A DNA stretch of 64,000 nt from contig NZ_BJHV01000002.1 in assembly GCF_005405925.1 (NCBI RefSeq), positions 62,001-126,000 of the forward strand, in the 5' to 3' direction. Below, in pieces: positions 1-64,000 of this stretch. The position numbers were made by a program, and so were the translations under genes. The stretch is from Streptomyces antimycoticus. GTDB lineage: Bacteria > Actinomycetota > Actinomycetes > Streptomycetales > Streptomycetaceae. The notes below the pieces were generated by a model. It searched no databases, was not told where the DNA came from, and saw only the letters and a list, made by a program, of their open reading frames with translations. Within the stretch, counting starts at the first letter, position 1, and every line of letters begins with the position of its first letter.

Positions 1-717
1 CTTGCACTGGTTGTTCTGCTCCTCAAGCGCCGTACCGGAGCGTTTGGCCAGCGATTTCGGATCGGCGGTGGCCTCCTGGGCCTCCGTCCATACGGCCGCT
101 GTCCGCTCGGCGCCCTCCGCGATGTAACTGCGGTCGAACCGGACCCGCTCACGGGCGAGAACCTCGCGGGCCTTGTCACGGCGAGGCTGGGTGCGCTGCA
201 GCCGCTCGTACAGTTCGGCGAGCTGGGCGCCGTCCCCGCAGCGGTGGGCGCCAGTGCAGGCCGGACACTTCTTGAAATGCTGGCGGTAGGCGCTGAGAGC
301 GGCCTGCGCGCTCACCGGCACTGGCGACATCTTGGTGACGGGGGTGGCCGACGGCAGGAGCGGCTTGTGGAACTGCTGGGCCGCACGCCGCTGGTCGGCC
401 CACATTCCGTCCTTCAGCAGCCGGTTGGTCTGCCGCTGCCAGGTGCGGACGTCGATGTCGATGACAACGACCTGGTTGCTGCCGGGGCATCGGCGGTGGT
501 TCTCGCCAGCGGCGACTTTGTCGCTGACGCAGTGCTCACGGATCTTGAGCGTCGTGTCGCCCATCAGCCGACGCCAGGTCCGGCAGTCGGGGCAAGCGAT
601 GGACTTGACCTCACCCTCACGAACGTTGAAGTCCTGGGGATCGACCTTGCTGAGCAGCAGCGGCTCGCGACGGTTGGTGCGTTTGGTGCGGGTCCGACCG
701 GGGCGGATCTGGGGCAT
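1..717 (-). CDS. Partial Cys-rich hypothetical protein
   Basis: The reverse strand is open from an ATG at 717 to the left edge, giving 239 codons with the C-terminus missing. A clear AGGAGG ribosome-binding site precedes the ATG by about five bases, which decides the start. Two CxxC pairs are visible (IACPDCRTW near residue 42 and KKCPACTG near residue 150), so a zinc-binding fold is plausible. The N-terminus is basic (PGRTRTKRTNRRE) and the visible C-terminal part is charged and probably helical. I do not recognise the family. It is divergent from the GntR gene at 1041. Confidence 0.75.
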   Translation of the reverse strand, partial: MPQIRPGRTRTKRTNRREPLLLSKVDPQDFNVREGEVKSIACPDCRTWRRLMGDTTLKIREHCVSDKVAAGENHRRCPGSNQVVVIDIDVRTWQRQTNRLLKDGMWADQRRAAQQFHKPLLPSATPVTKMSPVPVSAQAALSAYRQHFKKCPACTGAHRCGDGAQLAELYERLQRTQPRRDKAREVLARERVRFDRSYIAEGAERTAAVWTEAQEATADPKSLAKRSGTALEEQNNQCK

Positions 718-967
718 CGAGACCTCCTGGTTCATCGAGCGTGCTGCTCTCTCCGCGCTCCAGGCCGGGCCGGTAGCCCGGCGGCCTGGAGCACAGACAG
801 CGCAACTTCGCTGTTCGAGGTAGATCGGATGGTGCGCGGTATTCGGTACAGGCGCCTCGACCGGGGGAGCGCGGGCTCGACCCCATTGCCGCCGCCCCCA
901 AGGGAACGGTGACTCCTGCTGTTGCTCAGTTACGCGGTGTCCCAAGAGGATCACCGTTGATTACGTA

Positions 968-1010
968 CCTCAGGTTGCCTCAGGTACCCTCAGGTGTCAA
1001 GCGGTATAGT
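968..1010 (+). promoter_or_regulatory. Phased CCTCAGGT repeats and promoter of the GntR gene
   Basis: CCTCAGGT occurs three times at 968, 978 and 988, an exact 10-bp period that puts all copies on one face of the helix. A TATAGT -10-like hexamer lies at 1005-1010, thirty bases before the GntR start codon. The rest of 718-1040 holds no convincing gene. The arrangement suggests an operator for the GntR protein or a partner; this is inference. Confidence 0.55.
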
Positions 1011-1040
1011 GAGGCACCTAGACGAAATGAAGGAGGCGAG

Positions 1041-1793
1041 ATGCCACCCCGAGCGGACAACCGGGCGCCGTATGCGCGCATCGCGGGCCACTACCGCGAC
1101 CTGATCAGCTCCGGGGAGCTCTCGCCGGGCGACCTTCTGCCCAGCATCAAGGCGCTGGCCGCCGAGTGGAACGTCAGCACCGCCACCGCGGACCGGGCGA
1201 TGAAACTGCTGCGCGAAGAGAAGCTCGTGCAAGGCATCCCGGGTGTCGGCACCGAGGTCATGGCGCGCCCCGTCTCGCTGTCCTCCGGAGCGGAGCGACA
1301 TGACCGCAGCAGCAAGACGCAGTCGTCCTGGGGAGTCGGGGAGAAGTCGTCCGGCCACACCGCCGGCGTAGTCGAGGCTCCCGAGGATATCGCCCAGGTA
1401 CTCGGCATTTCGGCTGGTGACGACGTGATTCGCCGCAGTCGTGTCTACCGGGACGCTCATGGCATCGTCTCCCACTCGACGTCCTGGATCCCCGCCGAGT
1501 TCGCGCAGGTACTGCCTGAGCTGGCTAAGAGCGAGCGCCTCAAGGGTGGGCTATCGCTCGACCTGATTGCCCGAGCCACCGGACGGAAGGTTGCGCAGCG
1601 CGAGGATGAGGAGACCGCCCGCATTGCCACTGCCCAAGACCGTGAGCTGCTGGAACTGGAGGCCGACACCGTTGCGGCGATCCTCGTACTGACCGCGCGC
1701 TTCCTGGACGCCGACGGCGAGCTGCTGGAGTACGGCGTCGACCTGGGAGCCCCCGGCCGCACCCGGCGGACCACTTCGGAGGTCCTGCGGTGA
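1041..1793 (+). CDS. GntR family regulator with UTRA-type effector domain
   Basis: A 250-residue DNA-binding regulator. Residues 10-75 are a GntR winged helix (YARIAGHYRDLISSGELSPG, then the recognition helix STATADRAMKLLREE). Residues about 110-245 look like a UTRA ligand-binding domain, with the typical segment ISAGDDVIRRSRVYRDAHG followed by a core that ends near GVDLGAPGRTRRTT. The ATG at 1041 follows AAGGAGG by five bases, so the 44 in-frame codons upstream are rejected. The stop overlaps the next gene as GTGA, indicating translational coupling. Similar GntR proteins (KorSA/Pra type) often control conjugation or replication on Streptomyces elements; that role here is inference. Confidence 0.88.
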   Translation: MPPRADNRAPYARIAGHYRDLISSGELSPGDLLPSIKALAAEWNVSTATADRAMKLLREEKLVQGIPGVGTEVMARPVSLSSGAERHDRSSKTQSSWGVGEKSSGHTAGVVEAPEDIAQVLGISAGDDVIRRSRVYRDAHGIVSHSTSWIPAEFAQVLPELAKSERLKGGLSLDLIARATGRKVAQREDEETARIATAQDRELLELEADTVAAILVLTARFLDADGELLEYGVDLGAPGRTRRTTSEVLR

Positions 1794-2509
1794 CCCGGCG
1801 CGATGACCTCGTCTTGGGCGGCACTGCCGTCAACCCCCTTGAGGGCAACTTCGGTCTGCTCCTGCGCACGGAGCACACCGACACCCTGACTCTGGAAGGA
1901 CGATTCGAGATCAGCCGCATCTCCGAAGCCCTGGCCAATCGAGCCAACCGACCGGGGCCTGCGCCGCGCGCCATCCTCATGACCGGGATGCCGGGCGCTG
2001 GCAAGACAACTCTGGCGCGCACCCTTGAGCAGGCCGGGCTGGTGCGTCTCTGTCCTGATGAGGAGATGTTCCGCCGCTACGGCCACTACGGCCAGGACTT
2101 CCCGCGCGGTCAGTTCCGCGTCCGGGAGGCACCCGTACTCCAGGACATCGCCCTGGAGCTCCAGGAGCACGTGGCAGCCGGACGGGACGTCGTGGTCGAC
2201 CACGGCTTCTGGACTCCAGAGGACCGTGCCCAGTGGACGGCGACCGTGACGGAGGCCGGAGGCGTCCCCATGCTGATCTACCTGCCGGTCCCGCATGAAG
2301 TGCGCTGGGAGCGGATCCGGGAGCGCAACGCGAAGTCGCTGGTCGACGCGAACTCCATCGAGTTCAGCGAAGAAGACCTGCTCAGGTTCGCAGGCCGGTT
2401 CCACCCGCCGACGGCTGATGAGCCACACATCGTCTACGACGGTCATCCGGAGCACGTGCTGGCGGAGCTCCGCCATGCATGTTCTTCCGCAGATGGTGGC
2501 TCGCATTGA
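1790..2509 (+). CDS. P-loop kinase/ATPase (AAA_33-like)
   Basis: A 239-residue single-domain NTPase. The Walker A motif GMPGAGKTT lies near residue 68, preceded by a hydrophobic strand (RAILMT), and a second strand with acidic end (GRDVVVDHGFW) near residue 125. The later arginine-rich stretch EVRWERIRERN resembles the lid of nucleoside or polynucleotide kinases, so the protein probably phosphorylates a small molecule or polynucleotide. It starts with GTG inside the stop of the GntR gene. Zeta-toxin-like kinases have similar folds, but no antitoxin-like partner is seen. Substrate unknown. Confidence 0.8.
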   Translation: MTRRDDLVLGGTAVNPLEGNFGLLLRTEHTDTLTLEGRFEISRISEALANRANRPGPAPRAILMTGMPGAGKTTLARTLEQAGLVRLCPDEEMFRRYGHYGQDFPRGQFRVREAPVLQDIALELQEHVAAGRDVVVDHGFWTPEDRAQWTATVTEAGGVPMLIYLPVPHEVRWERIRERNAKSLVDANSIEFSEEDLLRFAGRFHPPTADEPHIVYDGHPEHVLAELRHACSSADGGSH

Positions 2510-2580
2510 CTTCCGCCTCCCACTCGCAGCGCGCGGCACTCGACGACCATGACCGTGCTCGGGTACTGCGGCTACGGAAA

Positions 2581-2626
2581 GTGACACCGGGCGGTGACAT
2601 CCGGGATGTCACCGGTACTTGTCACC
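2581..2626. promoter_or_regulatory. Symmetric four-half-site operator
   Basis: A perfect palindrome occupies 2593-2613 with arms GGTGACATCC and GGATGTCACC around a central G. Two further half-sites flank it, TGACA at 2582-2586 and TGTCA at 2620-2624. Centres are spaced 13, 12 and 13 bases and the array is symmetric about 2603. It lies 120-160 bases upstream of the HTH-TPR gene at 2744, which makes autoregulation a fair guess. Confidence 0.6.
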
Positions 2627-2743
2627 TCCGCGCGATCAAGACGACGTGCAAAACTCGGCCGCAGAAAGGCGTGCGGCCGCGCAGCGGGCATCACCCTGCC
2701 GGGCGCGCACGGCGCCAAACGCTCGAGGCCTGGGAGGAGCACG

Positions 2744-3976
2744 GTGAGTGATGAACGTCCCGATTGGGCACGCCGGATGGCGGAGGAGCGAGCCGCGCGT
2801 GGTTGGAGCCAGCTCGAGGCAGTGCGTGCCTTGATGGCCCGCCTTCCTGGAGACCACGACATCCTCGAGCAGGACCTGCTACGGCAGTGGAAACGGTGGG
2901 AAGCAGGCGGCAGCCAGCCGACAAAGTACAAGTCCGCGATCGCGAGTACCTTCGGGACGACAACAGGCGCGTTTTTCCCTGAGCGCGGCCGCCGTGACGG
3001 GCGTGCCGAGGTGTTGCAGGTCAGCGGCATGGACACCGTGGACATCATCGCCCGGCTGCGCGCATCCGACGTGGACGCGGCCACGCTGGACGCGCTGCGG
3101 ATCACGGCGGACCGGCTGTGCTGCGAGTACGCGTACATGCCAGCCGACCAGCTGCTCATGGAGGGTAAGGCGTGGCTGGGCCGGGTCGTCGGACTCCAAC
3201 ATCAGCGGGTGAGCCTTGCGCAACACCGAGAGATCATCGCCCTCGCTGGCAAGCTGTCGCTCTTGGTCGGTTGCGTGGAGTACGACTCCGGACAGCCTCG
3301 GGATGCCGAGGCCACCCGGCAGGCCGCTCTCATGCTCGGTGCCGAGTCCGGCGAGCCGAGCGTTCAGGGGTGGGCTCACGAGATGCGGGCATGGTTCGCA
3401 CTGACCAGAGGCGACTACCGCGGCGTCATCGCGGCCGCCGACGCCGGCATCGCCATCGCGCCCAACGAGAGCGTCGCCGCACAGCTCTACGCTCAGAAAG
3501 CCAAAGCCTGGGCACGGTTGGGGGACCGGCAGCAGACCGAGGTTGCGCTGGACCACGGCCGACAACTCCTTGAGCGGCTGCCGTACCCGGAGAGCATCGA
3601 AGATCATTTTGTGGTTGACCCAGCGAAATACGACTTCTACCGGATGGATGCCTACCGGAAGGTCGGCGAGGACCGTCTGGCAGAGCAACTCGCAGGCGAG
3701 GTGATTCGCGCAGGCACCGACTTCGACGGAACCGAGCGTTCGCCCATGCGCATTGCCGAGGCCCGGGTGACATTGGGTGTGGTCGCGGCCCGCGAAGGTG
3801 ACCTGGATAGTGCGCTGGCTTATGGCGAGCGGGCATTGGGCGGGGACCGACGGTCTCTACCCTCGCTGGCGATGGTGTCGGCCGACCTCGGCCAGGTGCT
3901 CCAGTCTCGATACGGGCACGCGGCGGAGGCCCAGGAGTTCGTCGCCCATCTGCGCGAATTGCGGCGAGCGCCTTGA
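2744..3976 (+). CDS. HTH regulator with TPR-like repeats
   Basis: A 410-residue protein. An XRE-type helix-turn-helix covers about residues 8-75, in the form seen in Streptomyces regulators (ARRMAEERAARGWSQLEAV, LLRQWKRWEAGG, ending in FGTTTGAFFP). The remainder is helical with tetratricopeptide-like repeats (AYMPADQLLMEGKAWLGRV, later REGDLDSALAYGERAL). The GTG at 2744 follows GGGAGGAG by four bases, so the 50 upstream codons in frame are not used. The protein probably binds the dyad array at 2581-2626 and senses a ligand or peptide through the TPR part; both are inference. Confidence 0.85.
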   Translation: MSDERPDWARRMAEERAARGWSQLEAVRALMARLPGDHDILEQDLLRQWKRWEAGGSQPTKYKSAIASTFGTTTGAFFPERGRRDGRAEVLQVSGMDTVDIIARLRASDVDAATLDALRITADRLCCEYAYMPADQLLMEGKAWLGRVVGLQHQRVSLAQHREIIALAGKLSLLVGCVEYDSGQPRDAEATRQAALMLGAESGEPSVQGWAHEMRAWFALTRGDYRGVIAAADAGIAIAPNESVAAQLYAQKAKAWARLGDRQQTEVALDHGRQLLERLPYPESIEDHFVVDPAKYDFYRMDAYRKVGEDRLAEQLAGEVIRAGTDFDGTERSPMRIAEARVTLGVVAAREGDLDSALAYGERALGGDRRSLPSLAMVSADLGQVLQSRYGHAAEAQEFVAHLRELRRAP

Positions 3977-4005
3977 GGACCCTGCATATCGGGGGCGCCC
4001 AGCGT

Positions 4006-4022
4006 TTACCCACTGTGGGTAA
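4006..4022. other. Perfect 17-bp palindrome
   Basis: TTACCCAC, a central T, then GTGGGTAA, located 30 bases after the HTH-TPR gene. It is AT-richer than its surroundings, so it could be an operator or a weak terminator. The rest of 3977-4264 holds no supported gene. Confidence 0.5.
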
Positions 4023-4264
4023 TCCAAGTGACCTCTCACACGACTGCCTCCATATAGATGCTGGTTGGCGTACAGAACCAGCGACTGGAGGCGATCATCA
4101 GGTACACCTTGGATCACACCGCGTGCGCCAGCCTGGCCATCTGATCGGCACCCGTGTGCGTCCATGGCTGCACACCCGCGTCGCTGGGCAGCCGTTCGTC
4201 ACCTCGGCGGAGCTGTCCAAGCAGCTCACAGCTTCGAGGAATCCACCAAAGCCCCCATCGACGG

Positions 4265-4278
4265 TAGTCCCAGGACTA
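4265..4278. promoter_or_regulatory. Candidate GntR operator
   Basis: The palindrome TAGTCC-CA-GGACTA ends 29 bases before the start codon of the GntR-GNAT gene. Size, symmetry and position are typical of a GntR autoregulatory site and would let the fusion protein repress itself. Confidence 0.5.
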
Positions 4279-4307
4279 GGATTCCCTTCACCAGAGGGGA
4301 GGCATGG

Positions 4308-5084
4308 ATGGCGCCAAAGTGGCAGAAGCTGGCGGACAGGCTCGCCTCGCAGATTCGACGGGGCGACCTCACTCCCGGCCAGCAACTGCCCCACATCCGG
4401 GATCTCGTGGCAGCCGGCGAGGGATCAAAGACAACAGTCCACGCGGCGTATAAGGCTCTTGAAGCTGAAGGTCTCGTCACGTCGTCGCGTGGTCACGGGA
4501 CGGTCGTGCGCCCGCAACTGCCCATCAAGCAACTTCGCATCGTCGGCGACCAGGTCGTCCTGCGCGAGTTCACCCGCGATGACGTCGACGCTGTCCTGGC
4601 GATCATCGGTGACGACACCGTCACGACATGGCTGTCCTTCGACAGCCGCGATCGTGCCCAGGCCGTGGCGATGATCGACGGCACGATCGAGCGCGCTCGG
4701 CATGAGCCCCGGACCGAGTTCTATCTCGGGGTGACCAACCACGACGACAACCGCGTACTCGGGTTCGTTCGGATCGGCCTCTCCGGCGTCCAAGCCGGAA
4801 AACTCGGCTACGCAATCGCAGCAGCAGAATGGGGCCGCGGCTACGCCACAGACGCGGCCCGCACCCTGATCGGGTACGCGTTCACAGAGCTGGGCCTGCA
4901 CCGGATCAGTGCGGCGATCGGGCCCGAGAACGCAGCGTCGATCGCCATGATGGAGAAGCTCGGGTTCACCCGGGAAGGAGTGCTGCGCGACCACGTCTTC
5001 ACGAACGGGTCCTGGCGGGACAGCGTGCTGTACTCCCTCCTGGAGCACGAGTGGCAACCCCAGAGCGGGGGTGGGGGGCGGTGA
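4308..5084 (+). CDS. GntR winged-helix/GNAT acetyltransferase fusion
   Basis: A 258-residue fusion. Residues 1-68 are a compact GntR winged helix (KWQKLADRLASQIRRGDLTP, then STTVHAAYKALEAEGLV-type recognition helix and the wing GHGTVVRP). Residues 75-250 are a RimJ/RimL-like GNAT domain: VLREFTRDDVDAVLAIIGDD at its start, a central LGYAIAAAEWGRGYATDAAR segment carrying the acetyl-CoA pyrophosphate loop, and AAIGPENAASIAMMEKLGF near the end. The ATG follows AGAGGGGAGG. A regulator fused to an acyltransferase may act on an aminoglycoside-like compound or on a protein N-terminus; the substrate is unknown. Confidence 0.85.
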   Translation: MAPKWQKLADRLASQIRRGDLTPGQQLPHIRDLVAAGEGSKTTVHAAYKALEAEGLVTSSRGHGTVVRPQLPIKQLRIVGDQVVLREFTRDDVDAVLAIIGDDTVTTWLSFDSRDRAQAVAMIDGTIERARHEPRTEFYLGVTNHDDNRVLGFVRIGLSGVQAGKLGYAIAAAEWGRGYATDAARTLIGYAFTELGLHRISAAIGPENAASIAMMEKLGFTREGVLRDHVFTNGSWRDSVLYSLLEHEWQPQSGGGGR

Positions 5085-5135
5085 CAGTTCAGAGACCGGC
5101 CGCTGACGCCGTTCTGCGGGGACCGTACGTCCAGG

Positions 5136-5186
5136 CTTCCCGCCTGACGGGAGGCGTGGACAGCGTTCTGCCCGTCGGGCGGGAAG
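5136..5186 (+). terminator. Long hairpin after the GntR-GNAT gene
   Basis: Sixteen-base arms at 5136-5151 (CTTCCCGCCTGACGGG) and 5171-5186 (CCCGTCGGGCGGGAAG) pair with a single G-T exception and enclose a 19-base loop. It begins 51 bases after the stop. There is no T run, as is usual in Streptomyces. Confidence 0.6.
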
Positions 5187-5519
5187 AGCGACAACGTTCG
5201 TCCGCACTCCTTGGTTTTCACTCTCAGGATCTGTTCAGATCGCCGCTAAGTAGCGTCGGGATTTCATCGGGGAGGTGCAGCGCACGGATGAGCCATGTGA
5301 TTCGGCACGTCGATGTTCTGGTCGATCCTGACGTCCGTGCTGCGCGGTCGCAGCGTGCGGAGGGTGGTCCGGCAAGCGGCCGCCGGGCAGTCGGTATTCC
5401 TGACATGGAGTCACTTGATGTCTGCTCGCAGGAACTTTGCAGCTGCGGCGACACGGGTCCCCTGGGGGCTCAAACACCCCAGCGGGGGAGTATCGTGTCT
5501 CCGGCATTGATCAAAAAGA

Positions 5520-5561
5520 GTGGCCCCGTCGACCGGCCTTGGACAAGCCGGGAGGGGCCAC
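5520..5561. other. Nested inverted repeat upstream of the 51-residue ORF
   Basis: Outer arms GTGGCCCC (5520-5527) and GGGGCCAC (5554-5561) enclose inner arms CCGGC and GCCGG. It ends 74 bases before the ATG at 5636 and could be a terminator for upstream transcription or a 5' leader structure. The rest of 5187-5635 shows no supported gene. Confidence 0.45.
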
Positions 5562-5635
5562 ACGGCCGAAGGACCTCTGTGGTGGTGGTCCCGAAGCCTG
5601 CCGAGCACCCTTATAGCCATACGAAGGTGATCGAC

Positions 5636-5791
5636 ATGACACAGGGTACCCGTACCCAGTCCCAGACACACAGCACCCCGCCGTGGGGTCAGCGACGCAT
5701 GCGTGAGCGCTGGCCCGTCGGCGGGGTGTTCGCGTTCGATCCGACCCCTGCGCCGAAGCGCCCCTCTGTTGAGGGGGTCGGGATGAGGTAG
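5636..5791 (+). CDS. Small basic protein, 51 residues
   Basis: A short reading frame with ATG preceded by GAAGGTGA at a good distance. The product is polar at the start (MTQGTRTQSQTHSTPPW) and basic in the middle (GQRRMRERWPVGG), without membrane segments. It sits between two hairpins and the replication-type gene at 6289 and reads in the same direction, so it may belong to that module. No family recognised; a fortuitous ORF is possible. Confidence 0.45.
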   Translation: MTQGTRTQSQTHSTPPWGQRRMRERWPVGGVFAFDPTPAPKRPSVEGVGMR

Positions 5792-6261
5792 GTCGTCGGC
5801 CGCGTCCGCGTGGTGGTTACCAGTCACCTGCGGATCCTGCGGCCCTTCACGTCACCGCTCCGGCTACCAACCGGGGCGAGGGCTCGATCTTCCGGCACCA
5901 CCCGGTCGATCTGAGCGAGTCAGGTTCCTCCCAGAACCACGAAGCACCGTTTGGGGCTTCGTCATGCCCTCCCGACTGCTCGAAGGGACGTCGTCATTGT
6001 GCACGACCGCTTTGCCTTTCGCCAGCCCAGTTATGCCCTTTTCACCCATGTTTGCCGGTTGAGTGCTTCCCGTCTGGCGGAATCTCACAGCCCGTTTTGC
6101 CTGGAACATCCTGCTGGGCGAGGCGATCGGGCGACCGGTGTCACACCGCGGCGGACCAGTAGCAGGTGTGAGGACCTCTCCCGCTTTCACCGTCCTGCTC
6201 GGTCTCTGTCCACAGGCGATCCGTTCGAGGCTCGCCGCATGATCTTTAACGCGTTGTTGTC
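5792..6261. other. Intergenic region before the replication-type gene
   Basis: No gene is supported in these 470 bases. The stretch 5990-6130 is visibly less GC-rich than its neighbours. I found no clear iterons. It is a reasonable place to look for the promoter and possibly an origin, but nothing in the sequence proves either. Confidence 0.3.
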
Positions 6262-6286
6262 GCCTGCCCGCGCTGTGCGGGCGGGC
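6262..6286 (+). promoter_or_regulatory. Hairpin two bases before the start codon
   Basis: Ten-base arms (6262-6271 and 6277-6286, one G-U pair) close a five-base loop, and the ATG at 6289 follows after two bases. No other Shine-Dalgarno sequence is present, so the GGGCGGG in the right arm would have to serve and is sequestered when the stem forms. This fits translational control. Confidence 0.45.
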
Positions 6287-6288
6287 CG

Positions 6289-7761
6289 ATGAGTGCCGTG
6301 GCGGTGGATGCCGCCGCGTGTTCGCCGGTCGACGGCGGCGTCGTGTCTGTGCTGCCTGAGTTGTGGGTGCCGGAGGCGCGGCAGTGGTTGTTGACGTCGT
6401 CGGGCCGGGTGGCTGCCGATGGTTACTCCTGGATGCAGGCGGTGCATTGGGTGGCGGGGTCGGGGTTGTATGAGCCGCGGCGGTACCGGTCGCACGGGCC
6501 GCGTGCGTTCGGCCCGACGACGGTGTGGATCGCGCAGCTGCTGACGGATCTGTCGCCGTGTCGCCCGGGGATCGGGTATCTGATGCGCCGTACCGGCCTG
6601 TCGGAGCGGGCGGTGGAGTATCACCTGGCGATGCTGCGGGAGACCGGGCTGCTGGCCTGGCGGGTGCGCGGGACGCGGGTGCGCGGGGAGCGGGCGCGGG
6701 CGAGCGAGTACGCGTGGATGATTCCGCTCGAGTTCGACCGGGCGCTGGGGATCCGTACGTCCGGTGAGGGCCCCGCGCGCCGGGTGACGGGGATCGCGGA
6801 GAGCGGCCGGGAGCTGGTGGCGAAGCTGGCGCGGAAGGCGGCCCGGAAGGTCCGCAGGCCGCGCTCGAGGAAGCCCGCGACGGCCTCCCGGAAGGGGGCT
6901 GCTGGTGCGTCTGTGACGGCTGTTTCGGGTGGGCCGCGTTGCACCCCAATGGGGGATAGTCCTGCTGGTGTTTCTGGTGCGGGTGATACTTCGTTCCCCC
7001 CTGAGAGCAAGCTCGCACGCGGGGCCAGCAAGTCCCCCACCCAGAAGAAGTCCACGAACAAGGCCGATGGTCGGCGAAGGCTGAACAAGGTCGGCCGCCG
7101 CTACCAGCTGGCGCGTGAGCTGACCGAGGAGCTGGACTGGCTGCGCGGCTGCGCGGTGCCCCGGATCGCCTGGGTGGCCCGCCATGTCGCGGACGCCGGC
7201 TGGACGGTGACCGATATCCGCGGCTGGCTGCACTTCCGGGGCGAGGCAACCCGGGTCCGCCGGGGCTCCGGTCTCCTCGCGGTGCTGCTGCGGGACGCGG
7301 AGAAGATCTTGGACACGCCGGCCAAGCGCGCGGCCGTGGTCGAGGACTGGCGCAGCGCGCAGGAAGCGGCCCGCCGTCACCGCATCCGGCAGGTCCGTAC
7401 CCGCACCGAGCGGTTCGACGGCGACTGGCAGTCCCCGACCAGCCAGCGGGTGCAGCGGCAGGTCGCCCAGGCGTTCGCCCAGGTCCGCGAGGCGGCATGC
7501 GGCGGCCACGAAAGGGACCAGGGCGCCGCCGTCGACGGGGTGGGGCAGTCCGGGCTACTGGAGTTGACCGAGCAGGAGCGCCAGGAGCAGCAGGACGCGG
7601 CCTGGGGCGAGTTCATGATCGGTGAGACGACTCTCGTCGAGGGCGCTCTCGCCTTCGGGCGGCCCGTCGCGGAGCGCATCTACGGAGCTGAGCTGGTGTT
7701 CCGTGTCGAACGGCTGATGAGCGGCGCCCGCAGCTCTCTGATGACCATCGGACGACGGTAG
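6289..7761 (+). CDS. Winged-helix plasmid replication/regulatory-type protein
   Basis: A 490-residue protein. Residues about 75-125 form a winged helix (WIAQLLTDLSPCRPGIGYLM, then RTGLSERAVEYHLAMLRETG), the kind found in Streptomyces plasmid replication-initiator and regulatory proteins. Residues 175-265 are a basic low-complexity linker (KLARKAARKVRRPRSRKPA). The C-terminal part is charged and helical (YQLARELTEELDWLRGCAVPR, TERFDGDWQSPTSQRVQRQV). It is followed after nine bases by a DciA-like gene, which supports a replication role, but family assignment is by pattern only. The start is uncertain because the leader is blocked by a hairpin. Confidence 0.6.
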   Translation: MSAVAVDAAACSPVDGGVVSVLPELWVPEARQWLLTSSGRVAADGYSWMQAVHWVAGSGLYEPRRYRSHGPRAFGPTTVWIAQLLTDLSPCRPGIGYLMRRTGLSERAVEYHLAMLRETGLLAWRVRGTRVRGERARASEYAWMIPLEFDRALGIRTSGEGPARRVTGIAESGRELVAKLARKAARKVRRPRSRKPATASRKGAAGASVTAVSGGPRCTPMGDSPAGVSGAGDTSFPPESKLARGASKSPTQKKSTNKADGRRRLNKVGRRYQLARELTEELDWLRGCAVPRIAWVARHVADAGWTVTDIRGWLHFRGEATRVRRGSGLLAVLLRDAEKILDTPAKRAAVVEDWRSAQEAARRHRIRQVRTRTERFDGDWQSPTSQRVQRQVAQAFAQVREAACGGHERDQGAAVDGVGQSGLLELTEQERQEQQDAAWGEFMIGETTLVEGALAFGRPVAERIYGAELVFRVERLMSGARSSLMTIGRR

Positions 7762-7770
7762 GAGGCCGCG

Positions 7771-8619
7771 ATGACCGAGGCGAACATGAACTGCGGCAGC
7801 GAGTCGGCCAGCCCCGGGAACGAGAAGGCGTCCGGCGTCGATCTGACGCGGGTCGCGCTGCACGCCGCGCGGGCCTCGGCACGCAAGCGCGGTGCCGTAT
7901 CCGAGGCCCGTACGCCCCGCCGCCGTAGCCGGGTGCGGCGGGACGGGCGGGACCCGCAGGGTTTCGCGGCCGTGCTGCAGCAGTTGATGGCCGACCGGGC
8001 CTGGGAGGTCCCGGCCGCCGGCGGCTCGGTGTTGGACCGGTGGCCCGAGATCGCGGCCACGGTCGCCGGGCGCCTGGCCGAGCACGTCCAGGCCGTCGCC
8101 TTCGACGCCGACAGCGGACGGCTGGATGTGCGGGCGGACTCGGCCGCGTACGCGACCCACATCCGGCTGATGACCCCTCGGCTGATCGCCACGGCCAATG
8201 AGGCGGCCGGCCGCGAGGCGGTCCGCTCGATCCGCGTCCTGGCCGCCGGTGCACCCTTCCCGCTCGCCAGCGGCTCGAGCCCCGCGTCGTCCCCGCCGGT
8301 GCCGGAGGCGCCGGTCCGTACGCGGGAGACCGCGTCGCCGGGCTACCAGGAGGCGCTGGCGGCCCACCAGGCCAGCAGGCCGGAACGGGTCCTCGACCCG
8401 AGGACTGCGGTCGCCATCGAGCGGCAGAACGCAGGCTCCTTGATGCGGGAGCCGGAGGAGGCGTTCGGCGATGGGCAGGCCGCGATCGAAGAGCTGCGGG
8501 CGAAGGCGGCGCGGGCGGCGGCCGCGGACAGCAGCCGTATTCGCGCGCTGCGGCGGGCCCGTGCTGAGCGAGCTGGCTCCGCGGCTGCTGCCGCGCCTCG
8601 AGAGGCCCGTACCGCGTGA
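7771..8619 (+). CDS. DciA-like (DUF721) protein
   Basis: A 282-residue protein. Residues 22-40 match the N-terminal signature of actinobacterial DUF721 proteins (SGVDLTRVALHAARASARKR). The central domain runs from about 65 to 170 (LQQLMADRAWEVPAAGG, LDRWPEIAATVAGRLAEHV, then GRLDVRADSAAYATHIRLM), the region that in DciA contacts the replicative helicase. A long charged C-terminal tail is extra. ATG is preceded by GGAGG. DciA proteins are established helicase loader/operator factors in bacteria lacking DnaC; here, next to a replication-type winged-helix gene, an element-encoded loader is likely. Confidence 0.8.
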   Translation: MTEANMNCGSESASPGNEKASGVDLTRVALHAARASARKRGAVSEARTPRRRSRVRRDGRDPQGFAAVLQQLMADRAWEVPAAGGSVLDRWPEIAATVAGRLAEHVQAVAFDADSGRLDVRADSAAYATHIRLMTPRLIATANEAAGREAVRSIRVLAAGAPFPLASGSSPASSPPVPEAPVRTRETASPGYQEALAAHQASRPERVLDPRTAVAIERQNAGSLMREPEEAFGDGQAAIEELRAKAARAAAADSSRIRALRRARAERAGSAAAAAPREARTA

Positions 8620-8763
8620 TGACTGTGCGTGCGGGAGATGTGTACAGGCCGGTGATATTGGAGGTGTTGGGGTGATTGGATGGCCGGGTGTCGGTGTCGG
8701 CGTGTGGTCGTTGAGCACGCTGTACGTGACTGGCGGAGTAGCGAGGCGAGGGGGAGGTAGCCG

Positions 8764-9510
8764 GTGAGCGATCGAAGCGCCATTGAGTGGACCGAAGCGA
8801 CGTGGAATCCCACCACAGGGTGCGACCGAGTCTCGGAGGGCTGCACCAACTGTTACGCCCTTGCCCTGGCCAAGAGGCTCAAAGCGATGGGCGCGCCGAA
8901 GTACCAGAACGATGGCGACCCGCGGACCTCCGGCCCCGGGTTCGGTGTCACGCTGCACCCGGACTCACTGGATGTGCCCTACGGGTGGAAGAGCCCTCGC
9001 ACCGTGTTCGTGAATTCCATGAGCGACTTGTTCCATGCGCGGGTGCACCTCGACTACGTGCGGCAGGTCTTCGAGGTCATGGCCGACACCCCGCAGCACA
9101 CCTACCAGATCCTCACCAAGCGGGCTCGGCGCCTGCGCCAGCTCGCCCCGAAGCTGGACTGGCCCCCGAACGTGTGGATGGGCGTGTCGGTCGAGTCGGA
9201 GGCCGAACTGCCCCGCGTGGATGACCTGCGCCAGGTCCCGGCCGCGGTGCGGTTCCTTTCCTGCGAGCCGCTGCTAGGACCGCTGCCCGGGCTGGACCTG
9301 GAGAGCATCCACTGGGTCATCGCCGGCGGTGAGTCCGGCCCGCGCCACCGCCCGCTGGACACGGCCTGGGTGACCGGCATCCGCGACACCTGCCAGGAAG
9401 CAGGAGTGGCCTTCTTCTTCAAGCAATGGGGAGGCCGCACACCCAAGGCCGGCGGCCGCGAGCTCGGCGGCCGCACCTGGGACGAAATGCCCAGCTCAGT
9501 CGCCGCCTGA
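8764..9510 (+). CDS. DUF5131 / phage Gp37-Gp68 family (three-Cys-motif) protein
   Basis: A 248-residue protein. Near the N-terminus lies IEWTEATWNPTTGCDRVSEG with three cysteines at residues 20, 27 and 30 (C-x6-C-x2-C), the signature of the Gp37/Gp68 (DUF5131) family. Downstream motifs typical of the family are visible: VFVNSMSDLFH, YQILTKRARRLR, NVWMGVSVES, RFLSCEPLLGP and the C-terminal FFFKQWGG. The triple-Cys cluster suggests a metal or iron-sulfur centre, possibly radical-SAM related; this is unproven. GTG start, with GGGGGAGG upstream. It converges with its usual partner TcmP. Confidence 0.88.
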   Translation: MSDRSAIEWTEATWNPTTGCDRVSEGCTNCYALALAKRLKAMGAPKYQNDGDPRTSGPGFGVTLHPDSLDVPYGWKSPRTVFVNSMSDLFHARVHLDYVRQVFEVMADTPQHTYQILTKRARRLRQLAPKLDWPPNVWMGVSVESEAELPRVDDLRQVPAAVRFLSCEPLLGPLPGLDLESIHWVIAGGESGPRHRPLDTAWVTGIRDTCQEAGVAFFFKQWGGRTPKAGGRELGGRTWDEMPSSVAA

Positions 9511-9519
9511 CGCTGCTAC

Positions 9520-9555
9520 GAGGCGGCCGCCGTGGTGGTCCACGGCGGCCGCCTC
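9520..9555. terminator. Bidirectional terminator
   Basis: Perfect 16-base arms at 9520-9535 and 9540-9555 with a TGGT loop, between the convergent DUF5131 and TcmP genes. It can stop transcription from both sides. Confidence 0.8.
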
Positions 9556-9564
9556 ACGGCGTGA

Positions 9565-10719
9565 TCAGGCCGCGGGGCGCACGATCAGCTCACGGGTCCG
9601 CTTCTCGCCCACGCCGGTGCTGGGCGTCTTGCCCTGGCTGTGGAGAAGCTTCACCGCCTTCCGGGCAGCCGGCTCGGTGACCTGCCCGTAGTAGGTGCCG
9701 AACACCTCCAGCGTGTGGTCGACCAGCTTCACCGGCCGCCTGGTGCGCAGCAGCAGCGTCTCCAGGTTGCGGGCCATGGCCGGCACAGCTTCCTTCTCCA
9801 CCGTTGCCGGATCAGGCCGCTTCAGCGAGGCAGCGGAGAACAGTGCATCGTCCTCCCGCAGCTCGAGCGTCTTCCACCACTCGTCCCTGGCGCGCGCCAC
9901 CGCGTCCCCGAAGACCCACAGGCCATACGGGCTGTGGGTGGCGAAGACCAGGTGGTAGACCGGCTTCACATGAGAGTCGGCGGCGACCGGGACCGACTGC
10001 ACCGACATGCCGGTCTGCTGCTCCAGGCGCCGGGCGTACTCCGCCGCCACAGCCTCCGCCGCGTCCTGCTCGGAGGCGGCGCCGCTGAAGTACTCGCGCC
10101 ACCACCGGCCCCCGCACACGGCGTCGAACCGCTCCAGGCTCTTCTCATTGCCCTTGGGCGAGGAGACATGGCCGCCCAGGCGCCGAACCGCCATCATGCT
10201 GAAGTTCATCAGCAGCTCCGTCGCCGGGCGGGTCCCTGGCCGCCGCCGTGCCAGGACGTCCACCAGACGTTCCATCGGCAGACACAGCCCGCACGGGTCC
10301 AGGAACAAGAACAGCGGAACGCCCCTCGCCCGCAGCACCACATCGTCCAGGACGCCGTCGACCTCCCCGCGGTGCGCCCGCGCGTCAACGCCGCGGGCCC
10401 GATAGGTCTGGAGGACTTCCAGCAGGCGCTCGAAGGACTTGGCTTGCTCCTCCACGAAGAAGCAGGACAGCTTCAGCCCGCGCGACCGGTAGTAGGAGGC
10501 GACCCGCAACGCGATCTCCGCCGAGCCTGGCTCACCGCTCTCGTACCGGCCCTCACCCGCGTATCCGTCCAGATACACCACTCGCTTGTCCTGCGACTGC
10601 CTGCTCGTCATCCCTCCGAACGGAGGTATGTAGCGCCGCAGCAGCTCATGCTTGAACACGCTCGGCAGAGCTTTCCCCTGCCAGTAACTCCCGTTCGTCC
10701 CGGTCGACATGGCCCCCAC
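9565..10719 (-). CDS. tcmP: Three-Cys-motif partner protein TcmP
   Basis: About 382-385 residues. The family signature is visible: an N-terminal VFKHELLRRYIPPF, VVYLDGYAGEGRYESGEPGS near residue 47, LKLSCFFVEE, then VPLFLFLDPCGLCLP near 135 and LLMNFSMMAVRRLGG. The pattern of a nucleotide-binding-like fold with a later LDP motif recalls SAM-dependent methyltransferases. TcmP proteins are defined by occurring next to DUF5131 proteins, as here, although the pair is convergent rather than co-directional. Starts at GTG 10719 or ATG 10710 are both possible. Biochemical role not known to me. Confidence 0.88.
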   Translation of the reverse strand: MGAMSTGTNGSYWQGKALPSVFKHELLRRYIPPFGGMTSRQSQDKRVVYLDGYAGEGRYESGEPGSAEIALRVASYYRSRGLKLSCFFVEEQAKSFERLLEVLQTYRARGVDARAHRGEVDGVLDDVVLRARGVPLFLFLDPCGLCLPMERLVDVLARRRPGTRPATELLMNFSMMAVRRLGGHVSSPKGNEKSLERFDAVCGGRWWREYFSGAASEQDAAEAVAAEYARRLEQQTGMSVQSVPVAADSHVKPVYHLVFATHSPYGLWVFGDAVARARDEWWKTLELREDDALFSAASLKRPDPATVEKEAVPAMARNLETLLLRTRRPVKLVDHTLEVFGTYYGQVTEPAARKAVKLLHSQGKTPSTGVGEKRTRELIVRPAA

Positions 10720-11212
10720 TCCGTGTCCCCTCCACTACTTTCTGTTGCAGATGGTGAACCACCCACCAAGGACCGGCAAGACCCCCATCACGTCATATGA
10801 CAGGTGACAAGGGACTTTCTCAGCGATCACGGTCGCCGCCAACGATCGACCGCCGCCATGTCTGCCGAACGCGCCAACGGTGAGATAGTGCGCGGCCGGT
10901 CTGAGTCGAAGGCACCGGTCGCCGATGGACATCTCCTGGCCCTGCCCACACGTCACGTGCGGGACGCTGGCTCGGGCCCTGTCATCTCCGCCGCGACGAT
11001 GGCCGCTGCCAGCCGAACTCGAAAGTGGATTGCCGGCGGCAGACATCCGCACCTCAAGCCGCCCTGGCACGGCCGCAAGCGAGGAGCACCTTCATCTGCA
11101 CGTCATCCCCGCCCGGTGAACGACACCCCACCTCCAACCGACGGCGACAGCGGCTGCGTGCTCGCAGTGTCCGGAGCCGCTGGAGCCCAGTAGTCGGCCG
11201 GAGATGGACCCC
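10720..11212. other. Intergenic region without supported genes
   Basis: Several short overlapping reading frames exist, but none has a ribosome-binding site or recognisable protein pattern. It contains the promoter region of the leftward TcmP gene and ends at the hairpin at 11213. Confidence 0.4.
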
Positions 11213-11242
11213 AGGGGTCGGTGTCCGCAGACACCGACCCCT
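11213..11242. terminator. Perfect hairpin terminator
   Basis: Thirteen-base arms (AGGGGTCGGTGTC and its complement) around a CGCA loop. It lies 72 bases beyond the stop of the leftward small membrane protein gene and probably ends that transcript. Confidence 0.65.
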
Positions 11243-11314
11243 AGCTCGTGCGTGGGTACGCGATCCGCAGACGATGGCGTAAGTCATGGCGGACAACATG
11301 CGCGTGTTTTCGGT

Positions 11315-11524
11315 TCACAGCGTCGTGAGGATGAACGTCAGCAGTGCCAGCGACAGAGTCGCGCTGCCTCCAAAGGCCAGGGCAGCACGCAGCAATGTGG
11401 CAGCGTAGGTGGCTCCGTCGATACGAGCGAGCAGGCCAGCTGCTGCTCCCACGAGGACGCAGAACAGGGCAACGACTGCGAGAAGCAGGAGCAGGAGCAT
11501 CAGGTGGACAGGCGCGGTGTTCAT
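11315..11524 (-). CDS. Tiny membrane protein divergent from the NACHT gene
   Basis: A 69-residue hydrophobic protein. Residues 7-35 (VHLMLLLLLLAVVALFCVLV) form one membrane segment and 45-69 (ATLLRAALAFGGSATLSLAL) a second, with a short polar turn between. ATG at 11524 is preceded by a weak GGGAAGAAG. It is transcribed away from the NACHT gene with about 120 bases between them. Role unknown; tiny membrane proteins sometimes accompany STAND genes. Confidence 0.6.
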   Translation of the reverse strand: MNTAPVHLMLLLLLLAVVALFCVLVGAAAGLLARIDGATYAATLLRAALAFGGSATLSLALLTFILTTL

Positions 11525-11647
11525 GTCTTCTTCCCGGGACGATTGACGACGGTGGCGTCGGTGAATTTCGCCGTTCTGGTGTTCACCGGGGTTCAGGCTG
11601 AACAAAGATGATTGAAGACGGTCGCTCGAGAGACGGAGAAGCAGGAC

Positions 11648-14557
11648 ATGGGGGAGGGGCACGAGGATCCGTTAGCGGAACTCGCGCTGCAGCTGCGCCA
11701 CCTCAGGGCGCAGCGAGGTCTGCAGATGGGTGGATTGCAGCAGCGGACGGGACTGGGTCGCACAACAGTGAGCCAGGCCCTGAACGGCTACAAGGTGCCC
11801 TCAGAGGCCACGCTGTTTGCCCTGGCGAGGGCGTTGGGCACGGACGTGGAGCCGTTGCTGGCCTTACGCCAGGCCGCCATGCGCTTACCACGCTCGCGTG
11901 ACGATTCTCCGAGGAGAGTTGTTCGCAGGCCGGGACGACCGACGGTGCAGCCTTCGTTCGAGGAGCGGTACCTCAGCTATGTGGCGGAGCGGCATTCCCA
12001 GCTGACCGTCGTAGGGCTGAACCTAAGCCGGCCCGAACGTGCATGTTGGCCGCTTGACGCGGCGTACTTGAGCTTGGAACTGGCGGAACGACGGGAGGAC
12101 TGGCCTGCAGACAGCGAGGAAGCAGACCGGCCCTCCGTCGTAGTGAAGCGTGCCGAGCAGGCCATGGCCCACTGCCGACGGGTGCTTTTGCGAGGGCTCG
12201 CCGGCAGCGGAAAGACAACGCTGCTGCAGTGGCTGGCTGTCGCCACGGCTCGTGATGAGCTGCCGGAAGAACTGGCGGGCTGGCGAGGGCAGGTTCCGTT
12301 CGTCCTGCCACTGCGGACGCTGGTGAGGCGTGGTCCCCTTCCGGAACCGCATGAATTTCTGTCCGCGGTCGGAACACCCCTGGCCGCCTCCCAACCAGAG
12401 GGCTGGGCCGATGGGGTGCTCTCCCAGGGTAAGGCCCTCGTCCTGGTCGACGGCATCGATGAAGTTCCCCAGGAACGTCGGGGTCCCACTCGGGACTGGC
12501 TCGAGCAGCTCTTGGCTGCGTACAAGGACGCGCACTTCGTGGTCACCACGCGGCCGTCAGCTGTTCCCGAAGGCTGGCTGTCCTCGTCGTGCTTCACCGA
12601 ACTGTCGGTGCGGCCCATGAGTGTAGCCGACACCGAAGTCTTCGTTTGCCGATGGCATACCGCCGCCCGGCAGAGTGCAACGACCGAGGCCGAACGGTCA
12701 CAGTTGCATGATCTCGAAGCAGCGCTCCGGGTGACAGCACGTGCTCAGCGTGATCTGGCGCAGTTGTCCAGCACCCCCCTGATGTGTGCACTCATTTGCG
12801 CGTTGCACCGAGACCGCCGCGGCCATCTGCCTCACAGCCGTATAGAACTCTACGAGGCGGCACTGTCGATGCTGCTCGTGCGCCGTGACATCGAGCGCAG
12901 CATCGACGTCCCCGAAGGCATCCAGCTCACCGAGCATCAGAGCATTCAGCTTCTTCAGCGTCTGGCTTACTGGCTCATCCGCAACCGCCAGACAGAGATG
13001 GACCGGGCGACCGCGCTGGCCCTGGTCAGCGACGCGCTGCCGGCCATGCAGGCCGTGGCCGAACAGGGCACTGCCGACCAGGTCCTGACGCACCTAGTCG
13101 GCCGCAGCGGGCTCCTGCGCCAGCCCACCGCGGACACCATCGACTTCGTGCATCGGACTTTCCAGGACTACCTCGGAGCCAAAGCCGCTATCGAAGCCCA
13201 CGACTTTCCTCTGCTGGTCAACCATGCCCATGACGACCAGTGGGAAGACGTCGTACGTATGGCCGTCGCCCACGCCCGGCCCACCGAGAGCGCTGACCTT
13301 CTCCGCCGCCTCGTCGACCGCGGTGACGCCGAGGTCGAGCACAGGAGCAGACTCCATCTCGTGGCAGCCGCCAGCCTGCAGTACGCCACAGAGCTCGACC
13401 CCGACGCGCGCAGGCTGGTCGAAGAGCGTGCACGCGTCTTGTTGCCTCCCCGTTCCCAGGAGGAGGCGGATGCGCTTGCCGCGCTCGGACCGGGCATCCT
13501 GGACCTGCTGCCGGGGCCCCAGGGCCTGGAATACGACGAAGTGATATCCGTCATCCTGACTGCAGCGGGCATCGGCGGCGACCATGCCTACGCCTTCCTC
13601 CGCCGCTTCGCACAGTCGCTGCCTCCTGATTCGGCCTCCTACGCTCTAGCCGATAGCTGGAAGCACTTCGATGCCGACGAATACGCTCGCGACATCCTGA
13701 TTCGCTTCCGGGACCACCTATCTCTGAGTGTGAGGACCCATGATCAGCGCAACGCATTGCGATTCCTGAAACCCATCACCAGCGTCACATTTCGAGAAGC
13801 ATTCACCGAAGACGAAATCACCGAGCATCTCTCACCCGAGCACATCCGGAATCTGCGGATCTACTCCGGTCAACTGCTCACAGAACTGAAATTCATCCGC
13901 GAACTCCCTGCCCTAACGGAACTCGCCCTCTCCGACTGCATCCAGCTCACACACATTGAAGACCTTGCAGGGCTCCCGTTGTCCGACTTGAGTCTCCTGC
14001 ACCTGCCGGACGAATTCTCCTTCGACGCGCTGGCTTCTTTGTCCGGAATCACCGAGCTCTCTCTCTACACGCGCCTGCCCTGGGAGAGCATGGCAGAAAT
14101 GCCAGCACCGGAGGGCCTCACCAGACTGTTTCTGGGCGCTTCGATCGGCACACCTCTGGCCGGTCTCTCCAGGTGGCAACAACTGCGAGAGCTGGTGATC
14201 AACACCGGGCCTGACAAGGGAGAGTGGCAAGAGATCTCCGCACTGCCTCGTCTGACTGAACTCGGCATAGCGGATTACGATCTCACCCAGGCCGTTCCCA
14301 TACACAGCGTTACCTCCCTCCGGCTTCTGCCAGGCTCAGACGTACAACTGAATCTGGTTTCGGACCTCTTCCCCAACCTCAAGCATCTCTTCATCAATAA
14401 CCTTAGGTCACAACTGGTCACCATCGATATCACCCCTTTGAGTAGGCTCAAGGGACTCGAGATCTCTATCAGCTACCCCAATGGCATTACCGGCCTCGAA
14501 CGATTCACCGCAGACGCAGTCATGCTGAACCCGCGCCCCCGGACAGCAGTCACCTGA
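11648..14557 (+). CDS. HTH-NACHT STAND NTPase with LRR-like C-terminus
   Basis: A 969-residue multidomain protein. Residues 8-75 are an XRE-type helix-turn-helix (LRAQRGLQMGGLQQRTGLGR, TTVSQALNGYKVP). Residues 100-150 hold a linker common before actinobacterial NACHT modules (WPLDAAYLSLEL). The NACHT ATPase follows: Walker A GLAGSGKT at 183-190, Walker B ALVLVDGIDEVP near 263-274, the sensor FVVTTRPSAVPEGW near 300, and a helical arm domain to about 560 (DFVHRTFQDYLGAKAA). Residues about 720-960 carry leucine-rich-like repeats (LPALTELALSDCIQLTHIED, LSGITELSLYT). NACHT proteins are established in prokaryotic antiphage defence; an HTH effector end suggests transcriptional output. Alternative TTG start at 11612. 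Confidence 0.87.
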   Translation: MGEGHEDPLAELALQLRHLRAQRGLQMGGLQQRTGLGRTTVSQALNGYKVPSEATLFALARALGTDVEPLLALRQAAMRLPRSRDDSPRRVVRRPGRPTVQPSFEERYLSYVAERHSQLTVVGLNLSRPERACWPLDAAYLSLELAERREDWPADSEEADRPSVVVKRAEQAMAHCRRVLLRGLAGSGKTTLLQWLAVATARDELPEELAGWRGQVPFVLPLRTLVRRGPLPEPHEFLSAVGTPLAASQPEGWADGVLSQGKALVLVDGIDEVPQERRGPTRDWLEQLLAAYKDAHFVVTTRPSAVPEGWLSSSCFTELSVRPMSVADTEVFVCRWHTAARQSATTEAERSQLHDLEAALRVTARAQRDLAQLSSTPLMCALICALHRDRRGHLPHSRIELYEAALSMLLVRRDIERSIDVPEGIQLTEHQSIQLLQRLAYWLIRNRQTEMDRATALALVSDALPAMQAVAEQGTADQVLTHLVGRSGLLRQPTADTIDFVHRTFQDYLGAKAAIEAHDFPLLVNHAHDDQWEDVVRMAVAHARPTESADLLRRLVDRGDAEVEHRSRLHLVAAASLQYATELDPDARRLVEERARVLLPPRSQEEADALAALGPGILDLLPGPQGLEYDEVISVILTAAGIGGDHAYAFLRRFAQSLPPDSASYALADSWKHFDADEYARDILIRFRDHLSLSVRTHDQRNALRFLKPITSVTFREAFTEDEITEHLSPEHIRNLRIYSGQLLTELKFIRELPALTELALSDCIQLTHIEDLAGLPLSDLSLLHLPDEFSFDALASLSGITELSLYTRLPWESMAEMPAPEGLTRLFLGASIGTPLAGLSRWQQLRELVINTGPDKGEWQEISALPRLTELGIADYDLTQAVPIHSVTSLRLLPGSDVQLNLVSDLFPNLKHLFINNLRSQLVTIDITPLSRLKGLEISISYPNGITGLERFTADAVMLNPRPRTAVT

Positions 14558-14943
14558 GTCGCGCTCGGGTCAGGTTCCGCTACATATACCCGACCTGTCT
14601 TCCGTGCAGACTCGTCGCCTGAGGCACCATTCTGAGACCAATTCGGGCCCCGCCGCCCGAGCAACAGGGACGCGACGGCAGCGGACTGTGCCTGTCCCTC
14701 AACGGAACTCTGGGGGCAGGTGGTGTGAGCTGCTTCCGGCAGGGTGCGGGTTATCCGGTCGCGCATCGGCCGTAGCTCCTGGCCTTGGTAGCCGGTACCT
14801 CCTGGCAACGCGGCTGAAGCAGCTGCACGAGCAGAGCGCACCCCACACCGAGACCGAAACGGCCGCAGCCGTGCGGTGGAGGACCGGCTGCGCGAGCTCG
14901 CTACCCGGCCCCTCGATGGCGACACGGCCGGGGCGGTGATCGC
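14558..14943 (+). pseudogene. Remnant sharing sequence with 27430-27660
   Basis: No intact gene. Around 14800-14850 the DNA would encode LLATRLKQLHEQ, matching LLATSLEQLREQ at about 27540, with clear nucleotide similarity. A second short stretch (DRLRELATRPLDGDTAGAV) ends in a TGA that overlaps the ATG at 14944. These look like debris of one gene family. The DNA immediately after the NACHT stop shows nothing else. Confidence 0.4.
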
Positions 14944-15024
14944 ATGACCACCGAGCTGAGCGGCGCCGACCTCGCACGCCAGGCCCTGGTCGCCGCCCGC
15001 GAGCAGGCGAAAGGGAGGACATAA
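14944..15024 (+). pseudogene. N-terminal fragment of a DciA-like gene
   Basis: Twenty-six codons reading MTTELSGADLARQALVAARE and then a stop. This matches the N-terminal signature of DUF721/DciA proteins, including the full-length copy at 7771 (SGVDLTRVALHAAR). The start overlaps the preceding remnant as ATGA. It appears to be a truncated second copy. The stretch 15025-15280 has no gene. Confidence 0.5.
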
Positions 15025-15280
15025 CACCCTGACCAAGGGGACAAGGAGCCCGCAGGGCTCAGAGGAACTCACGGGATGTTGCACAGACCGGCGCCCGTAA
15101 ACCGGATGTCCCCTGATCGGGTGGCCGCCGGGTCGAGGGCGGGCGTGTCGCGGCGGCCAAATGCGACTCTCCGTATGCGCACGAGAACACACGCCGTGAG
15201 CGGTATTTGGGTCGCTCGACCGTGCTGCGGTGACCACTCTCCGCTGCCTACCCGTTTCCGATCAGTCTGGATGCCGACAC

Positions 15281-15769
15281 ATGAGTAAAGCGTTTCTCGC
15301 TGCACGGCGGCTGGCCAGGTATGCAACTGTGCCCGCAGCCGTGATGCTTGCCCTGACCGCGGCTCCGCCCGCGCAGGCGGAGCCGTTCCCGCCGTACTCC
15401 AAGTTCCAGATCTCCTACTGGACGGATCCCGCCCGCTGCGTCGGGTGGGCCAACGCCGGCGGCAGCTTGGACGCGTTGGAGAACCATGCGTGCGACGCTC
15501 GTGCGACCTGGACCTACAACCGGGCCACCCAGCAACTGATCAGCAACGACAACCGCTGCGTGGACGAGTGGATCGCGGGGATCCTGGAAGTCAAGTCCTG
15601 CGACACCAACCGCGCACAGCAGCGCTGGGAGGTCACCTACACAACTGACGGCTACTACGTGATCCACCAAGCGGAAAACAGCCGTGGCCTCTTCTGGATG
15701 TGGACCCACGCCACCGGCGGGGGATCTACTTGGGTCGCCAACTGGACAGGTTCGCGGTCCGCGACGTGA
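15281..15769 (+). CDS. Secreted ricin-type lectin-like protein
   Basis: A 162-residue exported protein. A signal peptide covers residues 1-31 (basic start, hydrophobic core VPAAVMLALTAA, cleavage after AQA). The mature part has the Q/W pattern and paired cysteines of a ricin-B-like beta-trefoil (RCVGWANAGGSLDA, CVDEWIAGILEVKSC, AQQRWEVTYTTDGYYVIHQA). Probably a carbohydrate-binding or cell-surface protein. No ribosome-binding site is obvious before the ATG. Only one or two trefoil repeats fit in this length. Confidence 0.7.
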   Translation: MSKAFLAARRLARYATVPAAVMLALTAAPPAQAEPFPPYSKFQISYWTDPARCVGWANAGGSLDALENHACDARATWTYNRATQQLISNDNRCVDEWIAGILEVKSCDTNRAQQRWEVTYTTDGYYVIHQAENSRGLFWMWTHATGGGSTWVANWTGSRSAT

Positions 15770-15949
15770 GCTGAAGACTGCTGAAAATCTCGCGTTCTGG
15801 CCCCGGCTCGGTGGAGTCGGGGCCAGTTTTGTAGGCATGCAAGGCGAATGGGCCGGGGAGACGGCTGTGAGTGCCAACCCCGGCGGACCGCCATCCCGGA
15901 AAATGTGGCGGGCCCGGCCGGTACCCGCCGCCGTCGACCCGGACCTGCC

Positions 15950-16015
15950 GAGTGCGGACATCCGCATCGGGTACGCCCGCTGCTCGCACCTCAGCCAAGA
16001 ATTCGCCAGGTGTGA
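15950..16015 (+). pseudogene. N-terminal vestige of a serine resolvase
   Basis: The frame reading DLPSADIRIGYARCSHLSQE matches the catalytic N-terminus of Tn3-type resolvases (IGYARCST...). It breaks off after about 20 codons and no resolvase sequence follows, so only a scar of a mobile element remains. Confidence 0.5.
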
Positions 16016-16076
16016 CCGGCGGGCGTTGTCGTCCCAGCCGACGAAGCGCAGTGTGTCGGTGTCGAGCCGTAGCGTA

Positions 16077-16823
16077 ATGTTCATGAATCTCAGGTACATA
16101 CCGCCTGTTGAGGCGGAACGCCTCCGGCAGTTGCCGACCCGGGATATCGCGCTCCTTCTGCTGAAGCACCTTGCCGGCACCCCCGGCTATCTGCAGTACA
16201 CAGGGACGATGATGTCGGCACGTCAGGCGTTCCAGGACGAGCCGGACACGAACACGCTCGTGGAACGACTGTCCGATGCCTGGTGCTGGCTGGAGGCGCA
16301 TGCACTGCTGACCCGGGAGCCCAGCCAGTCCGAGGCGTTCCGTCGGGTCTCCCGCGACGGTATGGACCTGGTGAACGACCCGCAGGGCATCACGCGGTTC
16401 GAGGCCCGCGAGCGGCTGTCCGGTCCGCTGCACCCGGCGCTGGAAGGAACGGTGCGCACCAACTTCCACCTGGGCGACTACGAGACGGCGTGTTTTGCCG
16501 CGATGAAGGCGGTCGAGGTCGCCGTGCGGGACGCCTCCGGACTCGATAACTCCCTGGTCGGCGTGCCCTTGATGCGTGCGGCGTTCCAGCCGTACAGGAA
16601 CGGCAAGGGCGGGCCGCTCGCCGACGCGGGTGCCGAGGGCGGAGAGCAGGAGGCAGCGTCCGCGTTGTTCGCTGGCGCCATGGGGGCGTTCAAGAATCCG
16701 TCCAGCCATCGCACTGTCGACTTCGACGACCCGATCGAGGCGGCCGAGATCATCCAGTTCGCGGACCTGCTGCTGCGGCAGGTCGAACGCGCCAAGCGCC
16801 GTCAGGCCGCAGCGGCGGTGTAG
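16077..16823 (+). CDS. TIGR02391 (Ymh) family protein
   Basis: A 248-residue protein. The C-terminal half (residues about 120-240) shows the TIGR02391 pattern: LHPALEGTVRTNFHLGDYET, AMKAVEVAVRD, LVGVPLMRAAF, a central GGPLAD loop, and SALFAGAMGAFKNPSSHRTV. The N-terminal half contains EAERLRQLPTRDIALLLLKH and a winged-helix-like part. Start is ATG 16077 or 16083; neither has a strong ribosome-binding site. These proteins are frequent in plasmids and defence-rich regions; function unknown. A second, truncated member is at 57620. Confidence 0.75.
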   Translation: MFMNLRYIPPVEAERLRQLPTRDIALLLLKHLAGTPGYLQYTGTMMSARQAFQDEPDTNTLVERLSDAWCWLEAHALLTREPSQSEAFRRVSRDGMDLVNDPQGITRFEARERLSGPLHPALEGTVRTNFHLGDYETACFAAMKAVEVAVRDASGLDNSLVGVPLMRAAFQPYRNGKGGPLADAGAEGGEQEAASALFAGAMGAFKNPSSHRTVDFDDPIEAAEIIQFADLLLRQVERAKRRQAAAAV

Positions 16824-16830
16824 GCCGGTC

Positions 16831-17070
16831 TCATCGCTCGACTTCACGCCGGGCGAGCTCCTTCAGTTCCATGCGCGCGGCCGGTGTGCCCGACGGTCCA
16901 CACCAGTACGGGTGCCCGGCGATCTGCGCCGACAGCTCCTGCAGGCGACGGCGGTCACTCGTGGTACTCGCCGTCGGACTGGAGTCGGCGAGCCGCCAGT
17001 ACGTGCGGTACCAGGCGGTCTGCGCCTCCACGAGGTCGAGGGGGAAGTCATGCTGACCCATGCCTTGCAT
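16831..17070 (-). CDS. Small conserved protein, 79 residues
   Basis: Soluble short protein with DLVEAQTAWYRTYWRLA in the first half and LQELSAQIAGHPYWCGP then AARMELKELARREVER at the end, a pattern of small Streptomyces proteins of unknown function. Start may be ATG 17070 or 17061. It ends 7 bases after the TIGR02391 gene and converges with it. A broken near-copy lies at 38018-38190. Confidence 0.6.
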   Translation of the reverse strand: MQGMGQHDFPLDLVEAQTAWYRTYWRLADSSPTASTTSDRRRLQELSAQIAGHPYWCGPSGTPAARMELKELARREVER

Positions 17071-17256
17071 TAGATCTCTTGTTCGAATTCCAGGGCAACC
17101 AGACGCCCCCAGGGGGCGTGCAGCAGGAGGTCGGTGCGGGAGGTCTCCGGTTGATATGCCTGCGTGCTCGAGGGCAGATGGAGCCCTGGTGCCGCGTATC
17201 CACTTTGGGGTGACAGCCCTGGGAAATGAGCGTTCGGCCCGGCGGGGCGGTCCACG

Positions 17257-17955
17257 GTGACGGTCATGATGATTCGACGCTGGGCCGCTGCGGCGGCCGC
17301 CATGCTGGCAACCGCCGGATTCGTGGGTCCCGCCTCTTCCAGCAGGGCTGTGCCGAGCACGCCGGGTACGGCATCCTCCGCCGCTCTACCTGTATCGACG
17401 ATGGAGCTCCCGGAGCCTCCGACGGCCGAGGAGGCCCGGGCGGAGCTGGGCCAGTTGACCGTCGCACCCGAGGTCGACGTCCCCGGATACAGCCGGGCGA
17501 AGTTCCCCCACTGGGCCACCCAGTACGGCAGCTGCGACACCCGCGAGATCGTCCTCGCCCGGGACGGCGATCAGGTCACCCAGGACGGTCAGTGCCGGGC
17601 CACGGCTGGCAGCTGGCGCTCGGCGTACGACGGCGCGGTGCCCGACGCGGCGTCCAAGGTGGACATCGACCATGTCGTGCCGTTGAAGGAGGCTTGGCGG
17701 TCCGGCGCCTCGCAGTGGACGACCGCGGATCGCCGGGCCTTCGCCAACGATCTCGCCCATTCCCAGCTCATCGCCGTCTCCGCCCGCTCCAACCGGGCAA
17801 AGAGCGACAGGGACCCCTCCGATTGGCAGCCGGACCTGGCCAGCTACCGCTGCACGTACGCCCGCGCGTGGATCTCGGTGAAACACGCCTACGCCCTCAC
17901 CACGGACGAGGAAGAACGTGCCGCGCTGACCGGCATGCTCGACACCTGCGCCTGA
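17257..17955 (+). CDS. Secreted HNH (GmrSD/DUF1524-type) nuclease, copy 1
   Basis: A 232-residue exported nuclease. A signal peptide with Ala-rich core (RRWAAAAAAMLATAGFVG) starts the protein. The catalytic part shows CDTREIVLARDGDQV, the conserved SAYDGAVP, then the HNH core VDIDHVVPLKEAW, FANDLAHSQLIAVSA and NRAKSDRDPSDWQP. The His of DHVVPL, the mid Asn and the final Asn/Lys form the metal-binding set. Two Cys pairs fit export. About 90 percent identical to copy 2 at 30006 and related to copy 3 at 41354. The GTG start could instead be the ATG three or four codons on. Likely an extracellular DNase. Confidence 0.85.
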   Translation: MTVMMIRRWAAAAAAMLATAGFVGPASSSRAVPSTPGTASSAALPVSTMELPEPPTAEEARAELGQLTVAPEVDVPGYSRAKFPHWATQYGSCDTREIVLARDGDQVTQDGQCRATAGSWRSAYDGAVPDAASKVDIDHVVPLKEAWRSGASQWTTADRRAFANDLAHSQLIAVSARSNRAKSDRDPSDWQPDLASYRCTYARAWISVKHAYALTTDEEERAALTGMLDTCA

Positions 17956-18043
17956 TGCGCCTCGGCCCCGGCGCGCTGGCGTGTCCGCGCGCCGGGGCTG
18001 GCCATCCACAGCCGCCCTGCCACAACCGCGTGCTCATCGCTCA

Positions 18044-18055
18044 TACACTGGGTGC
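18044..18055 (+). promoter_or_regulatory. Promoter of a probable leaderless transcript
   Basis: TACACT at 18044-18049 lies six bases before the ATG, with no Shine-Dalgarno. The duplicate has CATACT at the identical distance (42162-42167), and the preceding CATCGCTCATA is conserved. Such spacing is characteristic of leaderless mRNAs in Streptomyces. Confidence 0.55.
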
Positions 18056-18424
18056 ATGTCCGCTATGCCTGCCGCCGAGCCGTCACCGCCTGCTGCCGAG
18101 GTGCTGCGGCAGCGCTATGTGCGAAGGCTTCCCGACGCGCTCGGCGAACTGGCCGGGCCAGCGTACGGCTCCGTCCAACTGCCGCTGCATGTGGCGTGGT
18201 CGGGTCTGACGCGGTTCGATCTTGACCGGCCACGGTCGCGGATGAGCATGTACCGCACCGTGCTGGCCGAAGGGCAGCATGATGACCTGATCACCCTGCT
18301 GAACCGGGACCTCCTGGTCGCCCAGTGGCCCGCGCTGCGCACGCTGATCAGCCGCGCCATCCGCGACGTATGGGAAGAGGCTTTCCCCGAGCTGGCCGCC
18401 GCCCGGCCGGCAGCCGCAGCGTGA
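18056..18424 (+). CDS. AbiE-type partner protein, copy A
   Basis: A 122-residue soluble protein with SAAEVLRQRYVRRLPDALGE-like helical start and the highly conserved FDLDRPRSRMSMYRTVLAEG core, ending in an Ala-rich tail. It overlaps the nucleotidyltransferase gene by GTGA, so the two are translationally coupled. By position it should be the antitoxin or regulator, but it is shorter than classic AbiEi and I cannot confirm the family. Confidence 0.65.
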   Translation: MSAMPAAEPSPPAAEVLRQRYVRRLPDALGELAGPAYGSVQLPLHVAWSGLTRFDLDRPRSRMSMYRTVLAEGQHDDLITLLNRDLLVAQWPALRTLISRAIRDVWEEAFPELAAARPAAAA

Positions 18425-19086
18425 ACCTCAGCGACCTGCACCGTCGGCTCCTCTCCGATGTCCTGGCCATAGGCACCCCCTACCCCCTGGTCATCACCGG
18501 CGGGTACGCCGTGCAGGCGCACGGTCTGGTCGACCGGCTCAGCCAGGACCTCGACGTCGCCACGGAGAACCCCGCTCCCATGGCAGAGATCACCCACATC
18601 CTCACCGCCGGGCTGACTGAGCGCGGCTGGCAGGTGCGGGAAATCGGCGTCGACCCGCTCTCCGGCCGCCTCGTCGTCACGGACCCCGGCAGCGGCGGGG
18701 AGTGCGAGGTCGACATCCTCAAAGAGGCCTTCTGGCGCCCGCCCACAGTGACCGAGCACGGCCCCGTCCTTGCCCTGGACGACGTCATCGGCACGAAGGT
18801 ACGCGCGCTGGCCGACCGCGGCGCCGTGCGCGACCTCATCGACGTCCACGCCGCCTCCCGCCTCCACACCACCGCCGACCTGGAAACACTCGGCCGCCGC
18901 CACGCCCGCGACGAATTCTGTCTCGAGGATCTCCAAGCCCGCCTGGCGGGCGCGGAGTGGTACGAGGACGAGGAATTCATTGCCTACGGGCTCACCGAGA
19001 CGGACACGGCCACTTTGCGAGCCTGGGCTCGGGACTGGGCCGGCGATCTCGCCCAGCGCCTGCATGAGGACACCCAGGACGACTGA
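18421..19086 (+). CDS. AbiEii/AbiGii-type nucleotidyltransferase toxin, copy A
   Basis: A 221-residue nucleotidyltransferase. The catalytic signature is present: GGYAVQAHGLVDRLSQDLDV near residues 23-43 (GG, then the DxD-type Asp pair), and a third acidic strand CEVDILKEAF near 98. DVIGTKVRALADRGAVRDLI is the conserved helical lysine/arginine segment of the DUF1814 family. AbiEii proteins are established type IV toxins that abort phage infection or stabilise elements by modifying tRNA or similar targets. GTG start in the stop of the partner gene. A near-identical copy is at 42539. Confidence 0.85.
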   Translation: MNLSDLHRRLLSDVLAIGTPYPLVITGGYAVQAHGLVDRLSQDLDVATENPAPMAEITHILTAGLTERGWQVREIGVDPLSGRLVVTDPGSGGECEVDILKEAFWRPPTVTEHGPVLALDDVIGTKVRALADRGAVRDLIDVHAASRLHTTADLETLGRRHARDEFCLEDLQARLAGAEWYEDEEFIAYGLTETDTATLRAWARDWAGDLAQRLHEDTQDD

Positions 19087-19327
19087 CCAGCCGCAGCGGG
19101 AACGGTGGTCTCACCGGCAGCCACCAACGAGGCTCCATCTGCTCCGCCGGCGCCGGGAGTAGTACGCCAACGACGTCTGCGCCGGATACGCATGCGGTCG
19201 TCCGCTTCGTCCGGGGCCTGCCCATTGGTGCCACGCCTGCGACTCGCAAGCCGGCGAGCGGCCGGATGGCGCGGCTGCGCCCGAGGCACTGGTCCGCACG
19301 ATAGACGTCTGGTCGCGGGCCCCGCTG

Positions 19328-19516
19328 TCAGCTGCCGGGGTGAGCGGCGGTCTTCAGCCTCCATCCATTACCGGTGCAGCGATCCGGCAGAGGAGGGAAT
19401 CGGTGGCCCTTGACGTCCGTGCTGTATTCATGTGAATCGCCGCAGTTGCACTCATAGATCCCGGACTCCGGCACGATCTCTCCTGGGTGATGGACGGTGC
19501 CGTTTTCATCGCTCAT
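19328..19516 (-). CDS. Small Cys-containing protein (YjzC-like), copy A
   Basis: Sixty-two residues: [20 protein letters not shown], then [12 protein letters not shown] and a short tail. The proline-glycine-rich start and spaced cysteines recall YjzC-type small proteins and could bind a metal. A copy differing by two residues is at 43284. It is convergent with the AbiE pair and travels with it. Confidence 0.65.
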   Translation of the reverse strand: MSDENGTVHHPGEIVPESGIYECNCGDSHEYSTDVKGHRFPPLPDRCTGNGWRLKTAAHPGS

Positions 19517-20304
19517 GTGTCTTGTGTACGGCAGGACCGCGCGGCCTGCGATCCAAACGTGCTGTACGAGGTTGTCCGGGGCCATCGTCCCTGGCGGCGC
19601 GTCACGACCAGATTTCCGTTCGCTCTGTAGCCCTCCTGGCCGGGGACGGGCCGAGCTCTATGCCAGCCCCGACGAGCTGTCCGACGCACTACGGCACATC
19701 GACCAGACCGGGCCCGCCTGAGCAGCCTGCTGCCTCCCCCGTAGCGGCAGGCAATCAGAAGCCCCGGCAGGCCAGCCACGGTCTGCCGGGGCTTCTCCAC
19801 ACGGGGTCTCTTACGGCCCTGGGGGCTGGCTGCACACGGCCACATGATGCGGAAGCCGCGGTTGCGGTGATGTCCGCGGCTGGGCTTGGGGCGTGGTGTG
19901 CGGGGAGCTCCCGCCCGGCACGGGGAGCTGGGCGGGAGCGGTGCGGTCCCCTCCGGTTGTTCTTCAGCACAAGGGGACAGCGCTGCCCTCCAGATGGGAA
20001 GGTCCGACGCCTCGGGAGGCGTCTGTGTTCCATGGTGCGCTCTGCTCGCGGTGTTGCAAGGAGAAGTACGTTTCCGCCATCAAAAGTGCTAGGAGAGGCG
20101 CTTTTTGATCTCGCGGGCGACCGGGATGACGTAATGCGCACGACCTTAGTGCTCTTCGGCCCCGGTGGCATTGTTCCGTAACACCAAGATCACGTTGAGT
20201 GGCAGCTGGTTGGCGGACCATGCTGGCGTCGTCCGGCTCCTCCGAGGCGCTTCAGCACCGCCACGGAAGCCTTGACCAGAGGTAGGTCCAATCGAGAGGG
20301 AGAG
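19517..20304. other. Intergenic region with terminators
   Basis: No intact gene. A C-terminal scrap (AELYASPDELSDALRHIDQT) ends near 19721. A terminator follows at 19757, and a further inverted repeat GACGCCTC/GAGGCGTC lies near 20010. Confidence 0.4.
19757..19796. terminator. Hairpin terminator
   Basis: Perfect 14-base arms (AGAAGCCCCGGCAG and complement) with a 12-base loop. Confidence 0.65.
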
Positions 20305-20541
20305 ATGAGTAGAAAGCAGGTGTTGGCCGTTGCCGTGCTGGTGGCGGTCTTCGCGTGGAGCACGGTGATGACCGTGCTGGGGCAGCTCGCGGCCGTGGTC
20401 ACGCTGCTGCCCTCGCTCGGACTGCTGGTCCAGCAGATCGTCACCGCTCTGGGCGGTATGGAGACGCGGCGTGACGCTGCTGCGGACCCCTCGCCGGCCG
20501 CCACGGCCGGTACGGCCGGGCATGGGGAGCTGCCTCGATGA
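20305..20541 (+). CDS. Small membrane protein, first gene of sigma-like operon
   Basis: Seventy-eight residues with one long hydrophobic helix or hairpin (VLAVAVLVAVFAWSTVMTVL, then LAAVVTLLPSLGLLVQQIV) and a polar Ala-rich C-terminus. GAGAGGGAGAG precedes the ATG. The stop overlaps the start of the next gene as ATGA. In this setting it may anchor or regulate the sigma-like protein, but there is no direct evidence. Confidence 0.65.
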   Translation: MSRKQVLAVAVLVAVFAWSTVMTVLGQLAAVVTLLPSLGLLVQQIVTALGGMETRRDAAADPSPAATAGTAGHGELPR

Positions 20542-21437
20542 CACCGTCCTTCGTGCCGGAGCAGTCTGACGGGGAGCCGCCGAGTAGGCGCGGCCGCAAG
20601 CCGGAGTCGATCGGGGAGAAGGTGGGCGGCTCCCACCGCGCATGGCTGGAATCGGTCCGCAGCCGACTCTTCGCCAGCGGCCTCACCCTGGATGACCTCG
20701 TCAACCGCTCCGGATACTCCAAGTCGCGCATCTCCGAACTCTTACGCGGCAAGGGCTACTACCCGGGCTGGGCGATCACCTACAGCGTCGTCTGCTGCCT
20801 GGACCTTCCCATCCTGCCGATGCGCCGGCTGTGGACAGCCGCCGCCCGAGAAGCGAATAAAGACACCACCTGGATCGAAAACCGTATACACGCAGTCCAG
20901 CCGTTGCAGCCGGAACAGCCGCCCGTGGCTCACCAGGGCTTCACCGAAGCCGTCCGCCAGCCCTACACCGACTACGCCCGTGTCTTCCTCCAGACCGGCC
21001 AGCGCGCCCGGTGGGTCGTCTCGGAGGCTTTCGACATCCTCTGGCTCGGCTGGGATGAAGCCACCGCCAGCCCCAATGTGCGCCGCCACGCCTGGTGCCT
21101 GCTGCGCTCCCGCGTCATGCTCCGCGCGCCCCGCCACGAGGGATATCCCGACCTGCGCGCCGCGGCGTTCTCCACCCTCGCCCAGAGCCAGACCGACGAC
21201 CTCGCGGTCCGCTTCGCCCAGATCGGCGAACAAGCGGGCTTCTTCAATGCCATGGGCCGCTTGCCCGATGACCAGCTCGACGTCACCGTCCTGCGCTATC
21301 TGTGCGGCATCAGCGAGGACGCCATCCCCACCGTTGTCGGCCTGTCCCCGGCCATCACTCACGCGATGGACCACCACGCCCGAGGGGCCCTGGAACGCAT
21401 CTACCACCATCACGAGACCCGGAGTGATCACCCGTAA
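20538..21437 (+). CDS. HTH / sigma-region-4-like regulator
   Basis: A 299-residue protein. Residues 30-90 carry an XRE-like helix-turn-helix (LFASGLTLDDLVNRSGYSKS, RISELLRGKGYYPGW). Residues 120-225 are an all-helical middle domain. Residues 235-290 resemble sigma-70 region 4 (LPDDQLDVTVLRYLCGISED, then AITHAMDHHARGALERIY). It is coupled to genes on both sides by ATGA/TAATG overlaps. The arrangement parallels 35187-36460, where a shorter sigma-like gene precedes a homologue of the next gene. Confidence 0.7.
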   Translation: MTPSFVPEQSDGEPPSRRGRKPESIGEKVGGSHRAWLESVRSRLFASGLTLDDLVNRSGYSKSRISELLRGKGYYPGWAITYSVVCCLDLPILPMRRLWTAAAREANKDTTWIENRIHAVQPLQPEQPPVAHQGFTEAVRQPYTDYARVFLQTGQRARWVVSEAFDILWLGWDEATASPNVRRHAWCLLRSRVMLRAPRHEGYPDLRAAAFSTLAQSQTDDLAVRFAQIGEQAGFFNAMGRLPDDQLDVTVLRYLCGISEDAIPTVVGLSPAITHAMDHHARGALERIYHHHETRSDHP

Positions 21438-22425
21438 TGGCTTCCATCGACCACCTCCTCGCGCGGGCATTGCTCCTGAAAGACCCCCAGGTCCCTGCGG
21501 ACACCGTCCCCTATGAAGACACCGCCTACCCTGACTTCCCTCCCGACGGCTCGCCGTTGCGGGACAGCTGCGGCCGCGATGTGAGAGACGACACCGCCAT
21601 GAGCAATCTGCAAGCCCTTTGCGAAGTGGCGGTCAACCGCTCCACCCCCAGCCAGCTCACCGATTTCATTACCGAACAGCTGCCCGCCCCCGCGCCGCCT
21701 GGATCCTGGGCTGTGTCCTGCACCTTGCCGATGCCGAAGAGGGGGCACGCTTTTGGTGGCAGTACGCCGCTGGCGCCGGCGACGACGCCGCCGCCTACTG
21801 TCTCTACCTGCACTGCCTCGTGCTCGGCGACAGCTACGCGGCCGCCCTTTGGCGAGAACAGACCAGCCTCGACACCCCACCCCACGATTTCGACGACACT
21901 AGCGTCCCCACCGTCCTGCGCATCCTCAGCCGCCTTACCCCTGCCGCCAACCGCAGGCACTCCGAAGCCACCACCGCCGTCATCGGCTACGTCGCCGCTG
22001 CCGTCGCCGCCGGCTACGCCCGCAATCCCGGCTACGAAATCCCTCTGCCCGGACCCGATTTCGCGCGGCACGTCGAACGCATTCTGGGCACGAACCCGGC
22101 CGCTGCACGGTCCTCCCGGCAAAGAAAGCAACCGGCCACTACCCTGCCCAACCGCCCCCTCCTCGACTCCAGCACCGCCGACCACCCCGACGAAGTGCGA
22201 GCCGAAGAGCCGGAGCGGGTTCTTATGGAGGTCGCGGCTGCTGACGCCGAGTCCGCATCAGCCTTCAAGGAAGCATTCAAGGAGGCAATGGCCGCCTGCT
22301 GGGACAGCGTCGCCGACCTCACCGGCAGGGAGATGGACCAGCACGGGGCGCGGCTTCGCTACTGCCTGGACCGGCGCCCGCCCCTCCGCTCCCGCCACGC
22401 CTCCCGCCCAAGAGCCGCGACCTGA
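21437..22425 (+). pseudogene. Sigma-operon partner protein, frameshifted
   Basis: The frame opened by ATG 21437 (MASIDHLLARALLLKDPQV) is lost near 21690 in a C-rich run, and the adjacent frame continues with WILGCVLHLADAEEGARFWW, AAGAGDDAAAYCLYLHCLVL to a stop at 22425. The joined product is a homologue of the gene at 35786 (ESAEFWWKLAAGAGHRAAAY). One inserted base would restore about 330 codons. It may be a real pseudogene or a sequencing deletion. Confidence 0.6.
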
Positions 22426-23708
22426 GCCACTGGCCCACGCCGCTCTGGCCACCGGATGACGACACAGTGGCTCCGTGAGCGCGCCCCATGGGCGCGCGGG
22501 GTGTGACGCGGGCCGGAGCAGTTCAGACCCGGCCCGCCGCCGGGGCTACTCGTCCTCTCCTTGGCCGCAGTGAGCGCCCGGGAGAACCGCAGCAAGGCCG
22601 ACCAGGATCCCCGCGAGGATTGCCCACGGATCTGGGGCGCTGCCTGGTTGGTCGAGGACTGGAGGGCCTGAAGTCGTGACCGTGGTCGGCTGGCTCGCTC
22701 CTGGGGGTGCCAGCTCCGCCCCGAGTTCGACCTGCTCCTCCTCCAGGCCGAGGTCGAGGACGCGGCCTGACCTCCTCCAGTACCCGATACTCACGAGGCC
22801 GGGAAGCGCCTTACTGCGGGTCGGGGCGACCCCTGCCGGTCCACGGCGGTCAATTGCACTTGCGATAGCCGATGACGGTCAACCTGCACCGAGCTGATGG
22901 GTACTCAGCGCCGGGTGGTATCCGCGTATCGAACGTGTGCGGACTGGCGGGTCTGCTCTCTTGGCCGTTTGCGGGGACGCGCCCTGCCGGGAATTTGCGG
23001 CCGCGGCCGTTTCCGGCGCGCCAGGCATGTGCGATGCCCATCGCTCTGAAACTAGTTGTTTAATTCGCTATTAAATTACGCGCTATGAGATTTGGTCATC
23101 CTCGCCAGTTAATCGGCCACCTTGCTTCTTTCCGGGTGTGTCATGTTCGGACGGGGCGCCGGGTGTGCACCGGGCTGTGACACATAGGCGAGGGCCCCGC
23201 GGGGGCGAGCGGTAGGTGGGCTGGTGCGTACCCGACCCGGAAAGCTGCCTGGGCCTCGTAGGGCCCGATCCAGGTCGTAGTCGGCGGCGGATGGGCTGAT
23301 GGTGTTGTGTGCGGTGCCGTCCGATCCTGGGGGTGTAACTAGGCAATGACTGTGCGTTTTCGGCCATTGTGGCTGCAGGAATCCGCGTGAGCTCTGCGAA
23401 GGACGAGGGGGTTCCGGGTTGTAACTCGGCTATGCGCAACCTGGTGCCGACCTGGATTGATTCGGCATCCACCTCCCTGAGTGAGAGCTGCAGCCGCTTA
23501 CGAATACATTCGAACGACACGAAAAATAGTGCGACACTCGCACGCTTTTGGTCGATATCTAACGTGATCATCGCCGTGAATCAGTCATGTGGAGATATGT
23601 TCGGGCGGCGATCGCGAGCACGACAGCGCTGCACCGGGGGAAAGCGAAAGGTGCTTCCTCCGTCATGCCTGCATGGCTGATGTCATGCGCAGGACACGGG
23701 AGATGAGA
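22426..23708. other. Long region without secure genes
   Basis: Nearly 1.3 kb. Only the weak leftward candidate at 22546 was kept. From about 23040 to 23650 the sequence is clearly less GC-rich than the window average and its reading frames lack actinobacterial codon bias; a leftward frame at 23083-23571 looks fortuitous. This may be a regulatory or foreign segment. Confidence 0.35.
22546..22794 (-). CDS. Doubtful small membrane protein
   Basis: Up to 82 residues with an acidic start (LDLGLEEEQVELGAEL) and a hydrophobic C-terminal helix (DPWAILAGILVGLAAVLPGA). The domain pattern is plausible, but no ribosome-binding site stands out and the start is uncertain. Confidence 0.3.
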   Translation of the reverse strand: MSIGYWRRSGRVLDLGLEEEQVELGAELAPPGASQPTTVTTSGPPVLDQPGSAPDPWAILAGILVGLAAVLPGAHCGQGEDE

Positions 23709-24110
23709 ATGCACATGCACCAGAGAGCCGTTGGTCTCGTCGCCGGGGCCTTACTGCTGGGATTCGCCGGCGCAGTCCCGGCCCACGCCGAGGGCAGCCG
23801 CACCACGTACTTCAGCGGCTGGCACCCCGGAAACGAGTCCTCCCGCTGGAGTGACAACAACACCGACGGTGTCAGTACCTCGGTGACGCTCAGTGGCTGT
23901 CACACCGACGGGGCCGATGGGTTCAAGAAGGCCAACCTGAAGCTGTGGAAGAACCGCGACCTGCTGCCCGACGATGACAAGGGCAGCCGCACCAACAGCT
24001 GCGGCAAGTCCGCCTGGGGTGACCAGTCGTCTGGTAAGTACTACTTCGAGCTCTTCAGCTTCAACACGGGCGGCACCATGAGTGCTAACAGGGTGGTCAT
24101 CGCCTACTAG
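23709..24110 (+). CDS. Small secreted protein
   Basis: A 133-residue exported protein. Signal peptide residues 1-27 (VGLVAGALLLGFAGAVPAHA, cleaved after AHA). The mature domain has two cysteines (SGCHTDGADGF and NSCGKSAWG) that can pair, and aromatic-rich beta strands (TTYFSGWHPGNESSRW, KYYFELFSFNTGG). GGGAG six bases before ATG 23709 decides the start among three close ATGs. Family not recognised. It precedes an ABC transporter but has its own terminator, so co-transcription is unlikely. Confidence 0.7.
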   Translation: MHMHQRAVGLVAGALLLGFAGAVPAHAEGSRTTYFSGWHPGNESSRWSDNNTDGVSTSVTLSGCHTDGADGFKKANLKLWKNRDLLPDDDKGSRTNSCGKSAWGDQSSGKYYFELFSFNTGGTMSANRVVIAY

Positions 24111-24143
24111 AACCCGAAGACCGTACGGCGCATCTTCACCGGT

Positions 24144-24180
24144 GCCCCGGCGCGGCAGGATCTGCCTGCCGTGCCGGGGC
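24144..24180 (+). terminator. Terminator after the secreted protein gene
   Basis: A strong GC hairpin with GCCCCGG... and ...CCGGGGC arms that continue through CGGCAGG/CCTGCCG and close a short loop near 24160. Confidence 0.6.
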
Positions 24181-24244
24181 CCTCCCGCTCCGCTCCTCAC
24201 TACAGCCTCCTCGGGGTCACCCCTGGCGGCGGATTGTGCGGCTC

Positions 24245-24997
24245 ATGGCCTTGGAATTCCGCGGTGTCTCCTTCCGGTACAACCGGAAGACGACCGTGCT
24301 CGACAGCTTCGACCTTCGCGTCAGCAGTCCGGCGACGGTGCTGCTCGGCCCGAACGGGGCGGGGAAGTCCACGCTGATGGCGCTGGCCGCTTCCCAGCTC
24401 AAGCCCCTGGACGGCACGGTCACCTGGAAGGGCCGCAGCCCCACCGCCCGCAGGGATGTGACGGCGTACCGGAAGGCAGTGGCCTGGCTGCCGCAGCACA
24501 TCACGCCCGTGCCGGGGCTGACGGTGCGGGAGCAAGTCGCCTACGCCGGCTGGCTCAAGGGCATGAACCGCACGGATGCCTGGAAGGCTTCGGCCGTCAC
24601 GCTGGGCCGCGTCGGCCTGGACAAGCTCGCCGACCGCCGCAGCCACCAGGTCTCCGGCGGCCAACTGCGCCGGATGGGCATCGCAGGAGCCCTCACCCAC
24701 CACAGCGAGCTCATCCTCATGGACGAGCCGACCGCAGGCCTGGACCCCACCCAGCGCAAGGTCTTCCGGTCCTTACTCGAGCAGCTCGCCGATGACGTCC
24801 ACATCCTCGTCTCCACCCACCAGACCGAAGACCTGGCCGACCTCTACCAGCACGTGGTCGTCCTGGACCGGGGCACGGTGCGTTTCCACGGCACCACCGC
24901 CGCATTCCACGCCATGGCCGACAACGCCGACAACGTCCAGGGCCCTCGCGAGCGTGCGGAAGCCGCCTATGCCCAGCTCGTGGGCGAGGAGATCTGA
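24245..24997 (+). CDS. ABC transporter ATP-binding protein
   Basis: A 250-residue ATPase subunit. Walker A GPNGAGKST near residue 36, Q-loop region WLPQHITPVPGLTV near 80, signature HQVSGGQLRRMGIAGAL near 138, Walker B LILMDEPTAGLD near 160, and the switch histidine in VSTHQTEDLADL. This set is complete, so the subunit should be active. It is followed after two bases by a permease gene and then a second membrane gene. The start ATG 24245 lacks a good ribosome-binding site. Confidence 0.92.
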   Translation: MALEFRGVSFRYNRKTTVLDSFDLRVSSPATVLLGPNGAGKSTLMALAASQLKPLDGTVTWKGRSPTARRDVTAYRKAVAWLPQHITPVPGLTVREQVAYAGWLKGMNRTDAWKASAVTLGRVGLDKLADRRSHQVSGGQLRRMGIAGALTHHSELILMDEPTAGLDPTQRKVFRSLLEQLADDVHILVSTHQTEDLADLYQHVVVLDRGTVRFHGTTAAFHAMADNADNVQGPRERAEAAYAQLVGEEI

Positions 24998-24999
24998 CC

Positions 25000-26268
25000 G
25001 TGCTGCTTCGTACCATCGTCCGCGTCTCGTCCGGCACCCGCCTCCTGCCGTTTCTGGCCGGCTTCATCGTCATCGCCCTCGGTGACAACTTGTCCGAGTG
25101 GGTCACGCCCCACTACTGGCTCTCCGCCACCGGCACCGCGACCCTCGCGCTGTCCTTCGTGGGCCCCGCGTGTGCCGGAGCCGGAGCCTGGGAAGGAAGC
25201 CGGCTCAGGCGCGCGCGCATCTCCGACCAGAACGCGGTCCGATCGCCTCTGGCCATCGCCTTCCCCCTGCTGCTGCCGGTGTTCGTGATGGGCGTGGTCG
25301 GCATGGCCGCGGCCCTGCTCGTCTCCGCGGCCGCCGCCGACGTTGGCTTCGGCATGCCCAATCCCGGCATCCTCGCGGTCGAAGCGGTGCTCATCGCGGC
25401 CAACACCCTGGTCGGCTTCGTCATGGGCCGTCTGTGGGCTCCGATCATCGCGGTGCCGGTCACGCTGATCGCGAGCTTCGTCGCCAACGCCTACCCGGTC
25501 TCCTGGAGCATCGTGTGGATCCGGCACCTCGTGGGCGGAGGACTCCAGGACTGCTGCATGCTCGACCAGAGCCTGGACGTATGGGCGCTGGTGAGCGCGG
25601 GAGCATTCGGTACCGGGGTCTGTCTGTCCGCCGCCCTGCTCATCCAGTACCGGAAGGCCGTCCCCGCCATCGTCGCCGCGGCCGCGCTGCTCGCCGCAGG
25701 GTTCGCAGGCGGTGCCGCCTCCGCCCACGGCATGGGGGCGGACCCCGTGACCTCCCGCCCGACCAGCGACCTGGAGTGCGACCACGGCCGGCCCCGCATC
25801 TGCCTGTGGCCCGAGATGGACCACCAAGCCGACATGGTCCGCACCGAGACACGCAAGGCCGTCGCAAGGCTCCGCCGGGCCGGCGTCGTAATGCCTGCCA
25901 CACTGACCATGGCGGACCGGCCCCGCTCTGACGAGACCAAGCTGGCCATTGGCCCCGGTATCACCGCCGTCGGTGTGCCCACAGGCGTGGCGGCAGGACT
26001 CCTCCCGAAATCTCCTGCCTGCGCGGACAACGGAGAGCGCTACCCGGGCGCTGACGCTTACGGCCCCGTCGGAGCGTGGCTTTCCCTCACCGCCGGCGCC
26101 TCAGCCCGAAGCCTCACCAACCGGGTCGCACCGCCGGAACTGGCCCTGGCTCAGCACGTCCTCAAGCAGTCCCGACAGGACCAGCTCGCCTGGTACGAGC
26201 GCAACACCCACGCCATGCGATCATGCAACGAACGCCCCCAGTTGGGCATCGACGGGAGCCACGGATGA
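25000..26268 (+). CDS. ABC transporter permease with large extra domain
   Basis: A 422-residue membrane protein. About six hydrophobic segments occupy residues 15-240 (LPFLAGFIVIALGD, AIAFPLLLPVFVMGVVGMAA, WAPIIAVPVTLIASFVANAY, VPAIVAAAALLAAGFAGGAA). The last 180 residues are soluble, with cysteines in LECDHGRPRICLW and a helical part (MVRTETRKAVARLRRAG). The cysteines suggest an extracytoplasmic location. GTG start two bases after the ATPase; stop overlaps the next gene as ATGA. The exported substrate is unknown. Confidence 0.8.
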   Translation: MLLRTIVRVSSGTRLLPFLAGFIVIALGDNLSEWVTPHYWLSATGTATLALSFVGPACAGAGAWEGSRLRRARISDQNAVRSPLAIAFPLLLPVFVMGVVGMAAALLVSAAAADVGFGMPNPGILAVEAVLIAANTLVGFVMGRLWAPIIAVPVTLIASFVANAYPVSWSIVWIRHLVGGGLQDCCMLDQSLDVWALVSAGAFGTGVCLSAALLIQYRKAVPAIVAAAALLAAGFAGGAASAHGMGADPVTSRPTSDLECDHGRPRICLWPEMDHQADMVRTETRKAVARLRRAGVVMPATLTMADRPRSDETKLAIGPGITAVGVPTGVAAGLLPKSPACADNGERYPGADAYGPVGAWLSLTAGASARSLTNRVAPPELALAQHVLKQSRQDQLAWYERNTHAMRSCNERPQLGIDGSHG

Positions 26269-26858
26269 ACTGGTGGCTGAAGGCCCGCGCCGTCCCCGCA
26301 CTGGGCGTCTCCGTCGCAGTGACCAATGCGGTGGGACTCCTCATGGGCAACGCCGAACTTCCCGTGCCCGTGCTGACCGGTCAGTCCGGACACTTCCTTG
26401 TCGGCCACCTCATCACGCTGCTGCCTGCGGTGATGCTGCTCTACGGCATGGGGCGCGGCGACCTACGTGTCGAAAGCGTCGCCTGCCGACCCGTGCGGAG
26501 GTGGGACACCGCACTCGGCTCGGCGGCCGCCGCCACCGGGGCGGGGACGGCAGCCCTCTGCTATGCCCTGGGGGCTGACAGCATCGCCTTGGTGCTGGGA
26601 CGCAACATCGCCGGATACGTCGGCCTGGCGCTGCTGCTGTTTCCCTTCCTCGGCCACCGCATCGCGGCCGTCACCGTCGCCGTCGTGCCCCTTGTGTGCG
26701 CGGCGGCCGGCTGGAGGAGCGGCGGTCGCCCCGCGCCATGGGCCTGGATCCTGTACCCCGCGAACTCCCTGGCCGCCCCGCTCATCACGGCAGCCATCGT
26801 CCTTGCAGGCATTCTCGTTTGCCTCACCCGACAGGACCCGTTGCGATCCACTCACTGA
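26265..26858 (+). CDS. Second ABC-operon membrane protein
   Basis: A 197-residue membrane protein with about six predicted segments (GVSVAVTNAVGLLMG, LVGHLITLLPAVMLLYGMG, GYVGLALLLFPFLGHRIAAV, APLITAAIVLAGILVC). It starts inside the stop of the permease gene, so the three genes form one coupled operon and this is probably the second permease subunit. Confidence 0.78.
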   Translation: MNWWLKARAVPALGVSVAVTNAVGLLMGNAELPVPVLTGQSGHFLVGHLITLLPAVMLLYGMGRGDLRVESVACRPVRRWDTALGSAAAATGAGTAALCYALGADSIALVLGRNIAGYVGLALLLFPFLGHRIAAVTVAVVPLVCAAAGWRSGGRPAPWAWILYPANSLAAPLITAAIVLAGILVCLTRQDPLRSTH

Positions 26859-26885
26859 GGAAGCCATCAGTACAGCTGAACCCGA

Positions 26886-27422
26886 CTACTTTCGATCGCT
26901 GGCGAGACGTGCGGTGGGTTCGCCGCGCATCAGGTCGGGGCGGGCATCGGCGATCGCGAAGGCCCGCCTGAGCCCTTCTACCAGTGGCCGGTCGATGTGG
27001 TAAAGCCGTGCCCGATCGTTCCGCTGGAGCAGCCGGGATGCGTCGGTCGGGCCGATGCGGCGCTGTACGGCCTTGATACTGGTCAGGGTCCCGCCGAGTT
27101 TCGCCGCGGGGATCGGGGTGGTCGGGTGGTTGGCGAAGTACTGCTGCACTTCGTCGAACGAGGTGGTGCCGCCCAGGTCGGTGATCCGGCGCAGCACCGT
27201 GCGGGCCCCGGGCATCAGTGAGGCGATCACCTGGAAGAGTGTCTGCTCGCTCCAGCCGTCACCGATGTCGTCGCTGCTGAGGTCCTGCGGGTCGGGACGC
27301 GGGTCGACGGCTGGTGCTTCCGGCCAGTCGGCAGGGGCGACGGGACGCAGCCCGTAGGCAGCCTGCACAGCGGCAATCGCCTGCTCGTAGGTGTCCATCT
27401 CAGTGTCGATCGTCAACCGCAC
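26886..27422 (-). CDS. Hypothetical protein, 178 residues
   Basis: Soluble protein. The N-terminus MRLTIDTEMDTYEQAIAAVQ looks like a short ribbon-helix element, followed by a Pro/Asp-rich linker. The C-terminal 100 residues are helical (LFQVIASLMPGARTVLRRIT, GTTSFDEVQQYFANHP), possibly a winged helix. GTG start with GAGGGGG upstream. Converges with the ABC operon. Family not recognised. Confidence 0.65.
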   Translation of the reverse strand: MRLTIDTEMDTYEQAIAAVQAAYGLRPVAPADWPEAPAVDPRPDPQDLSSDDIGDGWSEQTLFQVIASLMPGARTVLRRITDLGGTTSFDEVQQYFANHPTTPIPAAKLGGTLTSIKAVQRRIGPTDASRLLQRNDRARLYHIDRPLVEGLRRAFAIADARPDLMRGEPTARLASDRK

Positions 27423-27429
27423 AACGCCC

Positions 27430-27660
27430 CCTCGTGATCGCTGCCAACATTCTTCCCCAGCCGCCCCACGCCCTCAGCTCGGTCCGAGCCGGGGCGGACT
27501 GCGGCGAAGGCCGCCGACACCGCACCGCGCAGTACCTCCTGGCGACGTCGTTGGAGCAGCTGCGCGAGCAGTAGGCGGCGCGGACCGAGCAGGCCACGGC
27601 CGCGCCCGTGCCGTGGTCGGACCCGCTGCCTGATCCTGAAGAGCGGCTATTCGCTCGCTA
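27430..27660 (+). pseudogene. Remnant related to 14558-14943 and 37797-37855
   Basis: The DNA GTGATCGCTGCCAACATTCT near 27437 recurs with one change near 37805, and the following LLATSLEQLREQ-encoding stretch recurs near 14800. The frame is broken by a TAG near 27573. It appears to be debris of a dispersed gene family. Confidence 0.4.
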
Positions 27661-27692
27661 GCAACCCTGCGAGTGGCGTGACATCACGGCGG

Positions 27693-28175
27693 TCACCGGT
27701 GGCGGGGTCGTCTGTCCCTTGGCGACTCGGGTCCATCGCTGTCGGTGGGCTCGGCGGTGGCCGGGCGGCGGCCTGCGGTGGCCAGGCCGATCATCGCTGT
27801 CAGCAGCGCGAGTACCTGGCTGATCAGCCCGATCCAGGTGGTGAGCAGTGCTGCCGAGTTGACCATCACCTGCTGTGTGTCCTGGGCCAGTGGGCCCGAC
27901 GCGGGGCCGGGTGTGGCGGGCGCGGACGGCGGGGAGGTGGGTGGGGATGTGGCGGGTGAGGTCGGCGGTGTGGTGGGCGGTGAAGTCGGCGGGCTGGACG
28001 TGGTGTCCGTGTCGGTGGGGCTCGGGGTGACCGTCCGCGTGGGGTGCACCGTCAGCACGGTCAGGCCGCCCGCCGACAGGAGCGTGCCGATGCCCATCAG
28101 TGCGAGGGTGATCAGCAGCAGGGTGGCTGGGAGCTTGAGGACGGCGAGGGTACCGGCTTGCGGAAGACGCCACAT
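27693..28175 (-). CDS. Membrane protein with Thr/Pro-rich linker
   Basis: A 160-residue protein. One hydrophobic helix at residues 15-40 (LPATLLLITLALMGIGTLLS) and another at 108-135 (LTTWIGLISQVLALLTAMIG) flank a linker of Thr-Pro-Ser repeats. The linker would lie outside the cell. Start uncertain. Function unknown. Confidence 0.6.
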   Translation of the reverse strand: MWRLPQAGTLAVLKLPATLLLITLALMGIGTLLSAGGLTVLTVHPTRTVTPSPTDTDTTSSPPTSPPTTPPTSPATSPPTSPPSAPATPGPASGPLAQDTQQVMVNSAALLTTWIGLISQVLALLTAMIGLATAGRRPATAEPTDSDGPESPRDRRPRHR

Positions 28176-28312
28176 GGGGCCACTGTACGAACGCTATGTA
28201 CGGATACGATCACGTTGTGTTGCGCCTGTCGGGGCAACGCCGGGACCGCTCCCGGGTCCTCGTCAAGACCTGCGCGTCCGCCAACGGCGGCGTCCACAGC
28301 TCGGCCGCGGCC

Positions 28313-29316
28313 TCATGTGCCCTTCTGCGAGGTGGGCATGGTGATGTCGTCGTAGGACTCCAGGGGGGTCCAGCGCCGTGCTGCCCGCACTCCGGCGGGG
28401 AGTCGGTCGGCAGCTGGCAGGGGGCCCAGGTCCAGGCCGGTGAGGTTGGCGATGTCGGCCACAGGTACCTGGAAGGTGCGGAAGGCGCCGAGCGGGGAGG
28501 GTCGCCTGCTCGCGCGGCTTTGGCCATGGCTTGGGCGGCGGCGTTCTTGGTCAGGTCGGGGCTCTGGTCCAGCACGTAGGCGGTGGCCGCCAGGTCCCCG
28601 TCGTGCATGAACGCGGCGACCTTCCAGAACCGGAGCGGTACCTGGATGCCCCGGTAGGGCGGATCGGAATCCTCGAGCACCGGCCCGGTGAAGACCGTCA
28701 GCTTGCGGTCGAAGTCTTCCGCATGGTCGAGCAGGAAGTTCTCCAGCCCCTGCCAGAGCTTCTTGCCCTGGTTGAAGATGTCCATCTGCGGAGCGGCGTT
28801 CGTGTAGTGGAACGTGTCGCTGTTCGCTGTGGACGCTTCCGCGCCCCATACCGGGTCGAGTCTGCGGACCAGGTGGCCTTTGTCCAGGGGGTTGTCTTCG
28901 TAGACGGGGTGGCCGGCCTGCTGGGCTTCGGGGAGGCGGGGGTCGAAGCGCCAGTCGTCGTTGCGTGGCACATCGATGAGGTTCGCGCCGTCGATCGTGA
29001 CGGCTGTTGCCGCGGCCAGCCGCCGGTCCGGGCGGAAGACGACGCTGAAGTTGGTGTACGGGAGGATCACCGTTTCGATGCCCGAATCGGCAGGCACGGG
29101 CAGCGGTACAGTCGTTCCCAGGAAGCGGTCGTTGTAGCCCTTGCGGTCCGCCAGGGATCCGCGGCTCACGGTCTCAGCGTTCGGCGGGGGATCGGGGGAG
29201 TGGCCATGCCGCTCTACGTACCGCACCATCGGGGCTCGCGCGCGGACGCTGCCCGTCACCTCACCTGAATGGCTGTAGAGCAGGTTCGACCTGAACTTCG
29301 TCGAACGTCGACGCAT
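28313..29316 (-). CDS. DNA/RNA non-specific endonuclease, frameshifted
   Basis: The protein starts at ATG 29316 (MRRRSTKFRSNLLYSHSGEV) and carries the endonuclease core NPLDKGHLVRRLDP, a DKGH variant of the DRGH catalytic motif, then HYTNAAPQMDIFNQGKKLWQ with the metal-binding Asn, and TVFTGPVLEDSDPPYRGIQV. Near 28510 the frame must shift by one base to continue as PLGAFRTFQVPVADIANLTG to the stop at 28313, which gives a product of about 334 residues. No signal peptide is evident. Members of this family degrade nucleic acids as toxins or secreted nucleases. Confidence 0.75.
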
Positions 29317-29440
29317 GAGCGCTCGGCCCTTCTCGCGCTCATCGCATCCCAGCTCTTCCAGGAGTAAGTACCGTTCCCCGATCGTGTGGTTTCGCCTACC
29401 GGCGCCCGGCCGAGCGGAGCGGTGGTCTTTCAATGGGGGC

Positions 29441-29833
29441 GTGAACCATCTTTCCCGCGGCCTGGTGGCCGCCGCGCTGACCGTGCTCCTACTGACCGCC
29501 GCGGCGCCCGCTGCCGCGCCGGCTGCCACGTCGGCAGAGATCGACTGCCCCGGCGGCTACGTGTGCATCTACCCCGAGACCAACTTCGGCGGGCAGCCGT
29601 GGGTGAAGCGGGCTGTCGACGGCAGCGTGAAGGACCTGCCCTCCGCCATCCGCGACCGCGGCAGCTCGGTGCGCAACAACTCCGACCGCACGGCCCGCGT
29701 CTACGAGAAGCGCAACTACTCCGGCCGGTGGGTGTGCGTCACCAAGAGCGGCGGTTCGATCCACGACCTACGTGGCTACAACCTCAACGACCAGACGCGC
29801 TCTCTGCGCATCAACCGCAACGACTGCGGCTGA
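29441..29833 (+). CDS. Secreted peptidase inhibitor family I36 protein
   Basis: A 130-residue exported protein. Signal peptide to about residue 30 (LVAAALTVLLLTAAAPAAAP). The mature part has the crystallin-like I36 pattern: GYVCIYPETNFGGQPWVKR, SSVRNNSDRTARVYEKRNYS, GRWVCVTKSGG, and a C-terminal NDCG. Four cysteines can form two disulfides. In Streptomyces this family includes metalloproteinase inhibitors. GTG start. Divergent from the endonuclease gene. Confidence 0.8.
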   Translation: MNHLSRGLVAAALTVLLLTAAAPAAAPAATSAEIDCPGGYVCIYPETNFGGQPWVKRAVDGSVKDLPSAIRDRGSSVRNNSDRTARVYEKRNYSGRWVCVTKSGGSIHDLRGYNLNDQTRSLRINRNDCG

Positions 29834-30005
29834 CAAGTCATCCGGTCCGCGTGGCGCCTCCCGAGCAGGAAGGACGGCTCGCCGAGGACCAACTATGTCC
29901 CGTATCCCGAGCGCCTTGAGGACAGATGGAGTCCAGATGCCGCACATCCACTTTGGGGTGACAGCCACCGGAAACTGAGCGTTCGGCCCGGAGGGGCACG
30001 TCACG

Positions 30006-30704
30006 GTGACGGTCATGATGATTCGTCGCTGGGCCGCTGCCGCGGCCGCCATGCTGACAACCGCCGGCCTCATCGGTTCCGTTCCTTCGAGTTGGGCTGC
30101 ATCGAGCACCCCGAGTACTGCGTCTTCCGTCGCCGGTCCCGTGTCGGCGACGGAGCTCCCAGAACCGCCGACTGCTGAGGAGGCCCGGGCGGAACTAGAT
30201 GATCTGACCGTCGCACCCGAGGACCATGTGCCCGGCTACAGCCGGGCGAAGTTCCCCCACTGGGCCACCCAGTACGGCACCTGCGACACCCGCGAAGTCG
30301 TCCTCGCCCGGGACGGCGATCAGGTCACCCAGGACGGTCAGTGCCGGGCCACGGTCGGCAGCTGGCGCTCGGCATACGACGGCGCGGTGCCCGACGCGGC
30401 GTCCAAGGTGGACATCGACCACGTCGTGCCGTTGAAAGAGGCATGGCGGTCCGGCGCCTCGCAGTGGACGACCGCGGACCGCCGGGCCTTCGCCAACGAC
30501 CTCGCCCATTCCCAGCTCATCGCCGTCTCAGCCCACTCCAACCGGGCAAAGAGCGACAGGGACCCCTCCGATTGGCAGCCAGACCTGGCCAGCTACCACT
30601 GCACGTACGCCCGCGCGTGGATCTCGGTGAAACACGCCTACGCCCTCACCACCGACGAGGAAGAACATGCCGCGCTGACCGGCATGCTCGACACCTGCGC
30701 CTGA
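30006..30704 (+). CDS. Secreted HNH (GmrSD/DUF1524-type) nuclease, copy 2
   Basis: A 232-residue paralogue of the protein at 17257, with the same signal peptide and HNH core (VDIDHVVPLKEAW, FANDLAHSQLIAVSA, NRAKSDRDPSDWQP). Differences cluster between the signal peptide and the catalytic domain. The duplication includes about 75 bases upstream (ATCCACTTTGGGGTGACAGC at 17197 and 29944 regions) and about 45 bases downstream. Unlike copies 1 and 3 it is not followed by the AbiE pair. Confidence 0.83.
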   Translation: MTVMMIRRWAAAAAAMLTTAGLIGSVPSSWAASSTPSTASSVAGPVSATELPEPPTAEEARAELDDLTVAPEDHVPGYSRAKFPHWATQYGTCDTREVVLARDGDQVTQDGQCRATVGSWRSAYDGAVPDAASKVDIDHVVPLKEAWRSGASQWTTADRRAFANDLAHSQLIAVSAHSNRAKSDRDPSDWQPDLASYHCTYARAWISVKHAYALTTDEEEHAALTGMLDTCA

Positions 30705-30998
30705 TGCGCCTCGGCTCCCAGCGCGCTGGCGTGTCCGGCGCGCCGGGGAGCCGGGGGAGATGCCGCCGGACACCAGGCGATGGCGGCCGTCGCCACTCCG
30801 CGCGCCCGCGCGCTCTACCGCTGCCCCTGATACCGCGTCATCATGGCGCGGTTACAGGAGTGAGGAATATGGAGTAGCCCGTGAGCAAGCATCGCAAACC
30901 GGATCCTGATCCGGGCAGGGAACTCCGCCTCCGAACAATTCGGACGGGCAGGTGCCGCAGCCTCCGCCGCCGGCCGGGACACACCGGAAGTAGCCCGC

Positions 30999-32141
30999 GT
31001 GTCCGACTACGACGCCCTGCGGCAGCGGCTGGACAAGGCCATGGACCAGCACGGGCTGTGGCCCGCCCGCTCGACCTGGACACGGCAGGCCGTCGCCGAC
31101 ACACCACGGCACGCCTTCGCACCGGACCGGCTGTGGCGCTGGGACGGCCGCACCTACCAGCCGCTCGACCGCGGCGCCGGCCCCGACCGGTGGGCCGCCG
31201 AGGTGTACGGCCGGCCCTTCGACGCGGCCGTCACCCAGATCACCGACGACGCGCCCTCCTCGAGCCTGTCGTGTCCGTCGATCGTGGTGGACATGCTCGA
31301 CTCCCTGATGCTCGAACCGGGCCATCGCGTCCTCGAGCTGGGCGCCGGGACGGGTTGGAACGCCGCTCTCCTCACCTGGCGCGCGGGCCCCGGGCGAGTG
31401 GTCAGTCTCGAGGTGGACGACGAATTGGCCCGGCAGGCCAAGGAACGCCTCGACGCGGCCGACACCGACGCGGCGGTCGTGGCCGCCGACGGCGCCGATG
31501 GCTGGCCGCCTGGCGCACCGTATGACCGGGTGATGTCCACCTACGCCGTCGAGCAGGTGCCCTGGGCGTGGGTAGAGCAGACGCGGCCGGGCGGGAGGAT
31601 CGTCACCCCGTGGGGGCGGCTGGGGCACGTCGCGCTGACCGTCGCCGACGACTGCCGCTCAGCGGTGGGGTGGATGCAGGGGCTGGCGACGTTCATGCCC
31701 GCCCGCGGCACACCGCCCGCGAGCAGCTGGCCGCATGTGCGCGGCACCGGCCCTGCCGACGACGAACGCCCCTTCGCACGGGACCTGCACCCGCTGAAGG
31801 ACGACGCGCACCTGCTGTTCGCTCTGCGCATCCACCTCCCCGACGTGCAGATCAGCACGGGCGTGGACGACGACGGCGTGAACGTATGGATCCACGACGG
31901 CGTCGCCTCCTGGGCCACCCTCACCACACTCCCCGACGGGGAGGCCCGCGCGTGTCAGGGCGGGCCGCGGCGCCTGGCCGACGAACTGGAGCCCGCCTGG
32001 GACTGGTGGCTGGCTGAAGGACAGCCGACGCTGTACGACTTCGGCATGACCGTGGGACCCGAGCGCCAGTACGTATGGTGCCGGGATGCGGCAACGGGGC
32101 CGCGCTGGCCGCTCCAGGCCCACGGCCGGGCCGCGGTGTAG
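30999..32141 (+). CDS. SAM-dependent methyltransferase, isoaspartyl-methyltransferase type
   Basis: A 380-residue protein. Motif I is VLELGAGTGWNAALL near residue 112, followed by VVSLEVDDELARQAKERLDA and the later PYDRVMSTYAVEQVPWAWVE and RPGGRIVTPWG. This order matches protein-L-isoaspartate O-methyltransferases used by Streptomyces in peptide-tailoring clusters. The C-terminal 150 residues form an extra domain ending in a WP/W-rich stretch. GTG start with GGAAG upstream. A possible short leader peptide begins at GTG 30881 (MSKHRKPDPDPGRE) but runs out of frame; no precursor peptide was found. Confidence 0.8.
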   Translation: MSDYDALRQRLDKAMDQHGLWPARSTWTRQAVADTPRHAFAPDRLWRWDGRTYQPLDRGAGPDRWAAEVYGRPFDAAVTQITDDAPSSSLSCPSIVVDMLDSLMLEPGHRVLELGAGTGWNAALLTWRAGPGRVVSLEVDDELARQAKERLDAADTDAAVVAADGADGWPPGAPYDRVMSTYAVEQVPWAWVEQTRPGGRIVTPWGRLGHVALTVADDCRSAVGWMQGLATFMPARGTPPASSWPHVRGTGPADDERPFARDLHPLKDDAHLLFALRIHLPDVQISTGVDDDGVNVWIHDGVASWATLTTLPDGEARACQGGPRRLADELEPAWDWWLAEGQPTLYDFGMTVGPERQYVWCRDAATGPRWPLQAHGRAAV

Positions 32142-32262
32142 AGGCCACTCACTGGGCTTCCGTCCGGCCGCCGATCACCCCATCGTCGGTCCGGCCCCTA
32201 CGGTCCGCCCAGCCCGGCGGGCAGGAGCTGGCCGGGGCGGGGAGTCTGTCAGGATGGTGGGC

Positions 32263-32529
32263 ATGGCGAATGAGACGGCGACGCACGATGAGCGGCTGCG
32301 GGACCTTGAAGCGGAAGCATTCCGCACCGGCCGGACGCTTGCGGAGCACAGCGAGCAGCTGGCGACGATTCGTGAGCAGCAGCGTACGGCGTTCGGGAAC
32401 ATCGACTCCCTCGCCAACGCCGTCGGCGCGCCGGGAGACCGGTCGATAACCGAGCGTCTGGACACGATCGAGCGCGTCCTATTCGCCCTTGCCCGCGCGC
32501 AGGGCATCGACCCCGACACCGCTCCCTGA
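32263..32529 (+). CDS. Small coiled-coil protein, paralogue 1
   Basis: Eighty-eight residues, almost wholly helical: DERLRDLEAEAFRTGRTLAE, HSEQLATIREQQRTAFGNID, then ITERLDTIERVLFALARAQG. Heptad spacing predicts a coiled coil. ATG 32263 is chosen because the paralogue at 59413 shares the preceding GGTGGGCATGGCGAA context. The paralogue has a 14-residue insertion. A strong terminator follows. Confidence 0.7.
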   Translation: MANETATHDERLRDLEAEAFRTGRTLAEHSEQLATIREQQRTAFGNIDSLANAVGAPGDRSITERLDTIERVLFALARAQGIDPDTAP

Positions 32530-32630
32530 CCCAGCCGAACGAGGTCGTCACCTGACGGGCCGCTAGCTCGCGGTGGCGCAGCTCGTCAGCCAGGATCCGA
32601 ACGCCGGCTGAAGGCGTTTCTCGCCAGACA

Positions 32631-32664
32631 GGGCCCGAACCCCGGCTGGCCGGGGTTCGGGCCC
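32631..32664 (+). terminator. Terminator with T-rich tail
   Basis: GGGCCCGAACCCCGG and CCGGGGTTCGGGCCC arms around a CTGG loop, followed by TCTTTCTGT. It ends the coiled-coil transcript and faces the leftward Ku gene. Confidence 0.8.
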
Positions 32665-32746
32665 TCTTTCTGTGCCGACTGCCGCTGCGCTGCGCGCAGG
32701 TAGTCACGGCGGGCCGGGTCCCGGCCGTGGCACCGCCCGCGGTCGG

Positions 32747-33682
32747 TTACGACGCCGGCCTCTTCCTCGAGGTCTTCTTCGCGGCCGTCTTCTTCCCGCC
32801 CGTGCTCGCCTTCTTCGCAGAAGTCTTCTTCGCGGCCTTCTTCTTCGGCGCCGGCCGCTGCCCGCTGATCTCATGCACCTCGGCTTCGTCGCCGGTGTCC
32901 TCGCCGCGGCTCTTCTTGGCGGCCCGCACGCTGTCCTGTAGGGCGGCCATGAGATCGACCACCTTGCCCTTGGGCTCGGCTGGCGCCTCTATCTCGGGCG
33001 GCTCGACGCCCGCGGTCTTGGCCTCGATGACGGCTTCCACCGCCGCGCGGTACTGGTCGCGGTACTGGCTGATGTCGGTGCCGCCGATGGCCTCCATCAA
33101 CGCCATGGCTTCCTCGACCTCCGAGTCGGAGATGTCGACAGCCCTGGGGGCGAGTCCTTCGGCCGAGCGGATCTCATCCGGCCAGTGCAGGACCTGGAGG
33201 ACGATAGCGTCGCCGACTACTCGCAGTGCGCCGAGCCGCTCGCGGTTGTGCCACGCGAACTTGGCGACAGCGACCTTGTCGCTGCGCTGGAGGGCTTCCC
33301 TGAGCAGCACGTAGGGCTTGGCGGCGACGGCGCCGTCGGCTTGGAGGAAGTACGGCTTGCCGAAGCGGATGGGGTCCAGCCGTTCGGCCTCGACGAAGGC
33401 TTCGACATCGATGGCCTTGGCGGTGGGCAAGGGAAGGTCGTCGAGTTCCTGGTCACTGATGGCCACGAGCTGATCTTTGGAGGCTTCGTAGGCTCGCCCG
33501 ATCTCGTCCGGGTCGAGTACGCGGTCTTCGATCTCGCAGACCTTGCGGTTGCGGATGCGGCCGCCGTCGGCGGTGTGGATCTGCCGGAAGCTGATCGAGT
33601 GGTCCTCGGTCGCGGGCATGACCTTGATCGGAATCGTCACAAGGCCGAAGGACACGGCTCCAGACCAGACAGGGCGTGGCAT
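32747..33682 (-). CDS. ku: Ku DNA end-binding protein
   Basis: A 311-residue Ku protein for non-homologous end joining. The whole domain is recognisable: SGAVSFGLVTIPIKVMPATE at the start, RIRNRKVCEIEDR, FGKPYFLQADGAVAAKPYVL, KFAWHNRERLGALRV and QYRDQYRAAVEAVIEAK. The C-terminal 45 residues are a Lys/Ala-rich tail (KKKAAKKTSAKKASTGGKK) of the kind that helps Ku slide on DNA. GGGAGG precedes the ATG. No LigD gene is near, so the partner ligase must lie elsewhere. Extra Ku genes are common on Streptomyces elements. Confidence 0.95.
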   Translation of the reverse strand: MPRPVWSGAVSFGLVTIPIKVMPATEDHSISFRQIHTADGGRIRNRKVCEIEDRVLDPDEIGRAYEASKDQLVAISDQELDDLPLPTAKAIDVEAFVEAERLDPIRFGKPYFLQADGAVAAKPYVLLREALQRSDKVAVAKFAWHNRERLGALRVVGDAIVLQVLHWPDEIRSAEGLAPRAVDISDSEVEEAMALMEAIGGTDISQYRDQYRAAVEAVIEAKTAGVEPPEIEAPAEPKGKVVDLMAALQDSVRAAKKSRGEDTGDEAEVHEISGQRPAPKKKAAKKTSAKKASTGGKKTAAKKTSRKRPAS

Positions 33683-33834
33683 GGCGTACCTCCCACCAGC
33701 CCCCCTGGGGTCGACTCCAGCGTAGATCAGCCTGGTGGGGTAGCCGGGCCACGGCTACGTCATCCGGCTCTCCCCTCCCTGTGCGCGGCGACACTCCGGG
33801 CGCTGCACCACCGCCCCAAAGAATCGAACAGGTT

Positions 33835-33846
33835 TATGATTCGGGC
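33835..33846 (+). promoter_or_regulatory. Leaderless-type promoter
   Basis: TATGAT at 33835-33840 ends six bases before the ATG at 33847, with no Shine-Dalgarno sequence, so transcription probably begins at the start codon. Confidence 0.55.
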
Positions 33847-34197
33847 ATGGCCAGAGCCTACGACTTCCCTGAGGACCTGCTCACCGCGCAGGAAGAGCTT
33901 CACCAGGTCGTCCACGCCCTCAGGGCGCTGTACGACCGCCTTCCGTGGTCCGTCGAGCCCCATCCGGGCTTCCACGACCCGGAGTACTGGCGCCCGCGAC
34001 AGCGCCCCGCGACTGACGGCTGGTCCGAGGAAGACCGGGCGGAAGTACACCGGCTGCGGGCCCAGCAGCAGGAGCTGAGCATCAAGATCGTCACGCACCC
34101 CTTCTGGACGAAGTTGGAGGGCCTGGACCTCGTCACCGCACGGACGGTGCTCAAGTACGTCCACGACACACCCACCGCCGACAGGCCCGCCGCGTAG
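33847..34197 (+). CDS. Hypothetical helical protein, 116 residues
   Basis: DFPEDLLTAQEELHQVVHAL at the start, PHPGFHDPEYWRPRQRPATD in the middle and VHRLRAQQQELSIKIVTHPF later predict a two-helix protein with a polar linker. First gene of a two-gene unit; the next gene begins three bases after the stop. Function unknown. Confidence 0.65.
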   Translation: MARAYDFPEDLLTAQEELHQVVHALRALYDRLPWSVEPHPGFHDPEYWRPRQRPATDGWSEEDRAEVHRLRAQQQELSIKIVTHPFWTKLEGLDLVTARTVLKYVHDTPTADRPAA

Positions 34198-34199
34198 CG

Positions 34200-34721
34200 G
34201 TGACGGACGCCTTCAGCCCCGACAGCCCGGACCCGGACGCCCCCGGACCGCCGGCATGGGCCGAGCTCGCTGACGGCCAGAGCGTCACGGCCCAGGTCAT
34301 CGGCCGCATTCATCGCCCCGGCACCGGAGGCGGCTGGTGGTACGAGCTCCGCCTGCCCATCTGGGCCGAAGCGCAGCTCCCGGACCGCATCACGGTCGTA
34401 CCCGACTCGGTCGTCTTCTGTGTCCCCGCTCGCCTGCTCACTCCCATCGAGGACATCGACTACTCCGGCGTGCCGACCCGGCGGGAACGCCCGCCAGGCC
34501 GACCGCCCCGCTCCATCCCCGCCGCCCCGGCAGGCCGGTGGAGCGTGCAGCACCTGCCCGCGCCCGTTGGCGGCCCCGGGCGCCGGGTCATCCACCACGA
34601 GTCGTGCTGGATACCGACCGGCGACCCGGACCTCACGCTCGACCAGGCGCTGCGCGAGCTCGCCCGACCGGGCAGCGAAGCATGTGCCGCCTGCGACGCC
34701 CGTCACCTCCCGCGGTCCTGA
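34200..34721 (+). CDS. Hypothetical protein, DUF6233-like
   Basis: A 173-residue soluble protein. The visible pattern is WYELRLPIWAEAQLPDRITV and a C-terminal HHESCWIPTGDPDLTLDQAL followed by CAACDA. The cysteine pair and the WYELRLP stretch resemble the Streptomyces DUF6233 family, although identity is uncertain. GTG start. Likely co-transcribed with the preceding gene. Confidence 0.55.
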   Translation: MTDAFSPDSPDPDAPGPPAWAELADGQSVTAQVIGRIHRPGTGGGWWYELRLPIWAEAQLPDRITVVPDSVVFCVPARLLTPIEDIDYSGVPTRRERPPGRPPRSIPAAPAGRWSVQHLPAPVGGPGRRVIHHESCWIPTGDPDLTLDQALRELARPGSEACAACDARHLPRS

Positions 34722-35186
34722 AGTCGCGTTTCGTTGGTTCTCCGCTTGACGGCGGGGAGGTGAGACCTTGTCAGCCCCTGTCCCAGGTTCAGCGACAACC
34801 CGGGCGGTGTGCTCGGCGTTGTCGCCCGGAGAGACGGGGTCGTTCGTTCCGGTCTGCGCGACGCCTGCTCGTATGTGACGTCGGCCACCTACGTCGCCGA
34901 TCCTGGCCGCCCCCGTGAGTGGCGCATCTGCACTTGCGCTGGTCAGGGCTTTGATCACGTGTCATGTATTTTCACATAAAACTACTTACTGTGCCTGCCA
35001 GAGATCACTGAGTAGTTTTTCTCGGGTTGCGGATGCGTGGTTCGGTCCGGAAATCGCTTAGGTGGAACACAAGGCCCAAGAAGCCTTCGACGTACACCCG
35101 TTGTGCGCCGTGTCCACCCCAACCTCGACGAAGAGGAACCGTGCGATGGATGTCCCCGCGATGCGTGACGCTGCCGGGAGGCCGAT
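34722..35186. other. Intergenic region with AT-rich dyad and possible leader ORF
   Basis: An AT-rich stretch near 34960-35025 contains inverted arms AAAACTACT (34978-34986) and AGTAGTTTT (35011-35019). A 14-codon ORF from ATG 35146 ends in a TGA that overlaps the GTG of the next gene, which may couple its translation. Nothing else is supported. Confidence 0.45.
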
Positions 35187-35789
35187 GTGATCGGTGACAG
35201 CACTTCCGAAAGCGCCGCGTCTCCGGACGCAGGAGCGCCTCAGCCGGTGCGCGTTCCGCTGCAGCTCCCGCTGGACTTCGAGGCCTTCTACCTCGGACAT
35301 CAGGAGCTCTTCCACGACTACGCCGAGACCCAGCTCGGCGGCCGCCGCGCGGCCGAGGAAGCGATCCACAAGGCCTTCCTCGAGATCCTGGCGAGCTGGG
35401 ACCAACTGCTGCAGGAGGGCAACCTGGAGCAGCGCGCCTGGGCGGTCGTCCGCCGGATCGTGGGACGGAGGCTGGAGACCGAGGGACGGCCGCCGGCGTT
35501 CGTCATCAACGGCCCGATCGAACAGGCCCTGCGTGCCGCCCGGGACAAGCTGAGGGTCATGCAGAGCGGCACCGGACTGTACGAGGCGATAGCCGAACTT
35601 CCGCCCCGCCAGTTCGACGTGGTGGTCCTGCGCTACATCCTGGAATACCCCACCGCCCGGATCGCCTGGTTCATGGGCCTGAGCGACCGCACCGTGGACT
35701 ACCACTGCCGCAAAGCCAAGGAACGTCTGCGAGTGCAGCTGGGACTCCCCGCCAAATCCCAGGAAGCCAAGGAAGGAAACGGACAGTGA
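35187..35789 (+). CDS. Sigma-70-like (ECF-type) factor
   Basis: A 200-residue protein. Residues 30-100 correspond to a region-2-like helical segment (LDFEAFYLGHQELFHDYAET, EEAIHKAFLEILASWDQLLQ). Residues 125-190 are a good region 4 (YEAIAELPPRQFDVVVLRYI, LEYPTARIAWFMGLSDRTVD, YHCRKAKERLRVQLGL). GTG start with GGGAGG upstream. The stop overlaps the next gene as GTGA. No anti-sigma with a membrane helix follows directly, though a small membrane protein is at 36571. Confidence 0.75.
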   Translation: MIGDSTSESAASPDAGAPQPVRVPLQLPLDFEAFYLGHQELFHDYAETQLGGRRAAEEAIHKAFLEILASWDQLLQEGNLEQRAWAVVRRIVGRRLETEGRPPAFVINGPIEQALRAARDKLRVMQSGTGLYEAIAELPPRQFDVVVLRYILEYPTARIAWFMGLSDRTVDYHCRKAKERLRVQLGLPAKSQEAKEGNGQ

Positions 35790-36460
35790 CCGCTCTCGAT
35801 ACCCTCCTGGCCGATGCCGCCATCCCCACGTCTTCCCGGTCTTTCGACGTCGCGGCCGGTCTTCGCCGACTGGCCGCCGACGCCGCCCTCACCTCCCCGA
35901 ACCCGGACCTGGCCCGCGCCGCCCAGGCCCAGCAGCGCCTGAGCGTGGTCTCGCGCTGGGTCCTCAACGAGCCGGGGGCGGCCAGCCACGTCGACCGCCT
36001 GGCCGAGGATCCCGCCCAGGCCGGGGAAGAGCCGGACCCCGTCGCGGCCGCAGAGCAGCTGGACATCGACGGCGCCCTGGTATTCGGCTGCCTGCTGTAT
36101 CTGACCGGACACCCCGAAAGTGCCGAATTCTGGTGGAAACTGGCCGCGGGCGCCGGCCACCGCGCCGCCGCCTACTGCCTCCACCTGCGCCACTACGAGC
36201 TCGGCGAGGACCGCGAGGCCCAGCACTGGTTCCACCAGCTCATCCAGTCCATGGACGACGGCGCGGATGACGGCTTCTTCGAAGCGCTCGAGGTCGTCGC
36301 GAAGTACGTGGGCGCGAACGGCTCCACGGCCAGCGCGCCGACCGGCTGTCTGGAAGCCGAGGTCGAGCGCCTGGCATCCCGCGCACCAGGCTGCGGCATC
36401 GTCCACCGCCCCGACCGACGCCTGGCCGACCGGCTCCACCACTTCGCCAGCCGCCGCTGA
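35786..36460 (+). CDS. Sigma-operon partner protein
   Basis: A 224-residue helical protein. The most conserved part is GALVFGCLLYLTGHPESAEF, WWKLAAGAGHRAAAYCLHLR, shared with the frameshifted gene at 21437. Sel1/TPR-like helices are possible. It may hold the sigma factor inactive or act with it; this rests only on the coupled arrangement seen twice in the window. Confidence 0.68.
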   Translation: MTALDTLLADAAIPTSSRSFDVAAGLRRLAADAALTSPNPDLARAAQAQQRLSVVSRWVLNEPGAASHVDRLAEDPAQAGEEPDPVAAAEQLDIDGALVFGCLLYLTGHPESAEFWWKLAAGAGHRAAAYCLHLRHYELGEDREAQHWFHQLIQSMDDGADDGFFEALEVVAKYVGANGSTASAPTGCLEAEVERLASRAPGCGIVHRPDRRLADRLHHFASRR

Positions 36461-36570
36461 CACACCCCGAAAAGCACAAGGAGCCCAGATCACCGACCCC
36501 CGGTTCCGAGGCCAACGGGTCGGGACGGGCCCCTCGCGACAATGCACCCCGCAGAAGAGGAGCACCTTCG

Positions 36571-36756
36571 GTGAACCATAGCTTCAATCCCGAACTTTCG
36601 GGAGGTAAACGACGAACCGGCCGCCTCGTGCGCTGGCTCGCCCGGCGTCGGCGCACCATCGCCACCCAGGTCCTGCGTGGTGCCTGCTACGGCGTCGGCA
36701 CCGGCGCCGTCGGCCTCGCTTTCTGGTGGATCGAACGATGGGCCGAGCACCACTGA
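36571..36756 (+). CDS. Small basic membrane protein
   Basis: Sixty-one residues: a basic N-terminal half (GGKRRTGRLVRWLARRRRT) and a C-terminal hydrophobic helix (GACYGVGTGAVGLAFWWIER). GTG start preceded by AGAAGAGG at slightly long spacing. It lies 110 bases after the sigma operon and may belong to it. Confidence 0.5.
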   Translation: MNHSFNPELSGGKRRTGRLVRWLARRRRTIATQVLRGACYGVGTGAVGLAFWWIERWAEHH

Positions 36757-36970
36757 CACAACACAACCACGTGAGATGAGGGCCGGATTCCCAGACCGCC
36801 CGCACCGGATCCGCTTCGACGCCCGCTGAGGCGGACCTGCGGCCAGTTTTCTTGGTCACGGTCGGGTTAGCCGGATGTTAGCGGGGCGGCGACGTTGCGG
36901 TAGTGGCCCCGGCCAGAGTTGTTGTCGCACCGAGCAGACCACGACACCGACCTCTCCCGGGGGACCCGAA

Positions 36971-37705
36971 ATGCGCTCCAACACCACCGCCCGCAGTGCC
37001 CGCCGTCGCACTCTCCGCGTCGCCGCCGCGGTCCTGACCGCGGCTGCCGCCCTGACCCTGACGGCCTGCAACGACTCGGACGCCGGCGACAAGAAGTCCG
37101 TGGGCCAGGCCGATACGGCCCCGGCCGGGTCCGGTGGTTCCTCGGGTTCCTCCGGCGGTGCGCAGGGTTCCGACGCCAACGCCAAGGAGGGCTCGGAGGG
37201 GGGCGCCGCGAAGGACCAGTCGGGCGGCGGGCAGGCCGGCAGCGAAGGCGGCGGCAGTGCGCACACGGGCGTCGAGCGCTGCCGGACCGAAAACCTGGAA
37301 GCCGCCTTCGCCACGGGCCAGGACGCGCTCCCGGTGCCGGAGGAGGGCGCGGACGGCTCGACGACCGCCACCATCGTCCTGATGAACAAGGGCTCCTACT
37401 CCTGCAAGATCGGCGGCTTCCCCGGTGTGGACCTGACCTCGATCAACGGCGGCGAGCGCTGGTCCCTGGCCCGCTCCTCGCAGAAGTGGAGCTCCCTGGA
37501 GGTGGAGGCCGGCCAGAGCACCGAGTTCACCCTCAACCTCGCCTTCACCAAGGAGAACGAGGGCTTCTACCAGCCGGCCTGGGTCGAGATCACCCCGCCC
37601 AACGAGACCAAGGCCCTCAAGATCGAGTGGCCCTGGGAGACCGACACCCTCGTCGACCAGCGCAGCGCCACCCACCCCGGCACCTTCGTCAACCCCATCG
37701 GCTGA
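36971..37705 (+). CDS. DUF4232-type lipoprotein
   Basis: A 244-residue exported lipoprotein. Signal with lipobox LTLTACN near residue 34 (basic RRRTLRVAAAVLTAAAALTL before it). A Gly/Ser-rich linker covers residues 50-100. The C-terminal domain (CRTENLEAAFATGQDALPVP, GSYSCKIGGFPGVDLTSING, TEFTLNLAFT) is the DUF4232 fold of streptomycete lipoproteins. ATG preceded by CGGGGGA. Probably a cell-surface protein of unknown role. Confidence 0.85.
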   Translation: MRSNTTARSARRRTLRVAAAVLTAAAALTLTACNDSDAGDKKSVGQADTAPAGSGGSSGSSGGAQGSDANAKEGSEGGAAKDQSGGGQAGSEGGGSAHTGVERCRTENLEAAFATGQDALPVPEEGADGSTTATIVLMNKGSYSCKIGGFPGVDLTSINGGERWSLARSSQKWSSLEVEAGQSTEFTLNLAFTKENEGFYQPAWVEITPPNETKALKIEWPWETDTLVDQRSATHPGTFVNPIG

Positions 37706-38017
37706 CCAGCTCACAACTGCGCCATGAAGATCCACTACCCCGCTGCCCTGGTGTGTGACGCACCAGGGCAGCGGACTATCCGCTCCACGGCCCGCGCCCC
37801 CTTTGTGATCGCTGCCGACATTCTTCTCCCGCGCCCCACCCCCAGCTCCACGTGATCGGCTGCGTTGCCATCACCACCTGCGCCTGGGCGGTTGATCACG
37901 CAGCTTGCTATGAGCCGGCCCTGTCCGTTCAGAGAGGGTGGGGCACCCGCGTCTTCGCCGCCGGAACTATCCGGGCGCGGAACGCACGGACCAATGCCTC
38001 CGCTCGGGCGGTGAGTC
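37706..38017. other. Intergenic debris
   Basis: About 37797-37855 repeats DNA found at 27422-27475. No gene is supported. A possible terminator (GACGCACCAGGG...) lies just after the lipoprotein. Confidence 0.35.
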
Positions 38018-38190
38018 TCATCGCCCGGCCTCACGCCGGGCGAGCTCCTTGAGCTCCATGCGCGCGGCCGGTGTGCCCGCCGGTCCACACCAGTACGGGT
38101 GTCCGGCGATCTGTTTCGCCAGCTCCTGCAGGCCTCCTGCAGGCGTCGGCGGTCCCTCGTGGTGCCGGCTGTTGGTGGTTCCTACGCCTC
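38018..38190 (-). pseudogene. Broken copy of the small protein at 16831
   Basis: The DNA matches 16831-16980 closely and would encode IAGHPYWCGPAGTPAARMEL at the C-terminus. A duplicated CTCCTGCAGGC inside breaks the frame and the N-terminal half is not recognisable. Confidence 0.6.
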
Positions 38191-38361
38191 GTGCATCTGC
38201 CCCAGGACTCTGTGCGGGGGCGTCGCGACCGGGACCGAGCGCGCTGACTGCCCTGAGCACCGCCTCACTCCCACTCAGGCGCTGCACTGGGCGGCCGAGT
38301 GTCCCAGTAGGCGGCGCGCGGAGCCCCTTGGTCTGATGGCGCGCGGGGCACTGGGCCTGGC

Positions 38362-39018
38362 TCAGCGGGCCACCCTGCCGTACTTGTCCGGCTTGGGGAC
38401 TGGTGCCACGGATTCCGGGGCCGGGTATTGGGGCTGCTTCTGGCAGGCCATGGCGGACGTGACCTTCTTCGCCGTGGCGATGAGCAGCTTCGCGTGGGAG
38501 TGAGCACTTACCGTGACGGCGTCGCGCAGCGTGAACTCAAGCGCGTACCTGTCCCCGGTCCGCCTCTCGTTCAGCCCGCAGCGCACCTCGAGTGACCCCG
38601 CGCTGCCGCCGATGGGCTTGCCCACACTGGCGCGGACTGAATCACCACCGGGAACCGGGTGTGCGACCCATGCGACGTCGAGGGACATCAGTTCCTCGCC
38701 CCTCCCGTTCTCCAGGAAGCACAGGTCGTGGCCGGTCCCCCAGGTGGTCTCCTTGGACAGCCCCGCAGCGGCCTCGGCGGGGCTCTCGGACTTCACCGGA
38801 GTGACCCGGTCGACGCCCGACCGTGCCGCCTCGGCGGCGATCTTCTTGTCGAATACGCCGCCGCACGCTTCCTCCAGACGGACTTCAGCGGACCTGTCCT
38901 TTGCGGAGGCGTCGTTGCCCTCGCTCTTCTCCCCGTCGCCGCCGCAGCCTGCCAGCATGAGTGCGGACGCCAGTGCGCAGGCGGCCAGGAGAAGACGACG
39001 GAAACTGCGTGTCAGCAT
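38362..39018 (-). CDS. Lipoprotein of unknown function
   Basis: A 218-residue protein with a type II signal peptide (FRRLLLAACALASALMLAGC, lipobox LAGC near residue 25). The mature domain contains further cysteines (EEACGGVFDKKIAAEAARSG, DLCFLENGRG, LEVRCGLNE) likely to form disulfides on the outer face of the membrane. Family not recognised. Confidence 0.78.
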   Translation of the reverse strand: MLTRSFRRLLLAACALASALMLAGCGGDGEKSEGNDASAKDRSAEVRLEEACGGVFDKKIAAEAARSGVDRVTPVKSESPAEAAAGLSKETTWGTGHDLCFLENGRGEELMSLDVAWVAHPVPGGDSVRASVGKPIGGSAGSLEVRCGLNERRTGDRYALEFTLRDAVTVSAHSHAKLLIATAKKVTSAMACQKQPQYPAPESVAPVPKPDKYGRVAR

Positions 39019-39094
39019 GGCGCCCTTTCACATGCGGCGGTTGGCCGCCGCTCCCTGTGAGTTGGCGCCGAGCCCCGCGGGGTCTGACTGAACT

Positions 39095-39376
39095 TTACGG
39101 AACAGACAGCCTTGGACCACTCGCGGCCGCCGCGGTGACCGACGCCTGACCGTTCTCGCGGCGGGCTCCGGCCTCAGTTCTTTTCGATTCCTGACCTGCG
39201 CGAACCCGTCTCCGGGGATCAGAGGCAGGTACCCAGAGCGCGCGACCGAGGAAGTACGTCGCGGCCATGCCGGCGAAGATGAAAGCGCCCCAGCCCAGGG
39301 CCAGTACGACGACGTCGCTCCGTCGGTGTAACGCGAGAACGGTTGATGCCGAGTTCAGGCAACAGATGTTGATCAA
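39095..39376 (-). CDS. Doubtful small membrane protein
   Basis: Up to 93 residues with one convincing membrane helix (VVVLALGWGAFIFAGMAATY) and a charged C-terminus. No clear ribosome-binding site and a TTG start. The rest of 39019-39457 shows nothing. Confidence 0.3.
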   Translation of the reverse strand: MINICCLNSASTVLALHRRSDVVVLALGWGAFIFAGMAATYFLGRALWVPASDPRRRVRAGQESKRTEAGARRENGQASVTAAAASGPRLSVP

Positions 39377-39457
39377 GCGGGTCCAGAATGTTGTCGAGTT
39401 CCGAGAACGGCTCGCCGAAAAACGGCGTTGTCAGTGGGTTCTGCCAGGGTGTGCTTC

Positions 39458-39958
39458 GTGGATGAACTGGTGGAGCGTGTCGACTGTCAAGATCGTGTCC
39501 TGGGAGTGGTCACCCGTCGGCAGGCCATCCGGGAGGGTTGGCTGCTTCGAATCGCCTCGACGGTGTGTCGTGATGAGCGTGGCCGGATCCTCGTCCATCG
39601 GCGGTCGGAGCAGCTGTCGCGCTTCCCCGGGCTCTATGAGGTCATGGCCGGTGGCGCCGTGGATGTCGGCGAATCCTATGAACAGGCTGCCGCGCGGGAG
39701 CTGGCCGAAGAGCTGGGCATCCGTGGCCTGCCGCGCTTGCTGTTCAAGTTCATCAACCGCAGCGGCTTGAGCCCTCACTGGCTCGGCGTGCATGAAGCCG
39801 TGGTTCCGGACGCTGTGACCCCTGATCCCGATGAGGTCGCCTGGCATGGCTGGCTGACCGAGTCGGAGCTTCACTCGGCCCTGTTGGAGTGGCGCTTCAC
39901 TCCCGACAGCCACGAAGCCTTCAGCCGGTATCTCGCGTTCCGGACCGCGCAGTCCTGA
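39458..39958 (+). CDS. Nudix hydrolase
   Basis: About 166 residues. The Nudix box is intact: GGAVDVGESYEQAAARELAE followed by ELGI, matching Gx5Ex7REUxEExGU. DELVERVDCQDRVLGVVTRR at the N-terminus and HRRSEQLSRFPGLYEVMAGG before the box are typical of the IPP-isomerase/YfcD-like branch. It hydrolyses a nucleoside diphosphate derivative of unknown identity. Start uncertain: GTG 39458 is preferred, with TTG 39428 possible. Confidence 0.85.
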   Translation: MDELVERVDCQDRVLGVVTRRQAIREGWLLRIASTVCRDERGRILVHRRSEQLSRFPGLYEVMAGGAVDVGESYEQAAARELAEELGIRGLPRLLFKFINRSGLSPHWLGVHEAVVPDAVTPDPDEVAWHGWLTESELHSALLEWRFTPDSHEAFSRYLAFRTAQS

Positions 39959-40197
39959 CCTTTCTCGCCGACCTGGCGGTGGGCGCGTTCGGCGCCACGG
40001 GCCTGATGCGGGAGGACCTGCAGCGCATGGGCGCCCTGGTCCGCCAGTACGCGTCCCTGCCGCTCGGCGGCACGGACGCGTCCGTCATCGCGGTCGCCGA
40101 GCGGGTCAAGACACTGCGCATCGCCACAACCGATAGGCGTCACTTCACCGTGGTGAGGACGCGGCGCGGGGAAGCCTTCACCCTCTACCCGGCGTAG
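39952..40197 (+). pseudogene. C-terminal half of a VapC-like PIN toxin
   Basis: The frame LPLGGTDASVIAVAERVKTL then IATTDRRHFTVV matches the C-terminal active-site region of PIN-domain toxins (conserved Asp in TDAS and TDRR). The N-terminal half with the first acidic residues is missing, and it directly abuts the Nudix gene. Inactive remnant. Confidence 0.65.
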
Positions 40198-40204
40198 CTG
40201 CTAC

Positions 40205-41180
40205 CCCATCTGACCTGCGGCGGTTATAAAATCCGACCGCAAATCAGCGTCTCGGTCATCTCCCGTTCGGCGAGCCGGAGCGCCTCCAGCTCTTCCTTCG
40301 CCTTCTTCGTCTTCGACCCAACCCGCTTGCAGAACATCAGCGCCAGCTCATCCCGCACACGCATCCGGGTCTTGTGCGCCAGGCATGCCATCAACGCGAC
40401 CCGCTTGACCGGCGTGTACGCCTTCAGTTCGGACGCGTCCGCCGCGTCGGCCTCCCCGGCGAAGTCCGTGACCTTCCGCGGTGCGACGCCGTCCGTCCAC
40501 GCCCGCTGTCGCCCAGCCCGTCCAGCCAGTCCAGCTGCGCGATCAGCCGCTTGAAGTGCGACCAGGTTGGACTCTGCGCGAACTTCTTCAGCCGGTTGTA
40601 CTGCGTGGTGCCGTCCGCGTCGCGCTCCTCCAGCAATCGCAGCAGCCCCGCCCGCTCCACCGCGCTCATCCGGTCATGGATGCCCGCGCAGATCGACGCA
40701 TGACCTCCATACGGACGGTCGAGGCCATCGCGTCCAAGGTGGAGAACGCCGACAGCTCCAGCCCGGCCCCACGACCTTCTCCAGCGCGATGTTGATCAGA
40801 TCCGCCGGGGCGGTTCTTCGCCGCGGCCTCACTCCGGATCGACGCCTCGGCGATCCGGCGGGCCTCAGCCTGGTTGTAGACCACACCGACCCGCTGCCGC
40901 ACCAGGCCCCGGTGGTTCTTCGCAGCCTTCACCGCCTGGTACACCGGCAGCGTGCCCTCTGGCAGCTCCACCGCCCGCCGGACAAGGTCCACCACCATCT
41001 CCGGGACGTCCTCCAGCCTGGGAAACACCCCATGCGCTGGTAGGACTTCAACCTCAGCAGCAGCGCCAGCAGATGCTCGTCGCAGTCCGTGACCTCCACG
41101 CCCACGTGACCTCATCGCGTGTCGGCGAGAAGAACAGATGCAGCTCATGCACGGTGAGCCGACACCACCAGTGCCCCGGT
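40205..41180 (-). pseudogene. Tn3-family transposase (DUF4158) remnant
   Basis: Three successive frames on this strand read as one protein: ELHLFFSPTRDEV, then FPRLEDVPEMVVDLVRRAVE, LPVYQAVKAAKNHRGLVRQR, FSTLDAMASTVRMEV, LLRLLEERDADGTTQYNRLK and a terminal LAEREMTETLICG stretch. This is the N-terminal DUF4158 part of a Tn3 transposase different from the one at 52524. At least three frameshifts and loss of the catalytic part make it inactive. Confidence 0.7.
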
Positions 41181-41353
41181 CGCCAACCCGGTCGCGGTCC
41201 TGGAGGAGGCCGGGCCGCCCGTACTGGGCACACAGCACCCGTTGACTGTTTGTTATCAGTTCTTCACCTTCAGTGCTCTACTCGCATAGATTCCCTCGGG
41301 CCAGGATGGGGGCGCTTCTTCACCTCACCCTTCGGCACAGGAGTCGATACGCC

Positions 41354-41995
41354 ATGCGCAAGAACGCTCGCCGTAGCATCCTCGCCGGCTTTGTGGCCTC
41401 CGCGACCGCCGCTCTCACCTTCCTCGGCACCACTCCTGCCCAGGCCGCACTGCCCACGCCGGTCAGCGCTGCCACCGCCCGCTCCTACCTGGCCTCCCTC
41501 ACCGTCGCAACCGAGCACTCCAGAACCGGCTACAGCCGGGACCTGTTCCCGCACTGGATCACCATCAGCGGCGCCTGCAACACCCGCGAGACCGTCCTCA
41601 AGCGCGACGGCTCCGGCGTCGTCACCGACTCCTCCTGCGCCGCCACCAGCGGCAGCTGGTACTCCCCCTACGACGGCGCCACCTGGTCCGCCGCCTCGGA
41701 TGTGGACATCGACCACCTCATCCCGCTCGCCGAGGCATGGGACTCCGGCGCCTGGAACTGGACCACCTCCAAGCGGCAGGCCCTCGCCAACGACCTCACC
41801 CGCCCCCAGCTGCTCGCCGTCACCGACAACGTCAACCAGTCCAAGGGCGACCAGGACCCCGGCACCTGGTGGCCCTCCCGCACCGCCTACAAGTGCACCT
41901 ACGCCCGCGCCTGGGTCCAGGTGAAGCACTACTACGGCCTCAGTGTCGACTCCGCCGAGAAGAACTCCCTGTCCTCCGTTCTCAACGGCTGCTGA
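41354..41995 (+). CDS. Secreted HNH (GmrSD/DUF1524-type) nuclease, copy 3
   Basis: A 213-residue exported nuclease, more divergent than copies 1 and 2. Signal peptide RRSILAGFVASATAALTFLG, cleaved after AQA. The core VDIDHLIPLAEAWDSGAWNW, LANDLTRPQLLAVTDNVNQS and KGDQDPGTWWPSRTAYKCTY retains all HNH residues. ATG 41354 is chosen over an upstream in-frame ATG because it gives a proper signal peptide. It stands directly upstream of the second AbiE module, as copy 1 does. Confidence 0.85.
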   Translation: MRKNARRSILAGFVASATAALTFLGTTPAQAALPTPVSAATARSYLASLTVATEHSRTGYSRDLFPHWITISGACNTRETVLKRDGSGVVTDSSCAATSGSWYSPYDGATWSAASDVDIDHLIPLAEAWDSGAWNWTTSKRQALANDLTRPQLLAVTDNVNQSKGDQDPGTWWPSRTAYKCTYARAWVQVKHYYGLSVDSAEKNSLSSVLNGC

Positions 41996-42173
41996 CCGCT
42001 CGAGCGGCATCCCAACCCGGTTCGCAATTCCGCAATCCGCCTCGCCGGGCGCAGCCGGCCGAGGCGGATTGCCGCCTGTGCGCTGTCCATCTGTCGCCGT
42101 TGTCGTCCTGTCCGTCGCTGGCGTTCTCGCCGGGGCGAAGCTCGGGTCGCCTTGCATCGCTCATACTGGTTGC

Positions 42174-42542
42174 ATGTCCGCCATGCCTGCTGCCGAGCCG
42201 TCGCCGTCCGCTGCCGAGGTGCTGCGGGAGCGGTATGTCCGCAGGCTGCCCGCCTCGCTCGGCGAGCTGGCCGGGTCGGCGCACGGCAGGGTGCAGTTGC
42301 CGCTGCATGTGGCCTGGTCGGGGCTGACCCGGTTCGATCTTGACCGGCCACGGTCGCGGATGAGCATGTACCGCACGGTGCTGGCCGAAGGGCAGCACGA
42401 TGACCTGATCACCCTGCTGAACCGGGACCTCCTGATCGACCAGTGGCCCGTCCTGCGCACGCTGATCAGCCGCGCCATCCGCGACGTGTGGGAAGCCGCG
42501 TTCCCCGAGCTGGCCTCGGCTCGCCCGGCAGCCGCAGCGTGA
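42174..42542 (+). CDS. AbiE-type partner protein, copy B
   Basis: A 122-residue protein nearly identical to the one at 18056, with the invariant FDLDRPRSRMSMYRTVLAEG core. CATACT lies six bases upstream of the ATG, again pointing to a leaderless mRNA. Coupled to the toxin gene by GTGA. Confidence 0.65.
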   Translation: MSAMPAAEPSPSAAEVLRERYVRRLPASLGELAGSAHGRVQLPLHVAWSGLTRFDLDRPRSRMSMYRTVLAEGQHDDLITLLNRDLLIDQWPVLRTLISRAIRDVWEAAFPELASARPAAAA

Positions 42543-43204
42543 ATCTCAGTGGCCTGCACTGCCGGCTCCTCTCCGACGTTCTGGCCATCGGCACCCCCTA
42601 TCCGCTGGTCATCACCGGCGGATACGCCGTGCAGGCCTACGGCCTGGTCGACCGGCTCAGCCAGGATCTCGACGTCGCCACGGAGAACCCCGCGCCCATG
42701 GCGGAGATCACCCACACCCGCACTGCCGGGCTGGCCGAGCGCGGCTGGCAGGCGACAGAGGTCGGCGTGGACCCGCTCTCCGGCCGCCTCGTAGTCACCG
42801 ATCCCGCCAGTGATGAGCAGTGTGAGGTCGACATCCTCAAAGAGGCCTTCTGGCACCCGCCCACCGTCACCGAGTACGGCCCCGTCCTCGCCCTGGACGA
42901 CGTCATCGGCACGAAGGTGCGCGCGCTGGCCGACCGCGGCGCCGTGCGTGACCTCATCGACGTCCACGCCGCCTCCCGCCTCCACAGCACCGCCGACATG
43001 GAAACGCTCGGCCGCCGCCACGCCCGCGACGAGTTCTGCCTCGAGGATCTCCAGGCACGTCTGGCGGGTGCGGAGTGGTACGAGGACGAGGAATTCATCG
43101 CCTACGGTCTCACCGCCACACAGACGGCCACCTTGCGGGCCTGGGCCGGGGACTGGTCCGACGACCTTGCCAGGCGCCTGCACGAGGAGACCAGTGACGA
43201 CTGA
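42539..43204 (+). CDS. AbiEii/AbiGii-type nucleotidyltransferase toxin, copy B
   Basis: A 221-residue paralogue of the protein at 18421. Catalytic elements are retained: GGYAVQAYGLVDRLSQDLDV and CEVDILKEAFW, and the DVIGTKVRALADRGAVRDLI segment. Substitutions relative to copy A concentrate near residues 50-100, outside the catalytic motifs. Both copies therefore appear functional, which raises the possibility of specialised targets or antitoxins. Confidence 0.85.
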   Translation: MNLSGLHCRLLSDVLAIGTPYPLVITGGYAVQAYGLVDRLSQDLDVATENPAPMAEITHTRTAGLAERGWQATEVGVDPLSGRLVVTDPASDEQCEVDILKEAFWHPPTVTEYGPVLALDDVIGTKVRALADRGAVRDLIDVHAASRLHSTADMETLGRRHARDEFCLEDLQARLAGAEWYEDEEFIAYGLTATQTATLRAWAGDWSDDLARRLHEETSDD

Positions 43205-43283
43205 CCAGCGATAGCCGGGGAGCGTTTGGGGCAACGAGCCTGAGGGTGCCCGTACGGGCCGCGCTTTGTCGCGGGCCTGACTG

Positions 43284-43472
43284 TCAGCTGCCGGGGTGAG
43301 CGGCGGTCTTCAGTTTCCATCCGCTGCCGGTGCAGCGATCCGGCAGGGGAGGGAATCGGTGGCCCTTGACGTCCGTGCTGTATTCATGCGAATCGCCGCA
43401 GTTGCACTCATAGATCCCGGACTCCGGCACAATCTCTCCCGGGTGATGGACAGTGCCGTTTTCATCGCTCAT
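43284..43472 (-). CDS. Small Cys-containing protein (YjzC-like), copy B
   Basis: Sixty-two residues, differing from copy A at two positions near the end (GSGWKLK instead of GNGWRLK). The longer in-frame extension above the ATG is vestigial transposon-flank sequence shared in part with copy A and is not taken as coding. Confidence 0.62.
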
Positions 43473-43598
43473 GCGTCTTGTGTACGACAGGACCGCGCGG
43501 CCCGCGATCCAGACATGCCGTACGAGGTTGTCCGGGATCCAATCGAAGAGTCGGTACAGCGCGGTCCGTTCGCTCACTGCCGACCCCCGGGCTTCGGG

Positions 43599-44222
43599 AT
43601 CGAACGCGGCGAACAGCGTGGTCAGGCCGTTGCGGACGTAGTCGTGGGGTGCGCCGCTCGGGCATGTCCGGCATTATCGGCAGCACCGGCTGGGACCGGT
43701 CCAGGGCCTGGATCTGCGACTTCTCGTCCGCCGAGAGGACTACCGCGCCGTCGGGAGGGTTGAAGTATAGCCCGACGACGTCGTAGACCTTCTCCACGAA
43801 GAACGGGTCCGTGGACAGCTTGAACGTGTCCGTCAGGTCCGCTTGAGCTGGAACTTCCGCCAGATCCGGCCGACGGTGGACTTGGACAGGCCGCTGTGCT
43901 CGGCCATCGACTTCCGCGACCAGTGCGTGGCGTTCTTCAGGAGCTCCTCCAAAGTGGCGGCCACGACCGCCTCCACCTGGTCAACGCTGATAGTGGGTGG
44001 TCGGCCCGGCCGGGGCTCGTCGGCCAGGCCCTCCAGCCGCTCAGCGAGAAACCGGCGCCGCCACTTGCGGACCGTATCCGCGGAAATCCGCAGTTCCCGA
44101 GCCACCTGGACGATGGGCGGGAGGTCAGGGCCCGCACACGCCAGCACGACCCGCGCCCGTAACGCCAACGCCTGGGCGGAGTTCGCCCGCCGGGTCCAGC
44201 GTTCCAGCACAACGCTCGTCAC
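43599..44222 (-). pseudogene. IS630-family transposase remnant
   Basis: From GTG 44222 the frame encodes LERWTRRANSAQALALRARV, a helix-turn-helix (ISADTVRKWRRRFLAERLEG) and [20 protein letters not shown], then stops at 43833. The next frame continues with [20 protein letters not shown] and [19 protein letters not shown], including the first catalytic Asp region, and ends near FAAFD. The C-terminal half is missing. IS630 often uses two frames, but the truncation shows it is dead. Confidence 0.7.
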
Positions 44223-44241
44223 CGCCCAGCAGCAGCAAGCG

Positions 44242-44802
44242 TCAGGCAGCCTTGAAGGGCACCGCGGGGAAGGGGTTCGGCACGTCGAGTGCGACGTGGA
44301 TGTAGTTGGTGAAGACATTGAGGGCGACCTGGCCGAGCGTCTCCACGATCTGCTCGTTGCTCCAGCCGAGCTCACGCAGCGCGTCGATCTCTGAGCGGTC
44401 GATGTGGCCACGGTTCTCGATCACCGACAGCACGAAGCCGAGCAGAGCAGCAGTCTTGGCGTTGGTCGACTCACCGATCTGGGCGGCCGAGAGCTCTTCC
44501 TTGGACAGGCCGGACTTGCGGCCGAGGCCGGTGTGGACGGCCAGGCAGTACTCACACTTGTTGGTGTTGGCGACCGCGACGGCGATCTGCTCGCTGACCT
44601 GGGCACCGAGAGAGCCCTGACCGTAGGCGCCGAAGGCGGTCCACATGGCCGTCAGGGTGGCGGGGGAGTTGGCGACCGCCTGGAAGCCCGGGGGCACTGC
44701 ACCGAACACACTGTGGATCTGGTCGAGTTGTTCCTTGACCGTGCCGGTGGCGGTCTCGCGGTCGATGAGGGGGACGATCTGCTGGGTAGCGGACGTAGAC
44801 AT
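44242..44802 (-). CDS. AhpD-like / carboxymuconolactone decarboxylase family protein
   Basis: A 186-residue protein. The redox motif CEYCLAVHTGLGRKSGLS near residue 83 contains the CxxC and nearby His of AhpD-type peroxidase/CMD proteins. The flanking helices (VSEQIAVAVANTNK, AKTAALLGFVLSVIENRGHI) fit. AAGGAGAA precedes the ATG. Probably reduces peroxides or acts on a small organic substrate. Divergent from an AraC regulator that likely controls it. Confidence 0.85.
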   Translation of the reverse strand: MSTSATQQIVPLIDRETATGTVKEQLDQIHSVFGAVPPGFQAVANSPATLTAMWTAFGAYGQGSLGAQVSEQIAVAVANTNKCEYCLAVHTGLGRKSGLSKEELSAAQIGESTNAKTAALLGFVLSVIENRGHIDRSEIDALRELGWSNEQIVETLGQVALNVFTNYIHVALDVPNPFPAVPFKAA

Positions 44803-44931
44803 GGAGGTTCTCCTTGAGTCGGGATGAAGCGCCCTCGGTCTGGAAGGCGATGGTTTAAGTGTTCACCAGATCGACAGACGAGTGGGCACTCAGAGTCGCG
44901 ACTTCATTGCAGATCGTCTAGGCTTCGACGG

Positions 44932-45780
44932 GTGTCCGGAAATGACTGCATCTCGCCGCTCCTCCAGCACTTCCGCATCCGCACGCGGCTGTTCCATGCC
45001 GGGCCTTTGTGCGGCACCATCCCTTTCGCCGCCCAACCGGGCCGCGGGTTCCTCCACGTCATGCGGGGCGGTGAGCTGGAGGTCAGCTACCAGCTTGGCG
45101 GCCCACGGAAGCGGGTGCAGTTGTCGCAGCCGACACTCCTGTTCTACCCACGACCCTTGGAGCACTCGTTTCAACACGATGCCACCGGGGAGTCGGACTT
45201 CGTGTGCGCCAGCCTGGAGTTCGACGGTGGGATCGACCACCCGCTGGTTCGGACCTTGCCGCCCGTGGTGATGGTGCCTCTCGCAGAGATAGAACCACTA
45301 GCACCCGCCATCGAGATGCTCTTCGCCGAGGTCGACAACGACGAGTCAGGCAATGGCCTTCTCGTCGACCGGCTCTTCGAGGTCGTCCTCATCCAGTTTT
45401 ACCGCTGGATGCTGGACCGTACCGAGGAGTTGTCCCTCCCTGCGGGACTCTTCCGCGGGTTGTCTGACCCGCGGCTAGCGCTGCTTCTGATCGCGATCCA
45501 CGAAGATCCCGGTGCTGACTGGAGTGTCGCCACCATGGCCGCCAAAGCGGGCCTCTCCCGCGCCGCGTTTGCCGCGCTGTTTAGAGAGCTGGTCGGTCAG
45601 ACACCCCACGATTACCTCACCGGATGGCGGGTCACGGTCGCCCAGAAACGTCTACGGGCAGGCGAGTCCGTGGCGCGTACGGCCAATACGCTGGGCTACA
45701 CCAGCGCCGCGGCATTCTCCAGGGCCTTCTCCCAACGCACCGGCCTCTCGCCACGCCAATGGCTGCTGGAGGCCGGTTGA
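44932..45780 (+). CDS. AraC family regulator
   Basis: A 282-residue regulator. The N-terminal half is a cupin sensor of the AraC_binding type (GFLHVMRGGELEVSYQLGG, LLFYPRPLEHSF). The C-terminal 100 residues have both helix-turn-helix motifs (WSVATMAAKAGLSRAAFAAL, ESVARTANTLGYTSAAAFSR) and the end pattern FSQRTGLSPRQW. GTG 44932 fits; the 36 codons upstream are unlikely. It presumably regulates the divergent AhpD-like gene in response to a small molecule. Confidence 0.85.
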   Translation: MSGNDCISPLLQHFRIRTRLFHAGPLCGTIPFAAQPGRGFLHVMRGGELEVSYQLGGPRKRVQLSQPTLLFYPRPLEHSFQHDATGESDFVCASLEFDGGIDHPLVRTLPPVVMVPLAEIEPLAPAIEMLFAEVDNDESGNGLLVDRLFEVVLIQFYRWMLDRTEELSLPAGLFRGLSDPRLALLLIAIHEDPGADWSVATMAAKAGLSRAAFAALFRELVGQTPHDYLTGWRVTVAQKRLRAGESVARTANTLGYTSAAAFSRAFSQRTGLSPRQWLLEAG

Positions 45781-45789
45781 TGAGCGGAT

Positions 45790-46135
45790 CTCGCCAGGAA
45801 CAGGCCCAGTCGCGCGAGGCGGCTCGGACGCCTGCGGTTGGCGGTCGGTGAGCCAGTAACCCACTGCCCGGTCCAGCGTGTCGCCGTCGATGCGGGCCAG
45901 CAGCCCGCGGACCGTGGTCTGCGGGGGCAGAGCTCACCGGGGCTGGAGCGGATCAGGGCGGATACCGAGGCGGTCGAGCACGTGCGCGCCGAGCGTCGGC
46001 GATCCACTCACCAACTGCCAGCGGCGGGGTCGCTTGGGCCAGTACGGCGCACGGGTATGGCGGCGAGAGCGTGGCGTGCCCCGCGCGGATCGCGTGGGTC
46101 CGGCACCTCCGCCAGCCGCCCAGCAGGCCCGGGCG
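45790..46135 (-). pseudogene. ISAs1-family transposase fragment
   Basis: Successive frames read LAEVPDPRDPRGARHALAAI, then VLDRLGIRPDPL, then TTVRGLLARIDGDTLDRAVG, which together form the N-terminal region of an ISAs1/H-repeat transposase. The frame shifts at least twice and the catalytic part is gone. Confidence 0.6.
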
Positions 46136-46149
46136 CCGCGTCGCGTGCG

Positions 46150-46860
46150 GCGGTGCCGCTGTCGAGATGGCTGCACAGCGCTGCCAGGACGGGGGCGGGG
46201 TGTTCGACCGTGACGAGGTGCGCCGCCTCGGTGAGGCTCGCTCCAGGAATCCGGTCGGTCAGGAAGTCGGGCATGATCGACCGGTGTGGCGAAGTCGTCG
46301 CGGCCGGCGACCACCCAGGTGGGCGCAGTGATGCGGGGCAGTTCGGCACGGAGGGCGAACAAGGCCAGCTGCTCCGCAGCTCGCGGTGTAGGCCGTGGCC
46401 TCGGTGGCCGGGAGGTCGGCGACCATCGTCCTGGCGGCGGGATCGTCCGCGAAGGGCGGGGTGAATCACCGGCCGGCCGTGATGTCGGCAACGGGAGCGA
46501 TGCCCTCGGTCCGGACGAGGCGCGCGCGTTCGTGCCAGCCGTCGGGCTTGCCGAAGCGCGCCGGGGTGCAGATGAGCGTGAGCGAGGTGACGCGCTCGGG
46601 GTGGTTGACGGCCAGCCACGTGCCGACAGCTCCACCAAATGAGATCCCGGCGTACGCGAACCGGTCGATGCCGAGCCGGTCCACGAGGGCGAGGACCAGA
46701 GCGGCGACGTCGCCGACGGCGGGTAGTAGCCCGGCGGGGGAGCCGCCGTGCCCTGGTAGGTCTACCGGATCACCTGACGGTCACGAGTCAGGGCCGCCGC
46801 CTGCGGCTCCCACACGGACAGCGAGGTGCCGAGGGACAGTCCGCGTATCAATGGAGGCGC
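46150..46860 (-). pseudogene. Alpha/beta hydrolase (PcaD-like) remnant
   Basis: On the minus strand the pieces PLIRGLSLGTSLSVWEPQAA, MDRLGIDRFAYAGISFGGAV, ERVTSLTLICTPARFGKPDG, PRITAPTWVVAGRDDFATPV and AAHLVTVEHPAPVLAALCSH follow in order but in different frames. They make up a 3-oxoadipate enol-lactonase-like hydrolase, including the nucleophile elbow GISFGG. Both ends abut mobile-element fragments. Confidence 0.65.
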
Positions 46861-46906
46861 GGGAGTGTTCAATAAACGGCGGTTCCGATGATCAAGGAGA
46901 TGCCAG

Positions 46907-47166
46907 ATGAGTGAGACCGTCGTCGCGACCGGGGCCGTGGAGGAGCCGGCTGTCGCCGCGGCTGCGGAGGCGATGTCGGACGACCAGTTGATCGGGATGC
47001 TGGTGGACCGGGCCCGCAGCGAGGGCCTGCAGCTGACCGGTGAGGGCGGGCTGCTGCAGCAGCTCACCAAGCGGGTGCTGGAGTCCGCCCTGGAGGGCGA
47101 GATCACCGATCACCTCGGCTACGACAAGCACGATGCCGAGGGCCGCAACAGCGGCAACAGCCGTAA
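46907..47166 (+). pseudogene. N-terminal fragment of an IS256-family transposase
   Basis: ATG with AAGGAGATG upstream opens a frame encoding MSDDQLIGMLVDRARSEGLQ, LLQQLTKRVLESALEGEITD, HLGYDKHDAEGRNSGNSRNG, the conserved start of IS256 transposases. The homology ends at the last glycine, where ISL3 sequence begins, so the ISL3 element seems to have inserted here. Confidence 0.75.
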
Positions 47167-47297
47167 TGGCCTTGTTCACGAGTGTCGGGTTCTGGCACAG
47201 ATCTTGGGGAGCCGTCGCAGAGCGTTACCGCGATGTTCGATTGTGAGGAGACAGGGTCGCGTGAGACCGCGCACGCCTTGTCGTCCGGCGATCAGAA

Positions 47298-48372
47298 TTG
47301 ACGCTCCCTCAGGTGTCTGCCCATCGCTGCTGCGGTCAGTTGTGGATGGCGATGGTGCTGGTCATGCAGACCTATGCAGCGTTCTGGGACTCGCTGGTGT
47401 TCGACGGGATCGACGCTGTGGACGTCGAGGCGGTTACGGCCGCGTTCGGCACGGCCGAGGTGGTGGCGAGAGGCCGCGCGGCCGGGGCGGCTTGTCCGGA
47501 CTGCGGCCGCTTTTCGGACCGGGTCCACGACCGTTACCAGCGCACGCTGAAGGACCTTCCGCTCGCTGGGCAGGGCTTTGTGATCCGGCTGACGGTCCGA
47601 CGCTTCATCTGCGGGTCGGCGGACTGCCCGCGCCGAACGTTCGCTGAGCCGTTCTCGCGGCTGGCCGCCCCGCACGCACGGTTCACCACGCGGCTCAACG
47701 CCGCCCTGGAGCGAGTTGGGCTCGCGCTGGCCGGGCGGGCCGGCGCCCGGCTGGCTGCCCAGTTGGGATCCGGCGCGGGACGGATGACCTTGTTACGCAG
47801 GGTCATGGCACGGCCCGATCCAGAGTTCAGCACACCGCGCATGCTGGGCGTGGACGACTTCGCGATCCGTCGCGGCCAGACCTATTCCACCGTCTTGACC
47901 AGCGTCGAAGACCATCGCGTGGTCGATGTGCTCCCGACCCGTGAAGCCGGGCCGCTGGCCGCCTGGCTGATCCGCCACCCCGGCGTGGAGATCATCTGCC
48001 GGGACCGGGCGGGCGCCTACGCCGAGGGTGCCCGCCGCGGTGCCCCCGACGCTCTGCAGGTCGCCGACCGATTCCATCTATGGCAGGGCCTCGGTCGAGC
48101 CGTGGAGACCTGCGTCGCTGCCCATCGCGACTGCCTGCGCAATTCGTCGCCCAGCGGCATGTTGCCGGAGGCCACCCGACTGGCTTCCGGCAGGCCGCAG
48201 GACGACTCGGTGCCCGCCGGTCGGCGGGCGGAGCGGAAGAAGGCCGCACACGCCCTGGTCCACGAGCTCCTTGCCCAAGGTCACTCACGCCGGGCGATCG
48301 CCCGGCACCTGGGCTGGGGCCTCAACACCGTGCTCCAGTACGCGAACGCCGCCCGCTGGCAGGACACAATCC
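47298..48372 (+). pseudogene. ISL3-family transposase, 5' part, split by the Tn3 element
   Basis: Reads as an ISL3 transposase: zinc ribbon ACPDCGRFSDRVHDRYQRTL with a second pair FICGSADCPRRTF, then the DDE domain (MLGVDDFAIRRGQTYSTVLT, VEIICRDRAGAYAEGARRGA, VADRFHLWQGL) and the C-terminal helices HALVHELLAQGHSRRAIARH, NTVLQYANAARWQDTI. The frame is cut at 48372 by the transposon and continues at 55666. The true start may be an internal ATG near 47343. Confidence 0.85.
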
Positions 48373-48408
48373 GGGGTGCCGGTAAGAACGCTGTCACCAG
48401 CCGCAAAC
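48373..48408 (+). repeat. Left terminal inverted repeat
   Basis: Thirty-six bases starting GGGGTGCCGGTAAGAACG and ending in CCGCAAAC; perfect reverse complement of 55625-55660. Confidence 0.95.
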
Positions 48409-48415
48409 CGCTGCT

Positions 48416-49104
48416 CTACTCCGCCGGCTTCAGGGGTCGGGGCAGTTCGGCTGCGGCTGTCGCCTCGGCGAGCGCGACCCGCCCGCCCTTCAGCTCGGGC
48501 ACGTACTTGTAGATCGTGTTCCTGCTGACGCCCAGGAGCTTACGATGGACGTGACGGTGTTCCCTGGGCGGGTGAGCAGGTCCCGGGCGTGACGCACCTG
48601 TTCCTCGGTCATGGCCGGCGGGCGGCCCAGCCGGGCGCCGCGGGCGCGGGCGGCGTCCAGGCCCTCGTTGGTGCCCTGCACGATGAGTTCCCGGATGAAC
48701 TCCGCGAGTGCGGCGAACACATGGAATACCAGGCGCCCGCCCGGCGTGGTGGTGTCGAGGGCCTCGTGTAGCGAGGTGAAGCCGACGCCGCGCTTGCGCA
48801 GGCCGGAGACGATCGCGATGAGGTCCTGGATGGAGCGGCCGAGCCGGTCCAGGGAAGGGACGACGAGGGTGTCTCCTTCGCGGAGGTAGTCGAGCGCCTT
48901 CCACAGTTCCTCGCGCTCGGCGTTCTTGCCGGACTTCTTGTCGGCGAAGATCCGGATGCAGCCTGCTTCGGTGAGTGCGTGGATCTGCCGGTCGAGCAAC
49001 TGTCCCTTCGTCGATACGCGGGCGTACCCCACGAGGGCGCCGGTCCGTATGGTGGGGACGGGGGTGAGGAGATCGGCGGTGTCGTCGTCGGAAGGCGTCT
49101 GCAC
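48416..49104 (-). CDS. tnpR: Serine resolvase of the transposon, frameshifted near the end
   Basis: From GTG 49104 the protein has the catalytic serine region VGYARVSTKGQLLDRQIHAL, then IFADKKSGKNAEREELWKAL, LVVPSLDRLGRSIQDLIAIV and the E-helix LVFHVFAALAEFIRELIVQG. Near 48545 a base is missing: the current frame ends with a nonsense tail at 48490, but the neighbouring frame supplies the missing Hin-type HTH (LLGVSRNTIYKYVPELKGGR) and ends at 48416. It resolves the cointegrate after Tn3 transposition. Not a clear ribosome-binding site; TACGAT lies just upstream. Confidence 0.8.
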
Positions 49105-49185
49105 CCGCGAGATCGTACAGAAAAGGGTGCTGCTGAAGTTCTTGAGCACGCCGACTTTCTGACACCGTTTTACGAGCATGATCCG
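49105..49185. other. Candidate res site
   Basis: Between resolvase and cargo gene, imperfect inverted arms GTACAGAAA (near 49115) and TTTCTGACA (near 49152) are spaced like resolvase-binding subsites. Position next to tnpR is expected for res, but the three-subsite structure was not fully resolved. Confidence 0.35.
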
Positions 49186-49227
49186 GCGCCGGTCCGGCCG
49201 CGAACCCCGGTTAATTGATCTTGCTCA

Positions 49228-52098
49228 TCAATCGGTCGATTGCTGAACGCCACTTGCCTCCCGCTGCCACCAGGCAAGGTTGTCTCGGACATCGAGGGTG
49301 TGGGGGTGGTCCGGGCCGAAGATCCGCTCATGGTCGACCAGCAGCTCCGCGTAGGCGGCGGCGGCAACAGCCGCGTCCCCGGCTTCCCCTCGCCACCAGG
49401 CAAGGTCGTTACGGGTGGCGAGAGTCTGAGGGTGGTCAGGGCCAAGGACCCGCTCCCGATCAGACAGCAGCTCGGCGAACGCCGTCGCCGCGTCAACCGT
49501 GTCCCCAGCTTCCCCTCGCCACAACGCCAGATTGGCTCGGACGGTGAGGGTGTGGGGGTGGTCCGGGCCGAAGATCCGCTCATGGTCGACCAGCAGCTCC
49601 GCGAACGCAGCGACAGCGCCAGCTGTGTCCCCCGCCGCTCCCCGCCACCAGGCAAGGTCGTTACGGGTGGCGAGGGTGTCGGGGTGGTCCGGTCCCAGCA
49701 GCCTCAGGTAGTCGGCCAACAGCTCCTCCAAGGTGGTGACCGTGCCGGCCGCGTCTCCCGCCTGACCTCGCCAAACAGCGAGTTTGGCCTTGGTAGCGAG
49801 GGTCTCGGGGTGGTCGGGGCCGAGGATCCGCTCCTGATCGAGCAGCAGCTCCGCGAACGCAGCGACAGCGCCAGCTGTGTCCCCCGCCGCTCCCCGCCAC
49901 CAGGCAAGGTTGGCTCGGGTTAGGAGGGTGTCGGGGTGGTCGGGGTCCAGCAGCCTCAGGTAGTCGGCCAACAGCTCCTCCAAGGTGGTGACCGTGCCGG
50001 CCGCGTCTCCCGCCTGACCTCGCCAAACAGCGAGATTTACCTTGATAGCGAGGGTCTCGGGGTGATCCGGACCCAGCACCCGTTCTTGATCAAGCAGCAA
50101 CTCCGCGCACGCCATTGCCGCGCCAGCCGCGTCCCCGGCTTCCCCTCGCCACCAGGCAAGGGCGAGACGGGTGGCGAGAGTCTGGGGGTGGTCGGGGCCG
50201 AGGATCCGCTCCTGGTCGAGCAGCAGCTCCGCGAACGCAGCGACAGCGCCAGCCGAGTCCCCCGCCCTTCCCCGAGAGTAGGCAAGGTTGTTCCTGGTGG
50301 TGAGGGTGTTGGGGTGGTCGGGGCCGAGGATCCGCTCCTGGTCGAGCAACAGCTCCGCGAACGCTGTCGTGGCGCCGACCACGTCCCCCATCCGCCCACG
50401 CCACCGAACTAGGTTGGTCCTGGTGGTGAGGGTCTGGGGATGGTCGGGTCCGAGAATCCGTTCCCGATCAAGCAGCAGCTCCGCGCACGCCGTCACCGCG
50501 CCGACCACGTCCCCCGCCTCTCCCCGAAAGAGAGCAAGGTCGTTGCGGGCGGCGAGGACGTCGGGGTGATCCGGGCCCAGGCGGTTGCCTGCGGTGTCGA
50601 CCAAGTGCTGGAAGTGCTCCAGGGCGGCCGCGAGCTGGCCAAAATTTCCGAGGCTCTGGCCCATACAGAAGAGGACTACATGCACGCCGTCAGCGGAGTG
50701 GTAGAGGAAGTCCTCGGCGTGTTGGGTGAGCGCGTTTACGTTGTCGCGCAGGGACCGCGCCAGAGCGGTGTCGTGTCCAGTGTCGGGCCACGCATCGAAG
50801 AGGGCATCAGCCGCGGCGCGGGCCAGAACGTCAAGTGCTGGGCTGGTGAAGGCTTCCAGGGTGGCGCGTTGGATGAGCTGGTGAATGCGCATTGAGTGCT
50901 GCGGAGACTCGGGATCGTGGTCGATGAGGCTCAGACGGTGCAGAGCACGGAGTGCGCCCCAGACGTCCAGCTCCGTCACTTCATCCACGGTGCTCTGCTC
51001 GGCTGCTGCCTGGGTACGGTACTGAGCAAGATAGGTTCGGGCAGGCTCACTGGTCAGAACGCTCTGGGGAATGCCGTTCGGATCCAGCATGGCGGCGAGC
51101 TGAAGCGTGGGGCGGGCGAGGCCGGCGGGGTTGAGGTTGTCAGCGCGTTCGATCGACAGCGACCAGGTAGCGCTCACGGTGGTGTCCTGGTCGTCTGGCA
51201 GCATGCCGAGCTCGGGCAGCATGCTGGCGAGGCTGGTGGCGCGGTCAGCGAGTCGACGGCGGTAGCTGGGGCACTGCCGGTGGGTACATCGCGAGCAGCC
51301 GACGGGAATATCGGCATCGACGATGTAGGTAGCAGCCTGCGAGAGGGCTAGCGGCAGGTAGCCAAGGTCCTGGGCCAACGCACGGATTTCGTCTGTGTCA
51401 TCGTGCCGTCCGTGTTCGGCCAGGAAGTCAACCAGATAGGCGACTGCCTGATCCGGAGTGAAAACCCCGAGGTCAATCCGATGACCAGGTAGAGCGGCAT
51501 CGCGGCGCCGCGTCGTGACCACCGTGCGGCCGTACGGGCTCTTCGCCGGCCACAACCCGGCCACGTCATCAGGGTCGGCGACATCGTCGAATACGACCAG
51601 CCACCGGCACACGGTCTCGGATCCTGGCGGCTTAGGTTCAAGCCATCTCAGGAACGCATGTGCGGATCGCTCGGGGTCACCAGGTTCGAGGGCAAGGAGT
51701 TCTTCGCCAGCCTGGGCGAATGCGGAGACGATCGCGGAGCGGCTGCTGGCGCTGACCCAGACCAGCACATCCAATTCGCCCCCAATCCACGCCTGCCGCG
51801 CGTAGTGGGCGGCGAACTGGGTCTTGCCGACGCCGCCCGTGCCCCGTAGCACCTGACACAGCACCGCGGTGCCGCTGTTGGTGACCGCAGCCCGCAGTTG
51901 GTCGATCTCGTCTCGTCCCTGGAAGGCCGCAGCTTCGCGGGGAAGGACACCGACCTGGTGCGGCCACGGGACCGGCTCCCGCCCATGCACGTGCACGGTC
52001 GTGATGTCACCGCTGTGGTATCCGCTGATCGATACTCCTGCTGGCCCGGAAGTCGCTTGACCCGTGTCCCGAACCTCGATACCCCGCCGTCCTGCCAT
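49228..52098 (-). CDS. NB-ARC/TPR STAND protein, transposon cargo
   Basis: A 956-residue NLR-like protein. Residues 8-30 carry a Gly/Thr motif (DTGQATSGPAGVSISGYHSG). The NB-ARC ATPase follows: FQGRDEIDQL near 59, P-loop GTGGVGKT at 86-93, WLVVFDDVADPDDVAG near 166, sensor RTVVTTRRRD near 191 and LGYLPLALSQAATYI near 245. A Cys cluster (CSRCTHRQC near 269) and a winged-helix region come next. Residues about 490-949 are eleven tandem 42-residue TPRs with consensus ERILGPDHPQTLATRNNLAW and a repeated RGEAGD linker. STAND proteins of this design are established sensors in prokaryotic defence. Coupled, 27 bases downstream of the small membrane protein. Confidence 0.93.
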   Translation of the reverse strand: MAGRRGIEVRDTGQATSGPAGVSISGYHSGDITTVHVHGREPVPWPHQVGVLPREAAAFQGRDEIDQLRAAVTNSGTAVLCQVLRGTGGVGKTQFAAHYARQAWIGGELDVLVWVSASSRSAIVSAFAQAGEELLALEPGDPERSAHAFLRWLEPKPPGSETVCRWLVVFDDVADPDDVAGLWPAKSPYGRTVVTTRRRDAALPGHRIDLGVFTPDQAVAYLVDFLAEHGRHDDTDEIRALAQDLGYLPLALSQAATYIVDADIPVGCSRCTHRQCPSYRRRLADRATSLASMLPELGMLPDDQDTTVSATWSLSIERADNLNPAGLARPTLQLAAMLDPNGIPQSVLTSEPARTYLAQYRTQAAAEQSTVDEVTELDVWGALRALHRLSLIDHDPESPQHSMRIHQLIQRATLEAFTSPALDVLARAAADALFDAWPDTGHDTALARSLRDNVNALTQHAEDFLYHSADGVHVVLFCMGQSLGNFGQLAAALEHFQHLVDTAGNRLGPDHPDVLAARNDLALFRGEAGDVVGAVTACAELLLDRERILGPDHPQTLTTRTNLVRWRGRMGDVVGATTAFAELLLDQERILGPDHPNTLTTRNNLAYSRGRAGDSAGAVAAFAELLLDQERILGPDHPQTLATRLALAWWRGEAGDAAGAAMACAELLLDQERVLGPDHPETLAIKVNLAVWRGQAGDAAGTVTTLEELLADYLRLLDPDHPDTLLTRANLAWWRGAAGDTAGAVAAFAELLLDQERILGPDHPETLATKAKLAVWRGQAGDAAGTVTTLEELLADYLRLLGPDHPDTLATRNDLAWWRGAAGDTAGAVAAFAELLVDHERIFGPDHPHTLTVRANLALWRGEAGDTVDAATAFAELLSDRERVLGPDHPQTLATRNDLAWWRGEAGDAAVAAAAYAELLVDHERIFGPDHPHTLDVRDNLAWWQREASGVQQSTD

Positions 52099-52125
52099 AC
52101 CGCTCCCCCCTGCCGACGCCCTGGG

Positions 52126-52470
52126 CTACTTCTCGCTGTATCCGCTGATGGCGTCGCCATCTCCGGTCGCTTCTGCATCGCCTGTCCGCTCGACAGTGAC
52201 GGGGCGCGCAGATCCGCTCCCGTGATAACCCGTGACCGCGTTGCCTTTGCCTGCTGTCTTAGCGGTACTGGTTTCGCGAACAACGATGGCTGATTGACTG
52301 GCGCCAGGGAGCGCTGCCCAGATTCCGATGCCTACCGCTGCCACACCTGCGAGAGCGGAGGCCACCGTCGCGATCCGGCTTGCTGTCTCCCACTGCGAGA
52401 CGGCGAACATCCACCCCAGGACAGCGACCACCACGCACGTCGCGACCAACACCACGCGCTTCAAAGTCAT
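52126..52470 (-). CDS. Small membrane protein, cargo partner
   Basis: A 114-residue protein. Two hydrophobic helices lie at residues 5-25 (VVLVATCVVVAVLGWMFAVS) and 32-54 (IATVASALAGVAAVGIGIWA). The C-terminal 55 residues are polar, with AGKGNAVTGYHGSGSARPVT and TGDAEATGDGDAISGYSEK. These SGY/TGY elements resemble the N-terminal element of the following STAND protein. ATG 52470 has no strong ribosome-binding site. It lies between transposase and STAND gene and is read with both. Confidence 0.7.
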   Translation of the reverse strand: MTLKRVVLVATCVVVAVLGWMFAVSQWETASRIATVASALAGVAAVGIGIWAALPGASQSAIVVRETSTAKTAGKGNAVTGYHGSGSARPVTVERTGDAEATGDGDAISGYSEK

Positions 52471-52523
52471 CCCGTCATCGTTGCTCAGGCTGAGTCGCGA
52501 TGGGAGTGCTTTGGCCGAGCCCC

Positions 52524-55500
52524 TCATCTTCCGATGTGCGGGGGGCCATGCACAGTGACGGCAGTGAGGTTCAGGCGGGCGTCCATGTCGAGGTTGACCT
52601 CGCCGTACGGGCGGACGTGGGACCAGAACAACGGGGTCAAGCCGCGCCGATCGGCGGGGGTGAGGAGGTCGGCCCACTCCGGTTCGCCCAGGATGTCCTG
52701 GAGCATCAGGGTGTTCACGAAGACCAGGGCCGACTGCAAAATTCGCAGGCACAAGACGAACATCTCCTGCTCGTCCCGTCGGTTCGAGACGATCTCCCCG
52801 CCCTTGCCGTAGGCGATCACACTGTTGGCGCCGTTGGAGGACTCCATCACGTTCAGGCCCTCCTCGATCTCCCGCTGGAGATCCCGAAGCCGCAGATAGC
52901 GGGCCACGAAGATGGTCTTCTGCGCGCGGCCGACCTCCAGCATCGCCGCGTAGGTGAGGTGGGAGGCGTTGCGGGTGAAGCGGCGCAGGATCGCCTCGGT
53001 CGACGCAGTCCGCGTACGGATCGCGGTCGCATACTTGATCATCTGGTCGTACTGCTGGGCGATGAGTTCCCAGCGGATCGGGCGGGTCAGTGCAGGCGTG
53101 AGCGCCGGGTAGGCGTCCGTCTCGCCGGCCACCGGCCGGTACAACTTGGCCTTGTTGATCCGCTTGATGCGCGGCAGCAGGTCGAAGTTCAGCAGCCTCG
53201 TGATGCCGAACCCGATTTCCGACTGGCCGTGGCTGTCCGTGTAGTTGGCCTCGACGTCCATGGTGGTGCCGTGCCGCATGGCGCCCTCGACCATCGCGGC
53301 GACCTCGGAGGCCGTGCAGTTGATGAGCTGGGAGTGGATGGCCAGGGACTTCTTCTCCACGTGCCAGTAGATGAGCACCCCGCGGCCGCCGTAGCGCGAG
53401 TGCCACTCGGTGAATAGATTCTGGTCGTAGGCGCGCACGTGGGTGGAGTCGGAGGCGACCGCGGTCGAGCCCTGGCCCCACACCTCGGTGCTGCGGGCGG
53501 CGAAGGTGGCGTTCGCGATCTGGATGGCGATGGCGCGGGCGGCCTCGGCGGACAGGTACCGGCGGCGTACGTAGCGCAGTTCGTCCTCGGTGTGGCCGTG
53601 GCCGCCGGAGGCGACGGCCTTGATCCCGGTGTTCGTGCCGTAGGCGTAGATCACCAACAGCAGGCGCTCGGCCAGGACCTCCGCCAAGAGACTGCCGCCT
53701 CCGGAGACCGAGGTGACCGCGTCCAGGCAGCCGGTGCGCAGCACCGCTTCCTTGAGCATGTCGATGAGCGGCACGATGCCCCACCGGCGCTGTACCTCGC
53801 TCTTGATCCTGCGCAGGTTCTTCGGCTCGGGCTGGGCCTCGGCCGGAGTCAGCCGGATCGCCCCGGACTTCCGCTCGGCGATGTCCAGCCAGCTCAAGCG
53901 CGGCATCCCATCGTTCAGCAGCGTCAGCTCGGTGGTCATCTGCTCGCGCAGCTCGTCGATGAAGTCGGCCGCGTCCAGCGGCTTGCGCAGCTCGCGGTAG
54001 TTCTCCTCGCGCCGCTCGGCGAAGTCCTGGGGCAGGTCCTCGTCGGGGTTGCGCCACTTATCGGCGCCGACCACCCAGACCTCCTTGCACTTGAGCTGGT
54101 CGCGCAGGGCCTGGAAGGCGACGACCTCGTAGACCATGCGCACCACCCGGCGTCGGCCCCGCTTGTCGGTGCGGTGGACGACCTCGGCCCAGTCCCCGCC
54201 CATCGCCTTGTGCACCGGCACGGTCTCGCCCAGCGGGTAGTACGTGGTGTTGCCCGCCGCCGCGTACCGGGCCACCAGCGCCAGCGCCTCGATCACCGGC
54301 CGGTGGGTGTGGTTGGACGAGCGGAACTCCAGCACGTCCAGCAGCTTGATCAGCCCGCGCCGGTAGTGGTTGGTGTACGACGCCTTCAACGTGGTCTGCA
54401 CCGTGCGCCGGTAGACCGGTCCGCGGGTCTTGAACTCGTGCACCAGCTCCCGCAGCGTCTGCTCACCGCCGGACACCGCCGGGTAGACGACCTCGCGGAC
54501 CGTGCCCTCCGGCTCACCGATTGACGCCTCGGCGAGCTTGAAGAGGATGTTCTCCTTGCCCGACACCTTCTTGAACGCGTTGACCAGCTGCTCGGTGACC
54601 TTCTTCTCCGCCCGCGCCCCGATCCGGTGCACCGTGGAGATCAGCAGCTCCACCAGCGTGTCCGTGATCTCCCGCTCCCGCTCGTGCAACAGCGCGGCCA
54701 GCAGCGTCACCCGCAGCGGCAATGGGTGCGTCCGCAGATGGGACGGGGATTCGACCGCGGCCCGCGCCCGCCACCCGGCCGCCACCTTCGGCGCGACATC
54801 GGAGAACAGGTCTGCCGGCAACCCGACCGCCCTCACCGCGAGCAGCTTGTCGATCTCGGTGAGCATCGTCTCCAGACTCACATTGCCCGGAGCCTCCTTG
54901 ATCTTCCCCAGGACCGGCGGGCCGTCCTCGCCCTCACCGGCACCGGCTTCACCGAGTACGGCGTCGTCCTCCTGGACGGCGCCCGCGACCAGGGCGACTC
55001 CGCTCCGTGCTCTCCACCGTGAGCCACGCCGAGATCCTCGCCGTCAGAGTCTCCTCGGCCACGCGCAGCGCGGCGCCCACGATCCGGTCGCACCGCCCCG
55101 GAGTCGGCGGCTCGATGCTCTCCGCGCGGCAGCGAGCGAGCAGTTCCACCTGTACCTGCTCTGGCCGCCGCTCCTTGCACGCGACGTGCTCGGCGAGCCA
55201 GCCGGTCAGCTTGTCCGCGTCCGCAACGCTGCACTCCCGAAAGCCCAGGTGCCCTCGGATCTGGGCGCGGTGGTACTCGACCGTCCGGCCGCTCCACTCG
55301 TACGCGTCCAGTTCGGCGGCGGGTACCTGTACCTGCCGGGCGACGAACTCCACTACCTCGCCCGGCAACTCGAACCGGCCCCGAGGAAACCGGCCGTGCT
55401 GCGTATAGAACTTCAGCAACACGGCGAAGCCCAGCCGCGTCGCACCGCGCTTGCCGGACACAAGCGCCTGCTCGTCCTTCAACAGCGTCCAGTGCTCGAC

Positions 55501-55533
55501 CAGGTCGTCCAGGTCCAAAGGGGTACGGGCCAC
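52524..55533 (-). CDS. tnpA: Tn3-family transposase, split by one frameshift
   Basis: The N-terminal DUF4158 part starts at ATG 55533 (MARTPLDLDDLVEHWTLLKD) and runs to about 55010 (ISAWLTVESTER), after which this frame decays and ends at 54949. One frame over, VALVAGAVQEDDAVLGEAGA continues into the 785-codon frame down to 52524. That part has the Tn3 DDE catalytic core (VASDSTHVRAYDQNLFTEWH, YTDSHGQSEIGFGITRLLNF, ETDAYPALTPALTRPI and the terminal acidic residue region SSNGANSVIAYGKGGEIVSN). Full length would be about 1000 residues, normal for the family. Confidence 0.88.
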
Positions 55534-55624
55534 GGTCGTCGATCGTCCTCTCGGGGCCTCGCCCCGCGCAGCTGTACGACCCCGGACTCACCCACACGGG
55601 TGACGCTCTCGCAAGATCACCGCC

Positions 55625-55660
55625 GTTTGCGGCTGGTGACAGCGTTCTTACCGGCACCCC
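55625..55660 (-). repeat. Right terminal inverted repeat
   Basis: Thirty-six bases ending in GGCACCCC, the exact reverse complement of 48373-48408. Confidence 0.95.
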
Positions 55661-55757
55661 AATCCGCGAGAACCGGCCCCGGCCCAGCAGACTGGACCCC
55701 TACAAGCCCTACCTGGAGCGGCGATTCGCCGAGGGATGCACCAGCGTCACGCGGTAG
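55661..55757 (+). pseudogene. ISL3 transposase, 3' part
   Basis: After the second AATCC the sequence encodes RENRPRPSRLDPYKPYLERR then FAEGCTSVTR and a TAG at 55755-55757. Joined to 48372 this continues the ISL3 frame without error, and PYKPYL is a family motif. The last part of the transposase is missing, so the IS was already truncated or the end was lost later. Confidence 0.8.
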
Positions 55758-55931
55758 CTGCCGAACCGACTGGCGCGTGGACCGTTCCCCAGACCCGCCA
55801 CGCCGCCCGCCCCGCCCCGGAGAGCCCCGACGGTGCCATCAGTGGCACCACCCGCCCCGACCGATGGGCAGCGCACCCGTACGAACGCTCAACCTCGGCC
55901 CCGAACAGTGACATGGGCCTCGGCGGCGGGG

Positions 55932-56102
55932 CGGAGCCCAGTTGGCGAACTCATGTGCGCCGAAGTCGAGTGCCTTCTCACGGTCGTCGGCGCGTCCGGT
56001 GCCGATGACGTAAGCGCCGGCCTCACGTGCGAGCCGGGTCACCATTCGTTCCGACTGCACCGGCGGCGCCATGGGCGAGGACGGTCGCGACGGCCTGCGC
56101 AT
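55932..56102 (-). pseudogene. Fragment of a quinone-oxidoreductase-like gene
   Basis: The frame SERMVTRLAREAGAYVIGTG followed by RADDREKALDFGAHEF matches the nucleotide-binding domain of NADP-dependent zinc-type oxidoreductases. Nothing on either side continues the gene. The rest of 55758-56297 has no supported gene. Confidence 0.5.
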
Positions 56103-56297
56103 TCACGATGCACGCGGCTCACTGGGCCGCTGCCGGGAGGTGTAGTCGATTCCGGTCATCCAACGGGTTCAGACGATCTGCAATGAAGTCGCGAGCATGA
56201 GTATCAATTCGTCCGTTGGCCTGGTGGATGCTTGAGTCATCGCCTTCAAGCCCGAGGGCGCTCCATCCAGCTCACTGTTCAGTGGAGAGTGATTCGC

Positions 56298-57068
56298 ATG
56301 TCCACCTTCGAAGGCAAGAAGCTCGTCGTGATCGGCGGCGCCAGCGGCATGGGCTTCGAGACCGCGCAGCAGGTGATCGCGGAGGGCGGCAGTGCGGTCA
56401 TCGTCGGCCGTCCGGGTCAGAAGCTCGACGATGCCGTGGCAAACCTGTCGCGCTCGGGCAGTGCGTGGTCGATCGCGGCTGATCTGACGGACTGGGGTCA
56501 GGTCGTCGAGGCGCAGAAGGAGCTGGCGGAGAACCACTCCGACGCCACTCTCCTCGTGAACTCGGCGGGGTTCTTCCTGCCCAAGCTGTTCCTCGACCAC
56601 GAGGTCGCGGACTATGACTCCTATCACGATCTGAACAGGTCGACGTTCTTCCTGACGCAGACTGTCGTGCGGGGCATGATCGCTGGTGGCCAGGGCGGGG
56701 CGATCGTGAACGTCGGCAGTATGTGGGCGCACCAGGCCCTGGCCATTACGCCCGGGTCGGCCTACTCGATGGCCAAGGCGGGTCTGCACGCCCTGACGCA
56801 CAACCTGGCCGTGGAACTCGCGGGCGAAGGCATCCGGGTCAACGCCGTGGCGCCCGCCGTCACCGACACCCCGCTGTTCGCGAAGGTCTTTCCTTCTGAC
56901 CAGCTGCACGCTTCGCTGGAGCAGCTCGCCGGTCTGCACCCGCTGGGCCGAACGGGCACCCCGAGGGACCTGGCCTCCGCCATCACCTTCCTCCTCTCGT
57001 CGGAATCGAGCTGGACCACCGGTGCCATCCTCAACGTCGACGGCGGAGTCATGGCAGGCCGCAACTAA
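56298..57068 (+). CDS. Short-chain dehydrogenase/reductase
   Basis: A 256-residue SDR. Cofactor motif GGASGMGFETAQQVI near residue 13, VNSAGFF (a NAG variant) near 88, catalytic Ser in VNVGSMWAHQ near 139 and YSMAKAGLHALTHNLAVELA near 155 with the Tyr-x3-Lys pair. The ending LLSSESSWTTGAILNVDGGV is typical of classical SDRs. GGAGAGTGA precedes the ATG. Substrate unknown. Confidence 0.92.
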   Translation: MSTFEGKKLVVIGGASGMGFETAQQVIAEGGSAVIVGRPGQKLDDAVANLSRSGSAWSIAADLTDWGQVVEAQKELAENHSDATLLVNSAGFFLPKLFLDHEVADYDSYHDLNRSTFFLTQTVVRGMIAGGQGGAIVNVGSMWAHQALAITPGSAYSMAKAGLHALTHNLAVELAGEGIRVNAVAPAVTDTPLFAKVFPSDQLHASLEQLAGLHPLGRTGTPRDLASAITFLLSSESSWTTGAILNVDGGVMAGRN

Positions 57069-57143
57069 AAACTGGCGGTGAGGCCGCCGCACCGAGCCTG
57101 GCGCGACCACCGGCCCGGGTGCGGGGCTGCACCCGCATAAGGG

Positions 57144-57644
57144 CTATGTGGGTGCCGGTGCCGGGCGCAGCGACGCGAGCGGGGAGCGCCGGCCTTTCTC
57201 CACCGAGCGCAGCTCCTCCCAGTCGGCTGCGGGGTGGGCGGGAACGACCGCGTCGGCGGATGCCGTGGTGTAGAGCGCGGCGTCGACGGCCCCGGCCCGG
57301 CTCGTGCCGAAGCGGGCCTCGATCGACTGCGGGGAGCGGACCCAGCCGAGCCAGACCATGAGGGCGAAGTCGGCACGGCGCACCCCGAGCCGGGCCGCGG
57401 CCTGCTCGGGTCCGAGCGGAGTGTTGGCAACGACCAGGTCCGGCAGGGCCTCGCGTTGACAGACCTCCGCGACCTGGCCGGGGTGGTGAAGCGTCCCGGC
57501 CGGGCTCGCGCTCAGATCGACCAGGAGGCTGCGGTCGACGAGCCGTCGCACCACGAACGCCGTCACGTTCGCCTTCTCGCCGATCACGTTCGGGGTGCCG
57601 AGCGGCCACTTCCGCGAGTCGGTGGGAGCCGCCGCTCGGGCCAT
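57144..57644 (-). CDS. Hypothetical protein, possibly truncated
   Basis: About 166 residues. The conserved-looking part is EKANVTAFVVRRLVDRSLLV, ARLGVRRADFALMVWLGWVR, RFGTSRAGAVDAALYTTASA and DWEELRSVEKGRRSPL. The latter half suggests a DNA-binding fold. The first 20 residues lie antisense to the TIGR02391 fragment at 57620, which implies that the original N-terminus was lost at a junction. Function unknown. Confidence 0.4.
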   Translation of the reverse strand: MARAAAPTDSRKWPLGTPNVIGEKANVTAFVVRRLVDRSLLVDLSASPAGTLHHPGQVAEVCQREALPDLVVANTPLGPEQAAARLGVRRADFALMVWLGWVRSPQSIEARFGTSRAGAVDAALYTTASADAVVPAHPAADWEELRSVEKGRRSPLASLRPAPAPT

Positions 57645-57945
57645 CAACGTCCAGGCCCAGGCGAAGCTCGGACGAAGGGGTGTCTCCGAGGCGAAGCTCC
57701 TCTCCAACGCTTTCTCAACCAACAGCCCCACCGCTGGGCACCCGCGGCTGCGACTGAGCCCTGACGACGGGGGCGACACCTTCAAAAACCGCCACGACGG
57801 TGCTGGAAACTTCGCACGCGGCGTCTATTCAGCTATCCGCAGCCCCATCGCGCATGAAGAAGGAGATGAGCTGGAGGAGAGCGAGGCTCTGGAACAGCTG
57901 GCCGCGTTCAGCATCCTGGCAAGGCGGTGGATGCTGCCACGGTAG
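57620..57945 (+). pseudogene. Truncated TIGR02391 (Ymh) gene
   Basis: The frame encodes LLSNAFSTNSPTAGHPRLRL, DGGDTFKNRHDGAGNFARGV, YSAIRSPIAHEEGDELEESE and ALEQLAAFSILARRW, the C-terminal half of the TIGR02391 family. The N-terminal half is absent. Compare the full-length relative at 16077. Confidence 0.65.
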
Positions 57946-58206
57946 AAACGGCGCCCTGAGGACATCGGCCAAGAACACTCGCCGGGCTGGAAGGCCGGCG
58001 GGCAAGACGAAGGCCCTGGGTGTGAAGCCTGAGGCCTCCTCGGTGCCGGTCCGGCTCAGCAGTCGGTCACGCCCACTCCATGGCGAGCTTCTGCAGGGCG
58101 GCCAGCTGATCGCCGGTGAGTTTGTCGCGCATGTCTTGGTGTTGGAGACCCTAAGGGCATCTCTGCTGGCGCATGGCCTTCATCCCCCACGAAGAGGACT
58201 AAGTCG

Positions 58207-58787
58207 GTGACGGCACCCGACCTCGAGCGTATCCGCTCCGAGATCATCGCTGACCCTGAGAACGCCTGGGCCACAGCGGCGAACTATCAACCGATATACG
58301 TTGCCGACGAGGCAGCTCGAATCGTGATCGTGGGACAAGCACCCGGTCGCAGGGCACAAGAGTCGCGTATCCCGTGGAACGACCCGAGCGGAGCCCGCCT
58401 TATCGAGTGGCTCGGAGTCGACGAAACAACGTTTCGCGACCCAGCACAGTTCGCCCTCCTCCCAATGGACTTCTACTACCCCGGCAAGGGAGCCCACGGT
58501 GACCTTCCCCTCGCCGGGACTTCGCCGCCCGATGGCACCCGCGGATCCTCCAGGGCATGCCCCACATTCAACTGACGCTGCTCGTCGGTAGCTATGCACA
58601 GCAGCATTACCTTGGCACTCGCGAACCGCTCACGGCGACAGTTCGACGGTTCGCGGACTACCTCCCAGCGGTCCTGCCGCTCGTGCACCCCTCCCCGCTC
58701 AACTTTCGATGGCTTGCCAAGAACCCCTGGTACGAGGCAGAGGTCCTCCCCCAACTACGCCAATGCGTCCGAGCGGCTCTGGCCTGA
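58207..58787 (+). CDS. Uracil-DNA glycosylase family protein, frameshifted
   Basis: The start (DLERIRSEIIADPENAWATA) and IVIVGQAPGRRAQESRIPWN with the GQAPG loop match the uracil-DNA glycosylase superfamily, followed by IEWLGVDETTF and ALLPMDFYYPGKG. After 58510 one base is missing in a C run; the adjacent frame continues HIQLTLLVGSYAQQHYLG and VLPLVHPSPLNFRWLAKNPW with the catalytic HPSP motif, to 58787. The joined product of about 193 residues is a normal length. Probably removes uracil or acts on a related base. Confidence 0.75.
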
Positions 58788-58986
58788 CAGACGTCCCAGG
58801 ACGACAAGCGCACCCGGTGCCCGAAGGGGACGGGAACAGGAGTGGACCAAGAGGGCCGGGCTTAGCCTCGATCCGCCGGCCGATAGTGGGTCCGGCAGAC
58901 GGGCATGACAGCGCGGGCGCGCTCTGACCTGGGGCGGTGGGACTTCCTACGGCTCCATTGCACCCGATCGAGAGAACACCCGCGAG

Positions 58987-59200
58987 ATGCAATCTTCCCA
59001 TGCCGCTTCGGCGGTCTCTGCCAGATTCGATGACCGGAACCTGGTCGCGGACGCGGGGCTGCCTCCGGCGGTACGCCTTGCTGAGCGCGGTCGGCTGTCT
59101 GCGCTGGTCCACGAGTCAGTAGGCATCCGCGGTGCCGACAACAGCGGCGGGGCGAACCCGGTGGCGAAGGTGACATCGCTGGTCGCGGCGATGTGCGCGG
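58987..59200 (+). pseudogene. N-terminal fragment of an IS1380-family transposase
   Basis: From ATG 58987 the frame reads SAVSARFDDRNLVADAGLPP, VRLAERGRLSALVHE, then GADNSGGANPVAKVTSLVAA, MCAGADSI, which matches the start of IS1380 transposases. It diverges after about 70 codons. The rest of 58788-59412 holds no intact gene. Confidence 0.65.
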
Positions 59201-59412
59201 GGGCGGACAGCATCTCCCGCAGACGCCGCCCCGGAGCAGCCCTGGCAGGGGCCACCGCTGCCGCCCTTCCCGTCGCCCGGCCCGGGTGAAGACGGGCGGC
59301 GGGGCGCGCTGCGGCGGTGACTGAAGCGCGCACGTCGAAGGGCGTGAGCACCGGCGGGCCCAAGCTGCCGGAAGCGACTGATCCAAGGCACAGGCCTGAG
59401 ACAATGGTGGGC

Positions 59413-59721
59413 ATGGCGAAGGAGGCGGCGACGTACGACGAGCGGCTGCGGGACCTGGAGGCGGAGGCGTTCCGCACTGGGCGGACGCTTGCGGAGCACA
59501 GCGAGCAGCTGGCGACGATCGGTGAGCAGCAGCGTACGGCGTTCGGGAACATCGACTCACTCGCCAACGCCGTCGGAGCGCCGGGAGACCGGTCGATCAC
59601 TCAGCGTCTGGACGGGATTGAGCGTGCCGTTGACACGATGGGAGATGCCATCGGCTCGATGGAGCGTCTTCTGGTCGCGCTCGCGCGGGCTCAGGGCATT
59701 GACCCGGACGAACTCGACTGA
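59413..59721 (+). CDS. Small coiled-coil protein, paralogue 2
   Basis: A 102-residue paralogue of 32263, identical over DERLRDLEAEAFRTGRTLAE and AFGNIDSLANAVGAPGDRSI, with a 14-residue insertion (AVDTMGDAIGSMER) before the last helix. Weak leader with GACAAT close to the start, perhaps leaderless. Followed after 23 bases by the 75-codon gene. Confidence 0.7.
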   Translation: MAKEAATYDERLRDLEAEAFRTGRTLAEHSEQLATIGEQQRTAFGNIDSLANAVGAPGDRSITQRLDGIERAVDTMGDAIGSMERLLVALARAQGIDPDELD

Positions 59722-59744
59722 GCACGGAGGCGAGGAGTAGTCGC

Positions 59745-59972
59745 ATGACGGCCACCAAGCACCTCGCCACCCTGCAGTTCAGAGCGGATGGCCCAGCAGT
59801 CGAGGCCGAATGGACCGTCGTCGTCACTGCCCAGCGTCGGTACGCGGAGTGGGTCGGGCTCTACGGAACCGACCCGGCTGTAGTGATCAAGCTCATCGAG
59901 GAGACCGGCGGCCGCCGCCGCGTTCGCAAGACCTGGGCGGCCCAGGGCGAGACTGAGGAACCGGCCACTTGA
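59745..59972 (+). CDS. Small hypothetical protein, 75 residues
   Basis: Beta-rich short protein (LATLQFRADGPAVEAEWTVV, TAQRRYAEWVGLYGTDPAVV) with a basic C-terminus. GAGGAG precedes the ATG, a good ribosome-binding site. Likely co-transcribed with the coiled-coil gene. Confidence 0.6.
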   Translation: MTATKHLATLQFRADGPAVEAEWTVVVTAQRRYAEWVGLYGTDPAVVIKLIEETGGRRRVRKTWAAQGETEEPAT

Positions 59973-60553
59973 GCGTCCGCCGCAGCGTGACGCCGCTCCG
60001 GGGCTGATGGGCTCCGGACATGTGGGGGTAGCGGCTCGGGGCGGCCGTGGTGATGTCGGAGCAGCTGGCCATCGCGAGGCCCGCGGCCCCCCGCATCCCG
60101 ACCCGAGGAGGAGAATGCGAACGTGTAGTGATGAATAAGTAGCGCTGAGTAAGTATTTTCCGGTTCCGCCCAGCCCGCGAACCGGGAGTACTCAAGCGGG
60201 CGGCGCCGCGGTGCACTCCACCCAGACCACCGGGCCGCTACTGCTCTCCCGCACCGGACGCGGCCTGGCCCGCGTCACCCTCCCCGCCGCTGCGCAACGT
60301 CGCCGCCACGCACCCCGACCTGAAGGAGATCACGCCCGCCCTGCTGCCGGACGCCGTCGCGTACCCACCCTCGCCGTTCGCCGACGAACAGCAGATCGTC
60401 CACGGTTTATCTCAGCGACTGCTGCGGCCTGCCAGCCTGAGCAGGCGCTGGAGCCGGGTCTCAGTTCACGATGACCGCTATCTGGACGAGGCCTCGCGTC
60501 GGCGTGCACGCGGACTATCCCGTGGGTGAGCAGGACTCGGAACACGTCCAGTG
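59973..60553. other. Region with a possible gene remnant
   Basis: Near 60290-60525 a rightward frame encodes NVAATHPDLKEITPALLPDA and PPSPFADEQQIVHGL, which looks protein-like but has no start and is not recognised. An AT-rich patch lies at 60120-60165. Nothing else is supported. Confidence 0.3.
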
Positions 60554-61371
60554 CTACGAGACCGTGGTGATCTTCAGGGATAGGGTCGGTGCCCAGGGGG
60601 CTTCAACGATCTGAGCGCGAACCAGTCTGCCCTTGTCTGTGATCACACAGATCGAGTTGCCTGCGATGATTCCGGCCTCCTCCACTGCATTCGAGTGCAT
60701 GAGGACCTCTTCGAGTCCGCCTCCGTTCGCGACGGCTTCGCAGGCTTCCTTGCTGAACGGTTGGCGCTTCGAGAGGACGCCGGCGTGGCTGTCTCGCGCC
60801 GTCCCAAATTCGACCGGGGAGCAGCCGTACCAGTTCATATCCGCTGGTGCGGCTGCGTCCTCGGCGTCGGGCTCGGTCCTGTCGACTCGGGTGACGAAGG
60901 GGTACGAGTCAAAGTCGATGTGGCTGGCGTAGTCGCATGTGCTGTCGCCGTTGAGGCGGAGAGGAAGCGGCTCCCCGGGAAGGGCTTTGCTGGGTCGATG
61001 CTCGGCTCGGACGGCTTCGCTGAGGCGCTGGCCGAGGGAGACGGTGAGCTCGGCTCGGGGGCGGCCTCGGCCTGGCTGGAGGTGCTGGCGCTCGGCTTGC
61101 TGTCAGACCCCGACGCACCGTTGTCCCCGCCGCTGTCGCCGCCTCCTCCTCCGGACAACGCTGCCCAGACGCCGATACCAGCTACGGCCAAACCGAATAA
61201 GCCCCCGATGAAGGCCCCCACCACCGTTCCTCTGCCGCCGCCGTCCAGATCGTGGTCGTGGTAGTGGCGCAGCCGCTGCCGCAGGCTCCGTCGACCGGGG
61301 CTCCCGCCAGCCGGTGGCGGGGCGGGCGGGTCCGCCGGGGAGTTGCTGTTCGTGTCGTCCGGCGAGGCCAC
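60554..61371 (-). CDS. Single-span membrane protein, frameshifted
   Basis: The N-terminal 45 residues are cytoplasmic and basic (RRSLRQRLRHYHDHDLDGGG), then a membrane helix TVVGAFIGGLFGLAVAGIGV, then a Gly/Ser/Pro-rich linker. At about 60975 the frame should shift by one base, after which LRLNGDSTCDYASHIDFDSY, EPDAEDAAAPADMNWYGCSP and CEAVANGGGLEEVLM form an extracellular domain with several cysteines to the stop at 60554. About 272 residues in total. The second part would otherwise start at an ATGA overlap (60838). Confidence 0.6.
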
Positions 61372-61516
61372 TGCAGTCGTCCTCTCTGTCAGGGGGATCC
61401 CGGAAGTGTATGACGGGGTGCACAGAAAGCGACTGCGTTGTTACGCCATAGCCCGGCGTAATCGGTCAAGGCCCGCCGAGCCGGTTGGACCGATCGGCCG
61501 TGTGAGGCGAAGTCGT

Positions 61517-64000
61517 CTACTGGGTGGCGCGCAGGTGGTCTTGACGGGCGATGACCAGGGCGCGCCAGCGTTCTCGGACGGTGTGTGCGTCGTAAAGCCA
61601 CTGGATGGTGCTTCCGGCGGGTTGGGGCAGGTTGCCCATGGCGGTGGCGATGTCGACGTAGTAGGTGAAGTCGCCGTTGGCGGTTGCTTCGCGCAGGCGG
61701 TCGAGGGTGGCGGTGAGGTCGTGTGGTGCGTCGCGTACGGCGTGGTGGAAGGCGAGGGCGGTTTCCAGGAGTGGGGTGAGCCAGGCGAGGCCGGCAACGG
61801 TGATTTCGGTGCGCAGCATGGTGGCGCGGTCGGTGACGTCGTGGTCGGTGCCGGCGTCGCGGAGGAGGGCGGCGACGTGAGCGTAGAGGGTGGTGGCGCG
61901 TTGGTCGAGCGGGGCGAGGTACTGGTGGGCGAGGGCGAGTTCGTCGTCGGCGCGGTGTGGGTCGGTGAAGGCGGTGACCAGGGCGAGGAGGGTCTGGGCG
62001 ATGGCTCGCTCGCCGGGGGCGTTGTGCTGTTCGGCTTCGGTCCGTGCGGCTTCGAAGGCGGCGATGGCGTTGTCGATGTCGCCGTGGGGCCATCTGATGT
62101 GGGCCAGGACGCGGTGGTGGCGGCCTTTCCAGCCCAGGGTGGGGATGGCGGCCAGCGCGGTGGGGAAGTCGCCCCGGATGCGGGCGAGGTTGGCCAGGCC
62201 GCGGTGGGCGCGTGGGGCGAGCCGGCCGTCGGCGTCGGCGACCTGGCGCATGCCGTGCGCGGCGGCGTCGGTGCGGCCGAGGTCTTTGTGGGCTTTCGCC
62301 CGGTAGTACAGGGCGAGTTCGGTGAGTTCGCCGGAGAGTAGGCCGGTGCTCAGGACGGCGGTGAGGCGTTCGGCGGTGCGTTCGCGGTGCTCGTGCTGGC
62401 GGCGGGCGATGGCGGTGAGGAGCTCGGCCAGGGCGTCGGCGGGTGTGTCCGGGCCCGGCTGCGGCTCGGTGCCGGGGGAGGGGCTAGGGGTGTGGGTGGG
62501 TGGGGCGAGGGGTTCCCAGACGGAGTCGGCGGTGTAGGCGAAGGCGGCCTCGGTGAGCCAGCCGAGGTCGCTCAGGTGGTGGTCGCGAGCCAGGCGCAGG
62601 CCCTGGCGCAGGCACGCGACGAGGAGGGTCCGGCTGGGGAGGAGGGTGCTGGTGTCCTGCCATTGCCGGCCGAGGGCGGCGAGGGCGCGTTCGGCGGCTC
62701 GGTGCCAGTCGGCGGGGGTCCAGTGGTCCTCGGTGTGGTCGTCGGCGCGTAGCGCGGTGCGGATGGCGCCGTGCAGGTGGTAGGGCCAGATCGCGTGTGG
62801 ATCCTCGGTGATCATCGGCCGCTCGACGAGCCGGCGTGCCGCCGCCTGGTGGGCCAGGCCCGCCGCTTGGGTGGCCAGGTCGAGGTCGAAGGCGTCCAGC
62901 AGGCTGGCGCTGCGCAGGACATGGCGCTCGTCGACAGTGAGGTCGGAGAGGGTGCGGGCGATGAGGGCGGGGAAGGTGTGGTCGAAGTCGGCGAGGGTGG
63001 GGGTGCGGCCGGTGCGGCGGATCTCCAGGAAGCGTGCGACGGCCAGGTCCAGGTGGAGCGGCAGGCCGTGCGAGCGCTGGGTGATGACCGCGCGGATGTC
63101 AGGGCCGATCAGCGGCCGGCCGTTGTGGGTGAGGCGGTGGGCGAGGTAGGTGTCGCAATCCTGCTCGGAGAAGTCCCCGATCAGGTGCTGGCGGGCGCCG
63201 CCCTGCCCGGTGGCCCGGGCCGGCCGCCCGGAGCGGGCGGCCAGGCCGGGCCAGGCGGCGGGGCCGGTGTAGTCGAGCTGGCCCTGGAGAGCGTCGTCGG
63301 CCCACTGAAGACGGTTGCGGCCGCTGATGACGAAGAAGCAGTTCGGCATGAGCCATACCAGGCGTTGCAGGAGCCGCTCGGCGTCACGGTGGCGGTCGCC
63401 GGTGTCCTCGAAGGTGTCCAGCAGGATCACCGGCGTGACCTTTCTGTCGGCCGGGAGCTGGGCGAGCTCCCACGCCAGCAGGTGCGGATAGAAGGACAAG
63501 GTGTCCAGATCGGGTTCGGCCTCCAGCAGGTCGGCCAGCCGCGCGCACCCGGCGAGTGCGCGGACGGTCTGCCGGCGCTCCCGCAGCGCCCGCACCAGGG
63601 AGCCGGTCACCTGGCCGACCGCGGACCCGACGGTGCCGGGCAGGAGCAGGGCCTGGGCGACGTCGGACAGCGCGGACTGCATCTGCTGCGGCAGCGCCCG
63701 GCTGAATCGGGAGGTCAGCCCGCCGCGGTGCAGGTACTCCTCCAGGGGCTCGCCGGGATGCTGGTGCTCCCAGTACCGGCGCAGCGCCACGTCGAAGGCG
63801 GGCAGGGGGCCGAGCTCGGCGAGCGCGGCCCGGATCGTGAGGACGATCCGTTTGAAGTCGGTGCTGGCGGAGCGGGCGAGGTCGATGCGTACGGGCCAGA
63901 TCCGCTCGCCGGACCAGGTCGGGGCGCCCCACTGGGCGGGCCGGCGTCCGGCGTCGGCGAGCGCGGCCTCCAGCTTGCGCGACAGCGTCGTCTTGCCGAT
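61517..64000 (-). CDS. Partial STAND/AAA NTPase with TPR-like C-terminus
   Basis: The reverse strand is open from the right edge to 61517 (827 residues visible, N-terminus missing). The first residues, IGKTTLSRKLEAALADAG, are the end of a Walker A motif. Later VTPVILLDTFEDTGDRHRDA is Walker B and LMPNCFFVISGRNRLQW the sensor region. A winged helix follows near 300 (VDERHVLRSASLLDAFDLDL). The C-terminal 350 residues are helical and repeat-like (LYYRAKAHKDLGRTDAAAHG, GDFPTALAAI, PHGDIDNAIAAFEAARTEAE), consistent with TPRs. This is a third STAND protein in the window. Confidence 0.8.
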   Translation of the reverse strand: MGKTTLSRKLEAALADAGRRPAQWGAPTWSGERIWPVRIDLARSASTDFKRIVLTIRAALAELGPLPAFDVALRRYWEHQHPGEPLEEYLHRGGLTSRFSRALPQQMQSALSDVAQALLLPGTVGSAVGQVTGSLVRALRERRQTVRALAGCARLADLLEAEPDLDTLSFYPHLLAWELAQLPADRKVTPVILLDTFEDTGDRHRDAERLLQRLVWLMPNCFFVISGRNRLQWADDALQGQLDYTGPAAWPGLAARSGRPARATGQGGARQHLIGDFSEQDCDTYLAHRLTHNGRPLIGPDIRAVITQRSHGLPLHLDLAVARFLEIRRTGRTPTLADFDHTFPALIARTLSDLTVDERHVLRSASLLDAFDLDLATQAAGLAHQAAARRLVERPMITEDPHAIWPYHLHGAIRTALRADDHTEDHWTPADWHRAAERALAALGRQWQDTSTLLPSRTLLVACLRQGLRLARDHHLSDLGWLTEAAFAYTADSVWEPLAPPTHTPSPSPGTEPQPGPDTPADALAELLTAIARRQHEHRERTAERLTAVLSTGLLSGELTELALYYRAKAHKDLGRTDAAAHGMRQVADADGRLAPRAHRGLANLARIRGDFPTALAAIPTLGWKGRHHRVLAHIRWPHGDIDNAIAAFEAARTEAEQHNAPGERAIAQTLLALVTAFTDPHRADDELALAHQYLAPLDQRATTLYAHVAALLRDAGTDHDVTDRATMLRTEITVAGLAWLTPLLETALAFHHAVRDAPHDLTATLDRLREATANGDFTYYVDIATAMGNLPQPAGSTIQWLYDAHTVRERWRALVIARQDHLRATQ

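What the first reader, a model, noticed from the sequence alone, without database searches (positions are those of the whole stretch)
48373..55660. A Tn3-family transposon that carries an NLR-like STAND protein and a small membrane protein as its cargo
Seen: perfect 36-base inverted repeats, an AATCC duplication, transposase and resolvase at the two sides of two non-transposition genes, all on one strand. One cargo gene encodes an NB-ARC ATPase with eleven TPRs, the other a two-span membrane protein. Known: NB-ARC/TPR proteins act as sensors in prokaryotic immunity, and Tn3 elements usually carry resistance or catabolic cargo. Inference: this is a mobile defence or signalling unit that spreads as a discrete transposon.
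Basis: partly seen in the sequence, partly recalled or inferred. Interest (0 to 1): 0.92.

Follow-up and report, generated by a model that had tools for sequence, protein, structure and literature searches.

The report
Transposon carrying receptor and membrane effector
A small bacterial jumping gene carries two neighbouring genes, an NLR-type receptor and a tiny membrane protein, that share the same short repeat, as in the amyloid-based cell-death switches of fungi; related transposons in other Streptomyces carry the same kind of pair, so this looks like a mobile immune switch, not yet tested in the laboratory.

Summary
Window 48373-55660 is a Tn3-family transposon with perfect 36-bp inverted repeats and an AATCC duplication, inserted in an ISL3-type transposase gene. 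(1) In this copy tnpA and tnpR are frame-broken, while both cargo genes are open. (2) The cargo genes share a repeat: two copies in the tail of the 114-aa two-helix membrane protein, one at the N-terminus of the NB-ARC/11-TPR protein. That is the layout of NLR/effector amyloid-signalling pairs (HET-S/NWD2; bacterial BASS/BELL). A profile of effector tails finds, among 8,042 ORFs of 50 loci, 24 of 51 downstream receptors and three other ORFs. Type-A effectors elsewhere precede unrelated proteins bearing the same 24-35-aa motif. The same inverted repeat occurs in 39 of 392 Streptomyces genomes with varied cargo; the pair is the cargo of 3 of 14 elements of at least 3.5 kb, one (3.6 kb) without recognisable transposase or resolvase. 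The pair is mostly found outside this transposon (near-full-length effector in 53 of 295 genomes; repeats at 3 of 43 loci examined). Amyloid formation, toxicity and phage defence are inferred, not shown; a general test of pair specificity was negative.

The parts
48368..48372 (.). target-site duplication AATCC (left)
48373..48408 (+). 36-bp terminal inverted repeat, left
48490..49179 (-). tnpR-like serine resolvase; a frame shift near 48543 against relatives replaces the usual C-terminus
   Evidence: Pfam Resolvase 6e-42; alignment with L068; about 254-aa ORFs in L049, L056, L068
49228..52098 (-). receptor: NB-ARC STAND ATPase with 11 TPRs, 956 aa, open
51985..52080 (-). receptor N-terminal signalling motif, one copy (residues 7-38)
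50749..51963 (-). NB-ARC/STAND ATPase part (residues about 46-450)
49255..50679 (-). TPR sensor array (residues 474-948)
52126..52470 (-). effector: 114-aa protein, two membrane helices (about 3-29 and 35-53), tail predicted to be cytosolic
52129..52293 (-). effector C-terminal tail with two copies of the signalling motif (residues 60-114)
52524..55533 (-). tnpA (Tn3 family), split by a frame shift near 54999 into ORFs 54949-55533 and 52524-54881
55625..55660 (-). 36-bp terminal inverted repeat, right
55661..55665 (.). target-site duplication AATCC (right)
47298..48372 (+). interrupted target gene, ISL3-type transposase, 5' part
   Evidence: Pfam DDE_Tnp_ISL3 1e-14; frame resumes after the element
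55666..55757 (+). interrupted target gene, 3' continuation

Best explanation
A Tn3-family transposon whose cargo is a two-gene receptor-effector switch. Shown: the transposon, the pair, the shared repeat motif, and recurrence of such pairs in other copies of the transposon. Inferred: the TPR array senses an invader or stress signal; the NB-ARC ATPase oligomerises; the clustered N-terminal motifs form a nucleus; this templates the two-repeat tails of the small membrane protein, probably as a beta-solenoid amyloid as in NWD2 to HET-S; and the tail assembly turns the two-helix hairpins into a membrane-disrupting complex that stops or kills the hypha. The transposon spreads the switch as a unit between replicons. 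This copy can probably move only if transposase is supplied in trans.
For: Motif in both proteins: effector tail against receptor N-terminus scores 49 against 24.6 +/- 5.0 for shuffles, 13 of 20,000 as high; of the receptor's 60-aa stretches the best are those starting at residues 1-21. Tail-only HMM built from nine effectors and no receptor: among 8,042 ORFs of 50 loci, the non-effector matches at i-E < 0.002 are 24 of 51 downstream receptors, near the start of the ORF, plus three others: a receptor N-terminus in a frame-shifted locus (L112) and the C-termini of two other proteins (L117, L119). Receptor-side pattern in 43 of 50 pairs against 275 of 3,067 background ORFs (one of the 43, L043, is a spurious hit in a broken gene). 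Motif moves with the effector: L109 and L114 have type-A effectors (81%, 75% identical) followed by proteins that match this receptor only over 24 aa (83%, 7e-7) and 35 aa (80%, 4e-11). Same pair within the same repeats: L059, L068 with perfect duplications, L041 with a near-perfect one. Type-A effector under purifying selection, dN/dS 0.012/0.23 and 0.022/0.166. Receptor TPRs differ more than its ATPase: against L001, motif 100%, ATPase 85%, TPR 61%. N-terminal lysine and arginine and two hydrophobic stretches place the tail in the cytosol by the positive-inside rule (rule recalled). BELL/BASS and HET-S/NWD2 precedents: passages of PMC7889193, PMC9815663, PMC4344463.
Against: The tail HMM does not find the window's own receptor at i-E < 0.05; its support is pairwise only. 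27 of 51 downstream ORFs are not found by the tail HMM at that level. Effector tails do not match their own receptor better than other receptors in an all-against-all test (44 pairs, mean Z -0.01, p 0.55; 7 pairs with a downstream ORF under 400 aa were left out), so general pair specificity is not shown. Type-B effectors show weak constraint: dN/dS about 0.3 to 0.9 in ten comparisons. No amyloid test; the AlphaFold2 effector model is poor (mean pLDDT 51). The alanine/glycine-rich motif differs from the hydrophobic HET-s core. No phage link; the effector protein has no match in 50,697 phage records.
Confidence: 0.57

Rival explanations
1. Passenger genes only: the transposon picked up a common Streptomyces gene pair by chance and the pair gives no mobile defence.
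For: The repeats bound many unrelated cargoes; the pair is common outside the element, with a near-full-length effector match in 53 of 295 genomes; this copy has broken tnpA and tnpR; type-B effectors show weak constraint.
Against: 3 of 14 repeat-bounded elements of at least 3.5 kb carry the pair although genomes with a match hold only 1-5 matches; two well-separated effector types are on the transposon; the four repeat-bounded copies (window, L041, L059, L068) keep long open cargo genes although tnpA and tnpR look intact only in L068.
Confidence: 0.2
2. The receptor belongs to the FxSxx-COOH peptide system and acts as its TPR regulator, not as an NLR immune sensor.
For: NCBIfam FxSxx_TPR matches the receptor above its cut-off (437.8 against 300 bits).
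Against: The best stretch is only the ATPase part (53-445, profile 2-359 of 830); the coding stretches named here leave no room in the element for a radical SAM or metallopeptidase gene, though peptide ORFs under 80 aa were not listed; the same effector family also pairs with NACHT receptors (L135, and L132 just under Pfam's cut-off).
Confidence: 0.08
3. The pair is an addiction (toxin-antitoxin-like) module: the receptor restrains a toxic small membrane protein and stabilises the transposon or plasmid.
For: Small hydrophobic protein beside a large partner on mobile DNA; a 3.6-kb copy without transposase persists.
Against: Receptor is far larger than usual antitoxins (recalled); sensor divergence and other receptor bodies behind the same motif fit a sensor better; most loci examined show no trace of this transposon.
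Confidence: 0.12
4. The shared repeat is a non-amyloid protein-protein docking motif, or a motif that brings the receptor to the membrane; signalling occurs without prion-like templating.
For: Low-hydrophobicity repeats; poor structure model; no pair specificity in the all-against-all test.
Against: Repeat copies in both partners, at the receptor N-terminus and effector C-terminus, match the amyloid-signalling layout.
Confidence: 0.3

Closest known systems
BASS/BELL-NLR amyloid-signalling gene pairs of filamentous bacteria (Dyrka et al. 2020, not seen itself; seen through passages of PMC7889193, PMC9815663, PMC8086366)
   Same: Adjacent genes; motif at the receptor N-terminus and at the C-terminus of a small effector with a membrane helix; actinobacteria
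   Different: Effector here looks like a bare two-helix hairpin plus two repeats; whether the motif is one of BASS1-10 could not be checked; here the pair sits on a Tn3 transposon
HET-S/NWD2 of Podospora anserina (passages of PMC4344463)
   Same: One motif copy (r0) in the receptor, two copies (r1, r2) in the effector; adjacent genes; variable 42-aa repeats in the sensor
   Different: Fungal, WD40 sensor, HET-S pore-forming domain, different motif sequence
Tn4556 of Streptomyces (passages of PMC6403206)
   Same: Class II transposon of similar size (6,625 bp) with passenger genes between tnpA and a recombinase gene; 38-bp inverted repeats
   Different: Passengers are a methyltransferase and an isoprenyl diphosphate transferase; recombinase is of the phage-integrase (tyrosine) type; its sequence was not compared here
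FxSxx-COOH system TPR protein (NCBIfam NF040586)
   Same: Homologous NB-ARC/TPR protein
   Different: No processing-enzyme gene seen in the element
Starship transposons associated with NLR genes in fungi (Gluck-Thaler 2022, as cited in PMC9815663)
   Same: A transposon as carrier of NLR genes
   Different: Giant fungal elements with unrelated transposition enzymes (recalled)

Membership tests
Tn3-family transposon | Tn3 DDE transposase (PF01526) | tested here: met
   2e-119; NCBIfam Tn3 608 bits against cut-off 500; gene frame-broken in this copy
Tn3-family transposon | about 38-bp terminal inverted repeats and 5-bp target duplication | tested here: met
   36 bp perfect, AATCC
Tn3-family transposon | resolvase and res site | tested here: inconclusive
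   Resolvase present but frame-shifted; res site not sought
BASS-type amyloid-signalling NLR pair | NLR gene next to a small effector gene | tested here: met
   27 bp apart, same strand; a downstream ORF of 400 aa or more in 44 of 51 effector cases
BASS-type amyloid-signalling NLR pair | shared motif at receptor N-terminus and effector C-terminus | tested here: met
   for the window's own pair by pairwise score only
BASS-type amyloid-signalling NLR pair | motif belongs to one of BASS1-10 | not testable with these tools
   The original paper was not among the papers listed and its motif tables were not seen
BASS-type amyloid-signalling NLR pair | effector carries a BELL domain | not testable with these tools
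   No BELL model among the Pfam or NCBIfam matches of the effector; no BELL sequence at hand
BASS-type amyloid-signalling NLR pair | motif forms amyloid and seeds its partner | not testable with these tools
   Needs peptide assays
NLR / STAND ATPase | NB-ARC ATPase with C-terminal repeat sensor | tested here: met
   plant NRC2a/NRC3, about 1e-4; 6mfv, STAND protein with TPR, 4.9e-9
FxSxx-COOH system | FxSxx peptide and processing enzyme nearby | tested here: inconclusive
   None seen among ORFs of 80 aa or more within the element; shorter ORFs and genes outside the element not examined
Known anti-phage defence system (PADLOC) | match to a model | tested here: not met
   Only a weak partial hit, E 0.0013

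The most novel reading that the evidence does not exclude
A mobile, modular amyloid-signalling immune switch: a minimal two-helix effector with two solenoid repeats and a one-repeat NLR travel on a Tn3 transposon, sometimes as a 3.6-kb non-autonomous cassette; sensor, ATPase and the effector/motif set are exchanged independently, so that transposons spread and reshuffle regulated cell death among Streptomyces.
Probability: 0.42. Interest if true: 0.78.

Novelty: new variant of a known kind. Interest (0 to 1): 0.6.

Why it matters
It links bacterial amyloid-signalling-type NLR pairs to a simple, well-understood transposon, giving a direct route by which such switches move between replicons and strains. 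The unrelated proteins that carry the same short motif beside the same effector (L109, L114) make a testable case that the motif alone wires receptor to effector. The 3.6-kb copy without transposase would be a minimal mobile immune cassette.

Tried and rejected
Pair specificity: own receptor against all receptors, 44 pairs, no signal. Tail HMM on the window's own receptor: not found below i-E 0.05. More copies of the repeat in the host genome: none with up to 3 mismatches. Repeats near the 40 fetched effector loci L099-L138: none with up to 6 mismatches. PADLOC: only a weak partial methyltransferase hit. Phage records, effector protein: no match. Plasmids, effector protein: 3 of 72,556 records. 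Ends of the contig: no similarity between its first and last 20 kb. tRNA in window: none. Structure search: the listed matches are mainly TPR proteins; 6mfv, a STAND protein with TPR, is rank 9 in Foldseek (E 4.9e-9, TM-score on the query 0.38). Literature: searches for Tn3 with NLR or defence cargo and for NB-ARC/STAND with Tn3 showed, in the titles and abstract starts listed, no description of this element; the library holds open-licence papers only. Papers: of PMC8086366, PMC12261475, PMC7889193, PMC8195603, PMC6403206, PMC9815663, PMC10907252, PMC7159879 and PMC4344463 I saw passages only; of all others, search listings.

Rows dropped: L101 (same locus as L001) from the trees and the pattern count; 7 of 51 pairs from the specificity test; 19 of 50 receptors from the ATPase tree because the P-loop pattern was not found early enough in the ORF. 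My note says 25 downstream receptors were found by the tail HMM; recounting one search gives 24, which is used here.
Full report
1. What is there. The element runs from 48373 to 55660: two identical 36-bp inverted repeats with AATCC on both outer sides. It interrupts an ISL3-type transposase gene, whose frame resumes across the empty site. No other copy of the repeat (up to 3 mismatches) exists in the 11.17-Mb genome and the reversed control gives none. Order on the minus strand: tnpA, effector, receptor, tnpR. TnpA is Tn3 family (DDE_Tnp_Tn3 2e-119; 608 bits against cut-off 500). Against L042 (tnpA) and L068 (tnpR) this copy has a frame shift in each gene; relatives with one long open tnpA exist. 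The 956-aa receptor and the 114-aa effector are open.

2. The transposon lineage. The repeat, with up to 3 mismatches, occurs in 39 of 392 Streptomyces genomes. From that list I took by eye 21 inward-facing pairs (including the window) and fetched the other 20; 12 of the 21 have identical 5-bp flanks. Fourteen are at least 3.5 kb long (and the window). Their cargo differs: MFS transporters, SDR, epimerase, nitrilase, a helicase-like protein, PNPOx, a pectate-lyase-like protein and unknowns; a shorter pair holds a VanZ-like protein (30 of the 65 unassigned ORFs of 23 elements were scanned against Pfam). Three of the 14 carry the receptor-effector pair: the window, L068 (complete element, GAGTT) and L059 (3.6 kb, no tnpA or tnpR match, CAGTC). 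Three further elements come from plasmid records (L041, L042, L044); of these L041 (S. anulatus, beside cas2e) carries the pair with flanks ATGTT/ATGTC. Decayed copies: L043 (end of a linear plasmid, tnpA fragments) and L001 (S. diastatochromogenes, tnpA and tnpR fragments).

3. The cargo pair. The small protein has two hydrophobic stretches, modelled as helices, and a tail of two similar repeats; the receptor begins with one such repeat. Nine effectors align over their whole length. A profile of that alignment matches in 63 of 295 Streptomyces genomes at E 0.001, of which 53 by my count have a near-full-length match and 10 only a partial one; in the class it matches in 14 of 394 genomes at E 0.0001, 6 of 137 genera. 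I counted 61 near-full-length matches and examined 44 of them (40 fetched loci, L099-L138, with 41 effectors, plus window, L059, L068); three of the remaining 17 are mirror copies at chromosome ends. L101 is the same locus as L001. In one search the tail part of the profile also matched, on its own, a large ORF next to the effector at many loci. Tested separately with a tail-only HMM on 8,042 ORFs of 50 loci (51 effector-downstream pairs): 24 of 51 downstream receptors at i-E < 0.002 and three others, each a receptor N-terminus or a protein C-terminus. Five of the 24 receptors lie beside effectors that were used to build the HMM. Weaker matches (0.006-0.05) are three ORFs in L102 and L113. The window's own receptor was not found by the HMM; pairwise, its N-terminus scores 49 against 24.6 +/- 5.0 for shuffles (13 of 20,000). 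A loose pattern is present in 43 of 50 receptors against 275 of 3,067 other ORFs.

4. The motif as wiring. Type-A effectors (window, L001, L043, L109, L114) and type-B effectors (L041, L059, L068, L099, L100) lie on two sides of a strongly supported split (100/99). In L109 and L114 the downstream protein matches the window's receptor only over 24 and 35 residues at its N-terminus (83% and 80% identity); the L109 protein has no Pfam match (L114 not scanned). So the motif stays with its effector while the receptor body changes. Other receptors in the set are NACHT proteins (L135; L132 marginal) or P-loop/TPR proteins (L117, L119). The window's ATPase groups, with modest support (82/88; 31 receptors in the tree), with the transposon-borne type-B receptors and L100, although its effector is type A; this suggests that effector and motif were exchanged together. 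Against this, the general test of own-pair match over 44 pairs is negative (p 0.55).

5. The sensor. Between the window and L001 the motif is 100%, the ATPase 85% and the TPR array 61% identical; dS rises from 0.15 and 0.30 to 1.64, so the TPR array appears replaced or re-shuffled rather than only faster evolving. L041 and L059 show 81% (ATPase) against 61% (TPR). The repeats are 42 aa long and tandem at the DNA level. In HET-S/NWD2, a receptor with one motif copy beside an effector with two, the 42-aa WD repeats are likewise highly variable (PMC4344463, passages). Selection on the effector: type A is clearly constrained (dN/dS 0.012/0.23, 0.022/0.166), type B only weakly (ratios about 0.3 to 0.9 in ten comparisons).

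6. Mechanism. Shown by sequence: transposon, pair, shared motif, recurrence. Inferred: TPR sensing, NB-ARC oligomerisation, templating of the effector tails, membrane damage, growth arrest or death that limits phage spread. BELL domains in bacteria are described as small domains with a membrane helix, encoded next to NLRs and carrying the motif at the C-terminus (PMC7889193, passage). I estimate 0.85 that the motif connects the two proteins, 0.55 that it does so as an amyloid, and 0.5 that the trigger is phage; these are judgements.

7. Known or new. Tn3 transposons with passenger genes and bacterial NLR/effector amyloid-type pairs are both known. The combination, the copy without transposase, and the change of receptor bodies behind a constant effector-motif set were not described in the titles and abstract starts that my searches listed. 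I therefore call it a new variant of a known kind.

Noticed in passing
L041 9823-11532: In the S. anulatus plasmid the NLR-carrying Tn3 element lies beside cas2e and cas1e of a type I-E CRISPR operon.
   Followed up: no
L117 4199-5155 (+) and L119 13133-13708 (-): A 319-aa and a 192-aa ORF without Pfam match end in the same tail motif at their C-termini; probably further effectors.
   Followed up: partly
L050, L057: Elements with the same inverted repeats carry a phage-integrase-type recombinase gene near one end and no match to the serine resolvase: the recombination module seems exchangeable.
   Followed up: no
[quoted passage not shown] G199, G151 and G254 hold mirror copies at both ends. 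No test of enrichment was run.
   Followed up: no
L111 6719-6817: A 32-aa resolvase remnant (94% identity) just beyond the receptor gene suggests another decayed transposon-borne copy.
   Followed up: no
L063 501-745: Three copies of the repeat within 4.3 kb: a 245-bp inward-facing pair nested at one end of a larger element.
   Followed up: no
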